DNA from: Muscardinus avellanarius
Taxonomy: Eukaryota > Chordata > Mammalia > Rodentia > Gliridae
Length of the DNA: 64,000 nt
NCBI GenBank assembly: GCA_963383645.1
Contig: OY726561.1
Coordinates: 139,209,965 to 139,273,964 of the forward strand
Direction: 5' to 3'
In this document: piece after piece, positions 1-64,000 of the stretch
Layout of the letters: each line of letters starts with the position of its first letter
How positions within the stretch are numbered: the first letter of the stretch is position 1
Made by a program: the position numbers and the translations under genes
The notes under the pieces: generated by a model
The model's input: the letters and a program-made list of their open reading frames with translations, nothing else
Told to the model about the DNA's origin: nothing
Databases searched by the model: none

Positions 1-60
1 CGAAAAAATAAATAGGGCTGGAGGTGTAACACCGGGCTAGTTGCTTCTGGGTTCAATCCC
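1..60 (+). mobile_element. 3' end of a composite B1-dID SINE, cut by the window edge
   Basis: The ID-like right unit is recognisable from its gggctggaggtgtaac start to its gggttcaatccccat end, which keeps the pol III B-box shape. The B1-like left unit lies outside the window. The tail runs into a CA-rich stretch. Confidence 0.7.
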
Positions 61-205
61 CATCAATACACATGCGCGCACACATGCACACCCCTTCGGA
101 TGTCAAAATCAATTTTCACAACTGGATTAAATTTAGACCAGCATTCAAAGTGGGCTTCCTGTCACCCCAGCCCAGACCACAACAGTAGAAACAGAAAAGA
201 GGTTC

Positions 206-319
206 TTGGGGGTTGATACAAGCAGGTGTTTGCCTAACATGAGCCTGGTTTCTCTATTGTACAATTCTCAATTTCTGGGCCAGAGAAACGATGGGCAAGG
301 AGCCAGTGTTTTGTGTGGA

Positions 320-375
<56 letters not shown>

Positions 376-924
376 TCTATCTCTATCTATCTCTCTCTCG
401 GTGCCTATGAGTTCCAGTGGGTATTGAACTCCTGATGACCTCACCAAACCAGTCATTACTTGCCTCAGAAGACAAGCTGATCAACCATAGAATATGTGGA
501 GCTCTGAGAACCTTGTCCATTCATAATTCCAGCCTTTGGGATAAAGCCAGTGACCATGCATTCGGGAAAATCCACATTGATTTCGAGATGTCCAGAACTA
601 AGCCAGCTAGCCCTTCCTACATTAGCCCCCAGGCTACCGCGCGAGCCTTCCCTTTAGACTTCTCACGTCCGGTCTCCTCCTCCCCCACCCACCCCACCCA
701 ACTCCTGCCAGGAGAGCGAGGCACACACTCGTGCCCTTATCTTTCTGCATTCTTCCTCTGTGCCTCATCTTCTGCCTTCCGGCTCCACTCCAACACGAAC
801 AAACCACAAGCCCCTGCGCCCTGGCCGAGATCCCCGGACTCGACCTCCTGCGGCCCCGAGGTCTCCTCCCACCATCAAGCCCGTTACCTTGTGTCTTTGT
901 TGTTGTTGATTTAGCACCATATAT
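206..924. other. Unassigned interval holding a (CT)n microsatellite
   Basis: A pure CT run occupies about 322-401 and decays into CTAT units. The rest is C-rich single-copy-looking DNA. Open frames here are opened by the CT run or are short; none shows a recognisable domain. I see no gene. Confidence 0.5.
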
Positions 925-926
925 AC

Positions 927-1410
927 AGATGCTCCTCAAATTATGACGGGGATATATCTCAATAAACCCATCGTAAGGGGGAAATGCACTTCCTAGACCT
1001 AACCTACAGAGCATCAGAGCTCAGCGGCACAGGCCCGCGGAATGCCAGTTGTCCAACGTCGTGCCCGGGTGGCCCACCGCAGCAGCAGGAGAGATGGCTT
1101 CACACCATTGACTTTTTTCTGGTCCTGGGGACTGGACCCAAGGCCACTTCATCACTCAGCCACATGCCTCCCTTCTAATTTTTTATCTAATTTTTTATTT
1201 GAGACAAGGTTCAGCTAACTTGCAGAGGCTGGCCTTGAACTTCTGATTCCTCTGCCTCAGATTCCCCTTTGCCCGGGATTACAGGCATATACCACCATGC
1301 CCAGCTAGAATTCAAATTCTAAAATATGTTTTCTACTGGATGTGTATAGCTTTTGCACCACTGTGAAGTAAAAACATCCCAAAACAAGCTATTGCAACTC
1401 AGGAACTGTC
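927..1410 (+). mobile_element. Tigger-type (Tc/mariner) DNA transposon relic interrupted by a SINE
   Basis: The left end begins cagatgctcctc right after a TA and continues into the characteristic segment with ataaacccatcgtaag. The right end (about 1313-1410) keeps the matching terminal segment with tttctactggatgtgtat. Both fit the non-autonomous Tigger elements common in placental genomes, which encode no transposase. A minus-strand SINE at 1110-1312 splits it, so the Tigger copy is older than the SINE. Confidence 0.65.
1110..1312 (-). mobile_element. B1-dID SINE, diverged, inside the Tigger relic
   Basis: Reading on the minus strand gives the B1 start (ctgggcatggtgg) near 1305 and the ID part near 1120-1165. 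Divergence is high compared with the later copies. Confidence 0.7.
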
Positions 1411-1600
1411 TATATATTGAATAGAGAGTAAAAAATAAAATATATACATTATATATCATGCGTATAATAGAATATACATATGTATCTTCAGTGTATTGTA
1501 TGTGTATATAGTGTATATATATTGTGTAATATGATATATATAGTCTATATACTATTTAAGTATAGTATATAGTATCCTGTATGGTATATTCCATGCACTA
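1411..1600. repeat. AT-rich, TATA-type low-complexity tract
   Basis: About 190 bases of interrupted (TA)n and TATG units with very little G or C. It carries many TATA-like strings, none in a promoter context. Confidence 0.8.
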
Positions 1601-1671
1601 TACATTACGCCCATGGTGGCCCACAGTGGCAGCAAGGGGGCGCCAGATGGAGTGAGCAGGGCAGGGGAGGC

Positions 1672-1687
1672 GGGGGGGGGGGGGGGG
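1672..1687. repeat. 16-base G homopolymer
   Basis: Uninterrupted G run immediately 5' of further G-rich DNA; a shorter G run (11 or so) occurs at about 1791-1801. Both are plausible G-quadruplex or slippage sites. Confidence 0.9.
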
Positions 1688-1779
1688 CAGGGGTGTGATT
1701 GGGGGACTCTGGGATAACACTAAGGCTCTGGCTTACAACACGTGGGAACAGCACCACTGCTGAGATAGTGAAGACAGGA

Positions 1780-2535
1780 GAAGGAGGAGCGGGGGGGGGG
1801 GGCAAAGAGGGAGAAGAAGGGGAGGAGGAGGAGGAGGAGGAGGAGGAGGGGAAGGAGGAGGGAGAGCAAGAGAAGGAGCAGGAGGAGGAGGAGCAGAGGG
1901 AGGAGGAGCAGGGGGAGGAGGAGCAGGAGGGGAGCAGGGGGAGGAGGAGCAGGAGGAGGACAGGAGGAGGACAGGAGGAGGAGGAGCAGGAGGGGAAGGA
2001 GGAGGGAGAGCAAGAGAAGGAGCGGGAGGAGGAGGAGCAGAGGGAGGAGGAGCAGGAGGAGGAGGAGCAGGAGGGGAAGGAGGAGGGAGAGCAAGAGAAG
2101 GAGCAGGAGGAGGAGGAGCAGGGGGAGGAGGAGCAGGAGGAGGAGGAGCAGGAGGAGGACAGGAGGAGGAGGAGCAGGAGGGGAAGGAGGAGGGAGAGCA
2201 AGAGAAGGAGCAGGAGAAGGAGGAGCAGAGGGAGGAGGAGCAGGGGGAGGAGGAGCAGGAGGGGAAGGAGGAGGGAGAGCAAGAGAAGGAGCAGGAGGAG
2301 GAGGAGCAGAGGGAGGAGGAGCAGGGGGAGGAGGAGCAGGAGGGGAAGGAGGAGGGAGAGCAATAGAAGGAGCAGGAGGAGGAGGAGCAGGAGGAGGAGG
2401 AGCAGGAGGAGGAGGAGCAGGAGGGGAAGGAGGAGGGAGAGCAAGAGAAGGAGCAGGAGAAGGAGGAGCAGGAGGAGGACAGGAGGAGGAGGAGCAGGGG
2501 GAGGAGGAGGAGGAGGAGGAGCAGGGGGAGGCAGT
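1780..2535. repeat. Purine-only GGA/GCA minisatellite with an 81-bp higher-order unit
   Basis: Nearly every base on the plus strand is a purine except a C every few triplets (gga gga gca gga pattern). A marker string ggagagcaa recurs at 1861, 2005, 2086, 2193, 2274, 2355 and 2436. Four of the six spacings are exactly 81 bases; the others are 144 and 107. Because the unit is a multiple of three and stop codons are absent by composition, frames of about 300 codons stay open on both strands (Glu/Gly/Arg-rich on plus; Pro/Leu/Ser-rich on minus). These are not evidence of a gene: no conserved domain, no splice context, and all phases are open. Confidence 0.9.
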
Positions 2536-2689
2536 GGTGGTGAAAGTTGTACCAGGGCTGGGAAGAGAGGGTGCAGAAGTCCACCAGCCAGGACTTCCAG
2601 GTAGCCACTTCTCAAGGTCACCATCTCTGTTCCTCATTCACAAGAAAATCTAGGAATAAGGACACACCAAACTGAGGCTTTGGTGTTGT

Positions 2690-2866
2690 AGTTTTGTGGT
2701 GCTGGAGAGTGAAGTCAGGGGCATCCTGCCTTGGCACTGTACCCCCAGCCCTTTTTATTTTTTGACCAGCGTATTTCTATGTTGCTGAGGCTGTCCTCAA
2801 ACCTGCGGACCCTCCTGTCTCAGCCTCCAAAAAATGGGATTATGGGTACGCACCACCGTGCCTGGC
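2690..2866 (-). mobile_element. B1-dID SINE
   Basis: Minus-strand copy: ID part around 2695-2760 and B1 part ending near 2866. Moderately diverged. Confidence 0.7.
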
Positions 2867-3340
2867 AACGCTGACGTTTCTGAATCAGCCATGGAATCAG
2901 AGTAGAGGAAGGTGTTCCCCTCCATTCAGTCAAGTAAATGCTAAGGAGCCAGAGGCCTTGAGCCCAGTCCTCTCACTGTGTGGTTTATTCCACTTGCGGG
3001 GTTTATGAGGGGTCTCTTACTCTTACAGGCCATGAGGGGATAATCAGGTTGCAGCAGGAGGTTTCTAAAGTCTTCTTGAGACTTTTTTAAAGAAATAGAA
3101 AACAAACGAAATCTATGATGCAGCCACATTGCTCTGCCTTTCATGAGAGGGCTCGCGAGTTCCCGGAGCGAAACCAGACACGGCCCTCCAGGGTTGGCGA
3201 GGGTTGGGCGCTGGACTCTGCCGCCCCCGTTACGGTTTTGAAGACAATGTTACGGTTTTGGAAACTGTCCCCAGGGACCCCAGTTAGGCTCCCGGAAACA
3301 ATTTCCCTCAAAACACAGAAAAATAAAAAGCGCAGGTTCT

Positions 3341-3790
3341 TGTCCTGAGCTAAGGATAAATACGCAACAGCCCAGACTCTTGCTGAAGATTTAAAGGAGT
3401 TTATTAAAAAAGACAGAAATACAGGAGACAGTCACAGCCTCGTGTCACCCAGGGGTGCTTCGAACGAAACCACGGAAGTGCAAGACACGGAACAGACGTT
3501 TTATACACGACCTCCATCTTGTCTCACGTCATTCTGAGGTAGTGAAAGTCCCTGTAAGGTTCCTCCCCCACCAAGGTGTCTCCTTTCATGAAGGTCGAAC
3601 TTCGACCCCCTCCTCCCACTCAAACTGGATCAACTAATATGTAAATGTCTTTAGAAAGAGGAAGTCCTAGCCCCCCTCTCCTATGGACTTGCTAATTACT
3701 TTTAGCTAAGTCAGTGTAAGTGTCAATAGCTATTTGCTTCCTGACCAAAACCGAAACCAAGTCTTTCCCCGGGTCTGCCATTTTTACACA
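3341..3790 (-). mobile_element. Solo LTR of an endogenous retrovirus, minus strand
   Basis: On the minus strand the block starts TGTGTAAAAATGGCAGACC at about 3790 and ends ...AGCTCAGGACA at 3341, the TG...CA form of LTRs. An AATAAA polyadenylation signal lies near 3402, followed by a U5-like segment. No gag, pol or primer-binding site is recognisable next to it, so it looks solo. I could not find a matching target-site duplication, which keeps the boundaries uncertain. Class looks gammaretrovirus/ERV1-like, low certainty. Confidence 0.5.
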
Positions 3791-5570
3791 ATTATTTTTT
3801 AAATATGCCTACTAATAATCAGAGCTTTCTCAAATCTTCCAGGCCATTCCCAATACTAGCACAGCCCCTGTGTTTATTTTGTTCATGGGAATTCACAGGT
3901 GCTCTGTCGCTCCCAAGTACATCTCCTAGGTTGTTTGGTCCAAGAGGAGGCACATGGTTTCTCCTTAATTTCTGAATCACAACCAAGAAATCAGGAGAGA
4001 GCCATAGAGGAGCATCTAAAGACTCCGATCCAAACGGAGCCATAGCAACACAAGTATCACTTAGCCCTGGGCAATCGGTGTTTTTTTTTTTACAGATAAG
4101 GAACTAGGCTCACACCAAAATCGACTTGGCTTGCCCAAGCTTAATTGTTGAAGCCAAGATTGAGCCAAGATGAACAAGGAGGAAGCGAGTGGGGTACACC
4201 TGTGGCCACGGCCAAGCAGTGTCCGTGCAAACCGTGGCTGGGGTGGGGTCTCTATAGGTTGCATCTCTTCCCTGTCTGTGTCTCTCTGCAGTTCAATCAA
4301 GCACCATTTTCCTTCTGTGCCAGGCCTGGAGGCCACCCTCGCCTGGCTCCCACCCCACCCAAAAGCAGGCCCAGAGGCCAGGGTTCATGTGCAAATATAT
4401 TTTTTTAATGTGGGAAGTGATCCTAGGAGACCCTAGAGGGTGGGGAGGTGGGGAGGCCGCGGTGAGGGCGCGTCATCAGCCAAGTCTCCACTGCAGACGG
4501 CTGGGGCTCGGTCCCAGGGGGAGTGCCGGGCAGCCATTCAAAATCCACCTCCGCTATTTACCTACCAAAGATGCTTGCTGAAGGATGAGCTCCCCGGCAG
4601 GCTGGCTGCCCTGGGAGCAGGCAGAGCAGCCTTCAGGATACAATACAGTGCAGAGGGGAGAGGGGTGCTGGAAACACCTGCTGCGAAGACCGTTCAAGTC
4701 TGTGAGCGTGGGTCAGCGTGTGCGCTCCCAGGGGCGCGGAACCGCAGAGACGGACACACACATCACCCAGGTCAAATGGGTCCATCTGCCCTTGCGCGTT
4801 GTGCAGGCGAGCTACTGCTTGAGTCTTTGCTGGCTCCAATTGTTCTCCCCCTTGGTTCCCACGGCTCCCCGCTGGCCCTCCGGGGTCAGGGCGGAGGCCG
4901 CCTGCACCTGCTCTCCCACAAGACCCTTACCTTAGGGACACGCGCCTCCCCATTGGAAGCGCATCGGTGTGGAGGAGGGTACCACGCTGCTCAAAGAGGC
5001 CGGGAGGCTGGCTGGGAGTTGTCCACTCTGACTGACAATGGAGTAATTGAAAGTTAGCCAAGAAGAACACGTAGAAAATGGCTTCAAAGTGATTTTCCTT
5101 ATCTGACACAAACTGTTCAACTCCTTGGCCACATCTAAAACAATTCGATGGGCTAAGTGCCTAACCAGCATGGCCAAAGCTCTCTAAACTGGAGATTACA
5201 TAAATGCTCAGAGAAAGGTTTAAACTCGTCCTCCGAGGGCCTTAGTAATATGTGTTTTCTCTGCACCCAAGGGTACATCAGTCTATCAACAATGAGTTTT
5301 CGAGAGTTTTCCTTTTGGGGGGATGTGGGGCGTACACAGCAGAAGGCTATCTTGAGGAACCCAGTCCCGTGACGGCGGGGCTGAAGGCCAGCGTCCAGGG
5401 GTGGTTTCTCCTGAGTCCTTCCTCATAGATGGCCACAGTCTCCCCGCGTGCTCAAGGGTCTCCCTCCGCCCCTCTGGGTTCAGATTTCCTCTTCTATCAG
5501 GACAGCAGTTGTACTGGATTAGCGATTGCCCTAATAACCCCATTTAGCTTCATTTTCTCTTTTTCAGTTC
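3791..5570. other. Unassigned interval, partly GC-rich
   Basis: Mostly single-copy-looking DNA. The part 4320-5000 is GC-rich with scattered CpG and has overlapping open frames on both strands (up to about 205 codons), but these show no domain, no start context and no splice pattern that I can recognise. I see no supported gene. Confidence 0.4.
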
Positions 5571-5574
5571 CTTT

Positions 5575-5935
5575 GACATACATTTGTTTTTCTTTACACC
5601 TTTGTTGAAGTACAGCTGACAAAGTTATATATCTTTAAAGTGTACAACATAACAATCTGGTGCACACAGGCACTGTGAAATCATCACCAGAGCAACCTAA
5701 TTAACACATCCACCACTACACGTGAGTTATGAGGTAGTTACACCTGTGGGTGTGAGCACTTAAGACCTTAATCAGCAAACGTCAAGTCTGCAATACAGTA
5801 TTATTAGGTATCGTCACCGTGCGGCTCCTTGCCTCTTCAGAACGTATCCATCTTAATAACTGAGTCTGCATGCTTCGACCATTACCACCCGGCTCTGCCC
5901 ACTCTCTTCAGTGCCTGGAAATCACCATTCCACTC
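5575..5935 (-). mobile_element. Old L1 3' end (L1M class), minus strand
   Basis: The plus strand reads as the complement of an old mammalian L1 3'UTR: a block around aaagtgtacaacataac, then gaaatcatcacc, then caatacagtattattagg. The order and spacing agree with L1MA/L1MB-type tails. Only the 3'UTR is present. Confidence 0.6.
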
Positions 5936-5954
5936 TGTCGTGAGTTTGGCTGCT

Positions 5955-6028
5955 TCTCCTCCTCCTCCTCCAGCTCCTCCTCCTCCTGCTCCTCCTGCTC
6001 CTCCTCCTCCCTCTTCCTCTTCTTCTTG
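5955..6028. repeat. (CCT)n / CTC-rich polypyrimidine tract
   Basis: Interrupted (cct)n with occasional G, abutting the LTR end at 6029. The complement gives a short Glu/Gly-rich frame that is only composition. Confidence 0.85.
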
Positions 6029-6906
6029 TGTTAGGGTCCGAGATGCGCCCCCTTGCCCAAATAACGAAGAACACACCAAGGATGTAACACACGGGCAGAG
6101 TTTTATTGTGCTGCAGCTCTTTGTACTGGCTAGCCAGTGGTCGAAGCTCTTTTACAAGCCCGCCTGTGGTTTGAGGAACTGTCCGGGTGGCTACCAGGGA
6201 GTGCCCTGGCCGAGCCAACGTCCAGCCTCACCAACAGAGAGCAAGTGGTCAGAGTCGACCCCGAGCACACTTCAGGCTCTACATGCATAGCCCCTGGAGG
6301 GGTGGTTACACACGTCACAGCCCGCCAAAAAGTAGGATACAACCAATCAAATAAAAAGGTAAACAAGTACAACCAATGATTTCAAAAGAAAGCACACACA
6401 CACTTGAATCACAGCAAATAGTTTTAAAGGACAGCCTTTCTACGTCACCGCCCGCCAAGGAGTAACTTTCTCTTTCATGCTTGGTTACTATGGTAACCTT
6501 CAGCTCGGCCCATGAGTACCAGGTGTTTTCTTAGATAAGGTTGTGGCGGGCTTGGGACTCACTTCCAAGAAAAATAGCTTCACTCTCTAAACTACTTTAT
6601 ACTATTTTAAAATATCTCAAACTTTAAAGAAACAACTCCTAGCATCAAGAATTTTGAAAGACAAGTCTATCCTTAAAATAATTTCTAATAGTAACCTACG
6701 TTTTTAAATTAAAACAACTTTTAACATTAAGGTAGCTGGGGCATAAGCAAGCAGTTTCACAGAAGCCAGAACTCAGGCAGTTATCATAAGCAGGAACTTT
6801 ATATTGGCAAGTGGGGTTACCGAAGCAGAAACTTGCAGTTTTATTCTAAGTTAATTCTATATCTTCACATTTTAATTTTATAAGGAGAGGGGAATGTCTC
6901 CTCACA
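6029..6906 (-). mobile_element. Solo LTR of an IAP-like/ERVK-type endogenous retrovirus
   Basis: On the minus strand the 3' end reads ...TCTCGGACCCTAACA at 6029, preceded by the R-U5 part with CAATAAAACTCTGCC (poly-A signal near 6101-6106). The U5 resembles that of intracisternal A-particle LTRs. The 5' end is put at TGTGAGGAGACATTCC near 6906. Total length about 880 bases is long for this class, mainly because of an AT-rich U3. In U3, a block with acgtca followed by gcccgccaa occurs twice (6312 and 6442), giving two TGACGT (CRE/ATF-type) sites 130 bases apart. No internal retroviral genes flank it. No clear 6-base target duplication was found. Confidence 0.6.
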
Positions 6907-7041
6907 GCACTCTTACATGTTTTTGTTACTCTCTTACTTCTACAAGGGTCCTACTTTAATTCTAATATCCTACTTTCTTATTTCTAATAGATTCCATATA
7001 CTAATATTGTCAATATCTTAGATTCCTCTTCCTGCATTCCT

Positions 7042-7345
7042 TCACTTGGTACTAGGGATGGAATCCAGGGACACTGGACCTTTGATCTACACCCCCAGTC
7101 CTATTTTATTTCATTTTTGGATTTTGAAACAGCATCTCAGTAAGTTGCAGAGGGCCTCGCTCAGTAGCTGAGGCTGGCCTGGAACCTGTGATCCTCCTCC
7201 CTCAGCCTCCCAAGTGCTAGGATTACAGGCATGCGCCACCCTTGTCCAGTGGAGACTGTTCCAAAATAAAAAATAAAAAGGGCCGAGGGTGCAGCTCGGA
7301 GGTAGAATGCCCCTGGGTTCCATCCCCAGTGTCCGATGATGATGA
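7042..7345 (-). mobile_element. B1-dID SINE (minus) followed by a separate plus-strand ID tail
   Basis: The minus-strand copy runs from about 7042 (ID part) to 7252 (B1 start). Directly after it, 7256-7345, an ID right unit in plus orientation with its A-rich linker and a GAT-repeat tail is seen, meaning a second, 5'-truncated copy or an inverted junction. Confidence 0.65.
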
Positions 7346-7349
7346 TAAT

Positions 7350-8690
7350 AATATTGGAATTTTCAAAAGGACACAGTTCACTCACCTAAGAAAAATTCGA
7401 GTCTTTTGGTATAATTTCTGAGTTTTTTGGTATAAAGTATAAATTACAACTCGATGTTTCTAGCAGCTTTTAACTAATAATTCTAGACTGGAATGAAGTC
7501 AGAAGGACAATTAACAAATTGAAAAACTCAATAAACTTTATTACAGGAGTCACAGTGGTTGACATTACTCCAACTGGCCATTTTCCTGTAAGAAAATGAT
7601 TTCGTATGTGTAAACATTTCAGCTTTTCATTCTTTCCAGAAAAACACGGTTAACAGATAATGTGAACCTTTCCTCCAAAAGTCTCACAGAGCCGGTTCTT
7701 CTTATATGTTCCTTCCGTTCCATGATCTCTTGTTTTTAGACTTTGGATACACAATTCTTCCCCCACTCTTTTGCCTAAAATCTTCAAAGAAGCTCAGGTT
7801 TATTATGATTTAGTCTCCCGCCTCCTGAGATCCTTGGTGGAGAATTAAACGTGTTCAGGCACACGCCATGCACATCCTTACCCCCTGTAGAGACTTCTAT
7901 GTATATTTATTCAATTTTCTGAGACTACAGTTTTTCTGAGAATGAAATTAGAATTTTCTGAGAATGAAACTAGAATTCCTCAGTGGTCCTTGGAGTGATG
8001 GGGAAAAATAGCCATGGCTATGTATGAATCCAATATTTGGCATGTGTATCCAAGATGGAACTCCTCATTTTCTATGACTTAAGCTTGAGGTTTAACTGAT
8101 AGAAAAGCCTTGGGGCTCTCTCTGTCTCTGGATTCCAGTTTTGAGAATAGACATAGAATTTACAGATTCAGAGTAGATTCTGAATCGCACAACTACACAC
8201 GCACATGAGCACACACACGTGCGCACACACACACACACACCCCTACTCTCAGTCCCAGCAGGTGCTCCAGCTTCACGTGGAGATGGGGAGGAGGGGGCAC
8301 AGGTTCACTTCTCCTGCTGAAATTATGGGCTCCCATGAATTCTAAGCGGCAATGACAAAAATGACCTAGAAATAATACTCCCTAGGAATATTCCTAGGGA
8401 GGCGTTTTGAGCCACGCCGCTTCATTTCCTGGGTCTAAAGTTCAGGGCAGATTCTGTTGCTGCCGTTGCTAAGGGAACACTACACGAAGATGGAAACGTC
8501 CGCAGCATCCACTCTGACATCTTTCAGGAGAGGATTGTTTCCTAGAGGGGAACTACCAATTGGCAATCAGAAATACAGATCCTGGCGTCATTTATATCTT
8601 TTTCCGAGACTAGAACTTTATCTACATTTGTTTTCAGACTCATAGTTGATAAACTCTAAAAAAAAAAAATCGAAATGGTCTAGTCCAACT
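7350..8690. other. Unassigned interval with a CA tract and a perfect palindrome
   Basis: AT-rich single-copy-looking DNA without recognisable genes. A mixed CA/CG dinucleotide tract lies at about 8195-8242. A 24-base perfect inverted repeat is at 8378-8401 and is listed separately. Confidence 0.4.
8378..8401. repeat. 24-base perfect palindrome
   Basis: The 12-base half ctccctaggaat is followed at once by its exact reverse complement, with no spacer. It lies in non-repeat DNA and is not part of a SINE or LTR terminus that I can identify. Confidence 0.9.
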
Positions 8691-8691
8691 C

Positions 8692-8800
8692 TTTCCTTCC
8701 CTAGACCTAGAAATGGAGGTGGCAGGCAGTGCGCAAGGTCACCCAGCCACCGGTAACAGGGCCAAGGACCAGGCGACGGTCTCCGACTTCTCCTATGAAA
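8692..8800 (-). mobile_element. Possible MIR fragment
   Basis: The order aaatggaggtggcagg, caaggtcacccagcc, ccaaggaccagg matches the minus-strand core of MIR (complement of the segment from the internal cag to the loss-of-weight core). Short and diverged. Confidence 0.4.
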
Positions 8801-8996
8801 TATGTAAACTTAGCCAGTTTTTCTTTCCTGGGAATTCCCCCTGTGATTGATTCCTTATGGGAAAATTGCTTAATTTCTCATAAATCAGATTCACACCCCA
8901 TCAAGGGATGTGTGTATGGATCTTTGTATCACTTTGAATCTCATTAAGATGCATAATTACATTGCACTGATAAAAGTATAAAAATTCACACTCCAG

Positions 8997-9211
8997 CTGG
9001 GTGTGGTGGCGCACGCTTGTCATCCCCGCGCCTGGGAGGCTGAGACAGGAGGATCGCACAGCTTCAAAGCCAGCCTCAGCTACTTAGTGAGGCTCTTGGC
9101 AACTTAGTGAGACCCTGTTTCCAAATAAAATATAAAATAGGTCTGGGAGTGTAGCTCTGAGGTAGAAAAGCCCCTGTGTTCCATCCCCAGTAACACATAC
9201 ACACACACAAA
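8997..9211 (+). mobile_element. B1-dID SINE with 16-base target-site duplication
   Basis: Full-length copy: B1 unit from gctgggtgtggtggcgc, then ID unit, then a CA-rich tail. The flank aaaattcac(a/g)ctccag occurs at 8981-8996 and again at 9212-9227, a textbook L1-type target duplication with one mismatch. It belongs to the intermediate subfamily with gtctgggagtgtagctc in the ID unit. Confidence 0.9.
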
Positions 9212-9264
9212 AAAATTCACGCTCCAGAAATACATTGATGAAACAATGTATCTTTTTTAATTTT

Positions 9265-9632
9265 GATAATATTTTGGGGGAACTGGGGATTGAACCCAGG
9301 GGATTCTACCTCTGAGCTACACGCCAGCTCTATTTTTTAGTCTTTTTTATTTTTGAAAGGAGGTCTCACAAAGCTGCAGAGGGCCTCACTAAGTCCCTAG
9401 CCCATTTTTTAATTCTTTTTTTGTGTATGTGGTACTGGAGATGGAACCCAGGGGCATTGTACCTCTGAGCTACAGGCCAGCTCTATTTTTTAGTCTTTTT
9501 TATTTTTGAAACAAGGTCTCACAAAGTTGCAGAGGGCCTCACTAAGTAGCTGAGGATAGCCACAAAACTGACCCTCCTGTCTCAGCTCCCAAGTACTGGG
9601 ATTACAGACTTGTGCCACCACACCTGGCTGAT
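9265..9632 (-). mobile_element. SINE with an internal tandem duplication of about 153 bases
   Basis: A complete minus-strand SINE (9417-9632) is preceded by a second partial copy (9265-9400). Both share the unusual string gccagctctattttttagtc rather than the usual ccagccctattttt, and the repeated blocks are 153 bases apart (acctctgagc at 9308 and 9461). Shared private changes point to a local duplication rather than two insertions. Confidence 0.7.
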
Positions 9633-9662
9633 TATGTATTTATTTAAACCAATACATCCAAA

Positions 9663-9902
9663 ATATTATTTATTTATTTATTATTTGCAGTGCTAGGGAT
9701 GGAACCAGGGGCATTCTACCTCTGAGCTACATCCCTAGCCTTGTTTTTTATTGTTTATTTTGAAATGGGGATTTTTGAAACAGGGTCTCACTGAGTTGCA
9801 GAAGGCCTCACTAAGTAGCTGAGTCCGTCTGCGAACCGCAGTCCTCCCATCTCAGCCTCCCAAATGCCGGGATTACAAGCATGAGCCACCATGCCTGGCT
9901 CC
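9663..9902 (-). mobile_element. B1-dID SINE with (ATTT)n tail
   Basis: Minus-strand copy; its A-rich tail appears as (ATTT)n at about 9665-9685. The string ccaaaatattatt flanks it at 9657 and 9901, consistent with a target duplication. Confidence 0.8.
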
Positions 9903-9904
9903 AA

Positions 9905-10157
9905 AATATTATTTCAACATGAAATAGTATACATAAGTTGAAATGTTTTACATTCATTTATCCATGCTAAGTTTCTAAAACCTGGTACATGTGTTAAAAT
10001 TTTTTTAAACCGATTCATAAAACATAAATTGTACATAAGAAGCTCAAGTGTGGCACGCACAGCTACTAACTATTTCCTAGATATCTCAGCAAGCTACAAA
10101 AGTGGATACTGAATGTTTTCATCATAAAAATGATACATGTTTGAGGAGATGGAGTTG
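9905..10157. other. Unassigned AT-rich DNA
   Basis: No recognisable repeat or gene. Confidence 0.4.
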
Positions 10158-10200
<43 letters not shown>

Positions 10201-10368
10201 TTGTGGTACTGGGGAAGGAACCCAGGGGCCTTCTACCTCTGGGATACAGCCCCAATCTATTTTATATTTTATTTGGAAAGAGGGTCTCACTAAGTTACCT
10301 GCGCGATCCTCCTGTCTCAGCCGCCCGAGTCCTGGGATTACAAGCGTGCGCCTCCACGCCCGGCTTAG
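10158..10368 (-). mobile_element. B1-dID SINE with (TTTA)n tail
   Basis: A TTTA microsatellite at 10158-10201 is the complement of the A-rich tail; the element ends near 10368. The flank aggagatgga appears at 10144 and 10367, supporting insertion with target duplication. Confidence 0.85.
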
Positions 10369-10439
10369 GAGATGGATATATTTTAACCGAGCTAAACATT
10401 GTACAAGGTATGCATACATCAAAACATCACATAGTCCCC

Positions 10440-11290
10440 CGTTAACTATATTTTAAAAACAATGGATCACAACTGGGCTTGTTTCCACATATTTTATCCA
10501 GACCTAAGTTACTGGAGAAGACAGACACACTGAACAAGGAGATTCTTCCAACAGAAACATTCGGTTCCCTGTTTCTTAGCCGTCCAGGGAAGAAAAAGAT
10601 TGTGTTTCTTTGATAAGGGAGTGTGTCTGACAGCTGGCTGCTCCACCAAAATCGTGCGCGCCATCTTTCCGAGTGTGATGTTTTTACTGGAAATCTAGGA
10701 ACCACAGCTCCGGGCCTCCGGTCCATCTGTGAGTGGGCAGATGACGGGCTCGGCCAGTAGAAGCACAAGAGAAGGCAGTGAGTCATTCTCGACTAAAGGC
10801 TGATGAGCAAGCTTTCCATCTCTACTCACACTTTCCCCATAGAGTAGCCGCATCTGTGAGGGGACAGCAGCATCAGAAGACGAGGACTCCTGCCTCCCTG
10901 GGACCTCTAAATTATCATGCAGATGCTCACGCTCAGCATCAGCACCGGACCATGAATGAGAAATCAGTTTTTGATATGTTACTCTGAATCTGTGATCTAT
11001 TGTTATGCAACAAGCCTCCCCCAAAATTAGAGGCTTAAATAACTAATCATTTAAAAATTTATCTTTCCCACAAAACTGGCACTGGTGTCCTCTGGACCAG
11101 GAGCCAGCGGCTAGGATGCTCTACTCAGGATGCAGGGTAGGGAGCCCACGTCCTCCTGCTGCAGCCACTGAGTTCAAAGAGAAAGAGGCTGACACTTTTT
11201 TCCAGGTTTGGATTCAGGAACAGACACTATTTCACGTCTATCATAATGCATTGATTAAACAGTCACAGAGCCCAGATTCAAAGGGACGAG
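10440..11290. other. Unassigned interval, possible old MaLR fragment near 11.0 kb
   Basis: Mostly single-copy-looking. Around 10995-11060 the order atgcaacaagcctccccc, aaaattagaggcttaaata resembles the end of a minus-strand MLT1-type MaLR LTR, but it is short. Overlapping open frames of 100-130 codons show no recognisable domain. Confidence 0.35.
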
Positions 11291-11301
11291 CAATATACCT
11301 C

Positions 11302-11380
11302 ACTTTTCTTTTCTTTTTTCTTTTCTTTCTTTCTTTTCTTTTCTTTTTCTTTCTCTCTCTTTTTTTTTTTTTTTTTTTTG
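11302..11380. repeat. TTTC-rich polypyrimidine tract
   Basis: Interrupted (ttttc)n and (ct)n ending in a T run. It continues directly into the minus-strand SINE and is partly its A-rich tail. Confidence 0.85.
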
Positions 11381-11580
11381 CGGTAGTGGGGACGGAACCC
11401 AGGGGCATTCTACCTCCGAGCTACACCTCCAGCCCTATTTTTTATTCTTCATTTTTGAAACAGGGTCTCACTGAGTTGCAGAGGGCCTCACTAAGCAGCT
11501 GAGGCTGTCCCCGAACCGCGATCCTCCAGTCTCAGCCTCCCGATGCTGGGATGACAACCGTCCGCCACCACGCCCGGCAT
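11378..11580 (-). mobile_element. B1-dID SINE
   Basis: Full minus-strand copy from the ID part to the B1 start near 11580. The duplication acat(a/c)tcactttt at about 11296 and 11579 is a candidate target site (atacctcacttttc against atacatctcacttttc). Confidence 0.8.
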
Positions 11581-11659
11581 ACATCTCACTTTTCAATGGA
11601 AGGAATGTTAAAGATTGGGGGAGGGCATGTTTTATAATCATCTCTTAGCACATTCAGAT

Positions 11660-12245
11660 TTTTGAGATTTATTGATTGATTTATTATTAATTTTTTGAGA
11701 TGCTGGGAATTGAACCCAGAGCATTCTACCTCTGAGCTACACCCCTAGCTCGATTTTATATTTTTATATTCTTTTTAAATTTTTACTGATACACTGTAGT
11801 TATGCATCTTAATGGAGTACAAGGTGGTGGAGGCACACATGCACACATCACCTAATTAGCTCTTCCCCGATTCCTGCCCCATTCCCTCCCCTCCCTCCTT
11901 CTCATGTTCGGCTCAGTGATGGACTTGGATGTTTGTGAAAGTACATCATATACATTAGGGAATGTCCCTCCTCCCTTCCCCCATCATCCTTCTCCATCCT
12001 CCTCATTTGCTCATCTATGGTTTCTCTTTCCTCCTCTAGAGTTCCTCCTATGACCCTTTTTCTCCCTAACTTTCACAAGTAGGGAGAGCATCTGATTTTG
12101 CACTTTTTGTGAATGGAACTGGAGAATATCTTTCTAATTTTGACATCAGGCCTCAGTAAGTTGCCAAGGTTGGCCTGGAACCTGTAATCCTTCTGTCTCA
12201 GCCTCCCAAGTGCTAGGAGAAAGGTGTCCGCCATCATACCCAGCT
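11660..12245 (-). mobile_element. B1-dID SINE split by an L1 fragment
   Basis: The ID part lies at 11695-11765 and the B1 part at 12142-12245. The missing middle is replaced by the L1 sequence at 11766-12140. The two halves together give one standard-length SINE. Confidence 0.75.
11766..12140 (-). mobile_element. L1 3' end fragment inserted in a SINE, probable 5' inversion
   Basis: 11766-12090 reads as the complement of the local L1 3'UTR (complement of the ...atgcatcttaatgg / cactgtagt tail also seen at 18370 and 61690). At 12105-12130 a string tgaatggaactggagaatatc has the opposite, sense orientation and matches the L1 segment just upstream of the 3'UTR. This is the pattern left by twin priming. 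Confidence 0.6.
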
Positions 12246-12417
12246 AGACTTTGAGTTATAAGGTCTAATAGCTAGTGTCAAAACAACAGTTATTACAGCC
12301 AGAGAAGAAGACGAGATGTCAGCTCTGTATCGTCTTAACGTATTTTAATTATAGATCACCAACCAACCAACCAACCAACATCAAGAAAACTTGCAAGGCG
12401 TAAGATTTTTGTCAATT

Positions 12418-13117
12418 AAAATAAATGAAGACACTCACTCCCGCCGGCCGCTCTCCGCGCTCCTCCATCGCTCGCCGCCGCCGGTCCAACGCCGATTGCC
12501 ATGGAAGAAGAAATCGCTGCTCATCATTGACAATGGCTCCGGCACGCGCAAGGCCGGCTTTGCTGGCGACGATGCCCCTCCATCGTCAGGCGACCCGGCA
12601 CCAGGGCGTGATGGTGGGCATGGGGCAGAAGGAGGTCCAGAGCAAGCGGGGCATCCTGACCCTGCAGTACCCCATCGAGCACGGCATCGTCTTCAACTGG
12701 GACGACATGGAGCAGATCTGGCACCAGAGCAGTGATCTGTGCAGGGTATTGCCGTCAGCGGACTGACTGCTCCGGGATTTCTCGGGCTGGCAAGAGTCCT
12801 GGACCAGCGGTCCCTTCCATCTTGCCGGTCTAACAGGGTGGGAAGGTCGAGCCTTAGGACCCAGTTTCCGTTCCTACTGATGCTTACCCGCCCGAACACC
12901 GTGGGTTAGTACTTGCCCTGAGTTGGAGACAGTTTGCATTTATACCTGTAAATTTATTCATTTTAATTTATGTAAGGTTTTTTGTACTCAATTCTTTGGT
13001 TTTCTACTGTTATGTGAGAACATTAAGCTCCAGCAACACTGGCACTAAGGAAAATAAAAGTGCTGCAATACAAAAAAATAAATAAAAAATTAAAAAATAA
13101 AATAAAATAAATGAAGA
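12418..13117 (+). pseudogene. ACTG1: Processed pseudogene of cytoplasmic gamma-actin, heavily deleted
   Basis: The insert keeps a GC-rich 5'UTR (about 12432-12500), the start ATGGAAGAAGAAATCGC at 12500 (Met-Glu-Glu-Glu-Ile, the gamma rather than beta actin N terminus), then actin codons to about residue 85-90. It then jumps to the ACTG1-type 3'UTR (from about 12770; ctgtaaatttattcatttt) and ends after aataaaagtgctgc in an A-rich tail. Residues 90-375 are missing, so it cannot encode actin. Within the coding part small deletions remove the segments after GDDAP and after GMGQK and shift the frame. There are no introns. The 14-base string aaaataaatgaaga flanks it at 12418-12431 and 13104-13117, the mark of L1-mediated insertion. 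Gene identity rests on the N terminus and my recognition of the 3'UTR. Confidence 0.9.
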
Positions 13118-13414
13118 AATCTTTAAGGAGCAGCTACAAAATCCTACTATATTCAGCTCTTGAATGCAATTTTGAAAATCTCTTCTAAGTAAGTAAAATA
13201 AGGATGAATACTACAGAATAAAAAATGGACAAAGAACAAGAGCAGAAGTCAAAACACAAGAGCAGAAGAGGCTCATGTGGTCATTTGTTTAACTGGGTGC
13301 CCAAGATCCATTCCCCCTACCTAAAGTACTCTGATTTTCCTGGAAAAATTATTACTTTTACCCTGCTAAGTCCAGGTATGTGGTCCAAGTTACGTCAATC
13401 AGAGCTTGAATCTT

Positions 13415-13630
13415 CTTTTTTTTTTTTTTTTAGTACAAGGGATTGAACCCAGGACCTTTCAACCACTGAACCACATCCTCAGCCCTTCTTCATTTATTTT
13501 GTTTAAATAGAGTCCTTGCTAAGTTAATTCACGTTAGTCTCAAACCTGTGATCCTTCTGTCTCAGCCTCCTGAGTAATTTAATACAAATTAAATGTATTG
13601 ATTTACAGGAATGCACCACCACACTCGGGT
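13415..13630 (-). mobile_element. Diverged B1-dID SINE
   Basis: T-run, ID part, then B1 part, all in minus orientation. About 40 extra bases (near 13580-13610, AT-rich) interrupt the B1 start. Confidence 0.65.
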
Positions 13631-13985
13631 TGGAACTTGAATCTTGAGCGATAAAAGACCAAAGCCATCAGGCTCCACCCCGTTTCTGGACCTCGCCCAC
13701 TGGTGCTCTTCTCCTCCAGGCCCTTGTGAGACACACTGGCTTTCTCCTCTCCAGAGGTCCCCTGTCCTGCCCACCCCTAAGCCGGGTTTCCTGCCTCTCG
13801 TTAACTCTGTGGGTCTCTGACATCCTTCGTCTACGTCCCCTTGGTTAGAATTGTTGTCTGTTGCTTGCAATGAAAGAACATTGATTTGTTCAAATGTTCA
13901 CCCGTGGCATTAATGGCATTAATAAAAGATAGTGAAGCGGGGAGACATGCTTTCACTTAATAAAATGAAATAGAGTCTTCAAAAT
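13629..13985. other. Unassigned interval
   Basis: A 93-codon minus-strand frame lies here without recognisable similarity. I see nothing I can name. Confidence 0.35.
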
Positions 13986-13989
13986 TAAT

Positions 13990-14260
13990 GGTACTATTCA
14001 GTTTGCTAAGGTTTTAGAAAAATGACTCCTATAACTGCCAGTGGGAGTACAAATTTATATAATCTTTCTGGGAGACAGAACAATATATAACACCAACTTA
14101 AATTGTACAACACACTTTGATCAAGCCATGTAAAAATGCTCTGCAAAGACTTGGCTGCAAGGGTACTTATTAAAGTGTTGTTCATGATAGGGAAAATTAG
14201 AAGCAATATACATAACTCGGGGGACTATATATCATCCAAAAAAGAATTTTTGAGAGTGAA
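13990..14260 (+). mobile_element. Old L1 ORF2 C-terminal fragment
   Basis: The order actgccagtgggagtacaaat ... gctgcaagggtacttatt ... gttcatgatagggaaaatt follows the diagnostic 3' part of mammalian L1 ORF2 in sense orientation. It is more diverged than the L1 ends nearby. Confidence 0.55.
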
Positions 14261-14529
14261 AGAGGCACCATTAATAATTATGCCAGGATAAAAGGCATAA
14301 ACTAAGCCTATTTCAGGTAAACCACATAATGATTGTTATCCTGTACCTAACCATGATCAGGTTAGTCTTATAATAATGTTACTGCACATTGAAAAAAAAA
14401 GAACTCATTCAAACTATTAAAATGTGATTCTGTATACTAAAAATATATATTAATTTGGGGTTGTTATTGGAATTTTCTATTACTTTGCTGGTTTGCCTAT
14501 GTCTTTTTGTACCCATTTGAAAAACATTA

Positions 14530-14592
14530 TGGGGTTTAGGGGTGTAGCTTAGTGGTAGACCACTAGGCCTGGGTTTAATCTCCAGCACCAAC
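14530..14592 (+). mobile_element. Lone ID-like SINE unit
   Basis: A-box-like ggtgtagcttagtggtag and B-box-like gggtttaatctcc are both present with no B1 part beside them. It is not a functional tRNA: no cloverleaf arms pair over the anticodon region. Confidence 0.6.
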
Positions 14593-14597
14593 AATAA

Positions 14598-15445
14598 ATT
14601 TAGATGCTTCACGAAAGAAGAAATACAAATGGTCAATAAATATATGAAAAAATGTTCACCATCATCAGCAATAAGAGAGATGCAAATCAAAGCTACAGCA
14701 AGATTTCACCTAACCCAATGAGAATGGCAATCATTAAAAAATAGTAATAAATGATGGCAAGGATGTAGAGAAGTAGGAACTCCGATACACTGTTGGTGGG
14801 ATTGCAAATTAGTGCGACCACTTTGGAGATCAGAAGGATGGGAATGAATCTACTGTATGACCCAGCCATACCACTCCTGGGTATCTACTCAGAGGAATCT
14901 AAATCAGACCCCGGTAGTAATGCACGCACATCTGTGTTTATAGCAGCACAATTTATGATGTCACACTATGGAACCAGCCTAGGTGTCCATCAACAGATGC
15001 ATGGGTTTCATAATTATGGGATGTATACACTATGAAATTCTACTCAGCCACAAAGAAGAAAAAATCAGGAAAATGTATAGAACTGGAGAACATTATAAGT
15101 GAGATTAGTCAGTCACAAATAGTGAATGGTTGGGTGTTTTCCCTCCTCTGTGGAAACTAGGAAGTAATTGGGATGCAGGAGAACTCTAGACAAAGGACGA
15201 GAAACTCCAAGTGGAGTGATGGAGGGGCCTACCAGAGGGGAAGCTGGAGGGAGGAGGGAGCCAGGGAGAAGGAAGCACGTTGGTGGACATGATATACAAA
15301 CACAGATTTATCAATGGCCGTCTGAATGGTGAGCACAGGAAGGGTGCGGAGGAGACGCAACGATGCTGTGTGCATGTATGTCTCTATCACTCTGAACAGC
15401 ATCATGATACATGATTACGATGCACCAATACAAAAAAAGATACAT
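14598..15445 (+). mobile_element. 5'-truncated L1: ORF2 C-terminal end plus 3'UTR
   Basis: Sense ORF2 C-terminal coding remnants (for example the segment around gtgggattgcaaattag and ctcagccacaaagaag) are followed by a 3'UTR ending cacgatgcaccaatac and an A-rich tail. It is interrupted by stops and frameshifts. The HAL1-like copy 1 was inserted immediately after its tail. Confidence 0.8.
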
Positions 15446-15457
15446 CTAAAATATGTC

Positions 15458-16429
15458 GAGGACTTTCGGGAAGATGGCGATAGAGAAAAGTGGGGCTTAC
15501 AAGCCCACCTAACAACCAATCACTATTACCACAAAATCAGCGCCTTTCATAGCCAGAAAACACCATCAGCAGAGAAACAAAAAATGTAATTACAAGGGAC
15601 AGAGAAAAAGAGGGCTGGAAAAACGAGACACCAGAAAAGAAACAGACCGCAGTGCTGCGGCCAGAGCCATGGGGCAGAGCAGCAGGTGCCATCTTCCCTT
15701 GCGGCACCAGGCCCCAGAGAGGAGGGGGACTCAGAACGGAGCTCAGAGCCACAGAGGAGATACGTCGGCCTCACGCCCGAGGACACGGCAGCAGAGCCTT
15801 ACTGCCGGCGGCAGTGGCAAATTCACCAGACAGCTACAGACCAACGCATTCAACAGCCCACCAGGCTCCAGAGAGGAGTGGTGGACAGCCACTGCAGAAG
15901 AGCCGCTGCAGAAGAGCCAGGCGGAATTCAGCAGATTTCCCGGCGCAGAGAGCATCTAAAGCTCCCAGTGGCTGGGCTCAGCACACCTTGCAGGGACTCA
16001 GAGCAGAGCTCAAAACCAGAGAAGAAATACGCCAGCCTCACAGACAAGGGCATGGCAGTGGCGCCATATTGCCACCAGTGACGGCAGCAGCAAACTCACT
16101 GAGTACACTAAAGCTCCATCAGCACATTCAACAAAAGTGAGTAAAATTGCGCCCCCTAGAGGAGAAATCTCAGTACTGCACTCCCAGGGACTTGACCCAG
16201 TGGAGGAATGGCAGTGGCAGAGATATCACACCATAGGAGAACACCCAACCTGGCACCCCCCAAGGTCTAAAGCAGCCTCGATTGACTCCCAGGGTCTGAG
16301 ACTCTGCGATACAACCTAGTAAAGGAGTAGTGGGAACTGAGATACCACAGACTCGAGATCCAGAGCACCTTACGTGAAGTCATAGTGACCCAAGGGAAGA
16401 ACCCAGAGAAGGCACAAACTTCCAAAATC
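15458..16429 (+). promoter_or_regulatory. 5'UTR / promoter region of half-L1-like copy 1
   Basis: It begins gaggactttcgggaagatggcg; AAGATGGCG at 15471-15479 is a YY1-type site, the motif that positions initiation in L1 promoters. Two related segments about 267 bases apart (starting at 15728 and 15995, each gactcaga..gagctca) look like tandem monomers. The region is GC-rich with many CpG. Confidence 0.6.
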
Positions 16430-17345
16430 ATGGGAAAGAGGAATAACAATGGAGCAATGAATGCCCACAACCCCACAACATCAGAACCCGATAAAACAGA
16501 AATCCAGAGATTTCTAGAAGATCAAATCAGGAAAATAACTGTAGAAATAACAGAGGTGTTTCGAAAAGAATTCAAAGAGAGCCAAAAAGAGATAAAGGAT
16601 GCAATTAATGAAGTAAAGGCCACAATTAAAAGTACAAACAACCGATTAGACCACATGGAGAATAGAATCTCACTTTTAGAAGAAGATCACTCCAAAAATG
16701 AATGCATAGTTTCTAATTTAGAAAAAAAAATCCGACAGCAGGAATCAGACATTGAAGAAATATGGGCGCATTTTAAGAGAGCTAACCTAGAATAATTGAA
16801 ATAGAAGAGGGAAAAGAAGGTGAAACCAAAGGGATCAACAATCTCTTCAAGGAAGTAATAGCAGAAAATTTTCCAAACATAGAGCAAGAGGTCAATACAC
16901 AGGTCCAGGAAACCTATAGAACTCCCTTTAGACAGGATTGGAGAAGAGGATCTCCATGCCACATAAATGTCAAAATGACCAATGTGGAAACCAAGCAGAG
17001 AATCTTAAAGGCAACAAAAACAAAGAGCCAATGACATTCAGAGGCAAACCAATTAGAATCACTCCAGACTTCCCAAACCAAGTCATGAGAGCCAGAAGGG
17101 CTTGGAGTAACATATTCCAAACTCTGAAAGAAAAAAACTTCCAGCCAAAAGTTTCCTACCCAGCAAAACTTTCTATCAAATTAGATGGGGAAATAAGAAG
17201 CTTCCATGACAAACAGAAACTGAAGGAATTTATGTCTTCAAAACCAGCACTAGAGAAAATACTCAAAGAGATTAACTACAAAGAAGAATTAGGTAACACA
17301 CACCAGAACCAGAGAAACAAGATTTTCGATCCAATAGATGACTAA
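16430..17345 (+). pseudogene. L1 ORF1-type protein gene, copy 1, frameshifted
   Basis: ORF1p is the RNA-binding chaperone of L1 particles. The likely start is ATG at 16430 (MGKRNNNGAMN, parallel to the MGKK start of other ORF1 proteins), then a coiled-coil region (about residues 40-115, with EIKDAINEVK and HMENRISLLEE), an RRM-like part, and a C-terminal domain with RGKPIRITPDF, NFQPKVSYPAKLS and a FHDKQKLKEFM segment. Compared with copies 2 and 3, one base is lost near 16790 (ends the frame at 16795) and another near 17031. Without these the frame would run to the TAA at about 17345, giving roughly 304 residues, close to usual ORF1p length. Confidence 0.85.
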
Positions 17346-17349
17346 GATT

Positions 17350-18060
17350 AGTTATCTGTGGCGATTCATTATTTATGTTAGTCTTTTACCTATCTCCAAA
17401 TTGTATTGTTTGCTTTTATTGTTGCTAAATTTTAGGATTTCTAGTTGGAATATTAATATACCTTCAGATATAGCACTTGGAAATATTTTATCCCATTCTA
17501 TCAGTAACTTTTAACTCTGTTTACATTGTCTTTGGATATACAATATTGTTTTATTTTTTAGGGAGTTTGTTTATCCTTCTGTTACCTGTGCCATTGAAAT
17601 CATATCCAAGAAATCACTGCCAATTTCAATGTTGTGAGGTTTTATGACCCAGATTTCCTTCTAAAAGTTTATAATCTTAAGATTTATATTTAGGACTTTT
17701 ATCTATTTTGAGTTAATATTTGTATATGATAAAATTAGGTAAGGGTCCAATTTTATTCTTTTTCATGTAATTAATATTTTTCAATAATATTTAGTTAAAA
17801 GATTATTATTTCCTCCACCAAATGTTTGTGGAAACCTTGTCAAAAATAACTTGACAATATATGGAAGAATTTATCTCTAGGCTTTTATTTAACTCCAGTG
17901 GTTTATATATCTGCCTTTATAACAATATTACTCTGTTTCAATTATTGTAGCTTCATATGGTTTGAAATCAGAAAATATACATCCAGCTTTGTTCTTTTTC
18001 AAGGTCGTTTTGGGTATCTAGAGTCCATATTCCATATCAGGATATTTTTCTGAAAAATCA
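17350..18060 (-). mobile_element. Inverted ORF2 segment inside half-L1-like copy 1
   Basis: Read on the minus strand this matches the C-terminal half of L1 ORF2, downstream of the reverse transcriptase core: remnants equivalent to the block with gacctaaatataaatc, then agaagaaaatctgggtc, then the part ending aatgggataaaatattt. It is not an open frame. The equivalent segment lies in the same place and orientation in the other two copies. Confidence 0.75.
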
Positions 18061-18401
18061 ATAAATAAATGTATGATAGTTTCACCTAAAAAAAAAAAGA
18101 AAAAATTATTCTCTGGTAAGAAAGAAAGCAAAAATAAATATTGAAATGTTATCGTTAAGTCATCAAAAGCTTGGTATCAGACAAATGAAACTGCTATGTG
18201 AGATTACCATTGTTAATTTTGGATAAATTGCTATAAAACTAGATGTCAACCACTAAGCCAAGCATGGCAAGGAGGTATGGGGAGGGAGCGGAGTGGGGAA
18301 TGGGTAGGGGCTAATTGGGTGATATGTGCATGTATGTCTACAAAAGTCTTTTTTTTATCCCATTATGATGTATGAATACAGTGCACCAATAAAAAAAGAA
18401 A

Positions 18402-19480
18402 TAAAAAATGTCATCTTCACTATAAAAGCTAACTGTTGAAAACAAGTTTCTGACTGAAACACAGTAACACATCTTAGATGAACATGATTGAAGAATATCA
18501 TATACTAGGGAAAATAAGTTCAAAATTAAAAACCTTATGCCCAATTTAGTAATTAGAAAGCTTTTCAGTGTATATAGAACAACTGAGATATATCAATCTA
18601 CTTTTTTTAACTTTATATTTTATGAAATCTAAATATAGACCAAGTATTTTTATGAAAGTTGAGTTCCCAGATGGAGAAAAGCCATAACTAGAACACAAGC
18701 CAGATTTGGTAGGAATTGTATTTTTGAAGTTTTCTACAATAGACACACATTATTTTTATAAAGGAAAATATTATTTCCAAAGGAAAATTTAAGTTCATCT
18801 TAAGAAGCAAGAAAGAATGAAAATGTTTCCAAATGTGCCTTTCACAAATATTCTACTTTTCAGGAATAAGAGTCTCTAGCCTATTGAGAAAATAACATTT
18901 TATCAGGCAGTACATAATATGAGGGGAAAAATCAGTCAGTCTGGATTTACATGTGGGAATTTAAAAACATTTGTTAATATTTCAAATATAATTATTCAAT
19001 ACATTTTGTGAGAATCGTCTTCTTGAGCGATGAATAATGTGTTGCTCCCCTTCTGAACTCTGGCCCTCAGCTAATGTTTTCTTAGTCCTGAGAGATTCCC
19101 TAGTTAGATTTTTTAAAGATAGGCTGCCACTGGAAATTCTGTAGAAGACTCATTTCCAATCAGCCCTGTTCTGGTGGGGAAGTCACTTTGCCTGAATAAA
19201 GAAAGAGAATGCAATTCCCACTGACGTTTTTTACCCTTTCCTTTGCTATGTAACAGTTCATGAGTTGCCTTTGAGGTTTATTCTCCATGAGAATAGTTCT
19301 GAAATGGAGTGGTGAGTTACTCAGTCACCCACACCCACCATTAATCATGTATTCCATAGGATGGGGCAAAATGCTAAGGGTCTGCAGGGATTAGAACTAA
19401 GCTATTTATATTTTTTCCTCTACCTGCAAAGCAGGTTAGGTCCCAACATGAAAAAAAAAAAAATAACCATGATGCACTAG
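18402..19480. other. Unassigned AT-rich interval
   Basis: No gene or repeat that I recognise; short open frames only. Confidence 0.4.
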
Positions 19481-19484
19481 TAAT

Positions 19485-20350
19485 AACTACTCATAGGTGG
19501 GTATTTCTATGTCTCCTTAAGAACAAGGATATAGCCATTATGGAAAACATTATGGAGGTTCCTCAAAAAAACAAGATGTAGAAAACTATATAATCAGTGA
19601 TTCCACTCCTGGGTCCATAGCCAAGGAGTGTGAAATGAGTGTGTTGCAGAAGTATCTTCACTCCCATGCTCACTGCAGTCCTGTTCCCCATAGGCAAGAC
19701 ATGGGATCAACCTACATGTCCATCAACCAATGAACAAAGAAAATGTGGAGATGGGCACAGCAGCACAAGCCTGTGTTCTCAGTTCTTGGAGGGCGGAGAC
19801 AGGAGGGTCCCAGGTTTGAGGCCAGCCTCAAGAACTTAGCAAGACCTTGTTTCAAAATAAAAAATGAAAAGGGCTAGGGATGTAGCTTGGAGGTAGAATG
19901 CCTCTAGGTTCAGTCCTCAGCACACAAAAAAAGAAAGGAAAGAAAAGAAAGGAAGAAAGAAGGAAGGAAGGAAGGAAGGAAGGAAGGAAGGAAGGAAGGA
20001 AGAAGAAAGAAAGAAAGAAAGAATGGAAGGAAGAAAGAAAGAAAGAAAGAAGAAAGAAAATGTAGTGTATATACACAGTAGAATCCAGCCTTATAAAAGA
20101 AGAAAATCCTACTGTCACTTATAATCTAAAGAAGTCAAACTCATGGATATGGAAGCAGAGACTCCATAGTGGTTACCAGACTGAGAAGAGATGACCTGGG
20201 GAGATATTAGTCAAAGGATATAAAGTTCAGTGAGCCAAGAGGAGTAAGTTCAAGAGATCTATCATACATCACGATGGCCAGCGGTAATAACAACATACTG
20301 AATACTCAAAAATTTCTGGCAGTAGAATTAAAAGTGCTCTTAATACAGAA
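19485..20350 (+). mobile_element. Older L1 3' end, split by a SINE and a microsatellite
   Basis: Sense L1 C-terminal/3'UTR order: gaaaacattatggaggttcc, ccactcctgggtccatag, catgtccatcaacc, then after the SINE agaatccagccttataaaag, catggatatggaagcagag, tggttaccagactgagaag. The SINE and its expanded tail at 19749-20053 interrupt it. Confidence 0.65.
19749..20053 (+). mobile_element. B1-dID SINE with expanded (GGAA)n tail
   Basis: The SINE proper is 19749-19925. Its tail has grown into about 125 bases of AAAG/GGAA units. The flank aagaaaatgt(g/a)g at 19737-19748 and 20054-20065 is the target-site duplication. Confidence 0.85.
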
Positions 20351-20679
20351 AATGGGCATGCAAGGTCACACATATATTAATTAGTTTTATCTAGCCATTA
20401 AATTTTCTTACTCAAACATTTTTAAATAAATCTTTAAAAAAGACAAAGAAGCTGAGTTTCAAAGCTATAAAGTATGTGAGGGATGGTGGAACTAGGGTCT
20501 ACCCACATATTCCAAATCCCAATTCTATCGTTCTTTCTTGTTTAACTAAAGGGGCCTTATTAAATAAAACTTTATAATAGAAATATCTGTTGCATATCGT
20601 ACATTAAAATGATGGAAACATCTATTTTAAAATGGCAGATGTTCACACAACACATGTCTCTTCTTCTTGAAATCTTTTT

Positions 20680-20862
20680 GGTTTTGAAACATGCTATTGA
20701 ACCCAGGGTATTCTACCTCCGGGTGACACCCCTAGACCTATTTTATTTTTTATTTTGAAACAGCTCTGCTAAGTTGCTGAGTCGGCTTCAAACTTGTAAT
20801 CCTCCTTGTGTTTCAGCCTTTCATGCTCTAGGATTACAGGCATGCATGACCATGACTGGCTC
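20680..20862 (-). mobile_element. B1-dID SINE with 12-base target duplication
   Basis: Minus-strand copy bounded by tgaaatcttttt at 20668-20679 and 20863-20874. Confidence 0.85.
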
Positions 20863-20879
20863 TGAAATCTTTTTAAAAT

Positions 20880-21334
20880 ACAAAGAAAAAAACAAAACAA
20901 AAATTATAGCCACAGGTGAGAATTAACATGCATTTTTCTTGAAGAGCAAAATCTCTCAACGAGAGTAATAATGCTCTTAGAAGAATGGAGAAAGCTGGTG
21001 TGAGAGAGAAATACAACACTTACAACAACTTGCAAAGTTGTTGAGACCTCCGACTCGCTTCCTCTCTTCAGAGCTGGTTGACAAGCTATTCCTTCACTCA
21101 GAGTTTTTAGTCAGCTATTTGTTTTCACACTCTTAAACCCAAACAGACAACCAAGGATCATATATGTTTGAACAAAGTTTTCAATATGGGAAATACCCAA
21201 ACCAACAGAATAAATGACACAGAGACTTCTCGAACCCACATGGAAAATCACAATGCCAGAGTAGTACTCTCACATGTTGGAGGCAGCCAATTCACAGCAT
21301 GGAATTTTATACCCAGATGAACTGTTCATCAGCT
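20880..21334. other. Unassigned interval
   Basis: No recognisable gene or repeat. Confidence 0.4.
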
Positions 21335-21668
21335 TTCCAGGGCTATTGAAAGAAAGCACCACAAACCGGATAGCTTAAAACAACAGGAATTTATTCTGTC
21401 ACTATTATGAAGGACAGAAGTTTAAAATTAAGTTATCAGCAGGGTTGACTTGTTTCAGAAGCCGTGAAGGAGAACCTGCTGCTCTCTTCTCTCCTGACTT
21501 GCTCCCTGCAGTCCTGACGGTCCCTGACTCTTAGATCCATCCATCACTATGGCTTCCTCTGTGTATGTCTGTGTCTTCACACGGCCTTATCGGACACCAG
21601 CTATGGGATGTAGGACCCATCTGAATTTGGTATAATCTCGTCTTAACTCCATCTGTGAAATGTTACAT
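21335..21668 (-). mobile_element. MLT1-type MaLR LTR, minus strand
   Basis: The plus strand reads as the complement of an MLT1 LTR: gcttaaaacaacaggaattta near 21380, then the internal part, then cttatcggacaccagct and the region with atctcgtcttaactcc. Orientation follows from the poly-A end lying at the left. No internal MaLR genes are attached. Confidence 0.65.
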
Positions 21669-21842
21669 ATTAAAAAACCATACTCAGTTAAAAAATTATT
21701 CTAATTCCAAGGATGAGTAATAAAGTAAGAGACTCAGATACTAACAATAGATAATACCTTCAGGCAGCTGGGAAGTCTTCCAGCTAGGCGGGTTGTTCAC
21801 ACAGATAAACCCCTGAGGATGGTCACAGTCACTTCTGTGTTA

Positions 21843-21965
21843 TCAACTCCCAAGTGTGTGCCATCACGCCTGGATTTTTTTTTTTTAATTTTGAAACAGG
21901 GTCTCACTAAGTTGCTGAAGGTCTTTCTAAATTGCTGGACTTATGATACTTCTGTGTCAGCCTTC
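21843..21965 (-). mobile_element. Partial B1-dID SINE
   Basis: A fragment with a T run flanked by rearranged B1 pieces (gtgtgccatcacgcctgg precedes the T run, B1 middle follows). The order suggests a duplication or rearranged copy. Confidence 0.55.
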
Positions 21966-22735
21966 CTTGTAAAAACTTTTAAAAGCCTCTTCAAAGTTCT
22001 GTACAACTCTGTTCCTTAACCTACGGTGAAGGTTATCTATCACCAGCTTCCCGAATAGGGTGATTAGGGAAGGCTCCCAACTTCTGTAGGGGAGCGGTTG
22101 TGAGCCAGATGCTGTCCAAAGTACTTTCCATGTGTCAGATCTCACAAGAACACTTTCACGGATGAGAAAAATGGAGATTCCAAACAGTGGAGCCGCAAGT
22201 CCGGCATCAGATAGCCAGCATGTAGTTGAACAAGTCCTACTCATTCCACGATTCCAAATAGCATCTTGGACACAGCTCTAAGCCTACAGGGCATCAGATA
22301 ACAGAGAAAGATGATCAGCATGGAAGCCGCAGTGTGGTCCATTCATCACTGCAAATGTTTTTGGCTGGACAGGCATCCTGCGGGTCTGGCATATGGACTC
22401 TCACTCAGACACTGCGGGTGTGGCCCAAAACAGCGGCACCACCCAGGACGCATGATGGCGCTCCTGCAAGATGGCCAAAACACTGGCCTGCCACAGCCAC
22501 AGTCCTGACGGACCAGCCGCAGCCGGTCACACATCCCGGGAGTGTTACAAGAAGATGGTGGCTGATTTTAAGCAAAGACCAGTTCTTAAGATAAAGTCAC
22601 TGGCTGAAGAGTTTCAACTGCAGGACAGAGCTGCAGACACCAAAGAATGTGGCACATTCTTTATTCCCAGTGTTTATAAGCTGAAGGATTTTAGAAAAAA
22701 ATCTCCAAATACTCTCCTTTGACTGATAATAATGA
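21966..22735. other. Unassigned interval
   Basis: Overlapping short frames on both strands with no recognisable domain. No repeat recognised. Confidence 0.35.
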
Positions 22736-22737
22736 TG

Positions 22738-22945
22738 AGGAGTTATATCATAAGAACTAGTATTATTTGAGCCTCTTTCATGCATCAGACACTATGCTAG
22801 GAATTATCTCAGCCCAATGAGCTGCGTGAAAATATTATCCCTGGGAGGGAATCGGGCCCAGAGATGGTAATTCACTCAAGGTGGTAGAAGTAGTGAGGGG
22901 AGGGTAAGACGAGGATTCCAACGTCTTTGGCCCAAGCCTGGCCAT
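22738..22945 (-). mobile_element. MIR SINE, minus strand
   Basis: The plus strand shows the complement order of MIR: tattatttgagcctc, catcagacactatgctagg, then attatccctgg, cccagagatggtaattcactcaaggtggta, ggattccaacg. Good length for an MIR. Confidence 0.75.
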
Positions 22946-23384
22946 GTTGATCTTCCGGCAGCAGGGCCCGTGTTCTTGCAGGCAGAAGGTTAGCCCCTCC
23001 AGCTTGTCTCTCTGACTAGGGGCCTGGAGCCTGGTAAGTTGCTCACCCAAAGCAGGGCAGGCGAGGACGGCCAGGCCACAGTCACAGCCAGAACCTCCCG
23101 CTTTGCAGACTGGACTTTTGATCTGGACTTTGAACTGACAGTGAATGAATTGTGTGAGTGTGAACTTAAAATTTGTGTCTGCTTTGACTTCTCCTTTGAA
23201 CAAAGTCCCCCAGGGATAGCCGTGAACCCTGGGAGGTGATTGCTCCTTTTGCTCTGTGATCAACAAAGCTGACGCCGTGGAAAGACACAAGTTGTATGTG
23301 TTCCTTATTTTTCAACACAGAGCTCACGACATGTATCCCCAGCCCTGGGTTTCTATTTTTTGTTTGTGTTTGTTTGTTTGTTTG
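22946..23384. other. Unassigned interval
   Basis: Minus-strand frame of 151 codons (22835-23290) overlaps the MIR and has no recognisable domain. No gene supported. Confidence 0.35.
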
Positions 23385-23592
23385 TTTTTGCAGTACTGGG
23401 GATGGAACCCAGGGGCATTCTACCTCCGAGCTGCAACCCCAGCCCTATTTGTTTTTTTATTCTTTATTTTGAAACAGGGTCTCACTGAGTTCCAAAGGGC
23501 CTAAGTAGCTGAGGCTGGCGGTGAACCGCAATCCTCCTATCTCAGCCTCCCAAATGCTGGGATTACAAGCGTGCGCCACCAACACCCAGCTC
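23385..23592 (-). mobile_element. B1-dID SINE with (GTTT)n tail
   Basis: Minus-strand full copy; the tail appears as (gttt)n at about 23362-23388. Confidence 0.8.
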
Positions 23593-23727
23593 TGGTTTTT
23601 GTTTTGAAACAGTCTCATTAAGTTACTGAGAGCCTCGCTACTTGCTGATGCTGTCCTTAAACCTGTGATCTTCCTCTCAGCCTCCCCAGTACCAGGGTTA
23701 CAGGCATGTGCCACCATGCCCAGATTA
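23593..23727 (-). mobile_element. Second, partial SINE abutting the first
   Basis: Contains only the linker and B1 part in minus orientation, so the full copy at 23385-23592 probably inserted into it and displaced its ID part. Confidence 0.6.
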
Positions 23728-24234
23728 CTAATTTTACCTTTTAAATATTTCTCTCATATTTGCAATCATCTTCATCCTGAGCACCATTATACATTTTTGC
23801 CTGGATAACTACCTAGTTATCCTGTGACGAATCCTCCTCCTTCCCACACATAGGCACACACTCTTCCCTCTTCTTCCAGCAGCCAACTATAAAGAGTCTG
23901 ACAGATAAAGAAAGATGGCAGACAGAGGAAGGCAGCTCGTTCCAGTTTCTCCGTGACTTGGAATGGATCCAGTGAGCATATTGCTTCTCGGCAAGAGATG
24001 AAAGGCAGTCTGAACTCAAAGGCTGCACAGCAAGCTGAGGTTGGAGAAGTACTCTGTGCTTCTTGACTGATGAGTGGAGAGCAGAGGGGAAGCCATCCTA
24101 ATGAGCCCACACTGGAGCTGGTGGCTGCGGGAATCCGGGAGCTCTTGGTCAATTCTGTTACCCTGTCAGCCAGCACTTACTGAGAGGCAGAGTTGGCACC
24201 TTGCAGGATGTGGAGAAGACTAGGGCTTGGCCTC

Positions 24235-24592
24235 CTCACTGCTGTGACCTAAACACCTGACATGCAAACTTAGAGGAAGATAAGTCTTATGTGTTCATAG
24301 TTCTGGAGAGTTCCGTCCATGTTATACCGGCTGCTGTGCCAAGCAGGAGCCGGGGCTGCAGGTCCTCAGGGTATAACGACCGGGAGCAGAGAGAGAGGGT
24401 GGGAACATGTGTCAGCTCACGTCTGCAAGGAAAAGAGAAGAGGGAAGCGGAAGCAGCCAGCCCAGAAAATACTGTCACCTGCCACAACTCAGAGACCCTT
24501 CCCCATAACCAAGTTCCTCCTCCAAACATGGCTGCCTTGTCTACAGCGTGAGGTCTGGGGACATATTAAATCCAAACTATAGCAGGGCATAA
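24235..24592 (-). mobile_element. Rodent MaLR-type LTR, minus strand
   Basis: It opens ctgctgtgacctaaacacctgac and continues ttagaggaagataagtctta, a pattern I associate with the 3' part (complement) of rodent MT/ORR-like MaLR LTRs, ending near ggtctggggacatattaaatcc. Family assignment is by recognition only. Confidence 0.45.
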
Positions 24593-25260
24593 TCCTTCTT
24601 GTGTGAAGAAAAATAGTTTCTGAGCCCCTGTTATGTCCCTGCTGTCCTACAAGGTGAGAGGTACCAACTTCTGACTAAAATCATTCAACTTTTCACCCCT
24701 ACTGTCTGTACTTAGATAAAAGATTGGGGATCATATTTAAAATGTCAGATGAAGTTTTCCAGAGATATCACAGGATTCTGAGTCATCTGTAATTCTGACC
24801 AGCTGCTCTGCAGTGCATTGCCTCATCTCACGTAAGGTTGCAAAGCCTCCCCTGAAGGTCAGGTCTGCCAGGAACCTCTGGGGAAAAGAGTTCACGCTCC
24901 TTTTTACCACGGCTCCTTTTTGAGGGCACGCAATCATGCTCACCCATCACCCCGTATTCAAATAGGTTGAAGGTTGTGAGACCCAACAACTTGAATTCCC
25001 CTCAAAAAAAAATTCAAGAATTTTTTTTAGACTTGCTGTTTTTAAAGCAAAAACAATAAACTTATTTTTCAATAACCCTCGTACTTGTCACGGCTCAGGT
25101 TCCCAATCTGGTCTCGGTGGCCGCTGTACGAACCCCTTGCTCACACTCGCTGCCAGTTCCCCCTCACCCGGCACATGGCTCTTTCTTTCTAGCATTTGTT
25201 TTCTCGTCGATGTTCATGCCAGTTCCCCTCCTTGCCACAAAACTAGGCTATATTTATCCT
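24593..25260. other. Unassigned interval
   Basis: No gene or repeat recognised. Confidence 0.35.
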
Positions 25261-25264
25261 TCAT

Positions 25265-25420
25265 GGTGAGTTTGTTCATTTTTTCATCAGATCCGATTTA
25301 GTGGGCTCCTTCTAAGTGCCAGGCACTCTCCTGAGCAAGGCACAGTTGCTCTTTGGGAGATCAGCAAATGATCAGGTCATTATAACCTGCCCTGGAGAGG
25401 GCCCAGAGGGAGGGAGCCGG
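25265..25420 (-). mobile_element. Possible L2 3' end
   Basis: The complement order of L2 3' ends is visible: gtttgttcattttttcatcag, then ctaagtgccaggcactctcctgagc, then the gatcagcaaatgatcagg part. Diverged. Confidence 0.4.
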
Positions 25421-26011
25421 GTACCAGGAGAGTCTACAGTGCGGCATCTGGCCCAGTTCTGGGAAGTTTATGGAAGATGTTGCACCAGCCCAGACTGAAG
25501 AGGAAGAGGAAGACTTCAGCTAATCTATTTGAGGGAAGAGATTCTGCTATTAAGTGAAGAAGGGCAGATTAGACACTAGCCTTTAGAAACTTCTTCTAGG
25601 GCACTGTTACCATAATGGAACTGGAAGAAAAGCATTATTCTTACCTTTAAGTGTGGAACTGGTCTGAGCTCACTCATTCCTTGAAGTCTTCTCCAATTAT
25701 GGAAACCCCAAGTGATTTTTTTTTCCTTCTTAGATTTCCAAAACAATTCCTGGCTTTGGATTTGTGCACTGCATTTTTACCACCCTTTGATCACTCGGTG
25801 CTTCTTGGCTGTGGGGTGTGTGTGTGTGTGCGTGTGTGTGTGTGTATGTGTCCACATCACACATCTAGGTGTTGCATTATTTGGGGCTTGGATGGCCGTG
25901 CTCTTCCAGAGAAACACTTAACGTCACCCCTCTTAACTCTTATATACATCAAGTTGTACTATGCTCTTTACACCCTCAAATGATCACCTGGACATAAAAT
26001 TTACATCTTAT
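25421..26011. other. Unassigned interval with a (TG)n tract
   Basis: A TG dinucleotide run lies at 25815-25850. Otherwise nothing that I recognise. Confidence 0.4.
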
Positions 26012-26216
26012 TGAATAGCCATGGATGTGGTACTGCACATCTGTAGTCCGTTTTTGGTAGGCTGACACAGAAGGATCACAGGTTCAAGGCCAGCCTCAGC
26101 AACTTAGCGAGGTCTTTGGCAACTTAGCAAGATCCTGTTTCAAAGTAAAAAAAAAAAAAAAAAAAATTAAAGAAGACTGGGGGTTTAGTTCAAAGGTAGA
26201 ATGCCCCTGAGTTTAA
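26012..26216 (+). mobile_element. B1-dID SINE
   Basis: Plus-strand copy with a 22-base A run as linker between the units. Its ID end (aatgcccctgagttta) runs straight into L1 sequence. Confidence 0.75.
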
Positions 26217-26284
26217 TTTTGTTTGAAGTTGAACATTTTCTCCATACATTTATTGACCATTTGTGTTTCTTCTTTTGAGAAGTG

Positions 26285-26686
26285 TCAATTCAGTGCCATT
26301 GCTTGTTTTTTTACAAATGAGGCTACTCCCACATTTGGGGCATAAACATTTACTATCATTTTATCTTCTTGGTGGATTGTTCCTTTTAACAAAAGAAAGT
26401 GTCCTGCTTTGTCTCTTCTGATGTGTTTTAGCTTAAAGTCTGTTTTGTTGGATATCAGCATTGCTACCCCTGCCCATTTTTGGTCTCCATTAGCATGGTA
26501 TATCTTTTTATATCCTTTCACTTTCAGTCTGTGAATATTTTTAGCTGTAAGGTGAGTTTCTTGCAAACAGTATATATTTGTATTATGTTTTTTAATCCAC
26601 ATTGCCAGTCCATGTCTTTTGATTGGTGAGTTAAGTCCTTTGATGTTCAGTGTTATTATCAAAATATAATTTTTGTTTCCTGTCAT
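26285..26686 (-). pseudogene. L1 ORF2 endonuclease domain fragment
   Basis: A 133-codon open stretch encodes the start of the apurinic/apyrimidinic-type endonuclease of L1 ORF2. Motifs: ITLNIKGLNSPIKR near the N terminus (Asn of the active site), CLQETHL with the metal-binding Glu (about residue 43), and WAGVAMLIS. It stops where the internal deletion begins, so it is catalytically incomplete. Confidence 0.85.
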
Positions 26687-26699
26687 TTTGTGTTCTGTC

Positions 26700-27480
26700 T
26701 TCTGTTTGGTATCCTGTTATTTCTTCTTTACTTAGATGTCCCCCTGATCACCTTTATCTCTTCTCTGGTTCTGAAGTCTGCTTGTTTTTTCTTCTTTATG
26801 GTTTATTTCTTTAAGTATTTTCTCTAGTGTTGGCTTTGAATTCATGAATTTTTTGATGTTCTGCTTATCTTGAAACCCTTTGTTTCTTCATCAATTTTGA
26901 ATAATAGTTTTGCTGGTTATAGAATTTTGGTTGGAAGTTGTTTTCTTCCAGGGTCTGGATCATATCATGCCAGTCTCTCCGGGAATTCATGATTTGGGTT
27001 GTATAGTTATTGTTTTGCTATGATATGTCACCCATCCTTTTGTTCTCACTGCTTTTATGATTCTTTCCTTGACATCTATGTTGGTCATTTTGATTATTAT
27101 TATATGGCATGGGTAGGTCCTTCTAGATCTTGTCTTAGTGGTGTTCTGTATGTCTCCTGGACATGAAGATCCAAATCTCTTTCCATGTTTGGAAAATTCT
27201 CTGAAATTATTTCTCTGAAGAGATTACGGATGCCCTTGGTCTGTACCTCTATTCCTTCTTCAATGCCTTTTATCCATAGGTTAGGATGCTTCATATTGTC
27301 CCATAGTTGCTGGATGTTTAGGTTTTGTTGCTGTAATGACTTCTGTATGCTGTTACTGTGTTTTTGGTTTTGAATGAACTGCCTTCTAACAGTGATATTC
27401 TACTTTTCATTTCATCTAATCTTCCAGAATTTCTTTCTATTGCTGTCTTCATTTCATTTATTGACTCTTTTATTTCATTC
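26700..27480 (-). pseudogene. L1 ORF1 remnant of an L1 family distinct from the half-L1-like copies
   Basis: The minus strand contains pieces such as NEIKESINEMKTAIERN (coiled coil), KHPNLWIKGIEEGIEVQ and QETYRTPLRQD, homologous to but clearly different from ORF1 in copies 1-3. Multiple stops and frameshifts are present. The N-terminal 70 or so residues are absent at the junction with copy 2. Confidence 0.75.
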
Positions 27481-28258
27481 CAGTGCTGTAGCCGGAGCCA
27501 TGGCACAAAGCGGTGGGCGCCATTTTCCCTTGCAACACCAGGCTCCAGAGAGGAGGGGAACTCATAACGGAGCTCAGAACCAGAGAGGAGATAAGCTGGC
27601 CACACGCCTGAGGACGCGGCAGCAGCGCCTTACTGCCGGCAGCAGCAGCGAGCTCACCGGACGACGCCAGACCAATGGACTCAACAGCCCACCAGGCTCC
27701 AGAGGTGCGGCAGACAGCGAGCCTAGGTGAGCCGCTGTGGATCAGCCGGGAGGAATTCAGCAGATTTCTCAGCATGGGGAGCATCTAAAGCTCCCAGAGG
27801 CTGGGCTTAGCACACACTGCAGGGACTCAGAGCAGAGCTCAAAAACAGAAAAGAAATACGCCAGCCTCATGGCTGAGGGTGTGGCAGCGGCGCCATATTG
27901 CCACTGGCAGCAGCAGCAGCGAACTCACCAAGTCCACGGCAGCTCCATCTGCGCACTCAAAAACAGTAGGTCAAATTGCAGCCCCTAGAGGAGAAATCCC
28001 AGTACTGTACTCCCAGGGATTTGACCCAGTGGGGGAGTGGCGGTGGCAGAGATATCACACCATAGGAGAACGCCCAACCTGGCACCCCCCATGGTCTAAA
28101 GCAGCTTTGATTGACTGCCAGGGTCTGAGACTTTGTGATACAACCCAGTAAAGGAGTAGTAGGGACTGAGATACCACAGACTCGAGATCCAGAGCACCTT
28201 AAGTGAAGTCGTAGTGACCCAAGGGAAGAACCCAGAGAAGGCACAAACTTCCAAAATC

Positions 28259-29385
28259 ATAGGAAAGAGGAATAACAATGGAGCAATGAATGCCCACAAC
28301 CCCACAACATCAGAACCCGATAAAACTGAAAATCAGAGATTTCTAGAAGATCAAATCAGGAAAATAACTGTAGAAATAACAGAGGTGTTTTGAAAAGAAT
28401 TCAGAGAGAGCCAAAAAGAGATAAAGGATGCAATTAATGAAGTAAAGGCCTCAATTCAAAGTACAAACAACCAATTAGACCACATGGAGAATAGAATCTC
28501 ACTCTTAGAAGACGATCACTCCAAAAATGAATGCATAGTTTCTAATCTAGAAAAAAATATCTGACAGCAGGAATCAGACATTGAAGAAATATGGGCCCAT
28601 TTTAAGAGAGCTAACCTAAGAATAATTGGAATAGAGGAGAGAAAAGAAAGTGAAACCAAAGGGATCAACAATCTCTTCAAGGAAGTAATAACAGAAAATT
28701 TTCCAAACGTAGAGCAAGAGGTTGATACACAGGTCCAGGAAACTTCTAGAACTCCCTTTAGACAGGATCGGAGAAGAGGATCCCCATGCCACATAATTGT
28801 CAAAATGACCAATGTAGCCGGGCGTGGTGCCGCACGCTTGTAATCCCCGCGCTTGGGAGGCAGAGACAGGAAGATCGCGCAGGTTCGAAGCCAGCCGTGC
28901 GCGCTGGCTTAGGAGACCCTGTTTCCAAATAAAAATGTAAAAATAGGTCTGGGAGTGTAGTCTGGAGGTAGAAGGGCTTCCAGGAACCCCAGTACCACCA
29001 AAAAAAAAAAAAAATGACCAATGTGGAAGCCAAGCAGAGAATCTTAAAGGCAACAAAAACAAAGGGCCAAGTGACATTCAGAGGCAAACCAATTAGAATC
29101 ACTCCAGACTTCCCAAACCAAGTCATGAGAGCCAGAAGGGCTTGGAGTAACATATTCCAAACTCTGAAAGAAAACAACTTCCAGCCAAAAATTTCCTACC
29201 CAGCAAAACTTTCTATCAAATTAGATGGAGAAATAAGAAGCTTCCATGACAAACAGAAACTGAAGGAATTTATGTCTTCAAAACCAGCGCTAGAGAAAAT
29301 ACTCAAAGAGATTAACTACAAAGAAGAAATAGGTAACACACACCAGAACCAGAGACACAAGATTTTCCATCCAACAGACAACTAA
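28259..29385 (+). pseudogene. L1 ORF1-type protein gene, copy 2, broken by SINE and CpG-type stops
   Basis: The start codon is ATA instead of ATG (28259). CGA codons of copy 1 are TGA here at two places (near 28390 in VFRKEF and near 28561 in KIRQQE), the change expected from methylated CpG decay. A young SINE (28816-29010) interrupts the RRM-to-C-terminal junction. The C-terminal domain (RGKPIRITPDF ... NFQPKISYPAKLS ... KPALEKILKEINYKEE) is otherwise well preserved. Confidence 0.85.
28816..29010 (+). mobile_element. Young B1-dID SINE inserted in ORF1 of copy 2
   Basis: Short-form subfamily. The flank aaaatgaccaatgt at 28802-28815 and 29011-29024 is an exact 14-base target-site duplication, and the host sequence is continuous across it. 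Confidence 0.95.
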
Positions 29386-29389
29386 GATT

Positions 29390-30105
29390 GGTTATCTGTG
29401 GAGATTCATTATTTATGTTAGTCTTTTACCTATCTCTAAATTGTATTTTTTGCTTTTATTGTTGCTAATTTTTAGGATTTCTAGTTGGAATATTAATATA
29501 CCTTCAGATATAGCATTTGGAAATATTTTATCCCATTCTATCAGTAACTTTTAACTCTGTTTACATTGTCTTTGGATATACAATTTTTTTTTATTTTTTA
29601 AGGACTTTATTTACCCTTTTGTTGCCTGTGCCATTGAAATCATATCCAAGAAATCACTGCCAATTTCAATGTTGTGAGGTTTTATGACCCAGATTTTCTT
29701 CTAAAAGTTTATAGTCTTAAGATTTATATTTAGGTCTTTTATCTATTTTGAGTTAATATTTGTATATGGTGTTAGGTAAGGGTCCAATTTTATTCTTTTT
29801 CATGTAATTATTATTTTTCAACAATATTTAGTTAAAAGATTAGTATTTTCTCTACCAAATATTTGTGGAAACATTGTCAAAAATAACTTGACAATATATG
29901 GAAGAATTTATCTCTAGGCTTTTATTTAACTCCAATGGTTTATATATCTGCCTTTAGAACAGTACTACACTGTTTCAATTATTGTAGCTTTATATGGTTT
30001 GAAATCAGAAAATATACATCTTCTAGCTTTGCTCTTCTTCAAGATTGTTTTGGGTATCTAGAGTCCATATTCCATATTAGGATAGATTTTTTTCTGAAAA
30101 ATAAA
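29390..30105 (-). mobile_element. Inverted ORF2 segment inside half-L1-like copy 2
   Basis: Aligns by eye base for base with 17350-18060 of copy 1, with small indels (for example a shorter ggtgttaggtaagg). Same orientation and same junctions. Confidence 0.75.
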
Positions 30106-30440
30106 TAGATAAATATATGATAGTTTCACCTAAAAAAATAGAAAAAAATATTCTCTGGTAAGAAAGAAAGTAAAAAGAAATATTGAAAGGTTATCTTTAA
30201 GTTATCAAAAGCTTGGTATCAGACAAATGAAACTGTTATGTGAGATTATCATCATTAATATTGGATAAATTGCTATAAAACTAGATGTCAATCACTAAGC
30301 CAAGCATTGGAAGGAGGGATGGGGAGGGAACGGGGTGGGAATTGGGTAGGGGCTAACTGGGCAATGTGTGCATGTATGTCTACAAAAGTATTTTCTTTAT
30401 ACCATTATGATGTATGAATACATTGCACCAATAAAAAAAT

Positions 30441-31664
30441 AAATTTAAGTATAATAAGGTAGTATCTAGATGAGAATGAGAGAAGGTTAGAGAGTAGGAC
30501 TCTTGTAGTTAGAGTATTTAAGTATGGAGATATAAAATGCCTTGAGTATTAAATACAGAGATACAGTAAGGGAAAATAAAGTTTTGAGAGAAGAGAGTAG
30601 ATAGGCTAATGTGAGGACGTTTGTATAAGGAATGGGGGGAAGGGCAAACAAGCATGAATAAACAAACAAAACAAGACACAAAAGCTAACAATTATACTTC
30701 GAGGACAAGAAAAAAAACAAAAGAAAAAAAGGAATAAGAAAGAGAAGAGAAAAGGAAAAATGAAAAGAAAGGACAAAAATGAAACAAACTAAGAACTAGT
30801 GACTGTGTGAGAAAACAAAGCAAAACAAACAACCAAACCAGCCAAAAACCCCAAATAAAAGAAAGAGAAGAAAAAAGAAAAAAAAACAAACAGAACAAAA
30901 AAAAAAGTTCTACTAATTTACAAATATGGGGCTGGGCCCATATAATATTTGTATGTCTGATCACTGGTAGAGTCTGGAATATATTCCAATGTCTCTTATT
31001 TGCTCTGTACCCTATTGTCAGCTTTTGACCCAGTCTCTGCATGATCTCTTCTCTAGCCTCTGACTGCTTTGTGCAGAGGGTGTCTAATATAGACTTGGCA
31101 CGACCCCCCTGTGACTTTGTGCAGGTACCGTGCCTTGAGCACCTTTCCTGTGTCACTAGAGGTTCTAACAGGACTAGCCCTCCGGATTCCTTCTCTGGAT
31201 GCACAGGATTACTTGGCTGCTGTGGTCCAGGCCACTGGAAGGCTCGCTGTGCTGCTGGATCCCAAGGCTTTCCTGTGTGCACAGGGTTCCTCCCCCAGGT
31301 CTCTGGAGGGCTGTGCCACTGTGGGTGCTGCCTTTGGTGAGCACACACAATTTTGGCTCGGGCGCCATTCACCACTTAAGATGTTGGGGGTCTGTGGCCA
31401 CTTTCAAGCACTTGGATTATTTATCTGGATTTCTTAAAGCTGCTGTACCGGGGTTCGCGGTTTGAGCCCACGGCCCACAATGGCACCTGTGGCCAGTCCA
31501 CAGCAGGTCAGTTGCACACTGAGGCTTTTTGCAGTGGATCCTGCAGTTCAGAGTTATTGGATTCCTTCCGCCATGGTTCCTGTTTCTGTTTTGGTTCATG
31601 AGCTGTATTTATTTTGCTCGTCTAGACACTGCCTTCTCAGTAATTGAAATTTTTTTTGTTTCAG
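30441..31664. other. A-rich and GC-rich interval, possibly 5'UTR of the interrupted minus-strand L1
   Basis: 30690-30910 is A-rich low complexity. 30940-31640 is single-copy-looking with a 227-codon minus-strand frame (30692-31375) lacking any recognisable domain; its C-terminal half is only the translated A-rich tract. A CCATGGCGG (YY1-like on minus) lies near 31573. Position and composition fit the 5'UTR of the L1 cut by copy 2, but this is inference. Confidence 0.3.
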
Positions 31665-33003
31665 CTACTGAGATATGCTATGTCCTTTGGTTGCCCTTTT
31701 GAATCTATCCCCTTGCTCTTTTTTTGATTGAACTATCTGGGTTTTTTCAGTGTTAAGCTTTATATTTTAGAGATTAGTCCTCTATCCACAAAGTAGCTGA
31801 CTAACATTTTCTCCCATATTGTAGGCTTTCTCTTTAGACCCTTTAATTTTTTCTTTTGCTTGCAAAGAAGCTTTTTAATTGCATGCGATTCCATTTATTG
31901 ATTCTCCATTTTATTTCCTGAGCTTTGGGGGTCTTATTGAGGAAGTCTTTATCAGTGTTTATATATTGGAGAGTTCTCTTCTATTAATTGTAAAGTTTCT
32001 GGTCTAATTTCTAGGTCTTTGATCTACCTTGAGTTTACAGTTATATTAGGTGAGAGATAGGGACTAATTTGCTTCTTCTGCATATAGATATCCAATCTTC
32101 CCAGAACCACTGGTTGAAAAGGCTGTCTTCCCTCCAGTATGTTTTTGGCTCCTCTGTTAAAAATCAACTGGCTATCAGTGAGGATTTGACTCTGTATCTT
32201 TCTCCTATTCCACAGGTCTATATTAGGGAAATGCAAGTCAAAACTATCCCAAGATTCCTTCAAACTTCACTTAGAATGGAAATCATCAAGAAGAAAAACA
32301 ATAAATGCTGGCTAGGATATGGGGGAATAGGAACTCCTGAACATTGTTGATGGGATTGCAAATTAGTCCAACTGCTGTGGAGATCAGTATGGAGGTACCT
32401 CAAAAGAGTGAACCACCTTATGACCCAGCTATACCACTCAGTATCTTTTCAAAAGAATTAAAGTCATAAAACTACAGTGATACACCCATGTCCATGTTCA
32501 TAGCAGCACAATCCACAACAGCCAAATTACGGAACCAACCTCGGGATTCATCAAGAGATGAATGGATAAAGAGAATGCGGTTTATACACACAATGGGATT
32601 TCACTCGGCCATAAAGAAGAACAAAATTGTGTCATTTGCAGGAAAATGGATGGAACTATAAAATATGCTAAGCGAGATCAGCCAGTCTCAGAAAATCAAA
32701 GATGGTCTGTTTTCTCATATTTGTGGAAGCTGGAGAGAAAATGGGGAATAAAGTAACTTCGGACAGTTGAGGAGAGATCAGTACAATAGTGGAAGGGGTT
32801 TGGAGAAAGGATGTGGGGAGGGTAAAAGTGAGAATTGATGAAGGAAACAGTTCAAATAATGCTAAGTGCATATATGAAGGTATCACTACTAATTTTACTA
32901 ATTTATATGGGGAGGGAGGAGGAGGAAGCAGTTGGGACGCAGAGGAAAACATACCAACCACTGTGTGCATGTATGCTTGTATCGTTTGGATTGGGTTATT
33001 TTT
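31665..33003 (+). mobile_element. L1 with a 5' inversion (twin-primed insertion)
   Basis: 31665-32218 is the complement of ORF2 C-terminal sequence; at 32219 (tatattagggaaatgcaag) the orientation flips to sense and continues through the ORF2 end and 3'UTR to about 33003. In L1 coordinates the inverted piece ends just upstream of where the sense piece starts, exactly what twin priming yields. Neither part is an open frame. Confidence 0.8.
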
Positions 33004-33017
33004 AAATTATATAAACA

Positions 33018-33223
33018 GCCGGGCATGATGGTGCACACCTGTAACCCCAGTACTTGGGAGATTGAGATGGAAGGATTACAAGTTCAAGGCCAGCCTCAGC
33101 AACTTAGTAAGACCCTGTTTCAAACTAAAAAAAAGTAAAATCAGACTGGGAGTATAGCTCAGGGGCAGAATACCCTTGAGTTCAATCCTTTGTATCACAC
33201 ACATACACACAAAATAAATAAAT
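33018..33223 (+). mobile_element. B1-dID SINE with target duplication
   Basis: Plus-strand copy flanked by aaattatataaaca (33004-33017) and aaattacataaaca (33224-33237), one mismatch. It inserted at the end of the L1. Confidence 0.9.
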
Positions 33224-33239
33224 AAATTACATAAACATT

Positions 33240-35230
33240 AATGTTAAGGAAAATTATGATGTGGAACGCAGAATTTAATGTTTTGTGTAATACATGCTCA
33301 TTAACCTGGTAATTACCTGTTGCTTTAGTCAAATTGTATGGTTCTTAACACTATTGGTTAATTTTGCATTTTGTATGTAGTACCCAAATATGTATTTACT
33401 CCTATAATCGTATTCTAATTGGTCCAATTTAAGACTACAGCTAAATAGAAATCTACAGAACAAATTTCTGGGTCAGACTTATTTTTATTTTAGAAATGGG
33501 CTTTTGCTACATCGTAATTCCCAAGAACAGTCCTGGTCATACAGAGTCTTCATGTATTTCAAGACTTCTATTTTCTTCCAGCAAAAACCAAGTTGCATAC
33601 AAAGCAAAACATGCTAAAACAGAAAACAAAAGAATCATAGCACAAAACAGAAGTTCTTATAATCACCTTCTTCTCCTTTTTTTCTTTTTTATAAATTCCA
33701 TTTTTGAACTACAGGCCATATCCCGACAGGTGGGTTCACAGGCAGTCTGTGCTATGTACAACATTAGGGTTGTACCACAACTAAAGGTATGATGTGGTTT
33801 TCTATTCCTATAAATACATAAAAAACATACCTAGGAAAGTCTAAGCTCTTTTTACTCAAAAGTCCAATTCGAGATATAGATATGATAAAAAACTAGGACA
33901 AAATCTTCTTCAGGTAGAGCCATCCTCAAAACTGACCAAAATGAATGAACACAGCTGTCAAATACAAGATTCAATCAGCTCTTCCAGTTTGGAAGATAGA
34001 ACTCTTCCTGTTCTCAGAAGAGGTGAAATTATTCCCAGCGTCTTGGGTCTGTTCATTGCTATCTTCATTCAGAAAAGTCTTTCCCTCGGATTGAGCCCTA
34101 GAACAGAACTTAGCACATTTATCCAATTATTTTCAGGAAATTTCCTGACTCCAGATGATCTGTGCTTTCTGGCTGGAGCCCCACGGGTCATCAATACCAA
34201 CAGGGCTTTCTTTTCTGCTTTGATCATTTTGCACCCTCACCATCTGCAAAACAGAAAACCATGTGCTGCCTTTAATGTATTTATTTAAATCGTCCCCTCT
34301 GGAGCTCAGCCCTTTACATGCTACGGATGAAACAAACACAAGTGGCTTTTTCCATTTTCAATAGTCAAAATAAAACCGCATGCTGTGATAATAGACGCAA
34401 ATTAGAAATACATGAGTAGAACTCCTACCTGGGGTAATAGTGGTGCGTTGGTGATGTGAGACTCCCTGCTTAGCAAATTCAGCAGCTGGGCTCATTAAAC
34501 AGACATTTGAAGGAAGGTACAACAGAGCCAAGGTCAGGGGTCTACTCAGGATCCCCTTGCCTTCGTTTTCTTTTGGCATTAATTTCTAGGACATGATGCC
34601 TTGCCCTCCAAATTCTCCTCCCTCCCCGTCTCCAGTCACCGCCATGGGAACTTTTGCTCCCAACACCAGCACCTACTAGTCTATTCTCCAGAGAAATACT
34701 TTTGAGCTACAGGAGCAGATTCGACCACCTGCTTCGGGAGTACCAGGGGCGCTTATGACCCTCCTGGGAATTTACCTCCCGCCCTATGGCAGCTCTCCAC
34801 CTTCCCGAGTAAGAAAACCCAGTTTCCCCTGCCTCCGTCTTCGAGGCGTAGCTCAGACCCTGGAGTTCACTGGAGGCTCAGGCTTCCGCGCCCTCTAAGG
34901 GACTTTGCTGAGAAGGCAGCCTGGTATGGCCTGTTCTGGTCGTGCTTTCTCCACCCTCTTCCCAGTTCTCCGGAGAGCCTGCCTATTTAGTCTATCTGGT
35001 GCACACAATTCTCAATCCAGGGTGGGTCGGGGAGCAGCAGGCCCACGACAGAATCTTCGAGAGGCTCTGGCCTCGCTGGCTTCCAGAGATTTTGCTTATG
35101 GACCAATAGCAAGGAGAAAGGGAAAATCACGTGTGTCTTGCCTTACACATTCGAAAGCTAACACCTCGTTTTCTTTATGAGTTTAAGTAGTTGAAAATAT
35201 GTAGTTATATGCTCTACTATAAAAGTGACA
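33240..35230. other. Unassigned interval, largest repeat-poor stretch
   Basis: About 2 kb with little recognisable repeat. On the minus strand near 34265-34145 a possible acceptor (gttttgcag) precedes a short frame (MVRVQNDQSRKESPVGIDD...), and 34820-35120 is moderately GC-rich with a CCAAT-type string (gaccaatagc, 35101) and an E-box (cacgtg, 35129). None of this is enough to call a gene. Confidence 0.3.
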
Positions 35231-35234
35231 CTTA

Positions 35235-35440
35235 AACAGTGTGGTGACGCACGCTTGTAATCCCAGTACTTGGGAGGCTGAGACAGGAGGACCGCAGGTT
35301 CGCAGCCAGCCTCGGCTACTTAGTGAGGCTCTTTGCAACCCAGTGAGACCCGGTTTCAAAATAAAAAATAAATAATAGGGCTGAGGGTATAGCTCAGGGG
35401 ACAGAATGTCCCGAGTTTCATTCCCAGGACCACACACACA
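35235..35440 (+). mobile_element. B1-dID SINE
   Basis: Plus-strand copy with a CA tail at 35430-35445. Confidence 0.8.
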
Positions 35441-35589
35441 CACAAAATTCCTGCGAAAAGGATACATGCTTGTCCATGATCCCCAGAGATGTGACCGCCC
35501 TCCTGCACAAAATACCTATTAATACCCAGTGAAAGGGGCTCCCATGAAGGAAGGCTGACCTGGGTTCAGTATCTACAATTCAAGGCCAA

Positions 35590-35822
35590 GGGTGCTGAGC
35601 GCTGGCCTGCATCAGTCACCTGGAGGGACTCCAGTGATCGCCAGAGTTCCCAGTGGGGGAGGTCTGTCTGGGGTGGGATTGAGAACCTGCATATCTAATG
35701 AGTTTCCAGAGACTGCTGATATTGTGAGACTGACCAAATCAGTACGGTCGGGTATCTTAAAGTGGTTTGCCAATAAAAACTGTAAGGCTGGTAAGGATCA
35801 CACTTTGAGAAACTGCATTGGA
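35590..35822 (+). mobile_element. MER5A-like hAT (Charlie) MITE
   Basis: Order of MER5A blocks: gcctgcatcagtcacctgg, then gggattgagaacctgcatatctaatgagtttcca, then cacactttgagaaactgc at the right. A non-matching insert lies at about 35715-35785. Confidence 0.5.
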
Positions 35823-35829
35823 TAATGGG

Positions 35830-36690
35830 AAAAATAAAGACAAAGAAACAAACCCTGGATTTGCATAAAGGGAAAGGAAGGGGGACGCTTTAAGAATACA
35901 TGTTCAAATCCTGCAAATGTACATTGCAATAAGCAAATGGAAAATCTGTCAATTAATTAAATGCATAGAATAAAAATGTCAGAAAGATGGACAGGTTTAA
36001 AAAAAAAGACCACTCTTCTTTGGGAAAACAAGAAATAAACAAGGTGATATGAAGCCTGATAATTTTGCACGATGGATTCTTATCTTTAGGTTTCACTATT
36101 ATCAGAATTTGATAACTCATACAGGAATAGTTCCTGGTGATTCCATTCTGGCACATTGCATACTTTGAGCTTTATACAGATCATCTGCAGCTTTTGACAA
36201 CTGAGAGGGACATTTTCTTTGTCATGGTCTGACTTTAAGGTGATCTTATGTTGTAGAAACAATTATAGAGGAGGAATCACTGTGGCAAACAGCACTGGAT
36301 TGTGTGAATATTCTTAAGACACTAGGATGTCTGTGGCTTCCATTTCTTTATCTGTAAGACCATAAAGTACAACTCAGTGACTTCGAGAGTCACTTCAATT
36401 GTTGAATTCTAAGCTTCCATGATTCCAAAGAGGGGGGGGGGAAACCCTTAATTGATATTTTCTAAAGAAACTGAGATTGGTTGCACAGAGCGGGGCTGGC
36501 CAATAATCACTCAACTAACTTGTGGGCTAGAGCTCTAGATGCAATAGTACAATACAAAACCTTGGAGAAAATGAAGAAGAATGATAATAACAAGAAGGGT
36601 ATTAGATATGCCCACGTGGTGATAATCCTTGTGATGCTACTGACCTTATCATTGGGGGCAACAAATTACCTTAAGATGTCCAACGAGACT
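35830..36690. other. Unassigned interval
   Basis: AT-rich; includes a 10-base G run at about 36432. No gene recognised. Confidence 0.35.
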
Positions 36691-36699
36691 GACTCAATC

Positions 36700-36832
36700 A
36701 GAATTTACAGGAGCATTTCCCAACATGAATCCACCTTGGAACCACCTGGAGAACTTCAAAAAGTACTAATGCCTGGGTCTCACCCCCAGAGAATACGATT
36801 TTATTAAATGTGAGCCATGGGCTGGACTTTAG
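36700..36832 (-). mobile_element. Partial MER5A-like MITE
   Basis: Contains ccaccttggaaccacctggagaactt, then tgcctgggtctcaccccc, then agccatgggctgg in MER5A-like order. Strand is inferred from the block order and is less certain than the family. Confidence 0.45.
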
Positions 36833-36834
36833 AC

Positions 36835-37112
36835 TTTTCAAAAATTTTATGCTGAAGCCACAACCCACCAAGTGACAATATTGGACATAGGGCCTTTAAG
36901 GAGGCGATTCAGATTGAATGAGGTCATAAGCGTAGAGCCTTGAACTGGTGACCTTGTAAGAAGGGCAAGAGACATCGGGGCTCTCTCAACTGTAAGGACA
37001 CAGCGATGAGGCGGCTGTCAACAAGCCAGCAAGAGCGCCTTCATCAGGAACCTATGAGCTAGTGTCTCGACCATAGATAGACCTCCAGCCCCCGAACTGT
37101 GAGAAACAAATG
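36835..37112 (+). mobile_element. MLT1-type MaLR LTR, plus strand
   Basis: Sense order: tgctgaagccacaaccc, gggcctttaaggaggcgatt, atgaggtcataagc, aagaagggcaagagacat, gtaaggacacagcgatgaggcgg, cctccagcccccgaactgtgagaaa. This is the standard MLT1 layout; a good length match. Confidence 0.7.
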
Positions 37113-37379
37113 ACTCCTATATGAGCCCCCCAGTCTACGGTATTTGCATGGCAGCCTGGACAGAGTGAGCCATTCCCCCGTGCACTGCTCCCGTCTGCCT
37201 CTGATCTACCCCTGACGCCTCCTTCCAAAGGTCGAGAAAACACACTGATTGGAAGTTCTCAAGCCAGAGCGTGGCACTGAGCCTTTTGGGGCCTCAGTTT
37301 CTCCGACTGCATAGTAGCAATAGTATTTCCTGTCTTTCATACAGGGCTTTGGAAGGGATCTGGGGAGATAATATATAGG

Positions 37380-37500
37380 ATTTCCTCCTCCTCCTTCCTC
37401 CTCCTCCCTCTCCTCTTCCTCCTTTTTCTCCTCCTTTTCCCCTTCCTCTTCCTCCTCCTCCTCCTTCTCCTTCTTCTTCTCCTTCTCCTTCTTCTTTTTC
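37380..37500. repeat. (CCT)n / TTC polypyrimidine tract
   Basis: About 120 bases of T and C in interrupted triplets, ending at the minus-strand SINE. Confidence 0.9.
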
Positions 37501-37502
37501 GT

Positions 37503-37685
37503 GTGTGAGAGGGTGCTGGGGATTAAAACCAGGGCCATTTTACCGCCTAGCTACACCCCAAGCCCTGTTTTATTTTTTATTTTGAAACAGGGTCTCGCTA
37601 AGTTGCTGGACGTCTCTCTAAGTTGCTGAGGCTGCCTTTGCGCTTGCGAGCCTCCTGTCTCGACCTCCCGAGTACTGGGATTAAC
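37503..37685 (-). mobile_element. B1-dID SINE
   Basis: Minus-strand copy, moderately diverged. Confidence 0.75.
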
Positions 37686-37689
37686 AGTA

Positions 37690-38690
37690 CTTTATACCTG
37701 CTTTCCAGTTCTGGTTTTTGACAACACAACTAATTTTTTTCCCTGCCCTTCTGGATCTTCTCTCCCTTGCCTTCTTATTTGGGGGCCCCTCTTTTAACCC
37801 TGCCCTGCCATCCTTACCTGCTGCACTGTTTCCTCTGCACTGACCTCCCCCCAGGGGAAGCCCAGACAAAGGAACGGGGGCTGGGGGTCTTCCGCTAGTG
37901 CACTCAAGATTACCTTTCGCTCCTTGACGCTGTCGTTGGCTGGAGCTGCCATTTCTCCTGCGTCCACCTCTCCCTCGTCATTCACCATCAATTCCCCAGG
38001 TAGAATTTGCGGATGGAGTCAGCAGCCATCCCGGAATCACTGATAGGAGTGTTCCCTAATTCAAAGGAATGCTGCTCCTGGGAACCAAGCTCACGGCGCA
38101 GCCGGCTGTTCTCTGTATTCCATCCAGCTCAGGAAGAATGCTAAGGCGATAGGGAATAGAGGAAAAATTGGTTAGTCAAGTCCCTTGCGAGATTAAATGG
38201 AAATACCGCCTGATAATAGAACAGGAATACATTTTATGTATGTGATTGGACTAGCCCCAATGTACTTGGCAGATGGAATTTGACTTGGGGACAATCGTTT
38301 AATATTCTGAAGGGGAATTAGACATTTATATGTCTCAGTGGTTTAGGACTCCAAACCAATTCTGTTTTCATCACTGAATTTTTATTGAGTACGTAGGACT
38401 GTGCTTTGCAAAATCAGACTTTTAAAAAATGCACCTGCCAGGCTTCATATGTGTTTCTTTTTCTAAATGGCAAAGCTTTTATTTTCTTTTTATGTTTTTC
38501 TTTCGCTCCAACCTTTGATACTATAAGCTTTCTGTTTTGGAACTCCCCAATATTAGAGTTTTATTATTTAATTACTAATAAGGTACTAATAAGAGGCCTT
38601 TTGGGGGGTAAAAATAACAGAAATGAAAATAAGGTTCTTTCTAATATAAATCATATCTATCTGTTAGGAATTTGCCTGACTTCTTTTCTT
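37690..38690. other. Unassigned interval with a weak exon candidate
   Basis: On the minus strand, 37991-37910 is open (DEGEVDAGEMAAPANDSVK) and ends ERK followed by gtaatc, which could be a splice donor. I do not recognise the peptide and no acceptor or partner exon is evident. The rest is AT-rich. Confidence 0.3.
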
Positions 38691-38691
38691 T

Positions 38692-38902
38692 ATTTTTTGC
38701 AATACTAGGGATTAAACCCAGAGGCATTCTACTTCCAAGCTACACCCCGCAGCCCTATTCTTATTTTTTGTTTTGAAACAGGGTCTCACTAAGTTGCAGA
38801 AGACCTGACTAAGTAGCTGAGACTGGCTGTGAACCTGCAATCCTCCTGTCTCAGCCTCCCAGGTGCTGGGACTACAAGCATGTGCCACCGCGCCCAGCTT
38901 TG
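38692..38902 (-). mobile_element. B1-dID SINE
   Basis: Full minus-strand copy. Confidence 0.85.
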
Positions 38903-39010
38903 TCTGACTTTTTTAATCTTGGGGTTGGGATAAGACTTTCACCATTTTCTGTCAGCTATTAAATATAACTCTTAAATTCCAGGGACCCCAAGTCCGGGGT
39001 GACGTTCATA
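38903..39010. repeat. First member of a dispersed direct repeat pair
   Basis: The block aatcttggggttggga ... taaattccagggacccc reappears, diverged, at about 40418-40540 as aaatcttggggttgaga ... taaattccagggttccc. Same orientation, 1.5 kb apart. Family unknown to me. Confidence 0.5.
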
Positions 39011-39084
39011 ACTGCAGGCCTGTATTGCTGTCATAATCCCCAATACCAAAAATAAAATAAATAAAAAATACTGTGAAGTGAATA

Positions 39085-39330
39085 GTGCTAAGTCGGGTCC
39101 CTTCCCCACGTGAGGTCAGCGGGAACAGGATGTGGAACCCGGGAAGCCAGAAGCGGAGGTATCGCGAGAATCCAGGTGCCGCGAGACTACAGATGGTGCG
39201 AGAGAATCGGCGTGCCTATAAAACATCGGTGCCTCCGATCCACCTGTGAGTCAGCAGGCCGATGAGGACTGTGCGCGAATCTCCAGAGGCGAGGCCCATC
39301 AGTCCCTTCCCCCGCGGCCGGCGGTCTCTG
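39085..39330. promoter_or_regulatory. Small CpG-rich patch with TATA-like box
   Basis: CpG density is far above the surroundings. Three CGCGAGA/GCGAGA strings lie at 39163, 39181 and 39199, followed by a TATA-like ctataaaac at 39217-39225. This could be a relic or active promoter reading to the right, or the U3 of an unrecognised LTR. No downstream coding exon is visible. Confidence 0.35.
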
Positions 39331-39547
39331 ATGACCCGGTTGGTGTTTTTACCTCCCTCCTAAACCCCCAAACTCTATTTTCAACCTAACAAATAGCATT
39401 TTAGATTCCACAAGCACATCCCAAAGTTTGCATCCTGAAATCTAAAATGCCATTCGTTTCACACCACTTTCTTATTTAATTTTATTTTTTGGTACTAACT
39501 AGGGATTGAACCCAGGGGCATTCTACCTTCAAACTACACCCCCAGCC

Positions 39548-39602
39548 TATATATGTATGTATGTATATATATTATATATAAATATATATATATATATATA
39601 TG
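39548..39602. repeat. (TA)n microsatellite
   Basis: TATG and TA units, about 55 bases, between nested SINEs. Confidence 0.9.
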
Positions 39603-39603
39603 T

Positions 39604-39796
39604 AATTTTTGGGGGTGGTACTGGGGTTCCTGGAAGCCCTTCTACCTCAGGGCTAGGCTCCCAGACCTATTTTATACTTTTTATTTGGAAACAGGGTCTC
39701 TTAAGCCAGCGCAGCTGGCTTCCGAACCTGCGTGATTCTCCTGTCTCTGCCTCTCAAGCCCAGGGATTACAAGCATGCGCCACCACGCCCAGCGCC
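39604..39796 (-). mobile_element. Young short-form B1-dID SINE
   Basis: Shows the short-form features: gtactggggttcctgg at the ID end and the compressed ttaagccagcgcagctgg junction in the B1 unit. Confidence 0.85.
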
Positions 39797-39925
39797 CTTT
39801 TTATATTTAAAGACAGGGTCTTGCTAAATTTCTGAGCTGGCCTCAAGCCTGCAACCCTCCCATCTCAGCCCCCCAAGCACACACCTGGGATAACAGGCGT
39901 GTGCTTGGCTGTGAAGCGCCTGGCT

Positions 39926-40968
39926 TTCTGTTATTTTCTTAAGGACTGTTTCAGTTGCAATATTTCCCAAACTGGGGACTTCTCAAGTCACAATACAGCG
40001 TCTTCTGTGCCGCCATTTTCTGGGCTGGGGTAGGTGATGTTCGCACACTTGGCTCTCAGATCTTTGCTGGATTATCTGTTGATAACCTGGAGAGAGAGAG
40101 AGTGAGAGGCAATTTTACCCTCCGATATTACCATACAAGGCGGCTCATCTTTTCCTGGGGCTGGCAGCGTTTGCAAAAACAAACTTATCCCATAAGGGAC
40201 CAGGCAGTATAGGCAGACACTGAAATACCTTGTTGTTGGCCAAGTCAACAAAAGATGTAGCAACGATCCAATGAAAAATGCCCATGCTCTGTTTGTTACA
40301 GGCTGCCGGTGTAATTCAAAAACACCTCTTAATTCCTCCTGTCAATTTATTTTTCTCTCTGGAAATGGAGGATCTTTCTAGAAGATCCTCTTAGCTATTG
40401 AAATTGTCTGCCTTTTTTCTTTTTTTAAATCTTGGGGTTGAGAGAAGACACCATTATTTTTGTTTTGTTTTGGTTTTTGTCTGTTACTGAATATATCTCC
40501 TAAATTCCAGGGTTCCCGAGGACCCTGTGAGTCCCAGGGCTCTATGAATGCCAAACATTTTTTACATTTCTGCAAACCCTAGCAAATTCCAGCAGCCATG
40601 GACAACTGTTCAGTGTGGCCGCCGCTCCATCCCTGACTCCCAGTGCAGGCCGGCATTTATTTGGTGCTGTACGATCTTGAGTATGTTCTGTACTCTGTCT
40701 AGAGGTATCACCATGGGCAGAGGCTGGGCAGCCACTCTCAATGCCCCGCAATGTGAAGACATTCTTAAAAACCCCTGTGTGGTTGTTCCTGCACTGGCTG
40801 GGATAGACTATCGAAGACATTCGAACCTACGGCTCATAAAAATTCAAGTCAGAACCAAGGACAATTTGTAATGAAAGGATGAAATAGAAGTCCTGGGAGC
40901 AGGTGGAGGGTGGTAGCAGCTGGCTATTATTTATTTATTATAGCAGTATGCTGTGTTAAGGGTTTAGT
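39926..40968. other. Unassigned interval with the second dispersed-repeat member
   Basis: Holds the related block at 40418-40540. The part 40545-40880 has overlapping frames on both strands (92 and 107 codons) with no domain I recognise. Confidence 0.35.
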
Positions 40969-41720
40969 AATTGAAGTATAGTTTAACGGACAGGAGCACA
41001 GATCTGGGCTCAGAATGCGTGGGGTTGAATCTAGAATGTGACAACTATTAATCGGGAGCTTTTGAGCAAGTGACTTAATGTCTAAGAACCTCAATTTCTC
41101 TCTTATAAAAAAAAGGAGCTATGATAGTCGGGCATGGTGTTGCACACCTGTAATCCCAATACTTGGGAGACTGAGACAGGAGGATTACCAGTTTGAGGCC
41201 AGCCCCAGCAATGTAGTAAAGATCCTGTTTCAGAATAAGAATAAATAAATAAAAAGGGTTGGGGATAAAGTTCAGAGGTAGAATGCTCCTAGGTTCAATT
41301 CTCAGTACCAATAAAAAATAAATTAATTCATTGAAAGTGCCGGAGTTAGCCAGGCGTGGTGGCACACGTTTGTAATCCCAGCATTCAGGAGGCTGAGACG
41401 GGTGATCATGGTTCTCAGCCAGTTTCAGCTACTTAGTAAGGTCCCTTGCAACTCAGTGAGACCCTGTTTCAAAATAAAGAATAAAAAAAAAAATAGGGCT
41501 GGGGGTGTAACTTGGAGGTAGAATGTCCCTGGGTTCCATCCCCAGTACCACAAAAAAAGGGGGTTGGGGGTTTAGCTCAGAGGTAAAATTCCTCTGAGAT
41601 CAACCTCCAGTACCATGAAAAAATAAAAAATGGGGGCTATGACTGTTCCCCTGTGAGGACCATGCTGATGATTAGATTTCACAATCCTTTCGAAGAGCCT
41701 TAGCACATTGCAAATATTCA
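40969..41720 (+). mobile_element. MIR SINE split by three younger SINE units
   Basis: The MIR left part (40985-41126) shows ggacaggagcacagatctgggctc, the cag core equivalent, gagcaagtgacttaatgtctaag and cctcaatttctc. After the inserted SINEs it resumes at about 41631 with ggggctatgactgttcccctgtgaggacc and ends agccttagcacattgcaaatattcag. Recombining the two halves gives a near full-length MIR. Confidence 0.75.
41127..41622 (+). mobile_element. Two B1-dID SINEs and one lone ID unit in tandem inside the MIR
   Basis: Copies at 41127-41312 and 41346-41552, followed directly by an ID unit at 41556-41622, all plus strand. The strings aaggagctatga (41113) and gggggctatgac (41632) suggest the target duplication of the first insertion. 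Confidence 0.8.
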
Positions 41721-41963
41721 GAGATCGAGTTAAAGGAAACATCTCGCCCATTTAGGATTTCCTGGTGAGAACTCCCGATGGGGCAGCAGCGGGCTCCAGG
41801 TCAAGGGATGGGCTCTCTGGGAGGTCCTCTCTTGCCTGTCACCCCCTCGCACTCCCCCTCTCCCCACTGACCTGAGAGTGTTGCTAAGTCGGCCCATAGA
41901 TGGCGCACAGAGACATCGAGCCCACTGCAAAGGCAATACAAGAGCAACTTTTGCGTGACTTAC

Positions 41964-42640
41964 AATGGGCAGGCCATCTAACCGAATGGACAAATGGCTT
42001 GATAAACTTGAGTTAGTCCAGCTCTGTCCTGTGGATCCACCTAAGCTGCACTAAGCGATGATCCAGGGGTGGCTGCCTAATGCCTCGAGTTCTTTGTTAC
42101 TGTGTACGGGACCAAAGGAAAATACAAACAGAGAGTAGCCTTGATGCTTGGCTCTCAGAGACACATTCCTTAAAATGTCCTTGTCTAGAGGGTTGGCTTC
42201 GCTGGCTGATACTATGAGGATGACTTTGTCCTTCCGCAGATTGGGGGTTCCTGCAAAGACGTTGTCAATGGTCCGCTGCCGGACATGGCCACTAAGAACA
42301 TCTTCATCGAGCTGCTGAAGAGAGCCCTGGAGGCGATCTTTCATTTGGTGGACTCAGTTGTAAGTAGTCAAATCAAATCCCAGGTACACAGGGCAGCTAA
42401 CCTGGGAGAGAGTAGGTGAGGACAGCCACTCTGTCTCCCAAGGTGGCCGTCAGAGGATGGGGCCAGGTGAAAGTAATCGAGCCCTGAGATTATAAATGCT
42501 TTCACGTGCTGGAACTCATCACGCCCTACTCGTTGGGAAGCATCTACCAGGGAAGCCACATCCATGTAATATTCTTGGAGAGAGTCATCTCCAGGTGTAT
42601 AAGTAAGACTTGACTCTTCTTTCATGCCACTGAATAACTC
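41964..42640 (-). pseudogene. Collagen VI C-terminal von Willebrand A domain exon, broken
   Basis: The minus strand starts near ELFSGMKEE and gives a vWA domain: MDVASLVDASQRVG (strand A with a changed metal-site motif), VKAFIISGLDYFHLAP, then GDRVAVLTYSLP, VYLGFDLTTYN, MKDRLQGSLQQLDEDVLSG, IDNVFAGTPNLRKDKVILI, NPLDKDILRNVSLRAKHQGY, SLFVFSFGPVHSNKELEAL and KFIKPFVHSVR. Defects: a one-base shift between HLAPSS and GDRVAV (near 42442), TGA after TYN (near 42344), another one-base shift after GSHP (near 42066), and TAA after RTEL (near 42010). A consensus donor GTAAGT lies at 41963-41958. Domain length is normal, about 220 residues. Confidence 0.85.
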
Positions 42641-42659
42641 AAGTCAGTCTCCTTAGCAG

Positions 42660-43290
42660 AAGGATGAACCTGAAACTCCTAATCACAGAAGGCAAATACC
42701 TGAAATTCCCAATCACAGACTGGCACAGGGCGTTGCTGTTTTACTCCTGCCCCCGTGGCAGGCATTACTAATCAATTACGATACTGGTCACCAGGTATAT
42801 TCTCCAAATTTGTCTTCACATAGTGCAGAGAGAGCGATTGCAATTTAGCCCCCGTTGTCCCAGAAGAAGAAACCTATGTGCCTCCCCATTGTGGATCTTT
42901 GTCAAAGGATTCATTTATCCTCCGGCATTTTAAGGTACAAGATGAGAAGCCTTCAGCTATGTTTAGTGCCTTTCACACAGTTGCAGAGTCCAGAGTATAC
43001 ATTTGCATCTGTGTGAAGATTTAATTATAGGTATTGATCCCCAAGAGGAAAGCATAGATGTCAAAATTAAATTGATCGGGAGCATGAGCTCACGTATCAT
43101 TTTACACATGTTCAAAAATTATATCAGGAAGCAATGTCATGAGGAAAAGGATGTGCAGGCACTGATTTTGGAATCCCAATGTCATGTAAGATGTGACATA
43201 CTCTAAGACTTAATGTGGGTACTCAAAGTGCCAGTTTGCAAAGAATTTAATCATCTCTTGAAAAAATAAGGTGTTTACACTGCAATAATA
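42660..43290. other. Probable relic intron, nothing recognised
   Basis: Between the C-terminal domain exon and a SINE. No further vWA or Gly-X-Y exon recognised on the minus strand. Confidence 0.4.
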
Positions 43291-43292
43291 TA

Positions 43293-43470
43293 CTGAGAAA
43301 TTAACCCAAAGGCATTCAACCCTGAGCTAAACCCCCAGCCCAATTTCTTTTTGCTTTTTTTTAATGGGGTTTCCTTAAATCGCTGAGTCTGCCCTCAAAC
43401 CTGCAATCCTCCTGTCTCGGCCTCCCAAGTACTGAGATTACAGGTATGGGCCACCATGCCAGGCTTGATA
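43293..43470 (-). mobile_element. B1-dID SINE
   Basis: Minus-strand copy, diverged. Confidence 0.7.
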
Positions 43471-43914
43471 TTAATTTTTTTGGTAGCAAGATATTCTCAG
43501 TGAAAGAAATAGTACGTCAATTTACATTCTAATGCAAACTTATTTTTTTTCAGACCACTAGTTCAAATAATAATGCTTTAAATCCAATGAGTTTATGAAC
43601 TTGGTCCTCAAGCATGAGATTGTAGCTGTTTGGGAAAGTCATGATAGGAAATGTCAACTTTGACAAATAAGATGGTCAGTGTACTCTTCTCCTATGAAAA
43701 AAATGTTTATAAAACGTCAAACAATATGTAGATTGCTAAATGGAAAAAATGTTTTGACCTCTATTATAAGATGCCTTTGAATGCATTATTTCATTTCATC
43801 CTCATATTGATAAGTGACTCAGCCTGTGCTGATGGTCGGAAGCTTAATACTGAAATAGATGGCATCAAACACAATGGACATGGGGAATGTCACCGAGAGG
43901 GCACATGCTCAGCT

Positions 43915-44500
43915 AGCTGGTTTTGAATGTTCAGTGGACTCTGCATTCCTGGGATGAATGCCACATTCGCTTTTTTTTTTTAATCCATCATCTGATTTGG
44001 TTTGCTAAGATTATGTTTAGAACTTTTGCACTTGTGTTCATGATGAATGCTGATCTATCCTTACCTTTCTACGTAATGCCTTTGTCTTCTTTTGGTAACG
44101 GGGTAATCTGGCCTTGAAGATGAAGTTGGAAAATATTCCCTCCTCTTTAATTTCCTGAAAAAGTCTGCATAGAATTGATATTATTTCTTTTTTAGATGTT
44201 TTGTTGAACTCACCAGAGAAATAATCTGTGCCTGAGGGTGTTTTTTATTTTTATTTTTATGGGACGATCTGAACTACAAATTCAATCTCTTTAATAGCTA
44301 TTGGGCTATTTAAAGTTATTTCTTCTTGAGTGAGCTTTGATCATCTGTGCATTGCAAAAAATGTACTGCATAGCCAAGCACGATGGCACACTTCTGTAAT
44401 CCCAGGACTTAGGAGTCGAAGACAGGAGGCTCTAGCAGGTTTTAGTTTTCATCTTATCATTTTTAGTTATCACTTCACTAAAACTTTCCCTACTGATTAT
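43915..44500 (-). mobile_element. L1 ORF2 fragment, minus strand, with SINE fragment
   Basis: The plus strand reads as the complement of the reverse transcriptase part of ORF2: tttgctaagattatgtttag, gttcatgatgaatgctgat, ctggccttgaagatgaagttgg, tgttgaactcaccagag. A B1 fragment in plus orientation interrupts it at 44372-44440. Not an open frame. Confidence 0.65.
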
Positions 44501-45880
44501 AGCTGTTGAGAGCCGGTCCAGTTCTTTATTCCGTCTTGGGCGGGTCTACGAGATGAACTCGGGAGAGAGCCTTATATGTTCATGTTCTCTTCCTTCTTCC
44601 AAAGGACTAAGAACTGGTCGTGAATGTGCCACATTTTCCCTTCATTAATACATTTATAGCATTGACCAGAAATTAGCATTTCGTAAGCACATTTGAAATT
44701 TATGAGTCTCCCATTTCTCACCAGAAACCCAGTTTCCAATTTAGAATTTCTGATGGAGATGTAAATTCCTGAAAACAAAGCAAGGCGTGAAGACCACAGT
44801 ATGTATCTTACATTTTTCTCTGCTGTGGATGCTATGTAATATACATCACCATCAGAGTATCTCTAGAGTTCTCAGCCATAGTCTGTTAGGAACCGTGAAG
44901 AGTGACTAAATGGGTGTTTCTGCCTCTTGGAGTTTATAATTCTGGACTTGACTACCCACTACCTGCTTTGTAAACACATAGTGGGAAGTGTTTCATAAAT
45001 TTCCTGACAGAAAATGAAGGGTTGCAGTGAAGTGTTTTTTCATGCATGCTCATACCAGAAATATTGCTTTTCTTAAGTTTTTTTTTTATAAATGAGCAAA
45101 ATCTCAATCTTTTCCCTAAGCACCTGGCAAATCGATTTTGTAAAGAGGTATATTTCATTCATGAACTCTGTTAAAAATAGATTCCCTCCTGCTTACATGC
45201 TTAGCGTGAGAATCAACGAAACTAGACGTAGACGATTGTAGCTTAAAGATGCACAATTTTGGTCAAACATAAAGTATAACCGTTCTGTTTGGGGTCTAAA
45301 TTCATCTTACTTAAGGAGACAGGACTTCAGAAAAATTTTCCTTCCAGAAAATGTGGCAGAAGGTGTGAATAAAATATGTTCATAACTCTCAGCAACAGTG
45401 TGTATTTTCTAGAAACATCAGCCAAGCCAAGTTCCTACCCTCAAGTCTGCGGAGGAATTTCCTTGGAATGGCAGAGAGGGAAGAGCTGGCTTGCTTCATT
45501 ACTGGCAAGACTTGGATGGGAGAGAGGATTAGTTGGATTTCCAGAGAAACACCCCCAGAGATCTACCTAACTTTGGCCAAGGATTTGGGCTTCCATGCCA
45601 AGTGTGCTCTGTGAACTCTGGTGAAGATTGGACTTGGAAAGGAGATTTAGGGGGAGAGAGAATCTAAAGGACCTAAGCCATGTGGGCCGGGACTAAGTGT
45701 GCAGTGAGGCAGCCACCGCCCTGCCTGGCCTTTGAGGGAAACCTCAAGATATATATGAGTTATCCAGCATCTGCCTTGGGATTGGCCTCGGAGCCAACAC
45801 GGCCATGCGTTCTCCACAGGCGGGCCACATGTACAGTCAAGGCTACTTTGATGTATAAGGCTCCATCCACAGAAACAATA
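44500..45880. other. Probable relic intron DNA, nothing recognised
   Basis: No repeat or exon that I can support over about 1.4 kb. Confidence 0.35.
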
Positions 45881-45884
45881 GCTG

Positions 45885-45913
45885 ATGTGTGTGTGCATGT
45901 GCGTGTGAGTGTG

Positions 45914-45961
<48 letters not shown>

Positions 45962-46155
45962 GGGAATTAAACCCAGCACATTCTACCTCTGAGCTATACT
46001 ACCAGTCCTATTTTATTTTTTTTATTTTGAAACAAGGGCTTGCTACATTGCTGAGGGCCTCACTAAGTTGCTGAGGCTGGCCTCAAACCTGCATTCCTCC
46101 TGTCTTGTCCTCTCAAGCACTGGGATTACAGACATGTGTCTCCATGACCAGCTAA
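45885..46155 (-). mobile_element. (TG)n microsatellite followed by a B1-dID SINE
   Basis: TG units at 45885-45957 are the expanded tail end of the minus-strand SINE (45958-46155). Confidence 0.85.
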
Positions 46156-46309
46156 CAGCTGATATTTTTCAAGTCAACATTTTATAGAATGGCTTCCTAT
46201 GAGATTATCGATGCTTTCTTTTTTGCATTTCTTCTTCCTGAGTACTTAATTGAGAGATCAAGATTGGCTTCAGGTCTTGAGCGAGCTCAGTTCTACAAGT
46301 CTTCTCTTA

Positions 46310-46465
46310 TCAAATCTTCTAGCACTGTGAGGGTAGGATTACCATCATTCCCATTTCACAGATGAGTAAACTAAAGACTGGAGAGGTTATATGACTTGTC
46401 CAAGGAGGGACAGCCTGTGAGAGGCAGACACAGGACCTGACCCAGCTCTAACTGTCAACTCTTTC
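46310..46465 (-). mobile_element. MIR SINE, minus strand
   Basis: Complement order: ttaccatcattcccatttcacagatgag, taaactaaagactggagaggtta, gacttgtccaaggagggacagcc, ggacctgacccagctctaac. Clear MIR core. Confidence 0.8.
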
Positions 46466-46682
46466 AGAAGAACAGACCATTGGATAGAAGGGTGGAGTAG
46501 AAAAAGATGGCGCACAGTAACCTGCTCACTAGAGATCCAGGGCCCGGGTTTGAAGAATGTGGTTGTCCGTCAATTGGTATTCCTTCCGACTGAAGCCACG
46601 AGGGAGCGTTTTCTTCTAAAAGCGAGCAGTAAGTAAGATTTGTCTGCAATAACTAAAATTTGGATTCTATTCTTCTCTAGGC

Positions 46683-46870
46683 ATTGCAGAACAGTGGTTA
46701 GGAGCAGGCTGTTTGGAATTTGAGTCCTGTCTCTACCCAGTGTTAGCTCTGTGACTCTAAGTCATCTCCATGGATCATTTTTACTATCTAAAACACCATA
46801 ATAACAAACTACAACCTTACAAGGTTTTTGAAAAAATTAGTTTGCACAGTGCCTAGAGTATCCCACGTAG
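46683..46870 (+). mobile_element. MIR SINE, plus strand
   Basis: Sense order: gaacagtggttaggagcagg, ttggaatttgagtcctgtctc, ttagctctgtgactctaagtcat, then acaaggtttttgaaaaaatt and gcacagtgcctagagta. Confidence 0.75.
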
Positions 46871-46984
46871 TCCACAAGTTTAGTGTTTAGAAAGAAACAA
46901 ATAGAAAAATCTAGGCGCCCCCAAATCCTTTCTATGATAGTTCATTCTATAGAGTTTCCATGAGGAAAAAATACAGTCAGTTGG

Positions 46985-47018
46985 TATCACACGCACGCAC
47001 GCATGCGCGCGCACGCGT

Positions 47019-47060
<42 letters not shown>
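46985..47060. repeat. (CG/CA)n alternating purine-pyrimidine tract
   Basis: Starts with CACG/GCGC units and continues as pure (CA)n, about 75 bases of strict alternation, favourable to Z-DNA. Confidence 0.9.
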
Positions 47061-47061
<1 letters not shown>

Positions 47062-47414
47062 TGACTGCTCTCAGAAATGAGAAAGACAATCCTGTTACGT
47101 TTATGCATGCTTACCGTCAGATGCTGGCAGTACTTCCTATGTCCCTTTAACGCCACCGACACAGGCCTGTCCTTCTTTCTGTCTGGTGAGGTCACTGTCT
47201 GGACGCAGGCACTGGTGTGTGTATTTGACTGTGTGTCACAGATTTTATGCCAAAGAGAAATATAGGCTCTATGATCCAGTGTTTGATTCAGAATCAAAAA
47301 GTATATTGGCTCTTATTAAAAACTGATTCGTACATCAGAGTAAGATGGAACTTAGAAAACTAAAAAGGAGAAATGAAACCCCGCAAATTCCATCTTGGGT
47401 TTGGTTTTGGTTTT
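47061..47414. other. Unassigned interval
   Basis: No repeat or exon recognised with confidence. Confidence 0.35.
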
Positions 47415-47492
47415 GCAGCACTGGGGTTCAAGCCCAGGGCTCGGAGCATGCTAGGCAAGTGTTCTACCCCTGGGCCACACCTCCAGCCCCCA
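47415..47492 (-). mobile_element. Canonical ID element (BC1-like), minus strand
   Basis: On the minus strand: gggggctggaggtgtgg, then aacacttgcctagcatg, then gagccctgggcttgaacccc. Unlike the ID halves of the composite SINEs it retains the cttgcctagca segment of ordinary rodent ID elements, so it comes from the older, independent ID lineage. Confidence 0.75.
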
Positions 47493-47887
47493 CACATTCT
47501 TCTGAGCCCAACTCCAGCCTTGTCTGAACAGGGAAGTGTTCATGTGTTAATGAATTCATCGAAAAGAGCATCTGTTGAAGTTATCCTAAGATCCAAGGCT
47601 ACTTAAAGCTGGGAACAAAGTAGAGGTTATGTTTAGGTTGGTAGCTAATATTTATTAAAAATTATGCTGTCTTCTTTTGTCTTGAAAGTAGACTTGCTGT
47701 GTCTTAGATATTGGTTAATGCAGCATATTTGATGGGAATGACAGGCTCACTGCTGGGTCACAGTTGCGTTTTCTTTAGAGTTAAATGGCTCATTGTCCGC
47801 TGTGTAGATCCACCGAGCAAAGTGCATCCCACTGGCAAGTGGTCAGAGAGGGGACTGCCTTTTGCAAAGTGTTTTTATATCGCAGAT
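47493..47887. other. Unassigned interval
   Basis: No gene or repeat recognised. Confidence 0.35.
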
Positions 47888-47903
47888 ATAAAAATGCCTG
47901 CTA

Positions 47904-48089
47904 AGCCAGGCGTGGTGGGCACGCTTGTAATCCCCGCACTTGGGAGGCTGAGACAGGAGGATTGCACAAGTTCGAAGCCAGCCTCAGACACTTAGTGAGA
48001 CCCTGTTTCCAAATAAAGTATAAAATAGGTCTGGGTGTATAGCCCGGAGGTAGAAAAGCCCCTGGTTTCCACCCCCAGTACCACCAAAA

Positions 48090-48116
<27 letters not shown>
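47904..48116 (+). mobile_element. B1-dID SINE with (AAAT)n tail and exact target duplication
   Basis: Flanked by the 16-base repeat ataaaaatgcctgcta at 47888-47903 and 48117-48132. Intermediate subfamily. Confidence 0.95.
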
Positions 48117-48120
<4 letters not shown>

Positions 48121-48189
48121 AAATGCCTGCTAGAATTGTGACACAATCTCTGCAGGAAGTTGGCCCTTAAAAGTGTTTTGTTATATAGA

Positions 48190-48231
48190 TGTTGGATGGA
48201 TGGATGGATGGATGGATGGATGGATGGATGT
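48190..48231. repeat. (GGAT)n microsatellite
   Basis: About ten GGAT units. Confidence 0.95.
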
Positions 48232-48448
48232 TCTTGGGTGAATAAAATAAAATTTTCATAGTTTTATCATTATAAACAAATGTATAATAGTATAATTTCA
48301 ATGCTGATGAACTTTATAACCTAGTTCACCAGCGATCCTTTGGAAACATGAGTTCTCGCTTTATTTTCTGTGATAACTAGGTACCCAGTTGCCTTCAGTT
48401 CCCTTAAGAACCCGGGCCAAACCTATCACACCAAAGTAGAAGGCTGTA

Positions 48449-48634
48449 CAGTGGTTCCCCAATTTTGCCTCCACTGGAATCACTTGTGCTGCTGGTTAAA
48501 GCCCGGATGGCTGAGCCCAGCCCAGAGCTTCTGAGTCAGCAGGTCCGGAATGAGCGCGGAGAACGTGCGTTTCTATTGAGTTTCCAGGTGGTGCTGACGC
48601 TGCTCGTGTAGGGACCATGCTTTGAGGACCACTG
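48449..48634 (+). mobile_element. MER5A hAT (Charlie) MITE, near full length
   Basis: Terminal inverted repeats cagtggttcc (left) and ggaccactg (right) bracket MER5A blocks: cactggaatcacttgtgctg, gagcttctgagtcagcagg, tgagtttccaggtggtgctgacgc. 186 bases, the usual size. An 8-base target duplication is not evident. Confidence 0.75.
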
Positions 48635-48639
48635 GGATA

Positions 48640-49200
48640 GGTGATCTCAAAGTGGAGGGGATGGAAACCACCTCTGGAGGTTATAAAACGTGTGGCTTCC
48701 TCCTTGCTGTTCACTGCCTCAGATATGAAGTAGTAGATATGTGCTTATGGTGGACTTCTAGACCATTTGATTCAGGTTACCCTTGGGATGCTCTGGAAAA
48801 CAGAGTGGGCCAGATACGAAAATGGAGTTGAAGATGGACTCGAGATGAACGGGAGCAGGGAGGGAGAGGCAGACGGAGGGAGACAGCCAGTGGTTGTGCT
48901 TCTGATGAAGAGGCCTCCCTGCCGGCCCGCAGGACGCTGGGCACTATGAATCTCTTCAGTGATGAAGATTCCTGACTTTCCCCAAGACTCGCTAACTTCA
49001 AGGGCAGCGAGCTCAGCCCTTGGCTGCAAGAATCACGCTATAAATGAGTAATAAATGCAGCATGTGGAGGTGCTTATGAAAGCCATCAAGCTTTTATTTG
49101 TGCCGTTCATCTGGAACTTATGAGAGCTCATCGCGCAGCAACTGCAAGAGGGGCCTCAACAATTTACTCTCCAGAAGGACAACACGGAATATAGAAAGTT
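48640..49200. other. Unassigned interval
   Basis: Overlapping short frames, no domain recognised, no collagen-type periodicity on the minus strand. Confidence 0.35.
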
Positions 49201-49227
49201 CTCCATGGTTAGGGTAACTGGCTAAAG

Positions 49228-49299
49228 ATAAGAAAAAAAGAGAGAAAAGAAAGAAAGAGAAAGAAAGAGAAAGAGAGAAAGAGAGAAAGAGAGAAAGAG

Positions 49300-49349
<50 letters not shown>

Positions 49350-49350
49350 G
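49228..49350. repeat. (GAAA)n purine microsatellite
   Basis: AAAG and GAGA units over about 120 bases. Confidence 0.9.
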
Positions 49351-49416
49351 TGAGAGAAAGATCCCTAGAAAATATTTAGGATCTGAGATTCAGATTTATT
49401 TTAAAGGATAAAAGAA

Positions 49417-49622
49417 GGCCAGATGTGGTGGTGTACACTTATAATCCCATTACTTGGGAGGCTGAGACAGGAGGATCACAGGTTCATAGCCAGCCTCAGC
49501 TACTTAGTGAGGCCCTCTGCAACTTAATGAGACTCTGTTTCAAAATAAAGAATAAAAAAAAAATAGGACAGGGAATGTAGCTCAGAGGACGAATGCCCTG
49601 GGTTCCATCCCCAGACCCGCAA
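49417..49622 (+). mobile_element. B1-dID SINE
   Basis: Plus-strand full copy ending in an A-rich tail at 49620-49635. Confidence 0.85.
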
Positions 49623-49743
49623 AAAAAAAAAGAAAAAAGAGCTAACACTCCTTATTTTTCTACTAATGACTGATTTCTTAATTATTAATTCTTCATTATA
49701 GCTTTTATGAAGGCAAGTTTGGCTGTTTAAAAGATAAAGTTGA

Positions 49744-49935
49744 GCTGGGCGTGGTGGCGCACGCTTGTAATCCTTGCACTTGGGAGGCGGAGACAGGAGG
49801 ATCGCGCAGGCTGGAAGCCAGCCGCATGTGCTGGTTTAAAGACCCTGTTTCCAAATAAAAAAGTATAAAAATAGGTGTCTGGGAGTGTAGCCTGGAGGTA
49901 GAAGGGTTTCCAGGAACCCCAGTACCACCAAAAAG
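49744..49935 (+). mobile_element. Young short-form B1-dID SINE with exact target duplication
   Basis: Flanked by aaagataaagttga at 49730-49743 and 49936-49949. Confidence 0.95.
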
Positions 49936-50057
49936 AAAGATAAAGTTGAAATATATTTCAGAACTAGCTATGGAGATATGAGTGTTGAATGCAAGAAAAG
50001 TAAAATTTGTTCCAGGAAGCTACTAGGAATGGATATTACAGTATGAATCGATTCCTT

Positions 50058-50262
50058 TTAAGCCAGGCGTGGTGGTGCACGCTTGTGATACCATCATTTG
50101 GGAGGCTGAGACAGGATCGCAGTTCCTGGACAGCCGCAGCTACAAAATGAGGCCCTCTGCAACTTAGTGAGACCTTGTTTCAAAGTAAAGAATAAAAAAT
50201 AGGTCTGGGGGTGTAGCTCGGAGGTAGAATGTCCCTAGGTTCCATCCCAAGTACCACAATAA
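50058..50262 (+). mobile_element. B1-dID SINE
   Basis: Plus-strand copy ending about 75 bases from the collagen helix exon at 50339-50381. Confidence 0.85.
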
Positions 50263-50338
50263 ATACATACATGCATAAATAATAAAAGATACATCAACCT
50301 CATGATGGTTATATAATACCTTGAAGAAAACAACCTAC

Positions 50339-50381
50339 TTCCTCCCATCGAGCCCGCCCATCCGCTGTCTCCATGGTTTCC
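50339..50381 (-). pseudogene. Collagen VI helix exon (Gly-X-Y)
   Basis: On the minus strand a good acceptor (catctctcag) is followed by codons GNH GDS GWA GSM GG, Gly at every third position. The donor is uncertain: gtaggt near 50338 is possible but would give a length that is not a multiple of nine, unlike normal helix exons, so donor decay is likely. Confidence 0.65.
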
Positions 50382-50399
50382 CTGAGAGATGACAGATCA

Positions 50400-50835
50400 G
50401 TTAGGTAAAGGGAAGCCTCTGCCATGTGTCCACTGGGAAACTAATCCCATCAGAAAATCAATTTGACTGGAGAGAAACTACAATACCTTATATCTAGAAG
50501 ATCCTTTGACTCCCTGCAAAAGATTAAATACCTGTCACTAACATATCTAAATCAGTAAAGATTTATAGGCTGTGGCAAGAAGGGGCAGCCTCTCAAAAAA
50601 GAGGCTGTTTTCAGTTGCTTTTAGCTATATACCTAGGAAGGGGTTACATACAGATGGAATTTAATTAATGCTGAAGACGCCTCAAGCTTATTAAGAATAG
50701 GATTATATATAAATATAACTGGAGAAAGAGGAAGGGGTGATAGAAGAGAGAGGATAGAATAGAGAGGAGAGAAGAAAGAGGGAGGAGGAGAGAGGGACAG
50801 GATGTTAAGAAGACATCCACAGAGGTATCCCAAGT
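50400..50835. other. Unassigned interval with a purine-rich patch
   Basis: GAGA/GGA-rich stretch at about 50717-50800. Nothing else recognised. Confidence 0.4.
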
Positions 50836-50837
50836 GA

Positions 50838-50930
50838 CTTTTTTTTATTGCTACGTTTACTGGTGCATTGTAATTACACATGGGAGTGAGGTTCAAAGCG
50901 GTGCACACACACATAGTACTCAGTGTAATT
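50838..50930 (-). mobile_element. L1 3'-end fragment, minus strand
   Basis: T run followed by actggtgcattgtaattac, the complement of the L1 3' terminus seen elsewhere in the window. Confidence 0.5.
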
Positions 50931-51650
50931 TTTTGCTAGAAGCCACGGGCAATTAGCTTGAGCACACCACTCTTGAGGCAGAGCGATTTCCTCCCACAAG
51001 CATGTTGGTTTAAAGCTTTCTTGCCTCCTGCATTCGGGGCTTTCTTAGGATGAGTTCAGCTCTGCTCTTCCTCAGCAGACAGTGCAAGTGACAGTCTGGA
51101 GTCGCCTGGCTTTCCGCCACATTCCTGACTCCTTGGGTCATCGGCACTGTCCCTGACCTCTTGCCTGATCCCCTAGCGCTGTCCTGAAGGTCAATGTAGC
51201 TGACACAAGACAAGATGGCGCTGGGGACTGGAGCTGAGCGGAAACAGTTGACCAGAAGTGACACTGAGTGAGACTGAAGGAGAGCCAGGTCGAAGATCCC
51301 AAAGTCAGGCCATTCCTGGGGCCGGTGGGGGCGGGGCTCTCAAGGTCAATGACCTGTGCGTCTCCGGGGACCCTGCTCCTCCCAGGGAATATTTACAAAC
51401 AGTAAAGCCCACGGTAATGCGAATCTCAAGAGAAGGACCACTGTGTGCTCCCTGAGGAAGGGACCCTATTACAGTGGGACAGAAAAACTGTACCGGTGTG
51501 AGATGTAGCTGTGGGTTCTTGTTCCTAGCTATTTTAGAAAAAAATAGTCCGAACTCTTCTGCTATTATAAGCTTAAGCTTATCCCTCTGTAGGAACATAA
51601 AGCTTTTCATGAAAAAGAACATCAACAAGGAATTGGGTCACACAAACTTA
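50931..51650. other. Unassigned, moderately GC-rich interval
   Basis: A YY1-type string (caagatggcgc) lies near 51211 and a GC box-like ggggcggggc at 51331. I recognise no exon or repeat. Confidence 0.35.
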
Positions 51651-51651
51651 C

Positions 51652-51696
51652 AGGGTCTCCACCCTCTCCCCCGGTGTCCTCTGCTGCCTTCCAGAC
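51652..51696 (-). pseudogene. Collagen VI helix exon, 45 bases, intact splice sites
   Basis: The minus strand has a strong polypyrimidine tract and acceptor (tctcttccctctgcag), a 45-base exon and a consensus donor GTAAGT. The exon reads (G)LE GSR GHR GRG then WRP, so Gly recurs every third residue with the fifth Gly changed to Trp (TGG). Forty-five bases is five Gly-X-Y triplets, the standard size class for fibrillar-type and collagen VI helix exons. Confidence 0.75.
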
Positions 51697-51699
51697 CTG

Positions 51700-52010
51700 C
51701 AGAGGGAAGAGAGACTGGGAATCTTAGTGTCTCCCCATCCCATCGATCAAAGTTGCCAGGCTGTCAGGCACTCGAGGCCCCTCCTGCAGCGAGGCAGCAG
51801 TGTTTGGGACAGTGAGTCTAGGGGCTGATGGCTGGCGCTGGTTCTGGCTCTTGTGCTCCTCTTTGAAGCCCCAGCAGAAGGCGGCCCTCTTAGTGCCCGC
51901 AGCCAGCTGGCCCTGGAGAGCAATGAGGGCCCCTGTTGAGGGACTTGCGGGGACAGCCGAGGCCACCTCAGCTCTTTGAAGAGACAAATGAATATATTTC
52001 TAAAAGGATC
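51700..52010. other. Probable relic intron
   Basis: A minus-strand 87-codon frame lies here without Gly-X-Y periodicity or a domain I recognise. Confidence 0.35.
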
Positions 52011-52017
52011 CTTTATT

Positions 52018-52262
52018 TTCTTTTGCTTTTTTTTTTCTTTTTTTCTTTTCTTTTCTTTTTTTCCCTGCGGTACTGGGGATGGAACCCATGGACATTCTAC
52101 CTCCGAGCTACAACCCTAGCCCTGTTTTTTATTATTTATTTTGAAGCAGGGTCTCACTGAGTTGCAAAGGGCCTCACTCAGTAGCTGAAGCTGTCCTCGA
52201 ACCACAATCCTCATTCAGCCTCCCAAATGCTGGGATTACAAGTGTGCACTACCACGCCTGGT
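52018..52262 (-). mobile_element. B1-dID SINE with T-rich tail
   Basis: Minus-strand copy; the tail is the CTTTT-rich stretch at 52018-52062. Confidence 0.85.
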
Positions 52263-52276
52263 TTGCGCGCGCGCAC

Positions 52277-52325
<49 letters not shown>
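52263..52325. repeat. (GC)n(GT)n tract
   Basis: About 30 bases of alternating GC/CG then about 32 of GT, strictly alternating purine and pyrimidine between two minus-strand SINEs; a strong Z-DNA candidate. Confidence 0.95.
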
Positions 52326-52326
<1 letters not shown>

Positions 52327-52522
52327 ATTACTGGGGATTGGAACTCAGGGGCATTCTATCTCCAAGCTACACTCCCATATCTATTTTATTGTTACTTTGA
52401 AACAAGGTATCATCAGGTAGATAAGAGTCTTACTACCTGCTGAGGCTGTCCTCAAACCTGTGATCCTCCTGTCTCAGCCCCCCAAGTACAGGGATTACAG
52501 GCATATGCCACTATGCCCAGCT
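52326..52522 (-). mobile_element. B1-dID SINE
   Basis: Minus-strand copy whose tail is the GT tract. Confidence 0.85.
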
Positions 52523-52595
52523 TAATGTTGCTTTATTGAGAGCTCAAGGAAGAACCGACACTTTTAACAGTGCGGTTGTATATATTTATTGTTTC

Positions 52596-52790
52596 GTTGC
52601 TACAGTGCTGAGGGTTGAACTCAGGGGTGCTCTATCACTGGGCTTCACTCCCAGCTCTTCTTATTTTTTTTTTTTATTTTGAGACAAGGTCTGTGTTGCT
52701 GAGCCTGGTCTCAATCTTATGATCCTATTGCCTCAGCCTCCAAGTGCTTGGGATTATAGGCATGTACCATTGCACCGTGACCAACTAGGT
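52596..52790 (-). mobile_element. Diverged B1-dID SINE
   Basis: Minus-strand copy, older than its neighbours. Confidence 0.7.
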
Positions 52791-53113
52791 TGTATATATT
52801 CAAGTCGCAGTCCTGTCTCCCTGAGTCCTGCATGGTTTAACTGCATCGCGGCTTATTTGTGGTTAAAATGTCATCTGAGGTTTGCTGTCCCCACCTCTAG
52901 CCCAGGTTCTAGTTGTCTTCTCAGTAAACCAGGGAGGCTGTATTCCTGGATCATAAATCTACTATTGACCCAAGAAAGGAGACTTCACTAAATAAAATGT
53001 CACAATGCAGTGGCAAGTCCAATGTAAATTAGCCTTCCTTCCAAGGCTGGGCAGTGCATAAATTATGACCAAGTCTTAGAGTTCATCTCTTTAAAAAAAA
53101 AAAGTCCTTCCAG

Positions 53114-53312
53114 CCAGGCATGGTGGTGCATGCTTATAATCCCAGAATTTGGGAGGCTAAGACAGGACGGTCGCAGGCTCACAGCCAGCCTCAGCAACTT
53201 AGCGAGACCCTCCACAACTTAGTGAGACCCTGTTTCAAAATAAAACAATAAAATAGGGCTGGGGATAGAGCTCAGAGGTAGAATGCTCTTGTGTTCAATC
53301 CCCAGCACCCCC
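53114..53312 (+). mobile_element. B1-dID SINE
   Basis: Plus-strand copy starting agccaggcatggtgg. Confidence 0.85.
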
Positions 53313-53629
53313 CCAATTTTTTTCATTATACTATCTAAAATGCTTTTGAAAACATACATAAGTGAATAAAATGCAAAGGTCTGATTTAGTTGTTATAAAA
53401 TTAACTTTATGTCATAGTTTTTAAATTATCATATGGAAAGTGTGTGCAGCCATCGCCCGGTGGAGAATGAGCAGGTCGGCCATTGGCAATCCCAGGCACC
53501 TGCCTGCCCCGTCATTACCGACCCAGCCTGCCCAGGCTGCAGCCCAATGTATGTGTAATAATTCCTTGCCTTTTAAAAATACTTTGCCACTTCAGTATCC
53601 ATCCCTAGGTACTAGCTTAGTCTCTTCTG
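53313..53629. other. Unassigned interval
   Basis: A short minus-strand GQAGS-coding piece followed by gtaatg at about 53500-53525 resembles a helix exon but is too short to claim. Confidence 0.3.
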
Positions 53630-53643
53630 GTTTTAAACTTTTC

Positions 53644-53832
53644 TTTTTTTTTTTTTTTTTTTTTTTGGTGGTAAACCCTTCTACCTCCGGACTACTCCCA
53701 GACCTATTTTTATATTTTTATTTGGAAACAGGGTCTCTTAAGCCAGCGAGGCTGGCTTCGAACCTGCGCGATCCTCCTGTCTCCGCCTCCCAAGCGCGGG
53801 GATTACAAGCGTGCGCCGCCACGCCCGGCCTA
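53644..53832 (-). mobile_element. Young short-form B1-dID SINE with exact target duplication
   Basis: Flanked by gttttaaacttttc at 53630-53643 and 53833-53846. Long T run at 53645-53666. Confidence 0.95.
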
Positions 53833-53849
53833 GTTTTAAACTTTTCATG

Positions 53850-54244
53850 AATGGCACCGCACCATGTGGAGCCTTTCGTGTTTTGCTTCTTCTGGCTCTG
53901 ACTACACTGCCGTAATTTACTCACACTGCTCGTGTAGCTGAGTCATCCGTTCATTTGCAGCGATATAGAGCACTTCATTGAAGACGCCATGATCTGTCTA
54001 CCCGTTCTCTTGCGGTGTAATTGATCTCTCATGATTTGTTGTTTTATAGGTCTATTAATCTCAGTGCTATGACTTTTTTTGCAGCTCAATCTCACTTTGT
54101 CGCTGGTGAAGCATACCTCCTCTGTTTTTAACACTTTTCAGACTGTCTAATGCAAAAAACCAAAATGTAAATCACAAAACCAAAAAGCAACATCACCAAG
54201 GATGTATGAGAGAACAGAGTTATTCTTAAGAGCAATATCAAAAT
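53850..54244. other. Unassigned interval
   Basis: No gene or repeat recognised. Confidence 0.35.
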
Positions 54245-54255
54245 TGAGCCCTTCT

Positions 54256-54560
54256 GCCGGGTGTAGCTCACGCCAGTCATCCCAGTACTGGGAAGGCTGA
54301 GACAGGAGGATCCCAGGTTCATGGCCAGCCTCAGAAACTTGGCAAAACACTGTTTCCAAATAAGTAAATAAGCCGGGCGTGGTGGGGCACGCTTGTAATC
54401 CCCGCGCTTGGGAAGTGGAGACAGGAGGATCACGCAGGTTCGAAGACAGCCGCACTGGCTTAAGAGACCCTGTTTCCAAAAATAAAAAATCATAAAATAG
54501 GTCTGGGAGTGTAGCCCGGAGGTAGAAGGGCTTTCAGGAACCCCAGTACCACCACCAAAA

Positions 54561-54607
<47 letters not shown>

Positions 54608-54668
54608 GGCTGGAGGTGGAGCTCAGAGGTAGCGTATTCCTGGGTTCAATCCCGAGTACTCCCTACCT
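54256..54668 (+). mobile_element. Older B1-dID SINE split by a young SINE
   Basis: B1 part 54256-54371 and ID part 54608-54668. The string tgagcccttct occurs at about 54246 and 54676, the host target duplication. Confidence 0.85.
54372..54560 (+). mobile_element. Young short-form B1-dID SINE nested in the older SINE
   Basis: Followed by an (AAAT)n tail to 54607. It inserted into the A-rich linker of the older SINE, a preferred L1 endonuclease target. Confidence 0.9.
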
Positions 54669-54823
54669 ACAAAGAGTGAGCCCTTCTGAAGTGGCTCCTG
54701 CACTGTAAAAGCCACATGAAATGTCCACAGCAAGGACTGCAGTATGGAGTGAAGGTTGCAAATCCAACCGTTCAGTCTCACTCCCACCCACACCAGAGAG
54801 AGCCCGGCAGAGACAAGAACCGA

Positions 54824-54892
54824 ACAGCCCCTTCAAGGCTCGTAATCCTTGGGTCCCATGAGGTCCAGCAACTCCCAGACATATGCAAATGT
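54824..54892 (-). pseudogene. Collagen VI exon at the start of the helix
   Basis: The minus strand reads CIC LGVAGPHGTQGLRALKGLFG: a Cys-X-Cys just before the helix, as expected where the helix begins in alpha3-type chains, then Gly at every third residue except one Ala (GLR ALK). Splice sites are not clear: the bases before it (tgctgctgcac) look like a decayed acceptor. Confidence 0.65.
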
Positions 54893-55586
54893 GCAGCAGC
54901 AGGCCCTCTCTGCTATGTTTCCCTGGAAAGGAGCGAATCAGGGTGCACAAGGACCATCAGAAGTTTTATCATGCAAGAATTGTATTCACACAAATCATAA
55001 CCCACCACCAACTCGCCCAGCCCCTGCCTTGGGGAGGGAGGATACAGAGAATAAGAGGAGCTGCAGGGATTAATTGTGCAGAGAGGGCGCCAGGTTAACA
55101 ACCATACTGGCAACATCCCTGCTCCAAAGGAAATGGCCTGTTACAGACAGGGCACCAAGCACATAGATGGCCACAGGCCAAGTCTGCCTAAGACTCTGGC
55201 TCCAAGTTAGCAATCTCCTAAATTTCTGTAGCATGAACTTTCAGAAGATGTTTTAATTAGATTTGGAGTTGGTTGGCCTTTATTTTCCTATGCATTCATT
55301 TAGTGAGATGACAAAGAACTAAATAATATACAAAAAAATAGAGAGAGATATAATACCCTGGCCTTTCTAACTTTCTTGTGATTTACTTTTTTATTTATGT
55401 GTGGAACATATTGAAAATGGTATACATTTAGACTGTGCTTGGTGCCCTCTCCCCCATGCATGATTTTTTATTTCCTAAAGACCATGTGCTTAACTGAGTG
55501 GAGCAAATGGAGGCAGTCTTTGGAAATGCCAAGATTCTAATTTCGTTCTCCTGGCATTTGCGACAACTGGATTTTTCACAGCTCAC
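54893..55586. other. Relic intron between linker and first helix exon
   Basis: AT-rich in its right half; no other feature recognised. Confidence 0.4.
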
Positions 55587-55729
55587 CAGGTACCGTGAGC
55601 GCATGCTGCCCAGATTCACCCTTCCAGTGGTCAGGCGAGTTCTATAATCAAAGCCCTTTCCAAATTCAAAGCTGGAAAAGTCGTCATAAGCAACAGCATC
55701 AAGTAACACCACCAGCAGACCACAGAGTC
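55587..55729 (-). pseudogene. Collagen VI linker exon before the helix, open
   Basis: Minus-strand exon of 143 bases between acceptor ttactaaacag and donor gtgagc. It encodes LLVVLLDAVAYDDFSSFEF then GKGFDYRTRL and LGSMRSRYL without a stop. The FEFG(K/R)GF motif is the signature of the last N-domain end just before the collagen helix in alpha3-type collagen VI chains. It is the best preserved exon here and could on its own look like a live gene. Confidence 0.8.
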
Positions 55730-56205
55730 CTGTTTAGTAACAATGACAGGTGAGAAACCAGATACTGCACACAAAAAGAGAATTTCCACGTAGTGAAAGT
55801 TATTCAAAGACTCAGAAATGGAGCAAAATGGGCCTAAGAGGAAGCAGGACGCCCTGCACGTGAAGAACCCGGTGGCAGCTTTGCCTGCAGTTTTGAATAT
55901 GCACCCGTCTCTGACTTTAGCCTGAAACCCCCTGAGAAAAAGTATTCAAGAGAAACTCTTTATGAGTGGACTGAAAACACTAGGAGGAAACTGTGTTCGA
56001 TGTCTTGCCACTAGTTTTAGGCACCTCTTAGGCATTCCAAAGTGATTTCTAAAGAAAGGGGCAGTGCCCATCTTTGGCGGGGTCTTCTGCATTCCTGGGT
56101 GGAAGTTAATGATAATTCACAAGTCATCCCCACTACCAAACAGGTCAGAGAGCCCATGGTGGAAAGCCCAGGTGAGTCACTCAGCTGAAGTCCTGGCACA
56201 TCCAG
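55730..56205. other. Relic intron, nothing recognised
   Basis: The upstream exon of the last N-domain should lie in this direction, but I could not find it. Confidence 0.35.
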
Positions 56206-56480
56206 CCATCCATTCACTCACTCGCGATTCACTCATCTCCTAGTGCATTTGCTCCGCCCGTCCCACCATTACACGAGGGCTCTGTGCTACTCGTTGCACC
56301 AGGAACACAGACGATTCCTGTCTCCTGCCTGTCCGCTTTCACGGTCAAATTAAACAGACGGACAAGAATCAAACTTTTGTTCAGAGAAGGGTAAGTGCTC
56401 TGGAAATGTCGGAGTGGTGTGCAGGCCTGAGGAAAGGCTCCTAACGCAATCTTAGAGAGTCACAGGAGGCTTCTTGGAGA
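56205..56480 (-). mobile_element. Possible L2 3' end, minus strand
   Basis: Order: ccattcactcactcg, ctgtgctactcgttgcaccagg, ttaaacagacggacaag, aaggctcctaac, ggaggcttcttggagaa resembles old L2-derived DNA. Diverged. Confidence 0.4.
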
Positions 56481-56497
56481 AACTGGTGTTTACACAG

Positions 56498-56540
<43 letters not shown>

Positions 56541-56549
56541 CATGGGTGC

Positions 56550-56594
<45 letters not shown>
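56498..56594. repeat. (TG)n followed by (GA)n
   Basis: TG units at 56498-56538 and GA units at 56550-56593. Confidence 0.95.
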
Positions 56595-56595
<1 letters not shown>

Positions 56596-56672
56596 TGCAC
56601 TAGGGATTAAAGCCAGGGGGTTCTTCCTCTAAGCTGTACTCTCAGTTCTTTCTTTCTCTTATTCTTCTTGTC

Positions 56673-56715
<43 letters not shown>

Positions 56716-57124
56716 ACAGCGTAGCCAGCCATGGTGACGCCTGCCTGTAATGTTCGGGTCTCATCAGTGGTTAAATCCATTGACTCATAGGGTGGTGATG
56801 TAGGCAGATAGGGCGTGGCTGGAGGGGGTGGGCCACTGCTGGTGTGGCCTTGGGGATTCTCTATGTTCCTTTTTTCCTCCCCTCACACTTTTCCTCTGCT
56901 TTTTTCAGCATGCCCTGAGCTCTGCAGATGCGTCAGCCTAACGTGGACTAAACCTATGGAATCTCTGGGACTGTGGGCAAAGAAACTTTCCTTCCTCTGA
57001 GTGGTCACGTATTTGGTGAGAAAGCTGACCGACACATACCATACGTGCTGGCCTCTAACCTGCAATCTTCCTGCCTCAGCCTCCCAAGCACTGGGATTGC
57101 AGGCATGCGCCGTCACGCCCAGCT
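56596..57124 (-). mobile_element. B1-dID SINE split by a (TTA)n repeat and a MaLR LTR
   Basis: ID fragment at 56596-56660 and B1 end at 57058-57124, both minus strand. Between are (TTA)n at 56676-56714, a short plus-strand B1 piece (56720-56747) and the LTR. Confidence 0.55.
56748..57060 (+). mobile_element. Rodent MaLR-type LTR, plus strand
   Basis: Starts tgttcgggtctcatcag and ends in the region aactttccttcctctgag ... ggtcacgtatttgg ... aaagctgacc. This is the layout of rodent MT/ORR-like MaLR LTRs and the reverse of the copy at 24.2-24.6 kb. Confidence 0.55.
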
Positions 57125-57610
57125 TGCTTGAGCTGGTCTCTGAAGGAAGGGTAGAAGTTCACCAAGGGAAAGAAACAGAGATGAAGATGGAGAGAAGAGC
57201 TGGGGAGGAAGGGAGGCAGGCAGAGCTTCACAGGAGGACATGCAGGAATGAAGCCATAGAGGACCTTGGAGGAGGAGGCTGAATTCTGCAGAGCCATGTG
57301 GGCCAACTTAAGGAAGTTTACACACATCCCAGGAACAGTGAGAAGGTGTTGAAGGGGTCTGAGCAGAGAAGATGATACAACCCAGAAAACAAACAGGACA
57401 TTCTGTGGCCTCTGGGCAGGGGAGGGGGTCACCTTGAAGAAGCTGAATCCCAGAAGCTAATCTGAGGCTCTACCAAGTCTCAAACAGGGCATCCCATCCG
57501 ATGACCAGCGGAGTCTTTCTCTGCCACATACCCTCTCAGCGTCTCCATCCAGCTGCCATTCCATCCAAAGCTCTAACCCAGATACAGGGTGTAGAGGAGA
57601 CGTGCTCCTC
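57125..57610. other. Unassigned interval
   Basis: Overlapping short frames, nothing recognised. Confidence 0.35.
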
Positions 57611-57611
57611 C

Positions 57612-58870
57612 CAGTCCCCAGTGCTTCCTTTCTTTTTTAAGCATATACTGCTCTCGGTGCATTGTGATTATGCATCCTACTGAGATTCCAGGTGGCAGAA
57701 GTTCACGCACACATAGCACTTGCCATGTTTTCCTCCAGACCCCACCCTACTTCCTCGTCGTCTTCTTACATATATTGAAATTGGTACTGACAGCTTCATA
57801 CATGGACAGAGCAGTTTTGAACCGTTTTCTTCCTCAATTCTCCCGTTTTTCCCTCCATCTCCTTCCACTGCTCTCTCTCCTCATTCATCAAATGCCTTTT
57901 TGTTTCCTTTTTCCTCTCCAGCTTCCACGTATGAGAGAAAACATAAAACCTTTGGTTTTCTGAGACTGGCTGATCTCACTTAGCAAAATATTCTCTAGCA
58001 CCACTGAATCTTTTTCTGCAAATGACACAATTTTGTTCTTCTTTATGGCTGAGTAAAATTCCATTGTGTATGTATACTATATTTTCTTTAGCTGTTGCTC
58101 TGTTGATGCACATCTAGGTTGGTAATATAATTTGGCTGTTGTGAATTGTGTTGCTATAAGTATGGATATGCGATATCATTATAGCATTATGACTTTAATT
58201 CTTTTGGAAAGAACTAAATTATAGCTGGGTCATATGATGGTTCCATTCCTAATCTTTTGAGGAACCTCTATCCTAACCTTTATAATGGTTACATTAATTT
58301 ATAATACCAACAGTGTATACAGGTAGGTTCCCATTTCTCCACATTCTTGACAGAACTATTATTGTTTGTATTCTTGATGATTGCCATTCTAGCTGGAGTG
58401 AGATGGAATCTCAGCAAAAAAAAAAAAAATCAAGAGTCTGAAGAGAGTCTACAGAATGCTGGCTATTCCTCTGATAAAGGACTAATATCTAGAATATATT
58501 AAAAACTTTAAAAACTTAACACTAAAAAACACACAATTAAAAATAGGCAATTGAGCCAGGCATGGTGGCGCACACTTGTAATCCCCGCGCTTGGGAGGCA
58601 GAGACAGGAGGATCGCGTAGGTTCGAAGCCATCCACATGCACTGGCTTAGGAGACCCTGTTTCCAAATAAAAATGTAAAAATAGGTCTGGGAGTGTAGCC
58701 TGGAGGTAGAAGGGCTTCCAGGAACCCCAGTACCACCAAAAAAAAAAAAAAAAAAATAGGCAATTGAACTGAACAGACACTTTTCAAAAGAAGAAATACA
58801 AAGGGCCAATAATAAAAATATGAAAAATGTTCAACATCATTAGCATTCTGGGAGATCAACTCCTCGTTAC
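57612..58870 (-). mobile_element. L1 with a 5' inversion, minus strand, carrying a young SINE
   Basis: 57612-58417 is the complement of the L1 3'UTR and ORF2 end (T-rich start, cggtgcattgtgattatg). After a 13-base A run at 58418-58430 the orientation flips: 58431-58554 and 58768-58870 read sense ORF2 (ctgataaaggactaatatc; caaaagaagaaatacaaa). The two parts abut in L1 coordinates apart from about 30 bases, as expected from twin priming. Confidence 0.75.
58555..58751 (+). mobile_element. Young short-form B1-dID SINE with exact target duplication
   Basis: Flanked by aaaaataggcaattga at 58539-58554 and 58752-58767, inside L1. Confidence 0.95.
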
Positions 58871-59397
58871 ACTGAGCTGCTATCTTTTACATGAATAATC
58901 AGAAATAATAAGAGATATCTTAAGCTATGCTTCCTAGAAGCAGATGGGGGCAGGGGGACGAGCGATTCATGGAGGCCACTGCTGCTGCTCCAGAGTCAGA
59001 ACCCTGGCTTCCCAACTCCAGGCCCAGGACTCTCCCATCTCAATTAGTCGCCTCCACTTGAATGCTCAAGTGGGAGAGAAACGATGTGGCGTACTTGGAG
59101 AGACTAGCATATTTTCAGAAAGAAGTGGCTTCCATCATAACTCCAGAAGCAGAAACACGCTGGGGAATTTCTACATGTGATATAAATTTCACAAAATGTG
59201 CAATGCTGCCTGGCATGCTGTCCTCCCAACTCCCAGCCCCAACTGGACAGAACTCGACAAAATATGGCTGCTGTCCTCCAGAGCTGAAAAGTGACACCCC
59301 CTTCAGGTGGCTCCTGGCTTCCTCAGTCGATGCCTTCACACCTGCCCTCTTGCTTCATCTGCATTATCCACCTGGCCTTGGCTGCCTTTTTTTTAAC

Positions 59398-59400
<3 letters not shown>
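58871..59400. other. Unassigned interval
   Basis: Frames of 126 (plus) and 74 (minus) codons, neither with a recognisable domain. Lies within the decayed collagen gene. Confidence 0.35.
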
Positions 59401-59442
<42 letters not shown>

Positions 59443-59640
59443 CTGGGAGTGGAACCCAGGGGCCTTTCTACCTCCGGGCTATACTCCCAGACCTTTTTTA
59501 TACTTTATTTGGAAACAGGGTCTCACTAAGTTGCTGAGAGCCTCACTCAGTAGCTGAGGCTGGCTTCGAACCTGTGCGATCCTCCTGTCTCAGCCTCCCA
59601 AGCACAGGGATTACAAGCATGTGCCACCACGCCCGGCTCT
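59401..59640 (-). mobile_element. B1-dID SINE with (TG)n tail
   Basis: TG units 59401-59440, then the minus-strand SINE to about 59638. A short L1-like tail complement (attagtgcattgtaag) follows at 59658-59673. Confidence 0.85.
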
Positions 59641-59689
59641 TTTTTTAAATTATTTTTATTAGTGCATTGTAAGTTGTAGTTTGCAGCCA

Positions 59690-60285
59690 TTTATATCTGT
59701 GACCTCTGGGTTAAATAATCTCTAAGGATAATTCCGATCTTTAATATGTTATGAGGATATGAATACCATCATTAAAGCAAGAAAGCACACACTGTATACA
59801 TGCATACACATGTACACATATACACATGTACACATATACACGTGTGCGAAGTCCCTTACAAGATGGTTTAACAAAGTTAAAATAGCCAAACATTCCATCA
59901 GCAAATGCTGATTTTCCTTAATTCCTACTTTATGCAGGACATGGTCTTAGGACCTCTGGAAATAGGAGCTACAGATGCAGGTGCTAAGAGGAGCGTGAAC
60001 CCTGGGTTGCAGGGAGGGGACAGGGCTGACCAGAGGACACGGCCCTCCAGCCTCTACAGCCTCTCCTAGTCTCCAAGGGAGGCTGGCTGAGCCCAGACTT
60101 CCTGGAAGCAGAGAAGTGCTCTCTTCTCACCGAGCATGGTTCTAAATACGTGTTCTGCTAGCGCTGACCAATGACCTATCCCTGGGACAAAGCTAGCTTG
60201 GAGGTTGCCGTGGAGTCAATCCACACGAAGGCCACGCACTGGTTTTCCCACAGCTCTGGCAGATTTCAGGAACCACCCTTTTATT
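59690..60285. other. Relic intron, with an alternating ACATGT-type tract
   Basis: A short run of CACATGTACACATAT units lies at 59795-59850. No exon recognised. Confidence 0.4.
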
Positions 60286-61043
60286 TCATGTTCTCTTTAA
60301 CCTATTAACATCTTGGAAGGTGATTCTTCTTTTGGACCTGCCCATAGTGGGCAGAAGCTGTTCCTTACGAACATCACCCACGCCCAAAACCAGGACACAG
60401 ATCCCCAGGTCTTTTCCAGAGTTTTTACTGCATCTGCCACATTAGAGTGGAGAGACCCAGAGGTGATAACAACCAAGGTCTGAGAGACACCGCATTTCTT
60501 CTCCTTCCAGCAAATGGGTGGAGCGTAGAGCTCACTTTCTTAAGGGCTGTGGCAATGTGTGGAAATCCACTGCTCGTGGTGACAGTCTGGATTTGTGCCT
60601 TCCACTGGGTTTGGGTTAGTGAGCTTCCCAACTCAATAATTTCCCAATGATGCCGGGCATGGTGGTGCACGCTTGTAATCTCCGCGTTTGGGAGGCGGAG
60701 ACAGGAGGATCACGCTGGTTCGAAGCTAGCCGCACTGGCTTAAGAGACCCTGTTTCCAAATAAAAAATATAAAAACAGGGCTGGGAGTGTAGCCTGGAGG
60801 TAGAAGGGCTCCAGGAACCCCAGTACCACCAAAAAAAATGAATATAAATAAATAAATAAATAAACAAATAATTTCCCATTAGAGGCTCCCATATTGAGCC
60901 ATCCCAATTTTTATTCTTTGATACTACATGTCAAAATTGTCAATTAAGTCTGACAAGAACGCTGCCATGATAACAAATGCCGAATTGGATACCAAGACAG
61001 AGCCATCAAAGAAGAAAATCACATCCACTTCGTGGAGGTCACA
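60286..61043 (-). pseudogene. Collagen VI N-terminal von Willebrand A domain exon, broken by SINE, stops and frameshifts
   Basis: Minus-strand reading: CDLHEVDVIFFFDGSVLVSN (metal-site DGSxxxS type), AAFLSDLIDNFD, then TAG (60926-60924), RIKIGMAQYGS, TAA (60881-60879), WEIIELGSSLTQTQWKAQI, SGFPHIATALKKV, then a shift, GVSQTLVVITSGSLHSNV, ADAVKTLEKTW, another shift, GICVLVLGVGDVRKEQLLP. This is the full order of a collagen VI N-type vWA domain. A young SINE (60647-60866) splits the codon run around EIIELG. Upstream, a pyrimidine-rich stretch (tttttcttgtttcccattgc) ends without a clean AG, so the acceptor may also be lost. Confidence 0.8.
60647..60866 (+). mobile_element. Young short-form B1-dID SINE inside a collagen VI exon
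   Basis: Flanked by aataatttccca at 60635-60646 and 60867-60878. Tail contains AAAT units. The SINE is plus strand, opposite to the collagen exon. Confidence 0.95.
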
Positions 61044-61489
61044 GACCGCAATGGGAAACAAGAAAAAGTTATTTTCCGTCAAGAATCATTTGAAATTTTT
61101 CCTTTATTCCAAAGTATAAATTGCTTTACTAAGAACTTGCATTGCTTTACATTAGTAGCGAATTTGAAAGAAGTTAACAGAAGAAAGAACCACCGATTGG
61201 CCTGCAAGGAGAGAGAAAAATAGCAGGAGGAGTCGTGATAATAGAGGTTTTTCAAGTTGCAATTACTCTCATGATTCATCGGAAAAGACACCGCGGGCTA
61301 CTCAGAAAGAAAGTCGGAAGCTTGAATAGATTGAATGTGTTCATTAAAAGATCATTACAAAGGCTAGAAGTCTCTTCGACAGACAAATCCAGGCAACGGT
61401 ACTATTGTGCTCTTGGTAAGACTGCTTTCAGTGCTGCTATTTAACACGTGTTCTGAGAAGTAGCATTACTAAGAGGGCTTGGGAATATA
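61044..61489. other. Unassigned interval
   Basis: Short frames only. Should contain the intron upstream of the N-domain exon. Confidence 0.35.
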
Positions 61490-61640
61490 ATCACAGAGTT
61501 GATATCTGTGACCCCTTATGAGGAATCATCGTAATTTACAGGTCTAGGAACAGAACCCTGAGGTTAAATGATGTGCGTGAGGGCACACAATCCCTCTGGA
61601 GTAGAGCTGGTACCCGGAGCTTTACATCCTTGTTACCCTT
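61490..61640 (-). mobile_element. MIR SINE fragment, minus strand
   Basis: Complement core: taatttacaggtctaggaac, ccctgaggttaaatgatgtgcgtgagggcacac, gagtagagctggtacccgg. Confidence 0.65.
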
Positions 61641-62039
61641 AAATCGAGCCCACTTTTTCTACTACAATTGTTTTTTTTTTTAATTTTTTTATTGGTGCAC
61701 TGTATTCATACATCATAATGGGATTAAAAAAAAAACTTCTGTAGACATACATGCACACATCGCCCAGTTAGCCCCTACCCAATCCCCACCCCGTTCCCTC
61801 CCCATCCCTCCTTCCCATGCTTGGCTTAGTGGTTGACATCTAGTATTATAGCAATTTATCCAAAATTAACAATGATAATCTCACAGAACAGTTTCATTTG
61901 TCTGATACCAATCTTTGATGACTTAAAATAACATTTCAATGTTTCTTTTTGCTTTCTTTCTTACCAGAGAATACTTTTTCTTTCTTTTTTTTTTTTAGGT
62001 GAAACTATCACACATTTATTTATTTATTTTTCAGAAAAA

Positions 62040-62980
62040 ATCTATCCTAATATGGAATATGGACTCTAGATACCCAAAACGATCTCAAAAAAGAACAAAG
62101 CTAGAAGTTGTATATTTTCTGATTTCAAACCATATAAAGCTACAATAATTGAAACAGTGTAATACTGTTATAAAGACAGATATATAAACCATTGGAGTTA
62201 AATAAAAGCCTAGAGCTAAATTCTTCCCTATATTGTCAAGTTATTTTTGACAAGGTTTCCACGAACATTTGGTGGAGGAAATACTAATCTTTTAACTAAA
62301 TATTGTTGAAAAATAATAATTACATGAAAAAGAATAAAATTGGACCCTTACCTAACACCATACACAAATATTAACTCAAAATAGATAAAAGACCTAAATA
62401 TAAATCTTAAGACTATAAACTTTTAGAAGAAAATCTGGGTCATAAAACCTCACAACATTGAAATTGGCAGTGATTTCTTGGATATGATTTCAATGGCACA
62501 GGCAACAGAAGGGTAAACAAACTCCCTAAAAAATAAAAAAATAGAGCCGGGGGTGATGGCGCACGCTTGTAATCCCTGTGCTTGGGAGGCTGAGACAGGA
62601 GGATCACACGGGTTCAAAGCCAGCCTCAGCTACTGAGTGAGGCTCTCAGCAATTTAGTGAGACCCTGTTTCCAAATAAAATATAAGAATAAGGTCTGGGA
62701 ATATAGCCCGGAGGTAGAAAGCCTCTGGGTTACACCCCCAGTACCATCAAAAAAATAAAAAATAATAAAATAAAATTTAAAAATTGTATATCCAAAGACA
62801 ATGTAAACAGAGTTAAAAGTAACTGGTAGAATGGGATAAAATATTTCCAAATGCTATATCAGAAGCTATATCAATATTCCATATAGAAATCCTAAAAATT
62901 AGCAACAATAAAAGCAAACAATACAATTTAGAGATAGGTAAAAGACTGACATAAATAATGAATCTCCACAGATAACCAAT
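62040..62980 (+). mobile_element. Inverted ORF2 segment of copy 3
   Basis: Because the element is on the minus strand, ORF2 coding sense here is plus: ataaaagacctaaatataaa, agaagaaaatctgggtc, ggataaaatatttcc are readable left to right. Interrupted by the SINE. Confidence 0.75.
62546..62760 (+). mobile_element. B1-dID SINE inside copy 3
   Basis: Intermediate subfamily with an A-rich tail; the host run of A/T on both sides obscures the target duplication. Confidence 0.85.
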
Positions 62981-62987
62981 CTTAGTT

Positions 62988-63897
62988 GTCTGTTGGATGG
63001 AAAATCTTGTGTCTCTGGTTCTGGTGTGTTACCTAATTCTTCTTTGTAGTTAATCTCTTTGAGTATTTTCTCTAGCGCTGGTTTTTAAGACATAAATTCC
63101 TTCAGTTTCTGTTTGTCATGGAAGCTTCTTATTTCTCCATCTAATTTGATAGAAAGTTTTGCTGGGTAGGAAATTTTTGGCTGGAAGTTGTTTTCTTTCA
63201 GAGTTTGAAATATGTTACTCCAAGCCCTTCTGGCTCTCATGACTTGGTTTGGGAAGTCTGGAGTGATTCTAATTGGTTTGCCTCTGAATGTCACTTGGCC
63301 CTTTGTTTTTGTTGCCTTTAAGATTCTCTGCTTGGCTTCCACATTGGTCATTTTGACAATGATGTGGCGTGGGGATCCTCTTCTCCGATCCTGTCTAAAG
63401 GGAGTTCTATAAGTTTCCTGGATCTGTGTATCGACCTCTTGCTCTATGTTTGGAAAATTTTCTGCTATTACTTCCTTGAAGAGATTGTTGATCCCTTTGG
63501 TTTCACCTTCTTTTCCCTCCTCTATTCCAATTATTCTTAGGTTAGCTCTCTTAAAATGGGCCCATATTTCTTCAATGTCAGATTCCTGCTGTCGTATTTT
63601 TTTTTCTAATTTAGAAACTATGCGTTCTTTTTTGGAGTGATCATCTTCTAGGAGTGAGATTCTATTCTCCATGTGGTCTAATCAGTTGTTTGTACTTTGA
63701 ATTGAGGGCTTTACTTCATTAATTGCATCCTTTATCTCTTTTTGCCTCTCTTTGAATTCTTTTCGAAACACCTCTGTTATTTCTACAGTTATTTTCCTAA
63801 TTTGATCTTCTAGAAATCTCTGATTTTCTGTTTTATCAGGTCCTGATGTTGTGGGGTTGTGGGCATTCATTGCTCCATTGTTATTCCTCTTTCCCAT
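62988..63897 (-). pseudogene. L1 ORF1-type protein gene, copy 3, the least damaged
   Basis: ATG at 63897 (MGKRNNNGAMN). Read through the minus strand the frame is open except for TGA at the codon that is CGA in copy 1 (STNN*LDHMEN, near 63680, a CpG-type change), TAA in EFMS*KPALE (near 63087) and a 2-base loss in the (ca)n near the C terminus. The coiled coil, the RRM-like part (LRIIGIEEGKEGETKGINN) and the C-terminal RNA-binding domain (RGKPIRITPDF, RRAWSNIFQTLKE, SYPAKLSIKLDGEIR) are all present. Copies 1 and 3 differ by private mutations, so the source gene was intact when each was made. Confidence 0.85.
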
Positions 63898-64000
63898 GAT
63901 TTTGGAAGTTTGTGCCTTCTCTGGGTTCTTCCCTTGTGTCACTACGACTTCACTTAAGGTGCTCTGGATCTCAAGTCTGTGGTATCTCAGTCACCACTAC

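Follow-up and report, generated by a model that had tools for sequence, protein, structure and literature searches.

A HAL1-like L1 Family with a Reversed ORF2 Fossil between ORF1 and the L1 3′ End

Three copies of one L1-derived family are found in the 64-kb window, the whole stretch of DNA that was analyzed, and all three have the same layout: a 5′UTR, a sense ORF1, ~0.7 kb that is antisense to the C-terminus of L1 ORF2, a sense L1 3′ end, and an A-rich tail. A sense ORF2 is absent, with only ~0.9 kb lying between ORF1 and the 3′ end. On balance, we favor a HAL1-like, non-autonomous L1 family whose founder joined ORF1 to genomic DNA in which an old L1 lay in antisense and which was terminated by an L1 3′ end. 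This reading is supported by junctions that do not vary among three copies whose flanks are unrelated, by a first junction that falls at the ORF1 stop, by lesions of the reversed block that the copies share, by a spacer without an L1 match, and by a 3′ end common to ordinary L1s, as well as by an ORF1 whose majority sequence is open over 305 codons and which has diverged less than the parts downstream of it. Against it stand a target-site duplication (TSD) that is A-rich and seen in only one of the two testable copies, and codons that carry no signal of selection. The copies are as follows.

15458–18401, plus strand: copy 1, the sole copy that gives the 5′ end of the element
27481–30443, plus strand: copy 2, 5′-truncated, with a SINE-like insert at ~28816–29010
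61684–64000, minus strand: copy 3, which runs off the end of the window and carries a SINE-like insert at ~62543–62767

A BLAST comparison of 15458–18401 with the window returned two further long copies. The initial annotation had reported the same order and junctions in three copies, and the three-copy alignment bears this out: order and joins are identical throughout. Identity is 91.7% between copies 1 and 2 (2509/2736 aligned bases), 94.6% between copies 1 and 3 (1948/2059), and 95.4% between copies 2 and 3 (1969/2065). The inserts of copies 2 and 3, which are SINE-like by eye, sit at different places, and that of copy 2 is bordered by a repeat of AAAATGACCAATGT.

The density of the family, three copies within 64 kb, is high and unexplained. 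Such density would be in keeping with segmental duplication of a single insertion, a possibility that the initial annotation had set as a check, with homologous flanks as its sign. However, when 600-bp flanks from both sides of copies 1 and 2 and from the right side of copy 3, five in all, were set against one another, different flanks shared a single 15-bp match, in a comparison confined to the window, beyond which the upstream flank of copy 3 lies. The 3′ tails, the 5′ ends, and the inserts also differ among the copies. Segmental duplication is thus ruled out for the flanks inside the window, which are unrelated, and its overall probability is close to negligible. The three copies look like separate insertions. 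The parts of the element, in the coordinates of copy 1, are given below.

15447–15457: left TSD, TAAAATATGTC, 11 bp, with one mismatch to the right TSD
15458–16429, plus strand: 5′UTR, assigned to the L1 type from its position and from a AAGATGGC motif close to its start
16430–17345, plus strand: ORF1 (L1 ORF1p), broken by two 1-base deletions
17346: junction 1, where the alignment of copies 2 and 3 to an ordinary L1 (minus strand, 26731–27479) reaches CTAAG
17347–18055, minus strand: antisense L1 ORF2 C-terminal fossil, with homology over ~17412–18017 and putative outer ends
18056–18240: spacer, ~185 bp without detected L1 similarity
18241–18401, plus strand: end of a sense L1 3′UTR and A-rich tail, matching ordinary L1 3′ regions
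18402–18412: right TSD, TAAAAAATGTC

The identity of the reversed block was examined by translation of its antisense strand. With stops written as X, the translation of copy 2 matches human ORF2p residues 855–1066 with an E value of 4.9e-21. Frameshift-tolerant alignment to ORF2p affords scores of 231, 243, and 275 for copies 1, 2, and 3, respectively, as compared to 35 for the sense strand and 29–40 for eight codon-block shuffles, both controls being from copy 2 only. The corresponding identities to human ORF2p are 81/188, 84/188, and 86/199. An ORF2-antisense block had been proposed at 17350–18060; homology is confirmed at 17442–18017 of copy 1 and extends to ~17412 in copy 3, whereas the edge at 17350 is unproved. 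The outer 52 residues of the block, next to ORF1, matched no L1 chain in the PDB, and the block matched no Pfam family at an E value of 0.001.

Four stops are common to all three copies, at human ORF2p residues 888, 937/938, 944, and 963. So are five frameshifts, whose places depend on the alignment penalties, near residues 900, 926–928, 973/974, 982, and 1032/1033. All other stops, along with one additional frameshift in each copy, vary or move in position from copy to copy. Because these four stops and five frameshifts occur in every copy, the sequences indicate that the reversed block was already dead in the common ancestor of the three. The block may have decayed only once captured, as part of the element. 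An ordinary L1 fossil elsewhere in the window is somewhat less decayed, with 76/151 identical residues, 2 stops, and 4 frameshifts. A functional role for the antisense block, through pairing of its RNA with L1 ORF2 RNA or by feeding small RNAs, is highly improbable; if it existed, the parasite would act on the very L1 on which it depends. The longest exact match between the copy 1 block and one ordinary ORF2 stretch is 10 bases, which provides no support for antisense pairing with L1.

The sequence between the reversed block and the 3′ end bears directly on how the family arose. The initial annotation envisaged a twin-priming founder, in which an L1 whose 5′ part was inverted and whose 3′ part lay in sense was fused to ORF1, with the chimera then amplified. 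What it described, an ORF1-only, HAL1-like family in which a reversed ORF2 block is fixed, holds; the twin-primed founder is weakened by the shared decay and by the ~185 bp spacer. The order seen here, with ORF2 inverted and a sense 3′ end after it, is that expected of twin priming, and a probable twin-primed L1 lies 1.2 kb from copy 2. This neighbor, at 31640–33010, consists of an antisense L1 ORF2 part and then, by eye, a sense ORF2 end and 3′UTR, and is probably an ordinary L1. Among 287 human insertions with a 5′ inversion, the join falls within 20 bp in 46% (132) but not in the other 54% (PMC12016303); twin priming is therefore not ruled out on geometry alone.

Comparison of the spacer at 18056–18240 with three ordinary L1 3′ regions found 124, 56, and 139 of 200 block shuffles to be as good as the real sequence, a result in which a diverged L1 3′UTR could be missed, as only two of the three comparators match the 3′ end of the family. 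That 3′ end is clearly of L1 origin: 18241–18392 matches 11780–11924 (minus strand) and 15364–15436, with 0/200 shuffles as good in either case. It does not match the third ordinary L1 region, 32215–33015, where 97/200 shuffles are as good. Beyond these regions, the local alignments obtained for the tail were too loose to be counted as matches. The spacer is probably plain genomic DNA. Judging from the 1275 residues of the ORF2p chain, an estimated ~0.6 kb of L1 that would link the reversed ORF2 part to the sense 3′ end is absent. The inverted and sense parts do not adjoin as pieces of one L1, insofar as the spacer test with its three comparators can tell. The spacer, the missing ~0.6 kb, and the death of the reversed part already in the ancestor all argue against twin priming, and a fresh twin-primed founder is unlikely. 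Because one of the three L1 comparators lacks the 3′ end of the family, we hold the capture of genomic DNA with less confidence, and allow twin priming more, than would otherwise be the case.

At junction 1, the CTAAG that ends the alignment of copies 2 and 3 to the ordinary L1 lies one base past the ORF1 stop, whereas the local alignment of copy 1 ends earlier, at 17323. The final ~35 bases of ORF1 are poorly conserved between the family and the ordinary L1, and the two stop codons align. A junction at the ORF1 stop could also have been produced by RNA splicing: a transcript would have been spliced from a donor at the ORF1 end to an acceptor in a T-rich antisense L1 lying downstream, and the product then retrotransposed. 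Antisense L1 is a source of splice acceptors, and the one ordinary L1 available reads CTAA-GTAAAG at the junction, which contains a GT donor. However, this donor is weak, no source locus displays an acceptor, and junction 2 requires a separate cause, which leaves a spliced founder quite unlikely. We regard as no likelier a founder made by two template switches in one target-primed event, from L1 3′ end RNA to antisense-fossil RNA and then to ORF1 RNA. LINE template switching and tripartite chimeras have been described (PMC4476161), but two switches are required here, most of the switches described in that source go to U6-type RNAs, and nothing in the window distinguishes template switching from the joining of DNA.

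These observations allow us to outline how the favored capture of genomic DNA might have proceeded. In the founder, ORF1 would have been joined, by DNA deletion or another join, to genomic DNA holding an old antisense L1, and the captured DNA would have ended in a separate L1 3′ end. Transcripts would run from the 5′UTR to this captured 3′ end and make ORF1p. The absence of a sense ORF2 suggests that these transcripts would be reverse transcribed in trans by the ORF2p of ordinary L1s, with the reversed block as presumably passive cargo. The evidence does not separate DNA deletion, template switching, and splicing. A pattern built on the junction gave no matches in the prokaryote and viral collections (genome_contigs and viral_contigs), and Rfam gave none at gathering scores.

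ORF1 is intact in none of the three copies. In addition to the two deletions of copy 1, copy 2 has a changed start codon, one stop, and the insert, and copy 3 has two stops and a 2-base deletion. The three-copy majority sequence is nevertheless open for 305 codons plus a stop. The identity of the protein was established on copy 3, whose open stretch matches human LINE-1 ORF1p (PDB 2ykp and 2yko) with an E value of about 9e-56, and the Pfam families PF02994 and PF17490 (Transposase_22 and Tnp_22_dsRBD). Patterns of ORF1 matched 7 viral and 31 genome stretches in the prokaryote and viral collections, none of which was confirmed by tblastn, as expected there.

Divergence at non-CpG sites is lower in ORF1 than in the downstream parts for all three pairs of copies: 31/895 versus 67/1034 (p = 0.003) for one pair, and 33/891 versus 60/1032 (p = 0.033) and 25/895 versus 56/1038 (p = 0.004) for the other two. 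This difference may reflect constraint on ORF1 while the source elements diverged; regional mutation rates may also lie behind it. Private differences in ORF1 are synonymous in 19 of 58 cases (0.33). The neutral expectation is 0.26, which this fraction exceeds by little, so the codons do not show selection on ORF1, a result that is not decisive.

The 5′UTR of copy 1 contains an internal duplication of ~130–140 bp (15726–15855 and 15993–16133, 70%). Between copies 1 and 2, non-CpG differences number 69/430 in 15650–16151 but fall to 14/286 over the 300 aligned bases that follow (p = 2e-6). Along 15650–16430 versus 27481–28259, non-CpG divergence thus steps from ~5% to 16% upstream of ~16152. 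It is as if 5′UTRs had been exchanged, or as if the two copies sampled different sublineages. Replacement of L1 5′UTRs is known (PMC5753468).

An 11-base target duplication with one mismatch had been described for copy 1 and is indeed present. The T/AAAA step in its left repeat fits an L1 endonuclease site. The duplication is A-rich, and 53 of 3000 random left flanks taken from the window match the right side equally well. A scan of the flanks of copy 2 gave no TSD, and copy 3, cut by the window end, is not among the two testable copies. An ordinary minus-strand L1 at 26400–27480, with an ORF1 end and (by eye) an ORF2 start, adjoins the 5′ end of copy 2. The sequence beyond the right end of copy 2 does not resemble a continuation of this L1, so copy 2 may lie at the site of a deletion or rearrangement.

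HAL1s are ORF1-only L1 derivatives that have arisen several times (PMC5753468) and rely on enzymes supplied by full-length LINEs (PMC5322556); named families include HAL1, HAL1B, HAL1M8, guinea pig HAL1-1/-3, and marmoset HAL1-1C_Cja (PMC5753468, PMC3183009). The family described here is likewise L1-derived, restricted to ORF1, and A-tailed, and it occurs as three copies in one 64-kb window. Its ORF1 is in sense and of L1 type, no sense ORF2 accompanies it, and its L1 3′ end and A-tail are matched by two of the three ordinary L1 regions. It differs in that ~0.9 kb, made up of an antisense L1 fossil together with non-L1 DNA, is fixed between ORF1 and the 3′ end, the catalogued HAL1s being compared by their descriptions. 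By its anatomy, the family is of the known HAL1 kind, as a variant with a reversed, dead L1, and it is by these descriptions that it is set apart from other HAL1s. SVA is a composite, L1-dependent element. It resembles the present family as a patchwork, non-autonomous element mobilized by L1, but the family here retains ORF1 and its 5′UTR. In twin-primed L1s, too, a sense 3′ part comes after an inverted ORF2 (PMC12016303). Each of these is a single insertion made from one L1, whereas in the present family several copies have inherited the arrangement, along with a spacer that has no L1 match.

Neither an inverted-ORF2 family nor a squirrel HAL1 is named among the matches listed, which comprise titles and the starts of abstracts of CC-licensed PMC papers. 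The squirrel row in PMC3183009 gives no HAL1, but that row lists just five families. Extinction or quiescence of L1 in ground squirrels is cited in PMC8535693 and PMC5857283.

These data suggest that ORF1-only L1 derivatives can arise by the swapping of ORF2 for arbitrary genomic DNA and not only by the loss of ORF2. They further suggest that even a dead, inverted L1 may serve as such replacement DNA, with an L1 3′ end at its terminus, and that mobile elements can take up scrap genomic sequence as a permanent component. If the copy number proves to be high, the two junctions would serve as tags for dating the family and for probing the needs of L1-dependent elements.

Two other stretches of the window were noted. 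Low-complexity sequence at 1605–2653 has long open frames on both strands and is unlikely to be coding. The segment at 12450–13060 looks like an antisense processed pseudogene, which we presume may be of actin.
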